This document shows positions 1-34,740 of a stretch of 34,740 nt of DNA, in pieces (positions within the stretch are counted from its first letter, which is position 1; each line of letters begins with the position of its first letter). Location of the stretch: positions 1-34,740 of the forward strand of contig JAEUWB010000049.1 of assembly GCA_016786595.1 (NCBI GenBank), written 5' to 3'. Source of the stretch: a bacterium. GTDB lineage: Bacteria > Bdellovibrionota_C > UBA2361 > SZUA-149 > JAEUWB01. The notes below the pieces were generated by a model. The model was not told the DNA's origin, ran no database searches, and saw nothing but the letters and a program-made list of their open reading frames with translations. The translations under genes were made by a program, and so were the position numbers.

Positions 1-1
1 G

Positions 2-250
2 GACAATCCTGGATGGAGAATCAAAATTGATTTAGCAGAGACTAGGCTTTCTGGGCGATTTTTTGATGCTGTTCAAATCAATAATTCTGAAACAGATTGG
101 ATTGTTGTAGAAATTCAAGAAGATGCGTTTATCGGCCATGGGGATCCAAGTAAACTAGAAAAAATCGTTCAGATATTTGTTAAGTGGGCTAGCGCAGATC
201 CAAACTGGTTATTAGCAGCAGAACCGCTCAGCGAAGCAGAGAAAGAGTAA
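2..250 (+). CDS. Imm53-family immunity protein, 5'-truncated
   Basis: An open frame runs from the window edge to TAA at 248-250 and gives the last 82 residues of a protein. It contains DNPGW followed by KIDLAETRLSG, then DWIVVEIQEDAF, GDPSKLEKIVQIFVKW and an acidic tail. This is the layout of the Imm53 family (PF15580), whose members are small cytosolic proteins usually encoded beside polymorphic toxins and thought to neutralise them. The start codon and the first ~20-30 residues lie outside the window. The family call is from pattern memory and is fairly confident; the cognate toxin is not visible and would be expected upstream. The next gene starts 66 bp downstream on the same strand and does not look related. 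Confidence 0.75.
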   Translation, partial: DNPGWRIKIDLAETRLSGRFFDAVQINNSETDWIVVEIQEDAFIGHGDPSKLEKIVQIFVKWASADPNWLLAAEPLSEAEKE

Positions 251-316
251 ATATTCTTTGAGTGTTTAGCTAAAGAATTGATGAAAGCATTGCAATAGGA
301 TTTTTGGATCTAAGAT

Positions 317-901
317 ATGAGCCATGCGAATAAAACAAGTATAACTAAGTATGCCTTAGCTTTCATACTTTTGCTTTTCCCATTGTTGACATTTGCAGAC
401 ACTGGATTCAGATTTTTCACAGATCGAGGCTTTGTAGAGTTTGCAGCGCAAGACCATTGGCCAGTGATAAAAATGCAGTCGAAATTCCCAATTGCAAAAG
501 CTGCCTTTCAAATTCCTAATTTAAAAGAACAGGACACAGAGAATATAACGGTAATTGTGTATACGTTCTATGAACGAGGGTCAAAGGAAGCTGCAGATTC
601 CTTTAAGAAAATAGGTACAGAATTTACAGCTCAACAACTGACTGAAGAAATATTTCAAGAATGGAAGATTTATCGGCAAAAAGATGTCCAAGCTGGCATT
701 ACGTATACGGTACTAGATGCTAAACGAAATTTCGATGCAGCAGATGCAGGCGTCCGACTTGCTTGGCCACGGTTTAATTCAAATTCGTCAGATTACGATC
801 AGACTATGGAGAAGACATTTCACGAGGCACTACAATCTGTGAAGGTGCACACCGGCCCATACGTTCCAGCTGTTAATGAAACAATCCGTCGCCCAAAATA
901 A
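317..901 (+). CDS. Secreted protein of unknown function
   Basis: This 194-residue protein starts with a clear Sec signal peptide: a basic start, the hydrophobic run ALAFILLLFPLLTF and a likely cleavage after the Ala of TFA-DT near residue 27. The mature part is soluble, mixed alpha/beta and rich in aromatic and charged residues, with no cysteines and no catalytic motif that I recognise. It probably lies in the periplasm. The ATG at 317 is the only good start ahead of the signal peptide, and the ribosome-binding site is weak. It follows the Imm53 gene on the same strand and precedes a GNAT gene that has its own promoter, so it may be monocistronic. I do not recognise the family. Confidence 0.75.
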   Translation: MSHANKTSITKYALAFILLLFPLLTFADTGFRFFTDRGFVEFAAQDHWPVIKMQSKFPIAKAAFQIPNLKEQDTENITVIVYTFYERGSKEAADSFKKIGTEFTAQQLTEEIFQEWKIYRQKDVQAGITYTVLDAKRNFDAADAGVRLAWPRFNSNSSDYDQTMEKTFHEALQSVKVHTGPYVPAVNETIRRPK

Positions 902-908
902 TCAAGCC

Positions 909-931
909 AGCTAGTACGAAGCTAACTAGCT
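909..931. other. Small hairpin after the secreted-protein gene
   Basis: AGCTAGT (909-915) and ACTAGCT (925-931) are perfect inverted arms just after the stop codon at 901. There is no T-run, so termination activity is uncertain. Confidence 0.3.
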
Positions 932-953
932 TGTGCCGCCTCCAACGCTAAAC

Positions 954-982
954 TTGATAAAAATAGCCTTTAAATGTATAAC
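954..982 (+). promoter_or_regulatory. Sigma70-type promoter of the first GNAT gene
   Basis: TTGATA (954-959) and TATAAC (977-982) are separated by exactly 17 bp, each one base off the consensus. Transcription would start near 989, leaving a leader of about 140 nt before the ATG at 1131. The spacing and match are seen directly; promoter activity is inferred. Confidence 0.6.
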
Positions 983-1068
983 CCGCATTTTGGGTAGTAG
1001 ATTAGAACCGTCACAATTTTATAATTCATATTGGTTTTAAGGGTTTTAGAAACTTCCTCAATATTGGG

Positions 1069-1114
1069 GGGAAGTGCGACATGGTTCTATCGTGTTGCAC
1101 TTCTCACTGAGAAG
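1069..1114 (+). promoter_or_regulatory. Structured 5' leader with two competing hairpins
   Basis: Hairpin 1 pairs 1069-1081 with 1093-1105 (13 bp including two G.U pairs). Hairpin 2 pairs CTTCTC (1100-1105) with GAGAAG (1109-1114), so it uses the 3' arm of hairpin 1 and the two cannot form together. The Shine-Dalgarno run GGAAGGAAG follows directly before the ATG at 1131. A similarly arranged leader precedes the GNAT gene at 26332. The base pairing is visible; a regulatory role is inferred. Confidence 0.45.
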
Positions 1115-1130
1115 GAAGGAAGAAAAAATC

Positions 1131-1613
1131 ATGAGCGATAAAAGATTTACAGTTCGCGTTGCCCAAAAAGGCGACGCACTTTGTATCCTGAAGCTAATCC
1201 AAGGACACCCTTGGACTGCAAGCGTCAACAACACGCAAGACGCGGTCGAATATGCTGTGAAGAACAGCCAATTTTGCGTCGTGGCAGTCGATGACAAGGG
1301 CAAGATTATCGGGTTTGTTGCCTGTTTCTTTGATGGCTTCGTCGCAATTGCTCGGCGACTTGCTGTATCTCTAGAATGGGCAGACAGGAAAGTCGAAATC
1401 GCAAAAGCGATGTTGCAATTGGCAATCGATAGATTGCACATTGCTTTCGGTCAAGATAGCCTAGACCCCGAAAAGGGTGTGCGCCTTCAGTATTTGGCCG
1501 ACCCGGGCGAGCAAGTCGAACTCGGCCTCGCGCTTGGATTCGAGGTAGTGGAGGTAAATGGCGAACCTGCTCTGCTTATGGGGCTTTGGACGGGATCAAA
1601 AGCCCAGCTCTAA
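1131..1613 (+). CDS. GNAT-family N-acetyltransferase
   Basis: This 160-residue protein has the GNAT fold order: FTVRVAQKGDALCILKLI (strand 1 and helix 1), FCVVAVDDKGKIIGFVACF (strands 3-4 with the typical 'D..G.IiGfv' turn), a helical middle, then RLQYLADPGEQVELGLALGFEVVEV, where the 'LGFEVVE' end of GNAT domains is recognisable. Proteins of this fold move an acetyl group from acetyl-CoA to an amine; the substrate cannot be told. The central acetyl-CoA loop (Q/RxxGxG/A) is poorly preserved (EWADRKVEIAKAML), so activity is not certain. I chose the ATG at 1131 because GGAAGGAAG sits at the right distance; an upstream in-frame ATG at 1074 lies inside the leader hairpin and has no ribosome-binding site. 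Confidence 0.7.
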   Translation: MSDKRFTVRVAQKGDALCILKLIQGHPWTASVNNTQDAVEYAVKNSQFCVVAVDDKGKIIGFVACFFDGFVAIARRLAVSLEWADRKVEIAKAMLQLAIDRLHIAFGQDSLDPEKGVRLQYLADPGEQVELGLALGFEVVEVNGEPALLMGLWTGSKAQL

Positions 1614-1626
1614 TCATTCCCCGCTT

Positions 1627-1670
1627 GACCCAGTGAGAGCCCAACACTCTCTCTGGGTCTAAAACGTTTT
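1627..1670 (+). terminator. Possible terminator after the first GNAT gene
   Basis: GACCCAGTGAGAG (1627-1639) pairs with CTCTCTCTGGGTC (1647-1659), 13 bp with one mismatch and a 7-nt loop, 14 bp after the stop codon. It is followed by TAAAACGTTTT rather than a pure T-run, so termination efficiency is uncertain. Confidence 0.5.
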
Positions 1671-2211
1671 ATAAAACCGCTATGAATTATAAACTTGTAA
1701 CAACTAACTCACTAGTGCCAGCCTACTCAGCAACTAGTGAAAAATACTTTATTCTGGTGCAGGGTTACTATCCCTGACAAACTGGCAAACACCGCTCTCA
1801 CATAATCCATGAATATTTTATAAGTCAGGCAACAACCATCTAAAAGTGGACGATAATATACCTGGAAGTGTATTATTTTGTTGTTAAGTATGGCGGCAAA
1901 AGTAACCCTGTACCATTAGGTGTTAGGTGCCAACTCGGTACCATCAAACAAAGCCCTGTGCCCTCAGACAAAGTCAAGGGCAATTATCCTATTACCGCTT
2001 GGCATCCAAGTAAGGTAAGAATCTCCGGAATCAAGTGTCGGAGGGCTTCATCCAATGCTAGCTCTGATATCATGTATAACCAGTTAGTAATACATGTAAA
2101 TTAGTAGTTGTGGGAAATTTGCCGGCGCAGCCGGTAAAAATAACAACACACGCGACGCTCAAATCAACGCTAACCGCGCGCTACCTATTTCTTTACCTAC
2201 CAAAGTGAAGA
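1671..2211. other. Intergenic stretch without a convincing gene
   Basis: About 540 bp between two GNAT genes. It holds small inverted repeats: CACTAGT/ACTAGTG at 1710-1739 and a GC-rich CCGGC/GCCGG hairpin at 2122-2134 whose flanking T and A runs (2118-2120, 2136-2138) lengthen the stem. A 78-codon frame at 1868-2104 and a 29-codon frame on the minus strand at 1984-2073 are open, but neither has a recognisable product or ribosome-binding site. It may hold decayed coding sequence. Confidence 0.4.
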
Positions 2212-2259
2212 ATGATAGGTATTTCCGTAACAACACGCGATGAAAGTAAATCGGGTTCC

Positions 2260-2781
2260 ATGGAATTTAACTTACAACCAACTCTAACTGGAAACCTAAT
2301 CGAGCTTCGACCACTCCTCGAAGCCGATTTTGAGGCACTCTATCAAGTTGCTTCAGACCCATTAATCTGGGAGCAGCACCCGAGCAGCGATCGATACAAG
2401 GAAAATGTTTTTAGGGAATTTTTTCAACAGGGCTTGGCCTCCAACGGTGCGCTTATCGTAATCGATCGTAAAAATCTAGAAATCATCGGCTCTTCACGCT
2501 TTTTTGGCTATGACCCAATAGACTCCCGCATCGAAATTGGCTGGACATTTCTGGCTCGAAGTCACTGGGGCGGCACTTACAACCGCGAATTGAAAACACT
2601 GATGCTTTCCCATGCGTTTCAATTTGTAGAAAAAGTTATCTTTTTAATTGGGCCAAACAATATGCGCTCAAGAAAAGCAATTCAGAAAATCGGCGCCTCC
2701 TATCTCGGCAAGCAGGTTGATCCAAAGGGTAAAGAAAGTGTTGTCTATCAGATTAGTAAGGCTGAGTTTTATAGCAGTTAA
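2260..2781 (+). CDS. GNAT-family N-acetyltransferase, RimJ/RimL-like
   Basis: The 173-residue protein has the RimJ/RimL-like opening (LTGNLIELRPLLEADFEALY, residues ~9-28), the 'ASDPLIWEQHP' segment typical of this subgroup, GALIVIDRKNLEIIGSSRFFGYD (strands 3-4), then IEIGWTFLARSHWGGTYNRELK. There WGGTYN occupies the acetyl-CoA pyrophosphate loop. MRSRKAIQKIGA is the standard 'N.+S.+a.ekiG' end. It should transfer acetyl from acetyl-CoA to an amino group, perhaps on a small molecule. I prefer the ATG at 2260 because the family begins a few residues before LTG; an in-frame ATG at 2212 would add 16 unrelated residues but has a slightly better purine stretch (AAGTGAAG). A terminator-like hairpin follows at once. 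Confidence 0.8.
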   Translation: MEFNLQPTLTGNLIELRPLLEADFEALYQVASDPLIWEQHPSSDRYKENVFREFFQQGLASNGALIVIDRKNLEIIGSSRFFGYDPIDSRIEIGWTFLARSHWGGTYNRELKTLMLSHAFQFVEKVIFLIGPNNMRSRKAIQKIGASYLGKQVDPKGKESVVYQISKAEFYSS

Positions 2782-2820
2782 AAAGTCGCCTTTCCGGGTG
2801 CACCGTAAAGTTGCTTTTTT
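2780..2820 (+). terminator. Likely Rho-independent terminator
   Basis: CTTT..CGG (2790-2797) pairs with CCG..AAAG (2803-2810), extended outward by A-run/T-run pairing, and ends in TTTTTT at 2815-2820. It starts at the GNAT stop codon. Confidence 0.5.
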
Positions 2821-2846
2821 CTAACGCGCGCAGTATTTTTGAGGGC

Positions 2847-3194
2847 ATGCTTAGTCTTAAAGAAATTGGACTACCAGACTTGGAAACTATGCAACTTTGG
2901 CTGAGCCAAAGTTATCAATCCTTAACCTCCTCTTTTAAACAACTTGATTCTAGTTTGGCAATTTTCGTCTTTGGGCTTGCCACGGTGATTGCTGTTTTCT
3001 TGATCATCCAGCGTTGGTTTTGGCTATTAATTTTCTTTGTCGGTGGATTAATCGCTTGCGGTGCGATGATTATTAGCGCGATGAATTTTCAGATTCTCGG
3101 CGTAGTAGTGTTTTTTATTGTAATGTTGCTGTGCTGGATTATTCGCAGTCTGATAGCGATTGACCGCCCACACAGAGACACTCACTTTAGTTAA
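2847..3194 (+). CDS. Small integral membrane protein, unknown
   Basis: This 115-residue protein has a soluble amphipathic N-terminal part (residues ~1-35) and then three hydrophobic stretches that look like membrane helices: LAIFVFGLATVIAVFLII, WFWLLIFFVGGLIACGAMII and ILGVVVFFIVMLLCWII. It ends in a short charged tail, RPHRDTHFS. No family is recognisable. The start is uncertain. The ATG at 2847 is preceded by GAGGG only one base away, too close for a good ribosome-binding site; the ATG at 2889 has TTGGAA at a better distance; a TTG at 2811 lies in the terminator of the gene before. It stands alone between a terminator and the leader of the ankyrin-like gene. Confidence 0.55.
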   Translation: MLSLKEIGLPDLETMQLWLSQSYQSLTSSFKQLDSSLAIFVFGLATVIAVFLIIQRWFWLLIFFVGGLIACGAMIISAMNFQILGVVVFFIVMLLCWIIRSLIAIDRPHRDTHFS

Positions 3195-3223
3195 TTGATA
3201 TTTCTTGATTAGCAAGTTAGACT
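3195..3223 (+). promoter_or_regulatory. Possible promoter of the ankyrin-like gene
   Basis: TTGATA (3195-3200), 17-bp spacer, TAGACT (3218-3223). The -35 is good and the -10 weak. It would give a ~175-nt leader ending in the 18-bp hairpin at 3355-3399. Confidence 0.35.
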
Positions 3224-3354
3224 GGCTCTGTCGTTGTTTGCCTGATCTTTTAAATGATTTCTAGAGTAGCAAGATAAGGCTTGCTTTATCGCTGAGATGC
3301 TTAGCAGTAAAGCAAGTGCATAGATTATCAGGTTTTTTACCATTCAGATCCCTG

Positions 3355-3399
3355 CCAGTGGATAGTTATTTGTGAATTTTCCAAATAACTATCCACTGG
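3355..3399 (+). promoter_or_regulatory. Perfect 18-bp inverted repeat adjoining the SD
   Basis: CCAGTGGATAGTTATTTG (3355-3372) and its exact complement (3382-3399) flank a 9-nt loop, TGAATTTTC. The right arm ends inside the Shine-Dalgarno sequence GGAGG (3398-3402) of the gene starting at 3408, so the folded RNA would pull two of its bases into the stem. It could be a translational control hairpin, a protein-binding operator or a MITE-like remnant; there is no T-run after it. Confidence 0.65.
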
Positions 3400-3407
3400 A
3401 GGTAACA

Positions 3408-3881
3408 ATGGATCAACAAGAACTCAATGGAAGGCTCCTTCGCGGGGCAATGACAAATGACATCGGGATGATGGAAGCTGCTCTAGGTGACGGAGCTAAT
3501 CTCGCGGCCGTTCGCGAGATAGATGGTGCTAGCGTGCTGATGCTAGCGCAAACCTTAAAGGCAATTGACTTTCTTCTTTCTCAACCAGGGATAGGCGAAG
3601 TCATTAATGCGGTAAACCGTTTTGGCGCTAACGCCATCATGGTTCATCTTCGAGGTGGCCGAGCGAAGATTATCCAGGCTTTGCTTGATGCTGGAACTGA
3701 CCCAGAATACATTGCGCCAGGAATGATCGAAGGTATGCCTGGACGAACTGCGTTGAGTATGACCAGTGTCCCGATTGGCAGAGCGCCCATACGGCCTTAT
3801 CCCAATAGCGCAAGAATTGCCAGACTACTCCAAACGGCGATTGCAAAAAAGACGGCTGAGCGAGAGGCTGCTCTGGTCTAA
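3408..3881 (+). CDS. Ankyrin-repeat-like protein
   Basis: This 157-residue cytosolic protein contains degenerate ankyrin units. LLRGAMTNDIGMMEAALGDGANL (residues ~9-31) is followed by DGASVLMLAQTLKAIDFLLSQPG and then FGANAIMVHLRGGRAKIIQALLDAGTDPEY, which shows the 'GanA.m......iiqaLLdaGtDp' pattern of the repeat. GRTALSMTSV begins another. Ankyrin repeats bind other proteins, so this is probably an adaptor or inhibitor; no partner is encoded beside it. The ATG at 3408 was chosen for the strong GGAGG six bases upstream; the upstream in-frame start at 3372 would lie in the hairpin. It is monocistronic by position and probably controlled by the hairpin. Confidence 0.7.
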   Translation: MDQQELNGRLLRGAMTNDIGMMEAALGDGANLAAVREIDGASVLMLAQTLKAIDFLLSQPGIGEVINAVNRFGANAIMVHLRGGRAKIIQALLDAGTDPEYIAPGMIEGMPGRTALSMTSVPIGRAPIRPYPNSARIARLLQTAIAKKTAEREAALV

Positions 3882-3990
3882 GGTTCGTTCGCTACAGGTG
3901 GGCAGTGCATAGGTTTTTCCATTAATGGTTTACAATCTGTGCACTTGCTCACTTTTGACGTTCTATTTTTAACATGTAAAACTCTCTAAT

Positions 3991-5001
3991 ATGGAATTCC
4001 CTGCAAAATTGTCTCAAGCGCCAAGATTTAAATTGGCACACCTACCAACCCCAATTGAAAAACTCACACGCTTCAGCGCAAAATTAAATGGCCCAGAGAT
4101 TCACATCAAACGTGATGATCTAACTGGACTTGCCACGGGCGGAAATAAAACTAGAAAACTTGAGTTTTTAATTGCCGACGCTCTAAAGCAAGGAGCTGAT
4201 ACGGTAATTACTGCCGGCGGTCCTCAGTCAAATCACTGCAGGCAAACTGCCGCCGCTTGCGTGCGCGCAGGATTAGCATGTCACCTCGTCTTTGGCGGCA
4301 CACCAAGTGATACACTAAACGGCAATCGTTTTCTTGATCACTTGCTCGGCGCCAAAGAACATTGGACGCCAAAAGGCACACGCGAAACTAAAATGGAAAG
4401 CCTTGCCGAGGAACTTCGTAAGGCAGGGAAAAAACCATACCTCATTCCCGTTGGGGGCTCTAATTCAGTTGGATCCTTAGGCTACATTTTTGCGATGTAT
4501 GAACTTGCCACCCAGATTCACGAGCAGAATCTAGACTTCACGCATATTGTCTTTGCTACAAGTTCTGGCGGCACTCAGGCCGGCATGGTCGTTGGCGCTA
4601 AATTAGCAAATCTCAAGCAAAAACTTGTCGCCATCAGCATTGACCAGGTCCCAGACGGGACGAGTGATTTTAACTATAAAAAATTCGTTTTTGATGTTGC
4701 GCAAAAAATTAATCACGACTTGCAACTTGGCTTAACGCTCAATCCAGAAGACTTTTCCATGGATTACAATTATCTTGGAGGGGGTTACGGCGTTGTTGGC
4801 GACCCGGAGCGAGAATCAATTCATCTTTTAGCAAAGACCGAAGGAATTTTAGTCGACCCAGTTTATGCCGGTCGAGCCCTGGCAGGACTGATCGATAAAA
4901 TTCGAAAAAAAGAATTTTCTAAAAACGATAAAATTCTTTTTTGGCACACAGGCGGTGAAACCGCACTGCATGCTTATGTGGAAGAATTAAATAATTATTA
5001 G
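3991..5001 (+). CDS. dcyD: D-cysteine desulfhydrase / ACC deaminase family PLP enzyme
   Basis: At 336 residues it matches the D-cysteine desulfhydrase/ACC deaminase family in length and order: LPTPIEKL near the start, IKRDDLTGLATGGNKTRKLE with Lys53 as the PLP lysine, TAGGPQSNHCRQTAA with Ser80 and Asn81 at the catalytic/phosphate positions, VGGSNSVGSLGY, SSGGTQAGM and a C-terminal FWHTGGETALHAY. The desulfhydrase subgroup carries Thr before GG where ACC deaminase has Leu (HLGG). Here it is HTGG, and the ACC deaminase Glu in 'DPVYEG' is Ala (DPVYAG), so D-cysteine desulfhydrase (to pyruvate, sulfide and ammonia) is the better call. Its stop codon is one base from that of the convergent clpB. 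TTGACG at 3955-3960 upstream may be its -35 box; no clear ribosome-binding site precedes the ATG. Confidence 0.85.
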   Translation: MEFPAKLSQAPRFKLAHLPTPIEKLTRFSAKLNGPEIHIKRDDLTGLATGGNKTRKLEFLIADALKQGADTVITAGGPQSNHCRQTAAACVRAGLACHLVFGGTPSDTLNGNRFLDHLLGAKEHWTPKGTRETKMESLAEELRKAGKKPYLIPVGGSNSVGSLGYIFAMYELATQIHEQNLDFTHIVFATSSGGTQAGMVVGAKLANLKQKLVAISIDQVPDGTSDFNYKKFVFDVAQKINHDLQLGLTLNPEDFSMDYNYLGGGYGVVGDPERESIHLLAKTEGILVDPVYAGRALAGLIDKIRKKEFSKNDKILFWHTGGETALHAYVEELNNY

Positions 5002-5002
5002 C

Positions 5003-7612
5003 TTACTGCTGACTTAAAGTCTTGACCGCAAGCTTTCCACTTTCAACGCCAATCTCAACTAAGGATCCGTCAAGAATCGTTCCGGCAATAATGCCCTTAC
5101 CAAGTGCTGTCTCGAGATTTCTCTGCAGGTAGCGCTTAAGCGGACGCGCTCCGTAGATTGGGTCGTAGGCTTCTTTAGCAATAAAGTCCTTAGCCGCGTC
5201 AGTCATCGACAAGCGAATATGCTTATCAGCTAAACGCTTTTCGATTTCGCCAATTTGAAGATCGACAATTTGTCGAATTTCGCTTTGCTGTAGCGGCTTA
5301 AACAAGATAATTTCGTCAACGCGATTTAAGAATTCCGGTCTAAAGTGCGCACGTAAATCAGCCATCACGGATTTTCTTGCCGGTTCATTAATTGTTCCGT
5401 CATCATTAATGCCTGCGAGTAAATATTGGCTCCCAATATTTGAAGTCATAATAATTACTGAGTTTTTAAAATTTACAACTCGACCTTGCGAATCCGTAAC
5501 GCGACCATCGTCGAGAATCTGCAAAAGCACGTTAAATACTTCGCTGTGTGCTTTCTCGATCTCATCAAATAAAATCACAGAATAAGGTTTGCGACGCACC
5601 GCCTCTGTAAGCTGACCACCTTCTTCAAAGCCAACATAGCCCGGAGGGGCTCCAATCAGGCGCGACACGGAATGCTTTTCCATGTATTCGCTCATATCAA
5701 TGCGCACGATATTTTCTTCAGAATCAAACAAGGACTCAGCCAGAGCTCGTGCAAGTTCAGTTTTTCCAACTCCGGTTGGTCCAAGGAAAATAAACGAACC
5801 ATTCGGTCGCTTTGGATCTTTAATTCCCGCACGTGAACGCAGCACTGAATCAGCGACAAGAGACACTGCTTCGTCCTGACCGATCACGCGCTGGTGCAAA
5901 ATATTTTCTAGTTGAAGGAGTTTTTCGCGTTCGCCTTCGACAAGTTTTGTCACAGGAATCCCCGTCCATTTGCCGACGATTTCAGCGATTTCTTCTGCTG
6001 TGACTTCTTCGCTTAGTAAACGTTTGCCTTTGCCAACGTTAGCTTTTTCTTCTTCTGCCTTAAGACGCTTTTCTAGCTCGGGAAGTTTCCCGTGTTTAAG
6101 TTCAGCAGCTTTATTCAAGTCATATTTTACTTCGGCATTTTCGATTTGTTTTCTTACTGCTTCAATTTCTTCGCGCACTTTACGGACAGCTTGAATTGCC
6201 TGACGCTCAGCTTCCCACTGCACGCGCATTGCTGTTGTTTTTTCTTTTACATCAGCTAGTTCCTTACGCAGTTCTGCTAGGCGCACTTTGCTAGCTTCAT
6301 CTTTTTCCTTCTTTAAAGCCGCTTCTTCGATTTCAAGCTGCATTAGCCGGCGCGTAACTTCATCAAGCTCAGCTGGCATTGAGTCAATTTCAGTGCGAAT
6401 CATCGCACAAGCTTCATCCACTAAGTCAATGGCTTTGTCGGGCAAGAAACGCTCTGTGATGTAGCGATTAGAAAGTGTTGCCGCAGAGACAAGCGCGTTG
6501 TCTTGGATATTCACACCATGATGAATTTCAAAACGCTCCTTGAGGCCACGCAAGATTGAAATCGTGTCTTCAACACTAGGCTGGTCGACCATGACCGGTT
6601 GGAAGCGCCGCTCAAGTGCAGCGTCTTTTTCAATATACTGGCGGTATTCATCTAGAGTAGTTGCCCCAATGCAGTGCAATTCGCCACGAGCCAGAAGCGG
6701 CTTAAGCATATTCCCAGCATCCATCGAACCTTCGGTGCGACCCGCGCCGACGATTGTATGCAGTTCGTCGATAAAAAGAATAATGCCACCTTCAGACTGC
6801 TTCACCTCTTGCAAGACTGCTTTTAAGCGTTCTTCAAACTCGCCGCGATACTTTGCACCAGCAATTAATGCCCCCATGTCGAGGGCAAAAATCTTTTTAT
6901 CTTTTAGTGTTTCAGGCACGTCACCGCGCACGATGCGCCCTGCCAAGCCTTCGACAATTGCTGTTTTTCCAACTCCAGGTTCACCAATCAAGACCGGATT
7001 ATTTTTAGTTTTGCGAGAAAGTACGCGAATCACGCGTCGAATTTCTGAATCGCGTCCAATCACGGGGTCAAGTTTACCTTGTTGTGCTTCGCTAACCAGG
7101 TCCCGACCATATTTGGCTAGTGCTTCGTAAGTGGCTTCGGGGTTTGCGCTCGTGATGCGTTGATTCCCACGAACCTCGAGTAAGATTTTTAAAAATTTGT
7201 CTTTTGTAATGCCATGCTTTTTGAAGATGCGGTTAATTGCCGAGTCAGGTTCATCGAAAAAAGTCAGAAAAATGTGCTCAACCGAAATGTATTCGTCCTT
7301 GAGTTTCTTCGCATGCTCTTCAGCGGCAGTTAGTAGTTTAGCGAGGTGCTGAGAGATGTAGACCTTACTCGGGTCACTTCCCGGTCCAGAGACAGCGGGA
7401 CGTTTTTCCAGTTCTGCAACTACGTCTTTGGTTAAGCTTGTAAGATTCAGGCCGAATTTAGCAATCAAGCGTGGGATTAAGCCGTCTTGCTGCTCAAGTA
7501 GTGCTAATAAGAGATGCTCGCCATCGACCTCGACATGGCGCATACGCGTAGAGACGCTTTGTGCAGCTTGAAGAGCTTCTTGGGAACGTTGTGTAAAGCG
7601 GTTGATGTCCAT
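5003..7612 (-). CDS. clpB: ATP-dependent disaggregase ClpB
   Basis: The 869-residue protein is full length for ClpB. It has the Clp-N double repeat (residues ~1-145), AAA1 with Walker [10 protein letters not shown] (210-218) and Walker B ILFIDELH (278-285), and a long coiled-coil middle domain (~405-525) rich in Glu/Lys/Arg. AAA2 follows with Walker A GPTGVGKT (611-618) and Walker [11 protein letters not shown], then the D2-small domain with [10 protein letters not shown]. The coiled coil separates it from ClpA and ClpC. It threads aggregated proteins through its hexameric pore together with the DnaK system in the cytosol. The ATG at 7612 begins [14 protein letters not shown], the usual ClpB start. 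No Shine-Dalgarno sequence lies before it, and the likely -10 box is only 6 bp upstream of the start codon. Confidence 0.98.
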
Positions 7613-7618
7613 GGTGTC

Positions 7619-7648
7619 TAGATAAGCACTAGTAACTACGATTTCAAG
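7619..7648 (-). promoter_or_regulatory. clpB promoter, sigma70/sigma32-like
   Basis: On the minus strand CTTGAAA (7648-7642) contains TTGAAA, followed after 17 bp by TATCTA (7624-7619). CTTGAAA is also the -35 consensus of the heat-shock factor sigma32, though the -10 side lacks the classic CCCCAT. A start ~7 bp after the -10 would fall on or beside the clpB ATG, giving a leaderless or nearly leaderless mRNA. Confidence 0.5.
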
Positions 7649-7744
7649 TGGTTTTTAGAAATATTTGTCCGTTAGTTAGGATTATTTATTTGAAGCAAAA
7701 AAAGTCCTAAAAAGATCAATCTGGACCTATCCAGGGCATGGTTC

Positions 7745-9877
7745 CTAATACAACTTTTCGTATATCGCCTTCGTGGCAATTACGCGCTTCACGTAATCAC
7801 GCGTTTCTGGGTAGCCAATAAATTCGATCCAAACCTCTGTCCCTACATCAGGTGTGCGGCTAAGCCAGCGATTAACTGCTGCAGGTCCGGCATTGTAGGC
7901 GGCGATTGCCTGGACTTCATTGCCCGAAAATTGCTTGAGTAATTGTTTGAAATATTGTGCTCCAAGTCTGATATTGGTGCTCGGGTCATAGATGTTACCA
8001 GAAAATTTAGGGTTAAGATCTAAGACGGTTTTATCCATTAACTGTAATAAGCCCTTAGCTCCAGCTTTTGATTCTGCTTCCGCATTAAAAGCACTCTCAG
8101 TGCGCATTAATGCGGTTAATAGTTTCGGGTCCAAGCCATTAGCAACGGCTGCTTGTTTGATTTGTTCTTGATACTCTTGCGGGTATAGAATCTCTAAGAC
8201 TGCTCGTCTGCAACAGCTGTCAAGTTTGCTGTATTCAAGCTGGTTTGTTTCTCGGAAAATTTTAAGCAGTGCAGCGCTTTCGGTAATTAAATATTGTTGA
8301 GGGCTAATGGACTTAAGAATCGTCAGCCGCTGTAGTTCGCGTTTAAAGGTTTCTGTATTTAATGCCCCATCAATTGGATAACGGAAATTCACTTCGTGTT
8401 GCGCGAGGTCTTTTAGTCCTGCCGTTTTTAGTTGCTCAACTAAAGTAGTTAATGCTGGATCAATACTCGTTAAGCAAGGGGTGGCTTTGTTGCTTGACCC
8501 CGAACATTCAAAATTTATTGCGCTTGGTTGCGCTAAGAGTGAATAATAATCGGGCATCCAATCTTGCTCGGGTTGATCGTTAGCTTCTGTTTTAGGCACT
8601 CCGGTTTGACCCTGCGGCGCAAATTTTTCTGGATTAGTCTTTCTGGCCCAAAATCTTGCGTGTAAAAATTCGCTTTGAGCGTTTGGCAACTCCCGGGCAA
8701 GTTTTTCCATCGCCTCAAAATTATCAAGCGCTTTTTGTGTTTCATTATTCTGGCGATACAACCAGGCAAGTCGTCCAAAGGCGCGCACCTTGGTCAGGCC
8801 GTCCGGGAGTAACCGAATCGAACTCAGATAATTTTCCTCTGCATCTTTCAGCTCCTTAAGTTCTTCATAGATGCGTGCCTCAACATAATGCGCCTCTCCT
8901 AGTAGTGGGCTTTTGGGGAAGCGTTCCTTGAGCTGCGACAGAAAAGTTAAGGCCCGGTCGTGGTCGTTAATATTCCAGGCGTTGTTTGCAATCCGTAAAA
9001 TTGCCTCGTCTGCTGCCCCTTGTGGCCCGTCGGCACTAATTGAAAGTAGTAGTTGGTCGGCTGCGTCATTTTGCTGCTGCAAGCGTAAAAACTTTTCTGT
9101 AAATAATTTCAATTGGAATTGTGCTTGCACGTCTTTTTCGCCGTAAGCTTGTGCCAGTGATTTAATTAAATTAATGCCCGCTTCGTCATGCTTCTCTTTG
9201 AGTAGCAGCTTTAATTCATCAACTGCAGCAACGGGGTCATTAATCAGCCAGTCCTGGTTATGCTCAAGTGCCAGATGCAGTGCCTGACGGGCTTGAAAGG
9301 ATTTGGGAAATGCTGTGCGTAAAGATCTTAGTTCCTTGAGGGCGGACAAGACGTCTCCGGCGCGAATCAGGCTTTTTGCGCGGAGCAGTGAAAAGCGTGG
9401 TAATAAATCTTGTCGGCGAAAACGATTAATTTGCTTAAAAATGCTAGTCTGGTCAGCTGCAGAAAAGTCTAAATTTTGAATCTCCGCGATTTCTAATTTT
9501 AGAATCTGTGCTTCGATGCTGGCCGAACTTTGTTTTCCTATTTTCCCGAGCAATTGAAGAGCGCTATCGTATTGTTCTTGGACAAATAATGTTTTAGCTA
9601 AACCTAGCTTCGTCCAATCTGAGAATTCAGCGCTTTTACTGGCGCGTGTAAATTCAATTAATGCTGATTTGGCATCACCTTGACTTAAAGCCGCAAAGCC
9701 CTTGGCGATATAAGTTGTGCTGGGTTCGGAAACACGCTGCTTGAGGTAGAGCGTTAAAGCAACAACTATCAACCCTAGCGCCAACCAGAGCCAGGCAGAG
9801 CGTTGCTGCTGTTTTGAGCTAAAATTATTGCTCCCCAGATAGCGGTTTTGACTACGAGTGCTGAAGATTGAGCGCAT
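7745..9877 (-). CDS. TPR-containing soluble lytic transglycosylase (SLT/GH23)
   Basis: A 710-residue envelope enzyme. After a basic start it has one membrane anchor (WLWLALGLIVVALTLYL), then a long helical region with TPR-like pairs (e.g. GFAALSQGDAKSALIEF; DHDRALTFLSQLKERFPKSP). The C-terminal SLT domain has LLTALMRTESAFNAEAESKA with the catalytic Glu of 'RTESAF', AGAKGLLQLM, and NIRLGAQYFKQLL followed by AIAAYNAG. It cleaves murein glycan strands to 1,6-anhydro-muropeptides, the substrates later used by NagZ (encoded at 31.8 kb). I chose the ATG at 9877 because AGAAG precedes it and the protein then begins in the usual short basic form; the upstream ATG at 9946 would leave only 12 bp to the divergent prfA start. 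Confidence 0.88.
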   Translation of the reverse strand: MRSIFSTRSQNRYLGSNNFSSKQQQRSAWLWLALGLIVVALTLYLKQRVSEPSTTYIAKGFAALSQGDAKSALIEFTRASKSAEFSDWTKLGLAKTLFVQEQYDSALQLLGKIGKQSSASIEAQILKLEIAEIQNLDFSAADQTSIFKQINRFRRQDLLPRFSLLRAKSLIRAGDVLSALKELRSLRTAFPKSFQARQALHLALEHNQDWLINDPVAAVDELKLLLKEKHDEAGINLIKSLAQAYGEKDVQAQFQLKLFTEKFLRLQQQNDAADQLLLSISADGPQGAADEAILRIANNAWNINDHDRALTFLSQLKERFPKSPLLGEAHYVEARIYEELKELKDAEENYLSSIRLLPDGLTKVRAFGRLAWLYRQNNETQKALDNFEAMEKLARELPNAQSEFLHARFWARKTNPEKFAPQGQTGVPKTEANDQPEQDWMPDYYSLLAQPSAINFECSGSSNKATPCLTSIDPALTTLVEQLKTAGLKDLAQHEVNFRYPIDGALNTETFKRELQRLTILKSISPQQYLITESAALLKIFRETNQLEYSKLDSCCRRAVLEILYPQEYQEQIKQAAVANGLDPKLLTALMRTESAFNAEAESKAGAKGLLQLMDKTVLDLNPKFSGNIYDPSTNIRLGAQYFKQLLKQFSGNEVQAIAAYNAGPAAVNRWLSRTPDVGTEVWIEFIGYPETRDYVKRVIATKAIYEKLY

Positions 9878-9958
9878 TCTTCTGATTCTCACCTTGCCTA
9901 TTGAACCTAAAGCAAAAGGATAGTAGAAGGGCAAGCTTTCTGCCATACCTACAGTTAT

Positions 9959-11077
9959 ATGTTTGATAAAATTCAGATTCTAGAAAAGCGCTATGCTGAA
10001 CTCACGGAAATGCTCGGTGATCCGAGTGTGGTTTCCGACCGCGGCAAATTTCGCGAACTTTCTAAAGAGCACTCCGACCTTGCGCCGATTATTGTCTGCG
10101 CTGATAATCTCAAAAAAACTGAAGCTGCCCTCGAAGTCAATAAGGAACTCTTGCGCGAAACAGACGATGTGGAATTGCGCGAGCTTGCTCAAGAAGAGCA
10201 AAGTGGGCTGAGGCTGCAAATCGAAAACCTGCAAAAGGAATTGATCGAATACTTACTGCCTAAAGATCCTAACGATGAGAAGAATACGATTATCGAAATC
10301 CGTGCGGGCACTGGAGGTGATGAAGCAGGACTTTTTGCCGGTGAGCTTTTTCAAGCCTTCGCCAAATACGCTGAGAAGCGTCGCTGGAAAGTGGAGATTT
10401 TGTCTGTCTCTGATGCGACAGTTGGCGGCTATAAGGAAGTAATTTTTCAAATCATTGGTAAAGGCGCATTCAGTGCTTTTAAGTACGAAAGCGGTGTGCA
10501 TCGAGTGCAACGTGTGCCCAAAACTGAAACGCAAGGCCGCATTCACACCTCGACTATTACCGTAGCCGTATTGCCTGAAGCTGAAGAAGCCGATGTGGAA
10601 CTTTTAGATAAGGATTTACGAATTGACGTATTCCGGTCTTCTGGACCGGGTGGGCAAAGTGTAAATACAACTGACTCTGCGGTGCGCGTGACGCATATTC
10701 CCTCAGGTTTAGTGGTGACGTGCCAAGATGAGAAGTCGCAAATCAAGAATAAGGCTAAAGCGCTGAAAGTTCTGCGTGCACGCTTACTCAATCAAAAGCA
10801 AGAAGCCCTTGACGCTGAGCGTCGCGACAATCGTAAATCCCAAATCGGCACAGGTAGCCGCTCGGAACGCATTCGCACCTATAATTTCCCGCAAGGCCGT
10901 GTCACCGACCATCGCATCGGACTCACACTCTACCAAGTAGATCTTGTCATGGCAGGAGACCTCGACTTAGTAATTGTTCCACTTCAAGATTATGCCCGTG
11001 AAGAAGCGCTACGCGCTGAAACTGGCCAACCTGCAAAAGCCCCGACAAAGGCCGCAGATGACAGTGACGAGGATTGA
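9959..11077 (+). CDS. prfA: Peptide chain release factor 1
   Basis: The 372-residue protein has the RF1 domain order: N-terminal helices, IIEIRAGTGGDEAGLFAGEL (110-130), the codon-recognition loop HRVQRVPKTETQGRIHTS and the peptidyl-hydrolysis motif GGQ at 231-233 in SSGPGGQSVNTTDSAVR. RF1 reads UAA and UAG through a P-x-T tripeptide, here PKT at 187-189; RF2 would show SPF. Lys at the middle position is less usual than Ala or Val. It is the first gene of the rightward run and overlaps prmC by 20 bp. PrmC methylates the Gln of GGQ, so enzyme and target are coupled. The length excludes the longer, frameshifted RF2. No strong ribosome-binding site is seen before the ATG. Confidence 0.97.
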   Translation: MFDKIQILEKRYAELTEMLGDPSVVSDRGKFRELSKEHSDLAPIIVCADNLKKTEAALEVNKELLRETDDVELRELAQEEQSGLRLQIENLQKELIEYLLPKDPNDEKNTIIEIRAGTGGDEAGLFAGELFQAFAKYAEKRRWKVEILSVSDATVGGYKEVIFQIIGKGAFSAFKYESGVHRVQRVPKTETQGRIHTSTITVAVLPEAEEADVELLDKDLRIDVFRSSGPGGQSVNTTDSAVRVTHIPSGLVVTCQDEKSQIKNKAKALKVLRARLLNQKQEALDAERRDNRKSQIGTGSRSERIRTYNFPQGRVTDHRIGLTLYQVDLVMAGDLDLVIVPLQDYAREEALRAETGQPAKAPTKAADDSDED

Positions 11078-11966
11078 TCTTTTTAGAAAACTTGCCGCAA
11101 GCCTGAAGGAGAATCCTGAGCAGGAGGCGCAGTGGATTTTGGCTCATGTTCTAGGGATCGATCAACACCAACTCTTAAGCGATTTTGGCGCAGAACTTTC
11201 TGTGGCACATCAGGCGGAATGCTTACGCATTCAAGGGGAGCGTTTAGCCGGAAAACCTTTGGCCTATGTTCTCGGCGAGTCCGAGTTCTGGGGACGTAAA
11301 TTTAAGGTTAGCCCGGCGGTTTTAATTCCGCGTCCCGAGACAGAAGAGCTAGTGGAACTTGCCCTGAAGTATTTAGCAAATACTGGTGGAGTGGATGTAA
11401 TTATTGATGTCGGCACAGGCAGCGGAGTTATTGCGATCACGCTTGCGCTGGAGAGCAATACTCCAAAAGTCTACGGTTTAGAAATTAGTCCCGAAGCGCT
11501 TGTGATTGCTCGGCAGAATGCTGCGCTCAACGTAACCGAATTTTTGGGTAAATCAACTACACTTACTTTTTTGGAAAGCAATTTGCTTGAAAAGTTGGAT
11601 ACTTCAGATTTGGGTGATCAAGGGGTAAAGCGCGCATTAATTGTTGCCAATTTGCCATATGTCTCTACTACAGAAGAACTTCCAGTTTCGGTGATTGACT
11701 TCGAACCAAAGCTTGCCCTTTTTGCCGAGTCAGATGGTTTAGCCTTGGTTGAGAGGCTTTTAGTAGAAGTTCAGGAGCTAGCTTCAGGCTTAAAGTCAGT
11801 CAATTCTCCTAAAGCATTACTGCCCGAAGAAACCTGCATTTTCCTTGAAATTGGATATACGCAGGCAAATCGTGTAGTATCGACGGCTCTAAAGCTGGGG
11901 TATGGCAAAACTGAGATTTTCCAGGATTTATCTGGGAAAGATCGTTTCGTATTAATTAAACGTTAA
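11058..11966 (+). CDS. prmC: Release factor glutamine methyltransferase
   Basis: This 302-residue protein has the HemK/PrmC layout: an N-terminal helical domain (~1-75) that binds the release factor, FKVSPAVLIPRPETEELVE (the family's 'vLIPRPETE' at ~88-96), and the SAM-binding motif IIDVGTGSGVIAITLA (~115-130). The active-site tetrapeptide is at 198-201 and the domain ends in DRFVLIKR. It N5-methylates Gln of the GGQ loop in RF1 and RF2. The catalytic motif is NLPY rather than the family's usual NPPY. The ATG at 11058 lies inside prfA in another frame, so the two are translationally coupled; the longer frame upstream, from 10974, is prfA shadow. murA starts 6 bp downstream. Confidence 0.94.
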   Translation: MTVTRIDLFRKLAASLKENPEQEAQWILAHVLGIDQHQLLSDFGAELSVAHQAECLRIQGERLAGKPLAYVLGESEFWGRKFKVSPAVLIPRPETEELVELALKYLANTGGVDVIIDVGTGSGVIAITLALESNTPKVYGLEISPEALVIARQNAALNVTEFLGKSTTLTFLESNLLEKLDTSDLGDQGVKRALIVANLPYVSTTEELPVSVIDFEPKLALFAESDGLALVERLLVEVQELASGLKSVNSPKALLPEETCIFLEIGYTQANRVVSTALKLGYGKTEIFQDLSGKDRFVLIKR

Positions 11967-11971
11967 AACGC

Positions 11972-13258
11972 ATGGAATCATTAATTATTAAAGCTGGAAA
12001 TCCACTTCGTGGAGAAGTCAAGGTGTCTGGAGCTAAAAACTCAGCCCTGCCTTTAATGATTGCAACTCTGCTTTCACGCGAAACTTGCGCACTTTCGAAC
12101 GTCCCCAATCTTGAAGATATCCATGTGATGGTTAGATTGCTCCGTTCCTTTGGGGCAAAAGTTGAATTCAAGGGACAGACCCTTAAGGTTACTGCTTCAG
12201 ATTTAACTTCCAGTGCGGCGCCATACAGTCTTGTAAAATTAATTCGCGCTTCATTTTGGGTTTTAGGACCTTTGGTCGCACGCACAGGCTATGCGCGAGT
12301 GGCGCTTCCTGGCGGGGATGCAATTGGCACTCGCCCTGTCGATCTACATTTAAAAGGTCTACAGCAATTTGGCATCGAAGTGCGCCAAGAACATGGCGCA
12401 GTAATTGCTGAAGCACCTGGCGAGCTTACTCCTGCAGAAATTAATCTTGAATTCCCATCTGTGGGCGCAACGCAACATTTGTTATTAACTGCCGCACTTG
12501 TGCCGGGAGTAACGACGATTCGAGGAGCCGCGCGCGAGCCGGAAATTTCAGAAGTTGCTGAGTATATCTCTGCGATGGGCGCTCACGTTGAAGGTATTGG
12601 CGAGAGCACATTAAAAATTCATGGCACCAAAGAACTAGGAAGTGTTACGCGTTCAATTGGCGGCGACAGAATCGAGGCTGCCACCTACTTAATTGCCGGA
12701 GCAATGACAGGTGGAAATGTCACTGTGCAGGGGATTAGCCCTAACTATCTCGGTGCAACCTTAGATCTACTTGAAAAAATGGGCTGTGAAGTCATGACCA
12801 AAGACCATAGCGTTACGGTCAGTCAGAGTGGGGGCTTGCAGCCAGTTTCCTTTCATACCGGACCATTTCCGCAAACTGCTACCGACGTGCAGCCACTTTT
12901 TATGGCGGCCTTGACCATGGCAGCTGGAAAAAGTGAAATCGAGGAAACGGTTTTTGAAAATCGCTTTGGCCATGTTGCCGAGTATCGTCGGCTTGGAGCA
13001 AAGATTTCAACCCATGGGGGCAAGGCTATCATCGAAGGCGGAACGCTACTAAGTGGTGCCCCGGTAGAAGCGCGAGATATTCGCGCCGCGGCAGGTCTTG
13101 TTTTGCTGGGACTTGTTGCGCAAGGGGAAACTGAAATTCAAGAAATCCACCACCTCGACAGGGGGTATGATTCTTTAGTCGATAAATTCAAAAGTTTAGG
13201 CGCGAATCTAAAACGTGTGCCCTTGATTGATGGCCGCGAAATTGTTGTCGGTTGCTGA
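11972..13258 (+). CDS. murA: UDP-GlcNAc 1-carboxyvinyltransferase (fosfomycin-insensitive type)
   Basis: MurA carries out the first committed step of peptidoglycan synthesis, joining phosphoenolpyruvate to UDP-GlcNAc in the cytosol. The 428 residues cover both inverted alpha/beta lobes, with SGAKNSALP (Lys22, Asn23), the mobile loop ALPGGDAIGTRPVDLHLKGL (111-130), NLEFPSVGATQHLL, and AADIRA-like ARDIRAAAGLVL near the end. The loop residue that is Cys115 in E. coli is Asp116 here (GAT at 12317-12319). Fosfomycin alkylates that Cys, and Asp variants as in Mycobacterium and Chlamydia are resistant. The gene lies 6 bp after prmC and its end is close to the start of the next gene, so it is co-transcribed. 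Confidence 0.97.
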   Translation: MESLIIKAGNPLRGEVKVSGAKNSALPLMIATLLSRETCALSNVPNLEDIHVMVRLLRSFGAKVEFKGQTLKVTASDLTSSAAPYSLVKLIRASFWVLGPLVARTGYARVALPGGDAIGTRPVDLHLKGLQQFGIEVRQEHGAVIAEAPGELTPAEINLEFPSVGATQHLLLTAALVPGVTTIRGAAREPEISEVAEYISAMGAHVEGIGESTLKIHGTKELGSVTRSIGGDRIEAATYLIAGAMTGGNVTVQGISPNYLGATLDLLEKMGCEVMTKDHSVTVSQSGGLQPVSFHTGPFPQTATDVQPLFMAALTMAAGKSEIEETVFENRFGHVAEYRRLGAKISTHGGKAIIEGGTLLSGAPVEARDIRAAAGLVLLGLVAQGETEIQEIHHLDRGYDSLVDKFKSLGANLKRVPLIDGREIVVGC

Positions 13259-13263
13259 CGACC

Positions 13264-13935
13264 ATGAAACAAATTCCACTTCGATTAGAACAGTCAAGCT
13301 ATAACGCAGAGCGCTTTTTTGTGCTGCACAGTGGAGTGATCACGGCTTACGAAGCTTTAATGCAGTTAGTCGAGAGTCTGGTCTTAGTTGAAAGGAAATT
13401 TGCCCCTGTTTTTATTTACGGCCAATCAGGAACCGGAAAGAGTCATTTTTTAAGTGTAATTCTTGAGCGCGCTCGAGAGCTTGGCGTACTAGAGTTACTG
13501 AGTTACTTTGATCAAAATCTTGGTGCGCATGAAGATTCTTGGGCTTCTGAATTTGTTGCAAAATATGAAAGTGTAAAAGCTCAAAATGGCCTGATGATCA
13601 TTTGCTCGCAAGTGCACCCTAGTAAATTCTCCACTAATCCACACATTCAAAGTCGTATTCAAACCACGGAGATTTTGGAACTAAATTTTCCTACTAGCGT
13701 AGAGTTAAAGCCGATTTTAGAGGCGATTTTGACAAAGCGGGGCTTAAAGCTACCGCAAGATATGCTGGATAAAATTGCCAAGCACAGCACTCGAGACCTT
13801 TTGTCATTCGACGTTGTTTTTAGTAGGCTTAACGAACTTTTACTTGAAGACAGTAAATCATTGCGATCGCAACACGGTCGCAAACTTGTAAGCTCGGCAT
13901 TGAAATTCGGCTTGCAAGATAAACTTGGAGGATAA
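13264..13935 (+). CDS. DnaA/Hda-like P-loop protein with degenerate Walker B
   Basis: The 223-residue protein resembles the DnaA/Hda AAA+ group: an N-terminal stretch with RFFVLHSGVITAYEAL, Walker A YGQSGTGKSHFL (GQSGTGKS at 53-60), the sensor-like segment GLMIICSQVHPSKFSTNPHIQSRI that parallels Hda's 'sG...P....lpdL.SRl', and a C-terminal lid with ILTKRGLKLPQDMLDKIAKHSTRDLLSFDVVFSRL. Only about 40 residues separate Walker A from the post-Walker-B region, and the expected 'hhhIDD' is replaced by VLELLSYFDQNL, so ATP hydrolysis may be lost. Hda regulates DnaA after initiation; that role here is inferred. ATG 13264 is preferred over the in-frame TTG at 13252, which overlaps murA. fabF follows after 9 bp. 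Confidence 0.7.
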   Translation: MKQIPLRLEQSSYNAERFFVLHSGVITAYEALMQLVESLVLVERKFAPVFIYGQSGTGKSHFLSVILERARELGVLELLSYFDQNLGAHEDSWASEFVAKYESVKAQNGLMIICSQVHPSKFSTNPHIQSRIQTTEILELNFPTSVELKPILEAILTKRGLKLPQDMLDKIAKHSTRDLLSFDVVFSRLNELLLEDSKSLRSQHGRKLVSSALKFGLQDKLGG

Positions 13936-13944
13936 AATAATTGT

Positions 13945-15183
13945 ATGAGCGCAAGACGTGTTGTCATTACTGGATTGGGGATGTTAAGTCCTGTTGGTAA
14001 CGATGTAAAAACTTCATGGCAAAATCTCACTTCTGGTGTCTCGGGCGTTGCTCGCATTGCCGGCTTTGATGCGTCCAATCAAACTAGCCAAATTGCTGCC
14101 GAAGTGAAAAATTTTCAACCCAATATGCCCCCAGCTGAGGCCAAGCGTTACGACCGCTTCTCGCTCTTTGCTTTGAGCGCTGCAGAGGAAGCTTGGAACG
14201 ATTCCGGATTAAGTAGCGCAAGCTATGACCCAACGCGTTTTGGCGTGATTTTTGGCATCGGCATCGGCGGGCTCCCGGTCATGGAAGAAAACTGTAGGGC
14301 GCTTTTTGAAGACGGACCAAGGAAAGTCTCTCCGTTTTTAATTCCCAAAATGATTTCTAACCTTGGCCCAGGAAACGTGGCCATTAAATACGGGCTACAA
14401 GGTGTTAACTATACAGTGACGAGTGCTTGCACTTCAGGAACGCATGCCATTGGTGAAGCTTTCCGTATGATTCGTGATGGATTGCAAGACGCCTTGATTA
14501 CTGGTGGCATGGAAGCTTCAGTTACTCCGCTTGCAGTTGCAGGCTTTGCTCGAATGAAAGCACTTTCTACTCGTAATGATGATCCCACCAGGGCAAGTCG
14601 ACCTTTTGACCGTGACCGCGACGGCTTCGTGATTGCTGAAGGCGCTGGAATTTTAATTCTGGAAGAGCTTGAAGCTGCAAAAAAACGTGGCGCGAAAATT
14701 TATGCAGAAGTTGTTGGTTACGGATTTTCCTGTGACGCGCATCACATTACGGCCCCCGCAGAAGATGGAGCAGGCGCAAGAAACTGTATGAAGGGCGCGC
14801 TTAACTTTGGTAAGCTAAACACAACCGACGTGACTTACATCAACGCTCACGGCACTTCTACGCCGATTAATGACCCGGCAGAGACTGCGGCAATTAAAGC
14901 TGTTTTTGGTGAACATGCTAAAAAAGGACTGATTGTAAGTTCAACGAAATCAATGACCGGGCATGCTCTCGGTGGAGCAGGTGGCTTGGAAGGAGTAATT
15001 CTTGCCAAGTCAATTCAAACCAGCATCATTCCGCCGACAGTTAATCTGGAAAACCCCGACGAAGGCTGTGACCTTGATTACTGTGCTAACACTGCGCGCG
15101 AGATCGGCGTAAATGTTGCGATTTCGAATTCCTTTGGATTTGGTGGAACCAATGCAACAATCGCATTTAAGAGGTTCAACTAA
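13945..15183 (+). CDS. fabF: Beta-ketoacyl-ACP synthase II
   Basis: The 412-residue thiolase-fold enzyme has the KAS I/II signature. Cys162 sits in TVTSACTSGTHAIGEA, the two active-site histidines are in INAHGTSTPINDPAET and in TKSMTGHALGGAGG (with the preceding Lys), and the C-terminal Phe/Gly gate is SNSFGFGGTNA. The Cys-His-His triad separates it from FabH. It elongates acyl-ACP with malonyl-ACP in type II fatty acid synthesis. It follows the Hda-like gene by 9 bp, with GGAGG at 13927-13931 placed rather far (about 13 nt) from the ATG, and overlaps fabH by one base (TAATG). No acpP or fabD/fabG lies in the window, so this is a partial fab cluster. Confidence 0.97.
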   Translation: MSARRVVITGLGMLSPVGNDVKTSWQNLTSGVSGVARIAGFDASNQTSQIAAEVKNFQPNMPPAEAKRYDRFSLFALSAAEEAWNDSGLSSASYDPTRFGVIFGIGIGGLPVMEENCRALFEDGPRKVSPFLIPKMISNLGPGNVAIKYGLQGVNYTVTSACTSGTHAIGEAFRMIRDGLQDALITGGMEASVTPLAVAGFARMKALSTRNDDPTRASRPFDRDRDGFVIAEGAGILILEELEAAKKRGAKIYAEVVGYGFSCDAHHITAPAEDGAGARNCMKGALNFGKLNTTDVTYINAHGTSTPINDPAETAAIKAVFGEHAKKGLIVSSTKSMTGHALGGAGGLEGVILAKSIQTSIIPPTVNLENPDEGCDLDYCANTAREIGVNVAISNSFGFGGTNATIAFKRFN

Positions 15184-16226
15184 TGTCCACAGAAGCGCTG
15201 CTCAGAGTTAGAAGCTTCATCAGCGGCTCTGGAATGAATGTTCCCGACCGTGTTGTGCCAAACACTCACTTTGCCTCTTATCTTGAGACCAGTGATGAGT
15301 GGATTCGCGAGCGCACGGGTATTAAAGAACGCCGTTGGACCGATGATCCCAGCCTCACTGCATCTGAGCTTGCTCTACCTGCCGCAGAACAAGCTTTGAA
15401 GAAAGCCGGACTTACTGCTTCAGATATTGACGGAATTGTTTTTGCGACGGTTACTCCCGATGCAGTATTCCCAAGCTGCGCCTGCTTGCTTCAGCAAAAA
15501 TTAGGCATCGGGCCTTGCCTGGCTTTTGATTTGAATGCTGTTTGTTCGGGGTTTGTTTACGCATTAACGGTTGCTGATTCTTTTATCCATCGTGGCATTT
15601 GTAAAAACGTCCTTGTCGTTGGCTCGGAACTATATAGTAAAATTGTAAATCCCAATGATCGCTCAACCTGCGTCTTATTCGGTGACGGGGCTGGGGCCGT
15701 TGTCTTGTCAGCCCATGCTCAGACACTGGAAACAACTTCCAAGAATTCTAAAACTACACGCGGCATTTACTTAAGCGAACTTCATGCTGATGGGAATTAT
15801 AAAACAATTCTTTCTTGCGCACCCGATGGTGGAACCGCTAAAGACGCAGTCCAGGTTACGCCACCTGCAGACGACAGAAACTACATTCTCATGGCGGGCA
15901 AGGAAGTCTTTAAGCTCGCTGTGCGCGGCATCGCTGAAGTTTCTTCTAACGTTTTACGGAGAACAGGTTTCACGGTTTCTGATGTCGATCTTTTTGTTGT
16001 GCATCAAGCCAATCAACGCATCATCCAATCTGTGGCAAAGCAACTTGATATTCCCGATCAAAAAATCCCCATGAATGTTGAGCGCTATGGCAATACTAGC
16101 GCTGCAAGTATTCCACTATTGCTAGCTGAACTTGAAGCTGAAGGGCGGTTGAAGCCTGGTATGCTGGTGCTGCTCTCCGCGTTCGGCGGCGGAGTTACAT
16201 GGGGTGCTACGCTCCTCCGCTGGTAA
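15183..16226 (+). CDS. fabH: Beta-ketoacyl-ACP synthase III
   Basis: FabH starts fatty-acid synthesis by condensing an acyl-CoA with malonyl-ACP. The 347 residues include SDEWIRERTGIKERR (~36-51), Cys121 in LNAVCSGFVYAL, the oxyanion/phosphopantetheine region FGDGAGAVVL, the His of VHQAN and the Asn of YGNTSAASIP, completing the Cys-His-Asn triad, and a closing LSAFGGGVTWGATLL. The insert at ~180-205 (ETTSKNSKTTRG..) makes it slightly longer than the common 317-330 residues. The start codon overlaps the fabF stop by one base, so translation is coupled. It is the last gene of the prfA-to-fabH run; no classic terminator follows, only the repeat-bearing intergenic stretch. Confidence 0.97.
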   Translation: MSTEALLRVRSFISGSGMNVPDRVVPNTHFASYLETSDEWIRERTGIKERRWTDDPSLTASELALPAAEQALKKAGLTASDIDGIVFATVTPDAVFPSCACLLQQKLGIGPCLAFDLNAVCSGFVYALTVADSFIHRGICKNVLVVGSELYSKIVNPNDRSTCVLFGDGAGAVVLSAHAQTLETTSKNSKTTRGIYLSELHADGNYKTILSCAPDGGTAKDAVQVTPPADDRNYILMAGKEVFKLAVRGIAEVSSNVLRRTGFTVSDVDLFVVHQANQRIIQSVAKQLDIPDQKIPMNVERYGNTSAASIPLLLAELEAEGRLKPGMLVLLSAFGGGVTWGATLLRW

Positions 16227-16276
16227 TCGAGGGGCATATTTGAGCAAATACTTCGTTGCGGAAGATTTTTTCTCTG

Positions 16277-16516
16277 CCTCGTTTATTATAATAAAGTCGG
16301 CATCGAAAAAAATTTCCGCGCCTCGTCTTTGCCTCAAATTTGACCCTCGATTGCACTATCTAGTCCTCGCAATCTTTCTTCCTCGTCTTCAGCTTAAATC
16401 TGTTCGCTTTTTATATTGCCGGGTCCAAAAAAATTAATCTGCCTCGTCTTTCACTAAAAATTCTCTTCCAGATAGACATAATCAGTGTTTAAACGTTTTT
16501 ACTTTCCGCGCCTCGT
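16277..16516. repeat. Degenerate array of CCTCGT-containing short repeats
   Basis: CCTCGT recurs at 16277, 16321, 16381, 16442 and 16511 (steps of 44, 60, 61 and 69 bp), mostly preceded by GC/CCGCG and followed by CTTT or TTT. A second word, aaatctgttcgctttt, is found near 16396 and again near 16550. The area has no gene of its own. It looks like a decayed tandem array; function unknown. Confidence 0.5.
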
Positions 16517-16522
16517 TCCTTG

Positions 16523-16690
16523 CCTTGAGTCCGTCGAAAGGTTCAGCTCAAATCTGTTCGCTTTTAATCGGCATTGAAAAATACGCATTAGCCGTCTTTG
16601 CGAGCGACCCAAACGAAGTTTGGGGAAGCGTGGCAATCTGTTCACCGCACAATGTCATCTTGAGTCGAAGGCACGACGAGGTCTCCAAAT
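16523..16690. repeat. REP-like elements between fabH and a secreted-protein gene
   Basis: Three short pieces resemble scattered REP families: CCTTGAGTCCGTCGAAAGG (16523-16541, with CCTT/AAGG ends); TCTTTGCGAGCGACCC with GGCAATCTG (16593-16640), enclosing a perfect CCCAAAC/GTTTGGG stem at 16608-16624; and GTCATCTTGAGTCGAAGG with ACGAGGTCTCC (16653-16687). These fill most of the rest of this ~485-bp gene-free stretch. Confidence 0.5.
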
Positions 16691-16711
16691 AGACTAAGCT
16701 GGGCACTCAGT

Positions 16712-17203
16712 CTAAAACCGCTCAACAATGGAGTTGGTATCTAAGCGAAGATTTTTTTTGGATTTGATATCAGCTACAATCGTAGTGAAAAAAGACTTTG
16801 AAGTCTGAGCAAAGCCAGCTTGGTTAAGATTTGGAACAGCTTTAGCTATCAGATCTTGCGTTGGCAATAAATTTGTCGACAGCGCGCTCAGTTTTGAAAA
16901 ACTACCTTTGTCGAGCTCCTGAACTGAAAGATTTCTCGTCCAATCATGCCATGTTTGCTGGAAATCAATAGCCTTGATTTTGCGAGCCGTATCTTTATCG
17001 AGAACGGTCCCGGCAAGAAAAGACAAGTCACGCTTAAGTTGAGAACTCATTGCACCCGCAAATTTATCAGACAGCAATGTTGCTTTAATCTGCTCGACAA
17101 GCTTTCCAGCATCACGGTCTAAATCTGATAATAAATTCTCAGCAGCAGCAGGGCTTGAGGAAATTAAAAAAATCAGAAAATAAGCGGAAAATTTAGTTTT
17201 CAT
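16712..17203 (-). CDS. Secreted helical protein, unknown
   Basis: A 163-residue protein with a short, clear signal peptide (MKTKFSAYFLIFLISSSPAAA, cleaved before ENLL). The mature part is predicted mostly helical, polar and free of cysteine: LLSDLDRDAGKLVEQIKATLLSDKFAGAM, then LKRDLSFLAGTVLDKDTARKIKAIDF and further amphipathic segments. It probably acts in the periplasm. It carries no motif that I recognise. The gene stands alone, divergent from the CsgG-like gene at 17373, with 169 AT-rich base pairs between the two starts that may hold promoters for both. The ATG at 17203 is the only start ahead of the signal peptide. Confidence 0.7.
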   Translation of the reverse strand: MKTKFSAYFLIFLISSSPAAAENLLSDLDRDAGKLVEQIKATLLSDKFAGAMSSQLKRDLSFLAGTVLDKDTARKIKAIDFQQTWHDWTRNLSVQELDKGSFSKLSALSTNLLPTQDLIAKAVPNLNQAGFAQTSKSFFTTIVADIKSKKNLRLDTNSIVERF

Positions 17204-17372
17204 AGGTTGTTTATTATGCAGCTATATATGCATAAATAGACTAATAATGTCTAAGCAATAGAATTTATTCAATTTTTTCAGATGTTTATGATAATTTAAT
17301 TTACAACTACACTGCTCGAGAGCTTGCATCTCAACTCTAGGGCCAGTTAATTTTTTAGAAGGTATTACAGCT

Positions 17373-18107
17373 ATGAAATTTCGTTATTTTCTCACCTCAA
17401 TTTTTTTTGCTTTTTCCTCGTGCGTTCATATCGATCCGGTGTCGGTTCAGGCTAAAGCCGGGGCTCCTGCTTCAGCAGATGTTGCTGATATAAATATTCC
17501 GCTTGATTCGACTAAGCCAATTTATTCGCTAGTTGTTGAATCAATTAGCATTCCAACTTCTTCTGTGAAAATTGATTCGAAGATTACAAAAGAGAAGGCA
17601 TCCGAAGAATCTACAGTAACGATTTCACGCAGTAGCGATGAACGTGGCAAGGCGGAAATCGACGCGCAGCTTGTCAGCGCGCTTGCAGGCGTTGGAAACT
17701 TTAGAGTCATTGATGCCAAAACCTACCGTGAAAATCCAGCTGCAATAACAGCGGGTAATGATGGGATATATGTTGTCCGCGCGCTAATGACCGAATATGC
17801 AACTATGAGTGAGGGGCAGTCTCAAAGAATAAATTACTTTCCGTTTGGTCATTATGCCAAAAATGCTAAAACTGGAATGTGTGCTTTTGATATAAGCATT
17901 ACGGAAGCAAAAACTGGAGTAGTCGTGGGGTCATTTCGTAGTGCCGGCACCTTTGCTTCGCAAAAGAAAAGCAGCTCTCAGGGAATAGTCTTGCCAATAG
18001 CGCAGCAACATGTTTTTGCGCAAAGTGTGCTTGATCAAGCTACGCGTGTTGCCCTAAATGAAGCGGCCGTTAAAGCGCGTGAAACTCTTTTTGCTAGACG
18101 ACCTTAA
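17373..18107 (+). CDS. CsgG/LpoB-like lipoprotein
   Basis: A 244-residue exported protein. The signal peptide ends in a lipobox-like AFSSC, which predicts a lipidated Cys at about residue 17. The body has the pattern of CsgG/LpoB-type domains: PIYSLVVESISIP (strand), an 'AQLVSALAGVGNFRVIDAKTY' helix-strand unit, GIYVVRALMTEYATM (strand with 'vrA.iTEy'), CAFDISITEAKTGVVVGSFRSAGTF (paired strands) and a final helix LDQATRVALNEAAVKARETLF. Two diverged relatives lie at 19051-20513 on the other strand. CsgG forms an outer-membrane export channel and LpoB activates a penicillin-binding protein; which role applies here cannot be decided. The lipoprotein gene at 18110 follows after 2 bp, so they form an operon. 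Confidence 0.65.
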   Translation: MKFRYFLTSIFFAFSSCVHIDPVSVQAKAGAPASADVADINIPLDSTKPIYSLVVESISIPTSSVKIDSKITKEKASEESTVTISRSSDERGKAEIDAQLVSALAGVGNFRVIDAKTYRENPAAITAGNDGIYVVRALMTEYATMSEGQSQRINYFPFGHYAKNAKTGMCAFDISITEAKTGVVVGSFRSAGTFASQKKSSSQGIVLPIAQQHVFAQSVLDQATRVALNEAAVKARETLFARRP

Positions 18108-18109
18108 AA

Positions 18110-19060
18110 ATGAAACGCTATTTAATTGCTTGCGCAGTTCTTTTTACTGGATGCATTGCGTCTAAGATTGCTGGCTTATCTGATGACTTGCAAGATTTAG
18201 AAAAACGAAAGCGGTATGCTAGCGCGATCGAAACCTGTCAGCGCGAAACGCAGCGCGTTGCTGTCTCGGCTGAAACTTACCGTAGAAATCCAAGTTCTGC
18301 TGAGCCACAATCTGCAGTTTATGCTGAATGCCTAGGACGTGAGTATCAGAAGAATCCAGACCTTAAAGATATCCAGCAACAGTACGCCAGTGCTTTAATT
18401 GGACATGCTATGCTCTTGTCAGGGATGAAGCGCTGCAAACAAGCTGTTGCTCAAGCTCAGGAAGGATTACAAACATATAATGACCCAGATTGTGTTTCAC
18501 CGCTGTGCCAAGCTTATTTAGGCTCTGCAAGTTATGTGTTTAATGCCTGTGGAGAAGGAAAGCTCGCTAAGAAATATCAAGAGTATACCTATGCGCAATC
18601 TCGTGGTGCTGGCCAAGATCAACCTGGCACGCTCTATGGTTTTCACCGCGGGATGGAGCTTGCCCAAACGTACGCTACGCAAAAGGAAGACGAAAAGGCT
18701 GTCGCGTTGGGACTTGAAATTTTGGGTACGATTAAGGTTGAAAACTATTTCGCCGCAGGACGTGGCTTATCTCCACTGATTTTATTCTCACAAAGTGCTG
18801 CCCGACTTGGGCGTAAGGCTGAGTTACTGCGTTTCTTAGGTTTTATTGATGAGCTTTCGATGACTTGTCCAACTTTGGAATCACTCGAAGAAGTTCGTAA
18901 AGGGTTAAATCTAACGAAAAGTCTTGCCTCACAAAAAGGCATTACTGCGGCCGGGTTGCTGATTGATAAAATCTTACTTGCTTATCGCCAGTGGACTGTT
19001 AACGAGTCTTCGCGCTGGATGGAAAAACATAAAGATGAAATTGATTTTACTCAGTGGTAG
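18110..19060 (+). CDS. Lipoprotein with TPR-like helical body
   Basis: A 316-residue lipoprotein with signal peptide MKRYLIACAVLFTGC, the lipobox LFTGC giving lipidated Cys15. The body is almost all helical: LEKRKRYASAIETCQRETQR, a unit rich in YQKNPDLKDIQQQYASALIGHAMLL, KQAVAQAQEGLQTY and SPLCQAYLGSASYVFNACGEGKLAKKYQEY. These pairs of helices with A..G..A packing look like TPR or Sel1-like repeats, and four cysteines in the middle may form disulfides. The gene starts 2 bp after the CsgG/LpoB-like gene, so the two probably act together at the outer membrane. Its 3' end overlaps the convergent gene (19051-19839) by 10 bp. No known family is recognised. Confidence 0.65.
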   Translation: MKRYLIACAVLFTGCIASKIAGLSDDLQDLEKRKRYASAIETCQRETQRVAVSAETYRRNPSSAEPQSAVYAECLGREYQKNPDLKDIQQQYASALIGHAMLLSGMKRCKQAVAQAQEGLQTYNDPDCVSPLCQAYLGSASYVFNACGEGKLAKKYQEYTYAQSRGAGQDQPGTLYGFHRGMELAQTYATQKEDEKAVALGLEILGTIKVENYFAAGRGLSPLILFSQSAARLGRKAELLRFLGFIDELSMTCPTLESLEEVRKGLNLTKSLASQKGITAAGLLIDKILLAYRQWTVNESSRWMEKHKDEIDFTQW

Positions 19061-19839
19061 TTCTTTAGTGCTGCGATAATTTCATCTCGAGCAGATTCTA
19101 ATGCAACGCGCACAGCAGCTGGCAGTGTGCTACTTGCCGAAGATCCGACCATGGTTTCAGCTCGCCTCTCAATTTCTCTTTTTGCTTCCGTATAGGTTCC
19201 GCGGACAGGTAAAGATTTAATTACTCTGCCAGATTTGCCATCAATTAATGTAATATCAATCGCAACTGCGGCCTCTATTTTTGAGCTGCTGTATTTAGTA
19301 GGCACTGGAATGCCGGTATGACCTTCAATCATGCTTGAAGCCATAAATAACGGCGCAGAGAGTAGTAGGGAAATGGGATCGTTGACGTTTGCTCCTCCAA
19401 CTGAAAAATCTTCAACGATCGCTGCTGGGTTAAACTCCGTAATCATGGCTCGAATAATATATGGCCCTTTTTCACCAGAGCGCATTTTGACATTAATACC
19501 GCCGACCGAAGACTTTTTTACAAATCGCTTGTCGACTAAAGAGAGTTCTGTCGATTCTGCTAGTGTTGAAAGGAACTGTTGATAGAGATAGTCCCGAGGT
19601 TGATAATGCTCCTCGATCCCAAGTAATTTAGTTGTGTTGTATGTAGATGATTTTTTATTACCTTCCAACCTGACGGCGCCTTTTAAGATTAAAGGTTCTA
19701 AGTAAAGCACGTAAGGGCTAGTTGATTTAATCGTGGTAGCGGGGTCGCTTATTACGTGCCCTGATGGCTCTCGTGTCGAATGGTTTGCGCTACAGGCAAA
19801 GAAGATTAAGGCTGTTAATAGGCATAGGGCTTTTTTCAT
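19051..19839 (-). CDS. CsgG/LpoB-like lipoprotein (second paralogue)
   Basis: A 262-residue protein whose signal peptide ends in IFFAC, a lipobox that would lipidate Cys16. The body repeats the pattern of the gene at 17373: SPYVLYLEPLILKG (strand), FLSTLAESTELSLVDKRFV (helix-strand), GPYIIRAMITEFNPA with 'ra.ITEf', IEAAVAIDITLIDGKSGRV (paired strands) and a terminal amphipathic helix AVRVALESARDEIIAALK. It is weakly similar to the other two copies and of unknown role. Its start overlaps the stop of the gene at 19836-20513 by 4 bp (ATGA), so both are translated from one message. Its 3' end meets the opposite-strand lipoprotein gene. Confidence 0.65.
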   Translation of the reverse strand: MKKALCLLTALIFFACSANHSTREPSGHVISDPATTIKSTSPYVLYLEPLILKGAVRLEGNKKSSTYNTTKLLGIEEHYQPRDYLYQQFLSTLAESTELSLVDKRFVKKSSVGGINVKMRSGEKGPYIIRAMITEFNPAAIVEDFSVGGANVNDPISLLLSAPLFMASSMIEGHTGIPVPTKYSSSKIEAAVAIDITLIDGKSGRVIKSLPVRGTYTEAKREIERRAETMVGSSASSTLPAAVRVALESARDEIIAALKNYH

Positions 19840-20513
19840 AAGGACTTTAAAATTCTATTTGCTCCTTGCGCTAGCACTTCTTGGACCGCAGCATTAATTG
19901 CTTTTAATCGATCCGTTTTGCTTGAATAGGCAAAGAGCGACCCTAAAGTGCTTGAACTGCCAAAATCGGAGCCGACCGAGAATGCAGCTAAATACCGACC
20001 ATACTCTTCGTCGACAACGGAAAAATCAATCCTGAGTGACCCTTGTTCGCTTTTGCTAGAAATCCAAGCTAATCCAAAAAAAGCTCCACTTAAATTTAAC
20101 TCGTCACTGCTGCCGATCAAGGCGAACTCAGTAATTGTTGCACGAACGCGATATTTCGCTTGATCTACGCCAACAGGATCACCAAATAATCCTCCGCCAG
20201 TCATCACTCGATAGCCCCCTTCACGAGTAAGTGCGTTACCGAATGCTGTCGCTAAATCATTTGGGTGTAACATTGGATAAAGTTGATTGCCGACTACTAG
20301 TGTTGAATAACGCACGCCATCTTTAGTTGGGATTTTAAATGATTGCGATGCGTTGCTGCCGCACAAATATTCACCATTACACAAGGCCCGACTAGTTTGT
20401 TCCGGGATTGGTGCGACAAAGCGCACTGGTTCAACGACTATCAAAGGTGCTGCGCTCAGTTGTGAGGTAGTTGCTACGAGGCAAAATATCAATGAGAAAG
20501 TATGCTTCAACAC
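19836..20513 (-). CDS. CsgG/LpoB-like secreted protein (third paralogue)
   Basis: A 225-residue protein with a signal peptide (FSLIFCLVATTSQLSA, cleaved before APLIV) but no lipobox, unlike the two relatives. It has VRYSTLVVGNQLYPML (strand), ATAFGNALTREGGYRVMTG (helix-strand), AKYRVRATITEFALIG with the shared 'yrvRA.ITEf', LRIDFSVVDEEYGRYLAAFSVG (paired strands) and the terminal helix AINAAVQEVLAQGANRIL. Two cysteines (LCNGEYLCGS) could form a disulfide. The start is GTG at 20513, directly after the stop of the bacilliredoxin gene (TAA ending at 20514), so it is read from the same transcript or by re-initiation. Family membership rests on the shared pattern, not on strong identity. Confidence 0.6.
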   Translation of the reverse strand: MLKHTFSLIFCLVATTSQLSAAPLIVVEPVRFVAPIPEQTSRALCNGEYLCGSNASQSFKIPTKDGVRYSTLVVGNQLYPMLHPNDLATAFGNALTREGGYRVMTGGGLFGDPVGVDQAKYRVRATITEFALIGSSDELNLSGAFFGLAWISSKSEQGSLRIDFSVVDEEYGRYLAAFSVGSDFGSSSTLGSLFAYSSKTDRLKAINAAVQEVLAQGANRILKSL

Positions 20514-20936
20514 TTAAATCTTCTCGTAAGCCTTAGCTAAACTATTCGCAATCTCATCAGCACTGCGCCCTTCGATCTCATGACGCGGCATCATGTGCAC
20601 GACTTTGCCGTCTTTTAAAATTGCAACAGCAGGTGAGGAGGGTGGGTAGCCAATAAAATACGTGCGCGCCTGCTCTGTCGCTTCTTTATCTTGGCCAGCA
20701 AATACAGTGTAGATTTTTTCTGGGCGCTTTGGTGACTTGAGCGACATCACTACGCCTGGACGAGCACCACCTGCAGCGCAGCCACAAACCGAGTTCACAA
20801 CAACCATCGCAGTGCCGGCCATGTTTTTTAGTGCTTTGTCTACTTCTTCTGGAGTTCTTAATTCTTGAACTCCCGCATCAGTTAATTCCTTGCGCATCCG
20901 ATCAGTGATATTCGGGTCATACATTGAAATTTTCAT
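20514..20936 (-). CDS. BrxA/BrxB-family bacilliredoxin
   Basis: The 140-residue protein matches the BrxA/BrxB family (formerly YphP/YqiW, DUF1094) nearly end to end. It has MRKELTDAGVQELRTPEEVD, the active site VVNSVCGCAAGGARPG with the CGC motif at 51-53, then VFAGQDKEATEQAR, YFIGYPPSSPAVAILKDGK and a closing MPRHEIEGRSADEI. In Bacillus these proteins remove bacillithiol from S-bacillithiolated proteins. The bsh genes at 26.9-30 kb supply the thiol, so the function fits the genome. I chose the ATG at 20936 because GGAGAA lies just before it; the in-frame start at 20966 adds residues not in the family. It lies between the thioredoxin-like gene and the CsgG-like genes, all leftward. Confidence 0.93.
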   Translation of the reverse strand: MKISMYDPNITDRMRKELTDAGVQELRTPEEVDKALKNMAGTAMVVVNSVCGCAAGGARPGVVMSLKSPKRPEKIYTVFAGQDKEATEQARTYFIGYPPSSPAVAILKDGKVVHMMPRHEIEGRSADEIANSLAKAYEKI

Positions 20937-21026
20937 ATTTTTCTCCAACAATAAATAGCATAACATTACTTAGGCTTGCACCTGAACTTTATCTTTTCCC
21001 GATGCTTGACCTAAGCGAATCCAACT

Positions 21027-21614
21027 TCAGTCGTTGTAACGACGCCGTAGTAGCGGCGCCAACCGTAGCAGGGCATGAGCTCTTTCAAGGAAATTCACCC
21101 ATTCAGTTACTTCTGTGCTTAGTTCCTCACCACTTGGCGGGATAATCCCCGGGTCACAAGCTGCTCCAAGTTCAGAAATTAATTTTCTACGATAGACACT
21201 TAAATGCCGGTCGCCAAAACGCGCAATTTCATAATAATCCTCAGAGAGCACAACTACAACCGGAACTTTTTCAGCTCCATTAATGCGCAGTTCATTTTGC
21301 AGGTCTGGGTTTTGCTTATTATCGATAAATCGAAAACGAAGCTTTGGATTAATCGCTTCAAGCTGAGCAAACATCGGCCCTTGGCGCGCACAATCCCCAC
21401 ACCATGTGCCGGACATCACCAAAATATTCAGCTCTCGAATAAAAGACTTGAGAACAGCTTTTTGCTCGGAGTTGATCGTAATTTTACTTTTGAAAGTGTC
21501 CCAGCGCGCGCGATGCGCCGGCTCAGCAGTTTTAAGATACTCCTCATAAGTCTGAGCAAGCTCGAAATAGCTCTTAAAAAATTCTTGTCGCTTGTCAAAG
21601 TATGGGTTGTTCAT
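21027..21614 (-). CDS. Thioredoxin-fold protein
   Basis: A 195-residue cytosolic protein with an N-terminal helical segment (residues ~1-60: FFKSYFELAQTYEEYLK) and a thioredoxin fold. The fold shows ELNILVMSGTWCGDCARQGPMF with the CGDC motif at 72-75, LRFRFIDNKQ, and GAEKVPVVVVLSEDYYEI with the cis-Pro of 'VP'. This arrangement is that of the thioredoxin-like 'Thioredoxin_9' family. It is 90 bp upstream of the bacilliredoxin gene on the same strand, so a role in bacillithiol-linked thiol exchange is plausible but inferred. A TATACT-like -10 box lies in the short stretch before the start on the minus strand, shared with the divergent ABC operon. Confidence 0.85.
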   Translation of the reverse strand: MNNPYFDKRQEFFKSYFELAQTYEEYLKTAEPAHRARWDTFKSKITINSEQKAVLKSFIRELNILVMSGTWCGDCARQGPMFAQLEAINPKLRFRFIDNKQNPDLQNELRINGAEKVPVVVVLSEDYYEIARFGDRHLSVYRRKLISELGAACDPGIIPPSGEELSTEVTEWVNFLERAHALLRLAPLLRRRYND

Positions 21615-21666
21615 AGGGCGAATATATATAGTATAGTCAAAGCTTAGGCAAAAATAGCGAGGGACA

Positions 21667-22677
21667 TTGGATAACGAAGTAGTAATTACAGTCGCAAATT
21701 TACGGAAAACCTTTCAAACATTTAAGCGCCGTGAGGGCGTAGCTGGTGCGGTTAAGGATTTATTCAATCGTAACTATACGCCGCTACATGCCGTCGATGG
21801 CATCAATTTCCAAATTAAGCGCGGCGAGATTTTGGGATTTATTGGCCCGAATGGTGCTGGTAAATCGACAACAATTAAAATGCTGACTGGAATTCTTAAG
21901 GCAACAAGCGGCGAGATGTCGGTTCTGGGGTATGACCCTTTTCGTGATCGAAAGAATTATGTGGGGCATATCGGGGTTGTCTTCGGGCAGCGCACGCAGC
22001 TGTGGTGGGACATTGCCGTAATTGAGTCACTGAAGTTACTAGGGAAGATTTACAACGTTAGCGATACTGATTTTAAAACTCGCATTGAACTTTTAACAGG
22101 CGTGCTTGATCTAAAAGAGTTTTTAAATACACCCGTACGTAAGCTCTCGCTCGGGCAACGTATTCGTTCAGACTTGGCAGCAAGCTTAATTCATTCTCCA
22201 CAAGTTTTATTCCTGGATGAACCAACGATTGGCTTAGATGCTGTAGCTAAAGATAGTGTACGCGAGTTTTTGCAAAGAATTAATTCCGAGTTAAAAACGA
22301 CAATCATTCTAACCACACATGATCTGCGCGAGATTGAAGAACTTTGCGAGCGTATTATCATTATCGACCACGGGAAAATTATTTTTGATGGTGGAATTGA
22401 CCGCATTAAGTCGCTACCGGGTTTAACTCGGGAGATGATTGTTGATTTCTCTGGAACTGTTACCCAAGAAGAATTAAGGGCGAAATTAAGTTCTCTAGTT
22501 GAGATAGAAATTGAGAGTTCGAGAAGAGCTCAAGTGCGTTTTGAGTCAGGCAAAGTTCCAGCCGCACAGCTCGTAAGAGCAGTTTTAGATAATTTCGATG
22601 TCAGTGATTTGTCGATCTTACAGCCGCCGATTGAGGAAGTAATCATGAAAATCTACCGTGAAGGAATTCGCGAGTAA
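21667..22677 (+). CDS. ABC-2 exporter ATP-binding protein
   Basis: A 336-residue ABC ATPase with Walker A IGPNGAGKSTTIK (60-68), Q-loop FGQRTQLWWD, signature LSLGQRIRSDLAASL, Walker B VLFLDEPTIGLD and H-loop TTHDL. Its size, the extended N-terminus (FKRREGVAGAVKDLFNRNYTPLHAVDG) and the C-terminal regulatory domain with PPIEEVIMKIYREGIRE match the COG4586 group of ABC-2 exporters, encoded with two permeases exactly as here. The start is TTG at 21667 with GAGGGA seven bases before it. It energises export of an unknown substrate at the inner membrane. It overlaps the first permease gene by one base. Confidence 0.9.
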   Translation: MDNEVVITVANLRKTFQTFKRREGVAGAVKDLFNRNYTPLHAVDGINFQIKRGEILGFIGPNGAGKSTTIKMLTGILKATSGEMSVLGYDPFRDRKNYVGHIGVVFGQRTQLWWDIAVIESLKLLGKIYNVSDTDFKTRIELLTGVLDLKEFLNTPVRKLSLGQRIRSDLAASLIHSPQVLFLDEPTIGLDAVAKDSVREFLQRINSELKTTIILTTHDLREIEELCERIIIIDHGKIIFDGGIDRIKSLPGLTREMIVDFSGTVTQEELRAKLSSLVEIEIESSRRAQVRFESGKVPAAQLVRAVLDNFDVSDLSILQPPIEEVIMKIYREGIRE

Positions 22678-23492
22678 TGACTACTGCTGTTGCCGCTTAC
22701 GGGTCTTTTATCAAGGTAGCGTTTCTAAATATGCTATCTTATCGGATGCGCTACTTTACGGGCGTGGTAACATATCTACTATTTGTTTCAGTGCATTATT
22801 ATATCTGGAAGGCAGTTTATGCCGGCTCTGGTTCACCGCAAGGTGTGCTTCAAGGCTATACTTTCGTGGAAATGGGGACATATATTGCAATCGCTTGGAT
22901 CGCTCGTAGTCTTTATTTCTCAAACGTCGATGAGCAAATTGAAGATCTAGTTACAACTGGCCAAATTGGCGTTTATCTCACGCGGCCTGTGCATTTCCAA
23001 AGTATGATGCTGGTTCAAGCCTTTGGAGAAACACTTTTTAGATTATGCTTTTTTACAGCTCCAATCTTAACAGTCCTACTCTTGGTCTTCCCAATTTTAC
23101 CACCAGCATCTGGAGTAGCTTTTTTTGGTTTTATCCTGGCAACACTTGGTAGTTTTATTATTTTCGCACAATTTAACTTCCTGGTTGGGCTACTGGCGTT
23201 TTTCTTCAAATCAATTGAGGGAGTGATTCGCGCTAAGTACTATTTAATTCAGCTTTTTTCAGGACTCTTAATCCCGATAACTTTTTTCCCAAGTTGGTTG
23301 GGGTTGATCGCAAAAGCCTTGCCTTTTCAGGCAATAACTTATGTGCCGCTACAAATATATTTAGGCAAGGCTCAAGGTTTAGGCATTCTTGGGCAATTGG
23401 GCTTTCAATGGCTGTGGATTTTGATTCTTTATCTTGCCGGAGAGTACTTTTGGAAAAAAGCATTTAACCGCCTGACGATTCAGGGGGGGTAA
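22677..23492 (+). CDS. ABC-2 exporter permease (COG4587-like)
   Basis: A 271-residue inner-membrane protein with about six hydrophobic segments, among them YFTGVVTYLLFVSVHYYIWKAVY, LFRLCFFTAPILTVLLLVFPILP, VAFFGFILATLGSFIIFAQFNFLVGLLAFFF and LWILILYLAGEYFW. The cytosolic loop SNVDEQIEDLVTTGQIGVYLTRPVHFQSMMLVQAFGE, with 'G.I..yLtRPv', is typical of the ABC-2 permeases paired with COG4586 ATPases. It forms half of a heterodimeric channel with the next gene. It begins within the stop codon of the ATPase gene (TAATG) and ends 2 bp before the second permease, so all three are translated from one message. Substrate unknown. Confidence 0.88.
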   Translation: MTTAVAAYGSFIKVAFLNMLSYRMRYFTGVVTYLLFVSVHYYIWKAVYAGSGSPQGVLQGYTFVEMGTYIAIAWIARSLYFSNVDEQIEDLVTTGQIGVYLTRPVHFQSMMLVQAFGETLFRLCFFTAPILTVLLLVFPILPPASGVAFFGFILATLGSFIIFAQFNFLVGLLAFFFKSIEGVIRAKYYLIQLFSGLLIPITFFPSWLGLIAKALPFQAITYVPLQIYLGKAQGLGILGQLGFQWLWILILYLAGEYFWKKAFNRLTIQGG

Positions 23493-23494
23493 CA

Positions 23495-24280
23495 ATGAAA
23501 ATCTATCTCGCCTATTTCGCTAAATTTTTAAAGGCACGCTTGTCTTACAAGTTTGATTTCTTTGCTGGTATTATTGCCAACGCCATCTCTACAGGTTCGA
23601 GCTTGATTTTTATTTTACTTCTACTCGATGGGACGCGAGTGACAAATCTCCAAGGTTGGACACAACCGGAAGTACTTTTTATTTACGGTTATTCGATGAT
23701 CCCGCTAGCGATCTTTGGACTGCTTGCGCCTAATCTCTATCAATTTGGCGATAAGTATATCATTCAAGGTCAGTTTGACCGAGTGCTTTTGCGACCACTG
23801 TCAACACTTCCGCAGGTGCTCTTTGAGTCATTTAATCTGGATGCGCTCGGATCGCTAACAGTTGGGATTATTACTACAAGTATTGCGGCGTCTAGACTTA
23901 ATTTGGAGTTTGCATTTCTCGATATCGTTTGGTTTGCAATCAGTACCATTGCTGCAGCAATTATTTTACTTTCTTTTTTTGTAAGTTTGGCATCAATTGC
24001 TTTTCATTTTGAAGACAGACTTGGTCTGGCAGCGCCGATGTATAATTTAATTGTTTTTGGGCGCTATCCGATCACGATTTTTAGCAAGTTGATTCAGTTT
24101 ATCTTGCAGTGGGTAGTGCCCTTTGCCTTTGTAGCGTTTTACCCGGCAACGCACTTTTTTACTGAACGCGGATTTGGATTTTATACCTATCTCAGTCCCG
24201 TTGTTGCGCTTGCAACTGCCACGCTCACATACTTTGTCTGGAATTTTGGCGTCTCGAGGTACGCTTCAACAGGAAATTAA
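23495..24280 (+). CDS. ABC-2 exporter permease (COG3694-like)
   Basis: A 261-residue inner-membrane protein with six predicted helices: FFAGIIANAISTGSSLIFILLLL, VLFIYGYSMIPLAIFGLLAPNLY, LDALGSLTVGIITTSIAAS, IVWFAISTIAAAIILLSFFVSLASIAFHF, and two near the end including WVVPFAFVAFYPATHFF. IIQGQFDRVLLRPLSTLPQVLFESFNLD is the loop with 'G.fDr.LlRPl' found in the COG3694 partners of COG4586/4587 exporters. It completes the transporter encoded by the two genes before it. GGGGGG (23485-23490) serves as ribosome-binding site. Its stop codon TAA (24278-24280) is the first part of the terminator hairpin. Confidence 0.88.
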   Translation: MKIYLAYFAKFLKARLSYKFDFFAGIIANAISTGSSLIFILLLLDGTRVTNLQGWTQPEVLFIYGYSMIPLAIFGLLAPNLYQFGDKYIIQGQFDRVLLRPLSTLPQVLFESFNLDALGSLTVGIITTSIAASRLNLEFAFLDIVWFAISTIAAAIILLSFFVSLASIAFHFEDRLGLAAPMYNLIVFGRYPITIFSKLIQFILQWVVPFAFVAFYPATHFFTERGFGFYTYLSPVVALATATLTYFVWNFGVSRYASTGN

Positions 24281-24338
24281 AATATTTTCAGAATCTTAGC
24301 TTGAGCGCAACGAATGCTAAGTTCTAGAAAATATTTTA
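24278..24338 (+). terminator. Large terminator hairpin of the ABC operon
   Basis: TAAAATATTTTC (24278-24289) pairs perfectly with GAAAATATTTTA (24327-24338). A further CTTAGC/GCTAAG pair (24295-24300, 24316-24321) lies inside, separated by 5-nt internal loops, and the apical loop is 15 nt. The stop codon of the permease is part of the outer arm. It is near-symmetric and may act in both directions. Confidence 0.65.
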
Positions 24339-24358
24339 TCCTGAGCGAGTCGAAGGAT
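24338..24358. repeat. REP-like element
   Basis: ATCCTGAGCGAGTCGAAGGAT, with ATCCT/AGGAT ends, matches a short repeat family widely scattered between bacterial genes. Related pieces lie at 16523-16541 and 16653-16687. Confidence 0.5.
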
Positions 24359-24378
24359 CTCATTACGAATATCTTTAA

Positions 24379-24437
24379 ACGCTGGGGTTTAGCGTTAGCA
24401 AAACCCCAGCGTATTCTCGGTTACATCGACAAGTCTT
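24379..24437. repeat. 59-bp direct repeat, left copy
   Basis: It is identical to 25326-25384 except for one base (24413 A, 25360 T). The first 34 bp are a perfect 12-bp hairpin (24379-24390 with 24401-24412, 10-nt loop). The rest equals the last codons of the minus-strand gene ending at 25368 (DLSM and stop). The left copy is not joined to that gene, so it looks like a duplicated 3' end. Confidence 0.9.
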
Positions 24438-24600
24438 TTAGCATCTGGGCAGCTAAAATTGATTTTATTCCAGAATTTTTTCCGAAGTGACGCACCAAGC
24501 AAACCAATCCGGACGATAATAAATAGGTAAATGCGTAACTAATGTAGCACGAGGATATGGCTAAAGCTTCATCAGCAGATCTGGCCAAGTTAGAGCAATT

Positions 24601-24639
24601 TACGATTCTATGTAGCAAATAGTGAGTTGCTAAATCGTA
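24601..24639. promoter_or_regulatory. Inverted-repeat candidate operator before the DUF4160 gene
   Basis: TACGATT (24601-24607) with AATCGTA (24633-24639), and TAGCAA (24613-24618) with TTGCTA (24627-24632), form a 13-bp inverted repeat interrupted only by CTATG on the left. It ends 6 bp before the start at 24646. It could be the binding site of the HTH protein encoded at 24849, or an RNA hairpin over the start region. Confidence 0.55.
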
Positions 24640-24645
24640 TCAATA

Positions 24646-24852
24646 ATGGTAACATATATGGGGAAGCATAGAAGAGGTGGATATATTTTTCTGACGTGGA
24701 TTGGAGACCACAGACCTAGGCACGTGCATATTTATAAGAACAATAAATTGGTGGCGAAATGGGATTTGGAGAATGGAAAAGTAATGAAAGGTAAAATTTC
24801 TAAAGAAATACGGAGTCACCTTGAAGCCTTGCTGGATGAGGGGCGTCTATGA
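24646..24852 (+). CDS. DUF4160-family small protein
   Basis: The 68-residue protein fits DUF4160: an N-terminal strand RGGYIFLTWIGDH, then RPRHVHIYKNNKLVAKWDLENGKV, with the His-x-His of 'RHVHIY' that is nearly invariant in the family, and a C-terminal helix ISKEIRSHLEALLDEGRL. DUF4160 genes are usually paired with a small DUF2442 gene in compact two-gene modules considered likely toxin-antitoxin-like, but their biochemistry is not established. The pair here overlaps by ATGA. It starts at 24646 or at the in-frame ATG at 24658; neither has a clear ribosome-binding site, and the first lies right after the inverted repeat. Confidence 0.8.
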   Translation: MVTYMGKHRRGGYIFLTWIGDHRPRHVHIYKNNKLVAKWDLENGKVMKGKISKEIRSHLEALLDEGRL

Positions 24853-25313
24853 AAATTAAAAGAATTGTTACAGATAATCGAAAGAAAATTTTCCTGTTAG
24901 ATTGCGCGAATCATCGCTATTCATTTCCATATGCGAAGCTTCACTTGAAGCCCAAAGTCAGTGACCCAATAGCCTCGGTCATAATCGACTCCGAGCTAGG
25001 CTCAGAGGCTTTTACTTATCGCCTAAAAAGTGGGCGAGAAGATTCTATACATCTAGATGCTGTTTTGGAGTATAATAAAGACCCAGAGTATTTAAGGGAG
25101 CAAATACTATACAAGCTTAGTCTATGCGCGCAGCGTCAACTCAAGAAAACCCAACTAACTAAGCGAGAGATAGTCCGCCGGCTGAAAACGTCCCCTACGC
25201 AACTTTATCGTTTACTTGACCAAACTTTTTACGGAAAAACGATTGACCAAATGCTACGGTTGCTACACGTGCTTGGCACGAGCGTTGATATCGTTACTAA
25301 AAAAGCTGCATAA
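24849..25313 (+). CDS. DUF2442-like protein fused to a helix-turn-helix domain
   Basis: A 154-residue protein of two parts. Residues ~1-90 begin MKIKRIVTDNRKKIFLLDCANHRYSFPYAKL and continue with alternating strands as in DUF2442 partners of DUF4160. Residues ~95-154 form a helix-turn-helix of the XRE/Cro kind: QLKKTQLTKREIVRRLKTSPTQLYRLLD, where LTKREIVRRLKTSPTQLYRLL covers the two HTH helices, followed by YGKTIDQMLRLLHVLGTSVDIV. The fusion suggests that it binds its own promoter as an antitoxin-type repressor; the inverted repeat at 24601-24639 is the natural candidate site. It overlaps the DUF4160 gene by 4 bp and ends 13 bp before the right 59-bp repeat, whose hairpin followed by TTTT can end the transcript. 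Confidence 0.75.
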   Translation: MKIKRIVTDNRKKIFLLDCANHRYSFPYAKLHLKPKVSDPIASVIIDSELGSEAFTYRLKSGREDSIHLDAVLEYNKDPEYLREQILYKLSLCAQRQLKKTQLTKREIVRRLKTSPTQLYRLLDQTFYGKTIDQMLRLLHVLGTSVDIVTKKAA

Positions 25314-25325
25314 AATACGTAAAAG

Positions 25326-25384
25326 ACGCTGGGGTTTAGCGTTAGCAAAACCCCAGCGTTTTCTCGGTTACATCGACAAGTCTT
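25326..25384. repeat. 59-bp direct repeat, right copy, with bidirectional terminator
   Basis: This copy holds the 12-bp hairpin (25326-25337 with 25348-25359) between the convergent ends of the HTH gene (25313) and the minus-strand gene (25368). It is followed by TTTTCTC rightward and CTTTTACGTATTTT leftward, so it can terminate both. The rest is the true 3' end of the minus-strand gene. It lies 947 bp from the left copy. Confidence 0.9.
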
Positions 25385-25862
25385 CCGGGATGTCCGGCGG
25401 TAGTTTAGCACCTTCACTTGCTGCTCGAAGAAAGACTATCATCAATGCGAGCTTCGCTTTGATGAAAGCACGGTGCGCTTTGCCTTCTTCCGTGTCTGCT
25501 GGATTGTCGTCGCTGAATTTCGTGATCACCTCAGATGATTTTCTGAAAGATTCTAGGTAAAATGCAGCGTCTTCTGGGCTTTGGTTCTCAAGGCATTGAG
25601 TCAAAAAAGCAATGTATGCTTTCCGATCAGTGCTAAGTATCAGGCCCTCATTGGCAGATACTTTCAACTGCGCATCAAATGCCGTCTTGGCGTTGCTATA
25701 CTCTGTCTTGTAATCACTGAGTTGGTTTTCCAGTTGTCTATTTTGTATGCTCATGGATATTGCGAAAAAGCATGCAATAACTCCGATGCACCACAACATG
25801 TTCACAGTGACTAAAGAGGTCGATCTCGACGAAGTTTTTGGGTTTTGAGGTTTGCTCCCCAT
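25368..25862 (-). CDS. Membrane-anchored coiled-coil protein, unknown
   Basis: A 164-residue protein with a short polar N-terminus, one membrane segment (NMLWCIGVIACFFAISMSI, residues ~24-42) and a following coiled coil (QNRQLENQLSDYKTEYSNAKTAFDAQLKV). A helical domain, FLTQCLENQSPEDAAFYLESF, comes next, and the end is KLPPDIPEDLSM. It is probably a type II inner-membrane protein with a periplasmic domain. The start at 25862 (MGSKPQNP) has GGAAAA before it; the 63 residues upstream in the same frame look non-coding. Its last 5 codons lie in the right 59-bp repeat; a copy of them sits 947 bp further downstream. No family is recognised. Confidence 0.65.
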   Translation of the reverse strand: MGSKPQNPKTSSRSTSLVTVNMLWCIGVIACFFAISMSIQNRQLENQLSDYKTEYSNAKTAFDAQLKVSANEGLILSTDRKAYIAFLTQCLENQSPEDAAFYLESFRKSSEVITKFSDDNPADTEEGKAHRAFIKAKLALMIVFLRAASEGAKLPPDIPEDLSM

Positions 25863-26098
25863 TATTTTTTCCAACGAAGACCGTCTAGGTAAGAAATGTG
25901 ACTGCCTTCGCAACATTGATAAAATCTTGCAAAGACAGCTAAAACCTTGACTAACGCTACTACCCAGTAGTCGGCCTAGGTAGCACATTTGAGCAGTAAA
26001 AACAATCAAGCCAAGGCGACTTGAAGCTGTAGTTTTCTTGCCAGCGGGCAAGTATTTATTTTGTCCTGTAAAATCAGTTTACTAAGCACTCGGTCGAA
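25863..26098. other. Gene-free stretch upstream of two divergent genes
   Basis: With the promoter and leader to the right, about 470 bp lie between the divergent starts at 25862 and 26332. The left 235 bp have no feature that I can support beyond AT-rich stretches that may carry the promoter of the minus-strand gene. Confidence 0.3.
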
Positions 26099-26127
26099 TT
26101 GATTTTAGCCCAAGATTCTGCTATAAG
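26099..26127 (+). promoter_or_regulatory. Sigma70-type promoter of the third GNAT gene
   Basis: TTGATT (26099-26104), 17-bp spacer, TATAAG (26122-26127). The start would be near 26134, leaving a leader of about 200 nt before the ATG at 26332. Confidence 0.55.
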
Positions 26128-26266
26128 CACTTGAGTTCTTTCAAATAAATTAATTCAGTAGATTTCGTGAGCACTCCTTTTTCGAATCTCTTTAGCCAAG
26201 GTTCGCAAAGGTAGTGTGCTCTCTATTTGGTTTGATAAATTTTTTTCTTTTCTTTGCGTGTTGCGA

Positions 26267-26317
26267 GGGGAGTCTTGAGGTGTGAATAGGCGCTTCAAGA
26301 CTTCTCTTTAGTGAGAG
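26267..26317 (+). promoter_or_regulatory. Structured 5' leader with two competing hairpins
   Basis: Hairpin 1 pairs 26267-26280 with 26293-26306 (14 bp, three G.U pairs). Hairpin 2 pairs CTCTT (26304-26308) with GAGAG (26313-26317) and shares three bases with the 3' arm of hairpin 1. AAGGAAG (26320-26326) and the ATG follow. The order GGGGA-arm, loop, TTCTC-arm, GAGA-arm, SD is the same as at 1069-1131, though the loop sequences differ. Confidence 0.45.
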
Positions 26318-26331
26318 TAAAGGAAGATAGA

Positions 26332-26895
26332 ATGGAAGGTAAATATAACCTAGTAATGCATGCCGGGGCTTCAGTCCCAGCAGACGTCCAAGTGAAAGTT
26401 TTAGAGCTTTATGCTTCATGCTTTCGCCCCGCACCCTTTGGCTGGACTATGCTTCAGGGGGATATTGCAGATCCAAAAGTCGCAACATTTGCCGAGCTAC
26501 TTTTAAGGTATTTGCAAGCGGATTCAACGCTAATCGCTATTTTCGATCCACACAAAGATCTCGCGGCATTCTCGATTCTCTTGAAATTCGATGAGATATT
26601 TGATCCTGTAAGTGTGGGGCTGGCCGAATTTGGTGCTAGGCATGGAGATAACTATTTTGCACTTGCATGTGTTGCTGAGGCATGTCGACAGCAAGGCTTG
26701 TATGAGCTGATGATTGAGAAGCGATCAGAACTATGTGACCGTAGACGAACAATGTGGGTTAGGACTCATGTCGAGCACCATGTTGTTCAACGGACATATC
26801 AGACTCTTGGCTTTGAGATCGCAGGCTCTTTTGCTGCGAATATCGGTGGAGTTCAAACCCCGTACGTTGCACTGAGTAAGTCAACAGTCAATTAG
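26332..26895 (+). CDS. GNAT-like N-acetyltransferase
   Basis: A 187-residue cytosolic protein. DVQVKVLELYASCFRPAPFGW resembles the first helices of GNAT proteins. DSTLIAIFDPHKDLAAFSILLKFDEI corresponds to strands 3-4, DNYFALACVAEACRQQGLYELMIEKRSELCDRRR to the strand-loop-helix of the acetyl-CoA site (the loop 'VAEACRQQGLYELM' in place of Q/RxxGxG/A), and HHVVQRTYQTLGFEIAGSFA to the closing 'N.....Y.k.GFe..g'. It probably acetylates a small amine; substrate unknown. The ATG at 26332 has AAGGAAG at the right distance, while the in-frame GTG at 26311 lies in hairpin 2. It faces the bshA stop across a 49-bp gap. Confidence 0.65.
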   Translation: MEGKYNLVMHAGASVPADVQVKVLELYASCFRPAPFGWTMLQGDIADPKVATFAELLLRYLQADSTLIAIFDPHKDLAAFSILLKFDEIFDPVSVGLAEFGARHGDNYFALACVAEACRQQGLYELMIEKRSELCDRRRTMWVRTHVEHHVVQRTYQTLGFEIAGSFAANIGGVQTPYVALSKSTVN

Positions 26896-26944
26896 CTAAG
26901 ATTGCTCTGGAGGGTTTTTGTTTGGAGAGCGCACTAACCCTATT

Positions 26945-28096
26945 TTATCGTGACAAAATCTCCCGGTAATACTCTTCGTAACGCGTGGCCATTTGTTCGA
27001 GTGTAAAATTCTGCTCAACGTGTAGGCGTGCATTTTTTCCTAGCTCGCTGCGCTTAGTATCGCTCTTTAAGAGTTCAAGTACATGAGCTGCCATAACCTC
27101 GATGTTTCCGACTTTGGATAAATATCCAGTCTTACCGTGAGTTACCACTTCAGGAATACCGCCAACTTCAGACGCTACCACAGGAACGCCGCAACTCATT
27201 GCTTCAAGTGCCGCCAGACCAAAACTTTCCGTTTCACTGGGAAGCAGAAAAACATCGGAGAGCTGTAAGATCGGAACAATCGACTCTTGCTTGCCGAGAA
27301 AACAAACGCGCTGATGTAGCCCAAGATCCCAAACTAGTTGCTCAGCACTTGACCGCTCCGGCCCATCGCCAACAAGCACAAGATGTGAAGAAATTTCTTT
27401 AGCGACAATCGCAAAAACTTTAATCACATCGCCAATACGTTTCACGGGTCGAAAATTTGAAGTGTGGGTGATCACTTTTTCTTTAGACTCACTACAACCA
27501 AAAAAACGCTTAAGGTCTTTCGGGTTTTTTTGCTGCGCTGGGGCATAGAGCTTTTCGTCAACAAAGTTAGGAATGACCGTGATGTTGGTAGAGCTTGGAA
27601 TGTTTAACTTGTCGTAAGTGGCTAATTTTAAATATTGAGACGGTGTGGTGACGCCGTCGCTTTGCTGAATGGAAAATCGTGTTACGGGTAGGTAACTTCT
27701 GTCGTTACCAACTAGGGTAATGTCTGTTCCGTGCAGAGTGGTAATTACTTTAGGAGCTTTAGGGCCTAAAATTGACTTAGCAAGAAAAGCGCTAGTTGCG
27801 TGTGGAACTGCATAGTGCACATGGAAAATATCTAGTTCTTCGTATGTAGCAACTTCAGTCATCTTTGAAGTTAGTGCTAAATCGTAGGGAGGGGCCGAAA
27901 AAAGTGGATAATCTTGGACGACAACTTCGTGAAAATAAATATTTTCCATTAAACGGTCGAGACGGCGCGGAACATCAGAACAAATAAAGTGGATCTTATG
28001 ACCACGCGCAGCCATGGCCATGCCGATTTCTGAGGCAATCACCCCACTGCCACCGTAGGTAGGGTAACAAGTAATACCGATATTTAAATTTTTCAT
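26945..28096 (-). CDS. bshA: Bacillithiol synthesis glycosyltransferase BshA
   Basis: BshA joins GlcNAc from UDP-GlcNAc to L-malate, the first step of bacillithiol synthesis. The 383-residue GT4 enzyme starts [20 protein letters not shown], the family's typical opening, with [15 protein letters not shown] next. [35 protein letters not shown] and the donor-site pair of glutamates in [20 protein letters not shown] are all recognisable. It is the last gene of the methyltransferase-bshC-bshB-bshA run and starts in the bshB stop by ATGA overlap. Confidence 0.96.
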
Positions 28097-28851
28097 AGTT
28101 GTACCCAGCGCGGGAAAAATAATCCCTTAGAAGTCGAGCTCGTTGTAAATAACTTTACTGGATCTTCAATTGCTAAAGAATGAAGTGTTAAAAAAGCCTC
28201 GCCCTTAGAAACTCCAATTTGTGCTCCGCTTAATGTGTCACGAGCTTCCATTGCAACAAATGACTGATCTGAGGCAATCAAGGTCTTGTTTGAAGCTTTA
28301 AACTGACTTGCATAAGCTTTAATCGCCGCAAGTTTTTTTTCGTAAACTGCGCTCACGTCTACAACGTAACTTGCCTCAAAAGGCACGCGCATTTGAAAGT
28401 AGCTTACGTTTTTTGGTGAGTGCGCTTCTGTGTCCCCAATTTTTTTCAACCCTGCAAAAAATACTGCGCGCGTAATGAGTTTGCTTGCAGCGACATGGTC
28501 AGGGTGCCTTTCCAGCCAATAGGGAGCTAAAATCAACTGTGGCTTATATTTGCGGATTGCTGCAATGAGGCGCATTAATTGTGAGCCAGTTTCAAGTGGC
28601 GCATTGCCATCAATACCACCATCTGGGAGTTTTAGATTCTCGCGCGCGCTTAGACCTAAGATCTCTGAGGCGCGCTTAGACTCAGCATAGCGAGTCGGCA
28701 CATCGCCACCAGTGCCAAGCTCACCTTCGGTGAGATCAAGGATACCAACTTTGTGGCCAAGTCCTGTTAGTTTAGCCACTGTTCCGCCGCAGCAGATTTC
28801 AATGTCGTCAGGATGTGCCCCAATAGCTAAAACGTCAAGTTCAGTAGTCAT
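28093..28851 (-). CDS. bshB1: Bacillithiol synthesis deacetylase BshB
   Basis: A 252-residue PIG-L/LmbE-family deacetylase. IGAHPDDIEICCGGTVAKL carries the zinc-binding AHPDD at residues 12-16, then VGILDLTEGELGTGG, RKYKPQLILAPYWLERHPDHVAASKLI with the third zinc ligand in HPDHVAAS, and the C-terminal YYVSK-like GVSKGEAFL. It removes the acetyl group from GlcNAc-malate to give GlcN-malate. The size and the GEAF-type ending fit BshB1 rather than the broader BshB2. It overlaps bshC and bshA by ATGA on either side, so all three are translationally coupled. Confidence 0.95.
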   Translation of the reverse strand: MTTELDVLAIGAHPDDIEICCGGTVAKLTGLGHKVGILDLTEGELGTGGDVPTRYAESKRASEILGLSARENLKLPDGGIDGNAPLETGSQLMRLIAAIRKYKPQLILAPYWLERHPDHVAASKLITRAVFFAGLKKIGDTEAHSPKNVSYFQMRVPFEASYVVDVSAVYEKKLAAIKAYASQFKASNKTLIASDQSFVAMEARDTLSGAQIGVSKGEAFLTLHSLAIEDPVKLFTTSSTSKGLFFPRWVQL

Positions 28852-30023
28852 AAGTTTTTAATCTTTAATTCCGTTTCAAATGGATTGCTCAGGGAAAGTA
28901 TCCTTTCTAGGAAAGATTTTCCATACTTTGCTAGAAAATAAATGGCAGCAAGTTCACGCTCTTGGCTTTCTGCTTCAAAGCCTTTAATTTCAGGGCAATA
29001 GAAACTGTTGCGTAAAACGGGCATGGAACGCTGCAGGGCAAGCTTTTGATAAAGTGGTGTGATTTGCGCAAGATAAATTAGCTCGCTTGGGCCTGCAATA
29101 TAACAAGCGGGCTTTAAAATTGTATCTTGAATTAAAGGTCTTAAAAGTGCAGAAGCGCTAACTTGCTCAGGGCTGTTACGAATAAATTCGGCAAGCTCAC
29201 TTTGAGATATTTTTTTCAGCTTGTTGTTTCCAAGAAAGCGGTAGTTACTTCCAGCACGCTCCACTCGATAGCGATTCCCTGCGACACCTTCTGGATGAAT
29301 AAAGAACAGCGGGGAACCGGAGCGAATGCGCACTTGTGGTTCAAGCCCCACACCACGCATTGCTTCAGCTTGCATTAGTGCCAAATGTGAGAATTCTTCA
29401 CTATAGCTAAAAGCGTCAGAATAAATTGCGGCAATTGAAGTTTTGATTTCGCGGTTTGAAAAATCGCGCGGGTCGAAAAAATCTAGGGCTTGGTCTTGAT
29501 ATAAGTCTTTTAAGGTTGAGCTAAAGGCGTCAGCAATAGAATTGCCTGCAAGGTAGTGGCGTTGAATTAACTCAAGTGCAAATTGTGCGTGAGGAAGATG
29601 GGAAATATTTGCCGCGAGCGCATCAATCAATTCTGTCACTTCGTCACCAAGGACTTGATATTTGACGGAAGGTTGACCGAGGCGCTGTGCTAATTCAAGC
29701 GTGACGACTTGGTTCTGTTGATTGAGAACTTTTACGCTGCGGATTTCATCAAAATCGTGATCTTCACTTTGAACCCAAAGTAGCGGGCGGATTGTTCTAC
29801 CTGTTTCTTGACTAAGCGCATGGGCCACAGCGATTGCCGAAGCAATTTTATATAATAAAAAAACTGGTCCCAGAAATAATCCAGTTTGTTGGCCAGTCAC
29901 GACAGTGTTGGAGTTTTGGGTGAGTGCCGAGGCCTTACGGATCTTTTTGTCATAGGGATTTGTGCCCATGATTTCTAAGGATGCTTGGTCGCAGCCTAAA
30001 TATTTACTGATGAAGTTTTGCAT
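28848..30023 (-). CDS. bshC: Short-form bacillithiol cysteine-adding enzyme BshC
   Basis: The enzyme should add cysteine to GlcN-malate. VVTGQQTGLFLGPVFLLYKIASAI (residues ~41-64) is the BshC hallmark, with LLWVQSEDHDFDEI, the ARG-rich core segment RIRSGSPLFFIHPEGV and the GPSELIYLAQITPLYQKL near the end, which matches the 'GpgEi.Y..ql' element. It is only 391 residues, about 150 shorter than Bacillus BshC (539). What is missing is the C-terminal coiled-coil/dimer part; the frame closes with ATGA overlapping bshB, so truncation by a sequence error is unlikely. It starts 10 bp after the methyltransferase gene, without a strong ribosome-binding site. Confidence 0.92.
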   Translation of the reverse strand: MQNFISKYLGCDQASLEIMGTNPYDKKIRKASALTQNSNTVVTGQQTGLFLGPVFLLYKIASAIAVAHALSQETGRTIRPLLWVQSEDHDFDEIRSVKVLNQQNQVVTLELAQRLGQPSVKYQVLGDEVTELIDALAANISHLPHAQFALELIQRHYLAGNSIADAFSSTLKDLYQDQALDFFDPRDFSNREIKTSIAAIYSDAFSYSEEFSHLALMQAEAMRGVGLEPQVRIRSGSPLFFIHPEGVAGNRYRVERAGSNYRFLGNNKLKKISQSELAEFIRNSPEQVSASALLRPLIQDTILKPACYIAGPSELIYLAQITPLYQKLALQRSMPVLRNSFYCPEIKGFEAESQERELAAIYFLAKYGKSFLERILSLSNPFETELKIKNL

Positions 30024-30033
30024 TTAAAGTCGA

Positions 30034-30753
30034 CTATTCTGTGATGATTACTAAGCGCTCACTTTGTGAAGTATATGCCGTTTTTGCGTGCGCACCAAAT
30101 TTAGACTTAATCTTGAAGCCTGCAGCATTAAGTAGAGCTTTAATTTCTTCGAAACTAAAAAGCCGCACGGACTCGGTGAATTTCTTTTGTTTCTGAGGGG
30201 ATGAGATTGTGATTACTTTTTCAACTCGTTTCTGATCTTTTGACAGCGAGCGTTCTTCGACAATCGCTTTCTGATTGATTGATTTTTCAGACCGTGGATT
30301 GAGGGTGTTCATCACGTGTTCACGATTTGGCAGGTCGAGAAATAGTTTTCCTGAAGGTTTAAGGATTCTCTTCCACTCTTGCAGCACCTGGAAATGTTCA
30401 GCATCAGTTTTGAAATACCCAAATGATGTAAAAAATGAAGTTGCTAAGTCAAACTCTGCGTTTGGAAAAGGAAGACTGCGCATATCTGACAGCGCGAGGT
30501 TAAGTCTCGGTGCAGTGGTTTTTGCAAGCTTTAATGCCGTAAGTGAAGTGTCGATCCCATAAAGCTTGTCAGAGAATTTCTGCATACTTTTAAGATGTCG
30601 CCCCGCCCCACATCCAATATCAATCACTCGGTGCGGCGGCTTTAGGTCGACCTGAGAGGCTAAAAAATCAACTTGAGCTGACGCTTCAACCTCATTTCTG
30701 TGCCCGTAGAGCTCAAAATAATCCTCTCCAAACCATGCTAAGTACCAATCCAT
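30034..30753 (-). CDS. Class I SAM-dependent methyltransferase, bsh-linked
   Basis: A 239-residue soluble methyltransferase. Motif I is HRVIDIGCGAGRHL (residues 41-54), the acidic end of strand 2 is LYGIDTSLTAL, motif III ALSDMRSLPFPNAEFDLATSFF, and EWKRILKPSGKLFLDLPN is the usual post-motif III region. SFEEIKALLNAAGFKI closes the fold. It is the promoter-proximal gene of the bsh run, 10 bp before bshC. Green sulfur bacteria make N-methyl-bacillithiol with a SAM methyltransferase (NmbA). Genomic linkage makes the same reaction a good hypothesis here; orthology to NmbA is not shown by the sequence alone. An unrelated small-molecule methyltransferase is the alternative. Confidence 0.85.
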   Translation of the reverse strand: MDWYLAWFGEDYFELYGHRNEVEASAQVDFLASQVDLKPPHRVIDIGCGAGRHLKSMQKFSDKLYGIDTSLTALKLAKTTAPRLNLALSDMRSLPFPNAEFDLATSFFTSFGYFKTDAEHFQVLQEWKRILKPSGKLFLDLPNREHVMNTLNPRSEKSINQKAIVEERSLSKDQKRVEKVITISSPQKQKKFTESVRLFSFEEIKALLNAAGFKIKSKFGAHAKTAYTSQSERLVIITE

Positions 30754-30877
30754 AAAGAGTTTTTAGCTTAAAATAGTGATTATGAGAATTCTTACCTAAA
30801 AATGATGAGTTATTGTGAAAAATCTGATAGTATTTACGGCAGATTACAATTTGTATGAACCAAGATAAAGTGATCCC

Positions 30878-31768
30878 ATGAGGGCTGAAAGTCTGGCTAA
30901 AAAAATACCAGGGCAAGAGGCGATTAACGATAAATACTTTATCGTTCCGGTGACTCGTTTTGAAAAACCTGGAAGTCAGTCATCGAGCCAAAGTGTCAAG
31001 CTCCCAATCCTTGAACTCCCACTAATGCAATGTGTGCCGGTTTTTACAACTGAGGAGCTTTTCTTTGAATGGACTGATGGAACACATCAGTGCTTAAGTC
31101 TAAGTGGCGCGGATTTGATACTTTCGCTTGCAGAAAATATTGGCATTGTCATTGACCTCAAAAATGTCGATTGTCAGTATGTCACACCGCATGAAGTCGC
31201 AGAGTTGCGATCGAACTTACTTGGCGTGACCAAAGAACCTGCTCCAAGCCAAGCTTTTAAAACTCAAGCTGTTTCAGAAGATCCTATGAGCACTCAAAGT
31301 CAATCTCAATCTTGGATTGAAGAATGGCCCAAGGCGCCGGCGCGTGAAACAAATGCCGAAACATATCAAGATTTGTTAAGTGATCTTGTGAGTCTACTTG
31401 CTGAGTATCCAGAAGTTTTGGAAGCTTTCTTTCTAAGTTCTAAGGACAATAGTGGAGTTGAGTCAGAAGGAATACTTGGACTGCTTAACGAATCACTGAG
31501 CACGGACCGTCGCTTCCTATTAATGGCACGCATTGCTGAAGTTTCTCGTAAGCACTTCGGAACTGTTGGTGCTCTTGGTGTTTATGACGACCTCGGAAAC
31601 AAGAATTCTTCATCTTGGGAGCTCTTTAAAACACTTGCACCGTTTTTTGTGCGCAATGAAACAAAAAAAGATACTTTGATTCTTTCTAAAAATTCTACCG
31701 ATGATATGAAGCGTAAAGTTCGAGAGCGCCAGTCTACGGGAATTATTCGCTTCCCTCGGGAAAAATAA
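30878..31768 (+). CDS. SseB-like protein
   Basis: A 296-residue cytosolic protein with two parts. Residues ~45-115 (KLPILELPLMQCVPVFTTEELFFEWTDGTHQCLSLSGADLILSL then IGIVIDLKNVDCQYVTPHEVAELR) fit the SseB N-terminal domain: 'vPvFts.e....w', the 'l.G.dll..l' helix, and a 'vvin' strand. Residues ~165-260 (LAEYPEVLEAFFLSSKD.., RFLLMARIAEVSRKHFGTVGALGVYDD, FKTLAPFFVRN) resemble the SseB C-terminal domain. SseB is linked to serine sensitivity in E. coli; the biochemical role is not established. A Ser/Gln-rich linker (STQSQSQSW) separates the two. It is divergent from the methyltransferase and convergent with nagZ, 5 bp away. Confidence 0.65.
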   Translation: MRAESLAKKIPGQEAINDKYFIVPVTRFEKPGSQSSSQSVKLPILELPLMQCVPVFTTEELFFEWTDGTHQCLSLSGADLILSLAENIGIVIDLKNVDCQYVTPHEVAELRSNLLGVTKEPAPSQAFKTQAVSEDPMSTQSQSQSWIEEWPKAPARETNAETYQDLLSDLVSLLAEYPEVLEAFFLSSKDNSGVESEGILGLLNESLSTDRRFLLMARIAEVSRKHFGTVGALGVYDDLGNKNSSSWELFKTLAPFFVRNETKKDTLILSKNSTDDMKRKVRERQSTGIIRFPREK

Positions 31769-31773
31769 GTAGA

Positions 31774-32844
31774 TTACGCCAATTGGCGTTTGTTGATTGC
31801 CGCCGCAAGCTCAAGATGCGCTTTGCAGCCGAGTTCACCTAAATCGCAGTGTTTTGTCTTAGGGATTAATTTGAAGAGTTCATTAATTCTTGTTCCCGAG
31901 ATTTTAAGGGCGCCAGCTAAGTCTGTCTCCCGAGCACTGAGTTCAATTAATTTAGTGGCAATGTTCAGCGCAATTACTGCAGGCGACTGTTCATCGGATT
32001 GGCCAATCAGAATCATGTCACCGCCGGCAAGAAGAAACTGTCGCGCTACGTCCTCGCGTGAAATATCGTCAAGTGCCTTCATTTCAATTGCATCTGAGAT
32101 TACAACATGCTTGTAGCCTAGCTCTTTTCTTAACAAGTCATTTAAAATTTTTCGCGAAAGTGTGGCCGGACAGTTTGCATCAAACGCAGGATAGCAGACA
32201 TGAGCACTCATCAGCATTTTTACACCAGCTTGAATTGCGGCTTTAAACGGCACAAGTTCGCGTGTGCGTAGCATCTCTTCGCTTGCTGTCACGACTGGCA
32301 GTTCGAGATGTGAGTCAGAGATTGTGCCGCCGTGCCCCGGGAAGTGCTTGCCGCAAGCAAGAATTCCGTTCACCTCAAGTGCCTCGAGCATTTGCAAGCC
32401 TTGTCTAGCAACGGTCTGAGGCACGTCGGAGAAAGCTCGTTTTGCGATCACCGGGTTTGTTGGTTCAGAATGGATATCAAGTACCGGCGCAAAACTGAGG
32501 TTGATGCCAAGCGCAGAAAGTTCTTTAGCCATGGCCAAGCTTACCGAGACTGTGTCGTTATCCCAATACCATGCTTCAGGGAAACGGGTTGCAGGTTCTG
32601 GCAAGCGATGAACTTTGCCGCCTTCATGGTCAATACTAACCAGAAGATTTTGACGCTTGGTCAGTACTTTAACTTCGGAAATCAGATTCTTTAAATTTGT
32701 AGCCCAGTCACGCTGCGTAAGATTTTTCGAGAAAATAATTATTCCCGCAGGACGTAGGACTTCGAGGATCTGAGCTTCATCGCGCGCTAAAGCGGGACCG
32801 CTTAGTCCAATGATAAAATGTATTCCTAGATCAGTAACCGTCAC
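31774..32844 (-). CDS. nagZ: Beta-N-acetylhexosaminidase NagZ
   Basis: A 356-residue GH3 enzyme with no signal peptide, so cytosolic. The diagnostic NagZ loop GKHFPGHGGTISDSHLELP has KHFPGHG at 166-172 and the catalytic His179. The nucleophile Asp251 lies in VVISDAIEMKAL, and VSIDHEGGKVHRL, NLSFAPVLDIHSEPTNPVI and LMSAHVCYPAFD complete the TIM barrel. It releases GlcNAc from GlcNAc-anhydroMurNAc-peptides in murein recycling, the products of lytic transglycosylases such as the one at 7.7 kb. The start is GTG at 32844, the first start in the frame, with only a weak GTGGA before it. It is divergent from panB. Confidence 0.94.
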   Translation of the reverse strand: MTVTDLGIHFIIGLSGPALARDEAQILEVLRPAGIIIFSKNLTQRDWATNLKNLISEVKVLTKRQNLLVSIDHEGGKVHRLPEPATRFPEAWYWDNDTVSVSLAMAKELSALGINLSFAPVLDIHSEPTNPVIAKRAFSDVPQTVARQGLQMLEALEVNGILACGKHFPGHGGTISDSHLELPVVTASEEMLRTRELVPFKAAIQAGVKMLMSAHVCYPAFDANCPATLSRKILNDLLRKELGYKHVVISDAIEMKALDDISREDVARQFLLAGGDMILIGQSDEQSPAVIALNIATKLIELSARETDLAGALKISGTRINELFKLIPKTKHCDLGELGCKAHLELAAAINKRQLA

Positions 32845-32873
32845 GAATTAATCCACTTTTCTTCTTGAATTAC

Positions 32874-32901
32874 ATTATAACCGATCTCAAAGTTGTGTCT
32901 G
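32874..32901 (-). promoter_or_regulatory. nagZ promoter
   Basis: On the minus strand CAGACA (32901-32896), 16-bp spacer, TATAAT (32879-32874), with a G after the -10. The -10 is perfect and the -35 has four of six matches. The start would be near 32867, 23 nt before the GTG. Confidence 0.5.
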
Positions 32902-32948
32902 CAGGCTAATTTTGCTTAATTGCTAGCTCACTAACAAAAGGAGCCGCA

Positions 32949-33731
32949 GTGAATACAATACGCGATATCCAAAATCTTAAGAATTCAAAAAAACAAATAG
33001 TTGCTGTAACTGCCTATGATTTTATGCTGGGGCGCTTGGCTGAATTGTCAGGAGAAGTGGATGTGATCCTTGTTGGTGACTCGGTGGGTACGACCTTGCA
33101 AGGGCAGCAAACGTCAGTGCCTGTGACGCTTGAGGAAATGCTTTATCATACGCGAATAGTTGCGCGCTCAGTAACTAAGGCGCTCTTAGTTGGGGACATG
33201 CCATTTTTGTCTTATCAGGTGAGTATTGAGCAAGCTATTACTTCGGCCGGGCGCTTCTTGAAGGAAGGCGGCGCGCATGCTGTAAAATTAGAAGGCGGCG
33301 CATACTTTGCGCCGACTGTTCGGGCACTCACTGCGTCGGGCATTCCGGTCATGGGACATGTCGGGATTTTGCCGCAATCAGTTAATCAACAGAGTGGTTA
33401 CAGAATCCAAGGGAAAACCGGCAGTAGTCGTGATGAACTAATCCAGGATAGTTTGGCCTTAGCAGAGGCAGGCGCGTTTGCGATTGTACTTGAAGGGGTC
33501 GAAGCAAGCTGCGCAGAAGAAATTACTAAAAAATTATCAATCCCGACAATTGGCATTGGTTCAGGTAAGCATTGCGACGGTCAGATTATTGTTAGCTACG
33601 ACATGCTTGGCATTACTAGAACCGTGTATGGTCGTATCCCTGGCTTTGTTACAGAGCATGCAAACATTGGCACAGCGGTGATTGAAGGCTTTAAGGCCTA
33701 TGCCCAAGCAGTGCGCGAGTCGGCAAAATAA
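32949..33731 (+). CDS. panB: 3-methyl-2-oxobutanoate hydroxymethyltransferase
   Basis: PanB converts alpha-ketoisovalerate to ketopantoate with methylene-tetrahydrofolate, the first step of pantothenate and CoA synthesis. The 260-residue TIM-barrel protein has AVTAYDFMLGRL, the metal Asp of VILVGDSVGTTLQG (Asp44), LLVGDMPFLSYQ (Asp83), AHAVKLEGG (Glu115), PVMGHVGILPQSVNQQSGYRIQGK and FAIVLEGVEA with the catalytic Glu. IPTIGIGSGKHCDGQIIVSYDMLG closes it. The start is GTG at 32949 with AAGGAG six bases before it. smpB follows after 19 bp and may be co-transcribed; no panC or panD is nearby. Confidence 0.97.
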   Translation: MNTIRDIQNLKNSKKQIVAVTAYDFMLGRLAELSGEVDVILVGDSVGTTLQGQQTSVPVTLEEMLYHTRIVARSVTKALLVGDMPFLSYQVSIEQAITSAGRFLKEGGAHAVKLEGGAYFAPTVRALTASGIPVMGHVGILPQSVNQQSGYRIQGKTGSSRDELIQDSLALAEAGAFAIVLEGVEASCAEEITKKLSIPTIGIGSGKHCDGQIIVSYDMLGITRTVYGRIPGFVTEHANIGTAVIEGFKAYAQAVRESAK

Positions 33732-33750
33732 CCACACAATAACAAAGACT

Positions 33751-34218
33751 ATGGCATCCCCAGATAATTCGGGCATTTTAATTGTTGCAGAAAATCGTAA
33801 GGCGTTTCGCGACTATGAGATCACCGAGCTCTTCGAAGCTGGCATTAGCTTGCTTGGGAGCGAGGTGAAATCAATCCGCGGTGGTGGAATCAATCTCAAA
33901 GATTCTTACGTTCAAGTGCGAAGTGAGGAAGTTTTTCTTTACTCCTGCCACATCTCTCCCTATGCGCATTCTCGCGTCGATGCGCACCGACCTGAACGAA
34001 TGCGTAAGCTTTTATTAAACCGTAAAGAGATTGACCGACTGCAAGGTCTAATTCAGCAAAAGGGTTTAACCATCATTCCGCTAAAAGTTTATTTCAAGAA
34101 AGGAAAATGTAAATTTGAACTCGGAGTTGGGCGCGGTAAAAAGAGCTTTGATAAAAGACAAGATATTAAGAAAAAAGAAACCGATCGCCGCATTGCTCGC
34201 GCACTGAGCCGTAAATAA
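33751..34218 (+). CDS. smpB: SsrA-binding protein SmpB
   Basis: SmpB carries tmRNA to stalled ribosomes. The 155-residue protein has IVAENRKAFRDYEITELFEAGISLLGSEVKSIRGGGINLKDSYV, the family's N-terminal block, CHISPYAHSRVDAHRPERMRKLLLN in the middle, and the conserved 'yFK.GkcK.elgvgrGKK' block (YFKKGKCKFELGVGRGKK) before the basic tail KRQDIKKKETDRRIARAL, which enters the mRNA channel. I chose the ATG at 33751; the frame is open for another 23 codons upstream but these overlap panB and are not part of the family. The partner RNA gene ssrA is not visible in the window. It converges with the small gene at 34225. Confidence 0.97.
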   Translation: MASPDNSGILIVAENRKAFRDYEITELFEAGISLLGSEVKSIRGGGINLKDSYVQVRSEEVFLYSCHISPYAHSRVDAHRPERMRKLLLNRKEIDRLQGLIQQKGLTIIPLKVYFKKGKCKFELGVGRGKKSFDKRQDIKKKETDRRIARALSRK

Positions 34219-34224
34219 CTTGCT

Positions 34225-34566
34225 CTAGTGATAGGTAGTGCTCCCATCTTCAAGTTTTAGACAAACTTTACCTTTGGCTAGAGCCTGAAAGGTTTCCAAA
34301 ACTTCTGGACGAACTAGTGAAGTTAATCCTTGAAAAATCTGAAGCGAGCGCATCGCACTCAAATTATCCGAAGCAGCAAGTTCGAGTTGCAATTTATTGG
34401 CGACTTTACGCATGTGATCGAGAATTCGTGCCTGCTCATTCAAGGAAAGATCAACAGTTTTTGGCTGTAGGCGCTTTTGCTCAGTAAACATTGATTTGCT
34501 TTGCGAAAGGCATTTCTCTAGTGCTTGAACTACTGAAAAAACTTGTGAAACTAATTCTTGATTCAT
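34225..34566 (-). CDS. Small helical protein, unknown
   Basis: A 113-residue protein that is predicted to be nearly all alpha-helical: VSQVFSVVQALEKCLSQSKSMF, LSLNEQARILDHMRKVANKLQLELAASDN, then SAMRSLQIFQGLTSLVRPEVLETFQAL and a short strand GKVCLKLEDGS. It has no signal peptide or membrane segment. The helical-hairpin look recalls small chaperones such as FlgN, but there is no specific evidence. I chose the ATG at 34566, with a GGGGGG run 10 nt upstream as ribosome-binding site, over the TTG six codons earlier. Its 3' end is 6 bp from that of smpB. Confidence 0.6.
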   Translation of the reverse strand: MNQELVSQVFSVVQALEKCLSQSKSMFTEQKRLQPKTVDLSLNEQARILDHMRKVANKLQLELAASDNLSAMRSLQIFQGLTSLVRPEVLETFQALAKGKVCLKLEDGSTTYH

Positions 34567-34604
34567 ACCACAACAACCCCCCAAACTGACTCGTTCTATA
34601 AACT

Positions 34605-34740
34605 AATCTGTCTGAGATCGAAAACTGCTTCAAAGAGAAAACACTAAGAAATTGGGCCAGATAGCCCAAGTGGCCGGGTTAGTGGTCGAATCAGTGTGAA
34701 ATGGAAGGTTGATTCATCTGCGTCACCTGAAGCTGTGCCG
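34605..34740 (+). pseudogene. Possible frame-broken TonB/AgmX-like C-terminal domain
   Basis: Two adjacent frames together spell a pattern seen in TonB/AgmX C-terminal domains: LSEIENCFKEKTLRN (frame from 34608 to about 34652), then, in the next frame, DSPSGRVSGRISVKWKVDSS up to the window edge. In such proteins a 'v...i..Cye..L..nP' helix leads to 'G.i.V.w.vd..G.p'. A TAA at 34645 and a TAG at 34662 separate the frames, and the upstream frame opens only after TAA at 34599. It is either a decayed gene, an assembly error or chance. A TTGGGC/GCCCAA inverted repeat (34652-34669) lies in it. Confidence 0.25.

Follow-up and report, generated by a model that had tools for sequence, protein, structure and literature searches.

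The locus considered here raises the question of whether two small genes enclosed by a near-perfect direct repeat form a mobile cassette, or instead a toxin-antitoxin (TA) module around which a single event has left a scar. The locus lies in a stretch of bacterial DNA of 34,740 nucleotides, referred to as the window, and an earlier note on this DNA had read it as a possible mobile cassette, TA-like or defensive. The site is delimited by the two copies of the repeat and by the genes on either side:

23495..24280, plus strand: left neighbour, an ABC2_membrane_6 transporter gene (Pfam E 8.5e-44)
24379-24437, no strand assigned: left copy of the 59-bp direct repeat, with a terminator-type hairpin, the final codons of gene X and its stop
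25326-25384, no strand assigned: right copy of the 59-bp repeat, with a terminator-type hairpin between convergent genes and the gene X 3' end
25368..26051, minus strand: gene X, the right neighbour, a 227-aa ORF with an uncertain start and no family above cut-off

As the earlier note had described, the copies are identical at 58 of 59 positions (one base is different), lie 947 bp apart start to start and enclose two overlapping genes. The pair is unique in the 34.7-kb window at lengths of at least 32 nt and high identity, a search of another 54 kb from this genome brought up no comparable direct-repeat pair, and the repeat has only two direct copies in the whole genome. Each copy contains a hairpin of some 12 bp with 2 more bp inside it, whose folding energy lies between -25 and -28 kcal/mol and whose z-score relative to shuffled sequences is about -6 to -7, and the right copy holds the gene X stop codon (25368-25370) together with the last codons on the minus strand, which bears out the proposal that the repeat carries both a hairpin and the 3' end of the neighbouring gene. 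The right copy is placed where the pair, ending at 25313, and gene X, ending at 25368, converge, and its hairpin there could terminate transcription both ways; a consensus terminator scan called it on the minus strand only. Rfam returned no structured-RNA match. The association of a terminator-type hairpin with a gene end had been taken as insertion-like, a reading that is supported in the wider form of an insertion- or duplication-like structure.

The two genes between the copies can be described as follows:

24658..24852, plus strand: putative DUF4160 (DhiT-type) toxin, 64 aa, starting MGKHRRGG (PF13711, homologue alignment, AlphaFold2)
24849..25313, plus strand: putative antitoxin, 154 aa, with a beta-rich N-terminal domain and a C-terminal XRE-like HTH
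25128..25295, plus strand: HTH region of the antitoxin, residues 94-149 (sub-threshold HTH_37, family matches, Foldseek)

The toxin gene comes first and overlaps its partner by 4 bp (ATGA, 24849-24852), which confirms that the two genes are coupled. No integrase accompanies them, as had been noted, and the interval between the repeats contains no other genes. The toxin candidate matches PF13711 (DUF4160) with 31.7 bits against a Pfam cut-off of 23. Its start is likely at 24658, and not at 24646, because its homologues begin with MGKIRRGGY or similar. AlphaFold2 models of both proteins, built on shallow input alignments, are fairly confident, with a mean pLDDT of 85.8 for the toxin and 91.2 for the antitoxin. 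A fold search with the toxin gave nothing significant, and Foldseek with the antitoxin gave mainly HTH-type matches, to XRE regulators and HipB, with weak E-values. In parallel, HTH_37 is matched by the window antitoxin at an E-value of 1.2e-4, below cut-off, and by seven of the eight members of the antitoxin family at E up to 0.1. Collectively, these matches support the HTH assigned to the second protein. The other half of the earlier assignment, DUF2442, was not supported by sequence: Pfam gave no DUF2442 match in the window antitoxin or its seven relatives, and the probability in hhalign was below 1% against two DUF2442 alignments built from DUF2442 matches in this class.

Relatives of the second protein were found in GTDB genomes (n=7), from delta-proteobacterial, Oligoflexia, Bdellovibrionales, Halobacteriovorax, Acidobacteria and Bacteroidetes MAGs, and a search of the class added an eighth, L020. 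Their second protein is 41-55% identical to that of the window. A DUF4160-type gene lies 5' of the partner gene wherever upstream sequence is covered (L012 begins at a contig end), and the 4-nt overlap recurs in L008, L010, L013, L014 and L020. A whole-genome search across 46 genomes of the phylum detected the module in four, each belonging to a different family, and this patchy distribution suggests horizontal spread or repeated loss. The module proteins were not found on the plasmids searched, nor was the antitoxin found in IMG/VR. Around the other modules no such repeats are seen, save in L010, which has repeats of its own. In this Acidobacteria MAG (L010:4726-6203), two TA-like pairs stand in tandem directly upstream of intI, each followed by a 55-nt repeat (95%) that includes the last codons of the second gene and that, by eye, has no canonical attC core.

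The region upstream of the toxin gene contains two further features:

24590..24631, no strand assigned: copy of a dispersed palindrome of about 46 bp, covering most of the operator proposed earlier
24638..24651, plus strand: putative operator TATC-N6-GGTA, with position and spacing common to homologous modules

The interrupted inverted repeat at 24601-24639, through which the HTH protein had been proposed to repress its own genes, does exist, but its role as an operator specific to the module was rejected, as it lies mostly within the dispersed palindrome. Indeed, BLAST against the same genome gave about 20 matches to the 24590-24631 segment, 77-96% identical, and the ten inspected in detail align to a palindrome, TTAGAGCAATTCACGATTC...GAATAGTGAATTGCTCTAA. 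The exact 39-bp pattern of 24601-24639 occurs once in the genome because its last bases fall outside the palindrome. A better operator candidate, judging from the upstream regions of homologous modules, is TATC-N6-GGTA. The pattern TAYC-N6-KKTA is found no more than 35 nt from the toxin start in six of seven modules, with L011 just beyond, and in at most two of seven shuffled upstream regions, a figure that is optimistic as the pattern was picked after inspection. In a palindrome test with a fixed spacer and no fixed motif, 1 of 3000 shuffles reached the observed sum; in this unbiased test the window copy is an imperfect palindrome, with three of six arm pairs. L020, which was outside the set used to choose the motif, has TACT-ATAGGT-GGTA, with the same spacing and one mismatch.

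Other repeats were observed in the window. Another dispersed palindromic repeat follows the ABC2 gene (24278-24349), and elsewhere in the genome (G000:C39, L071:1468-1672) it occurs as a 99-nt tandem duplication (97%). A perfect 18-bp inverted repeat with a 9-nt loop (3355-3399) surrounds the start of the ORF 3372-3881.

The surroundings of the module were compared among relatives. The ABC2 gene is conserved in the order, being matched in 10 order relatives besides the genome itself, and in two of them (G013 and G009) it lies near the same BshA-type glycosyltransferase gene, with different content between. The module thus appears, from this gene order, to be in a variable interval between the conserved ABC2 gene and the BshA-type glycosyltransferase gene, and the differing content makes the interval plausible for gain and loss. 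In G013 the gap between the two genes is about 210 bp and contains a run of N, on account of which it was set aside as an empty site. The right flank had no match in 37 relatives from other families, and gene X provides no anchor for an empty-site comparison because its only match in the class outside its own genome is a weak one (E 0.005).

The reading that we favour, and consider fairly probable, is a type II TA module of the DUF4160/DhiT kind, with the repeat as the scar of one recent event that duplicated the gene X end and the terminator. The repeat, the hairpin, the gene overlap, the DUF4160 match, the conserved pairing, the conserved operator pattern and the patchy distribution are the observations on which it is based; toxicity, neutralisation, repression and the mechanism of duplication are what we infer. 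In particular, the beta-rich N-terminal half of the antitoxin would probably block the toxin, and its HTH would repress the operon at TATC-N6-GGTA (24638-24651). Copies of the gene X end and terminator would have come to flank the module, with recombination or illegitimate repair of incoming DNA as the simplest route. Against this reading stand a partner with no detectable DUF2442 and the imperfect operator copy in the window.

An alternative that keeps the TA pair in place is the ectopic duplication of just the 59-bp terminator and gene end upstream of a pre-existing pair, as could happen through template switching at the hairpin. The strength of the hairpin agrees with such an event, as does the segment 24438-24645, which is dissimilar to gene X and its upstream region, so that there is no remnant of a larger duplication; a larger tandem duplication with a decayed gene X was rejected on the same ground, the similarity being not above that of shuffles. 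However, no other dispersed duplication of this kind occurs in the 89 kb inspected, and we regard this origin as unlikely, if the best placed of the alternatives.

Somewhat less likely still is an integrative cassette, that is, a non-autonomous 947-bp circle that comprised the TA pair with a single repeat copy and entered the gene X 3' end site-specifically by way of a tyrosine recombinase that acted in trans or was lost. The near identity of the 59-bp copies and their place at the 3' end of a gene recall att-bounded islands, the distribution of the module is patchy and the genome has four tyrosine-recombinase genes; help from a trans-acting recombinase is possible but unsupported. Besides the lack of an integrase between the repeats, this origin is opposed by the confinement of the repeat to this site and by the other copies of the module, which have no such repeats. 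Searches for the hairpin pattern of the repeat in GTDB contigs, for its 20-bp inner core in IMG/VR and for the 59-mer in plasmid and phage collections gave no match. In these collections no other cassette bounded by the same repeat, for which the earlier note had suggested a search, came to light, and a role of the repeat as a recurrent end of mobile cassettes is not supported. A more specific proposal, in which an integrase-free TA circle of about 0.95 kb enters and leaves at a terminator hairpin and gene end, rebuilding the gene end and helped in trans by a recombinase such as the IntI or Xer proteins of the genome, is very unlikely. If the 59-bp repeat were an attachment site, it would define a hitch-hiking TA element of very small size with terminators as its target.

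Insertion of the pair as an integron gene cassette, with the IntI of this genome acting at a secondary site, is highly improbable. The genome does contain an integron integrase (419.5 bits, G000:C60:89579-90520) and a chromosomal integron in which intI is followed by cassettes with attC-like sites (L023:9553-15001; L051:1-~13700; G000:C60), these limits of the array being provisional; an example of such a site is L023:12939-13037. In addition, intI of the Acidobacteria MAG is separated from a homologous pair by the length of two TA pairs, and some local attC sites have a right end that, by eye, resembles GCGTTAGC of the repeat. Yet no attC was found beside the module in strict or relaxed scans that recover several sites of the array, and a 59-bp duplication is not expected from cassette insertion. 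Least probable of all is an assembly artefact joining unrelated segments at the repeat: the sequence comes from a draft assembly in 60 contigs and 59 bp is near common k-mer sizes, but the copies differ at one base, the module is intact, and its G+C and third-position G+C match the surroundings.

All in all, the locus is a probable TA module that bears the scar of a single event, mobility being only a candidate reading, although a unique scar and a rare mobile cassette may both fit the single site in this genome. Of the TA-like mobile cassette first proposed, the TA-like pair has stood, with DUF4160 above cut-off and a conserved toxin-first pairing, and recurrent mobility is not supported, the repeat having been found at one site only.

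Pairs of the DUF4160/DUF2442 kind, recognised only recently, have been validated as type II TA systems (PMC8198452, PMC12724237). In Dickeya, the DUF4160 protein of DhiTA inhibits the growth of both Dickeya and E. coli, co-expression of the partner relieves this effect, and the DhiTA complex represses its own promoter (PMC8198452). In Thermus, a plasmid DUF4160/DUF2442 module raises plasmid persistence, and the plasmid without the second gene gave no transformants (PMC12724237). The window module has the same order as DhiTA of Dickeya dadantii 3937, with a DUF4160 toxin gene followed by an overlapping antitoxin gene, and the DUF4160 gene is also first and the partner second in the Thermus thermophilus module. 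The window partner, however, is a 154-aa protein with an HTH and undetectable DUF2442, in contrast to the DUF2442 partner of DhiTA and to that of the plasmid-borne Thermus thermophilus module, a 92-aa DUF2442. A further protein of interest is NE0471 (PDB 2AUW), which we take to be a DUF2442-plus-HTH protein: it is matched weakly by a DUF2442 profile (residues 9-86 of 170, E 0.074) and is not matched by the profile of the window antitoxin's family.

A closer comparison is offered by the same genome, where a DUF4160-like/DUF2442 pair on G000:C58 (~23.9-24.4 kb; DUF4160 assigned by eye) is likewise toxin-first and adjoins a copy of the dispersed palindrome, but has a short canonical DUF2442 partner (78.5 bits) and is without surrounding direct repeats. 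At L069:15750-17699 (G000:C58), inverted repeats of about 140 bp, 86-88% complementary, enclose a DUF4160-like/DUF2442 pair together with another gene; these repeats are made of successive palindromes that include the dispersed one of about 46 bp.

PADLOC and PHROGs gave no match and hence no defence-system or phage-family assignment. DUF4160 and a short toxin-first overlap are found in the window module and a DUF2442 partner was not detected, and because the partner fails the DUF2442 test the module is reported, on sequence grounds, as a variant of the DhiTA type and is not classed as a DhiTA member. Its mode of action is expected to be the same as that of the DUF4160/DUF2442 systems. The module would thereby represent a scattered family in which DUF4160 toxins are paired with an HTH-bearing antitoxin of undetectable DUF2442, and for which a candidate operator is now supplied.
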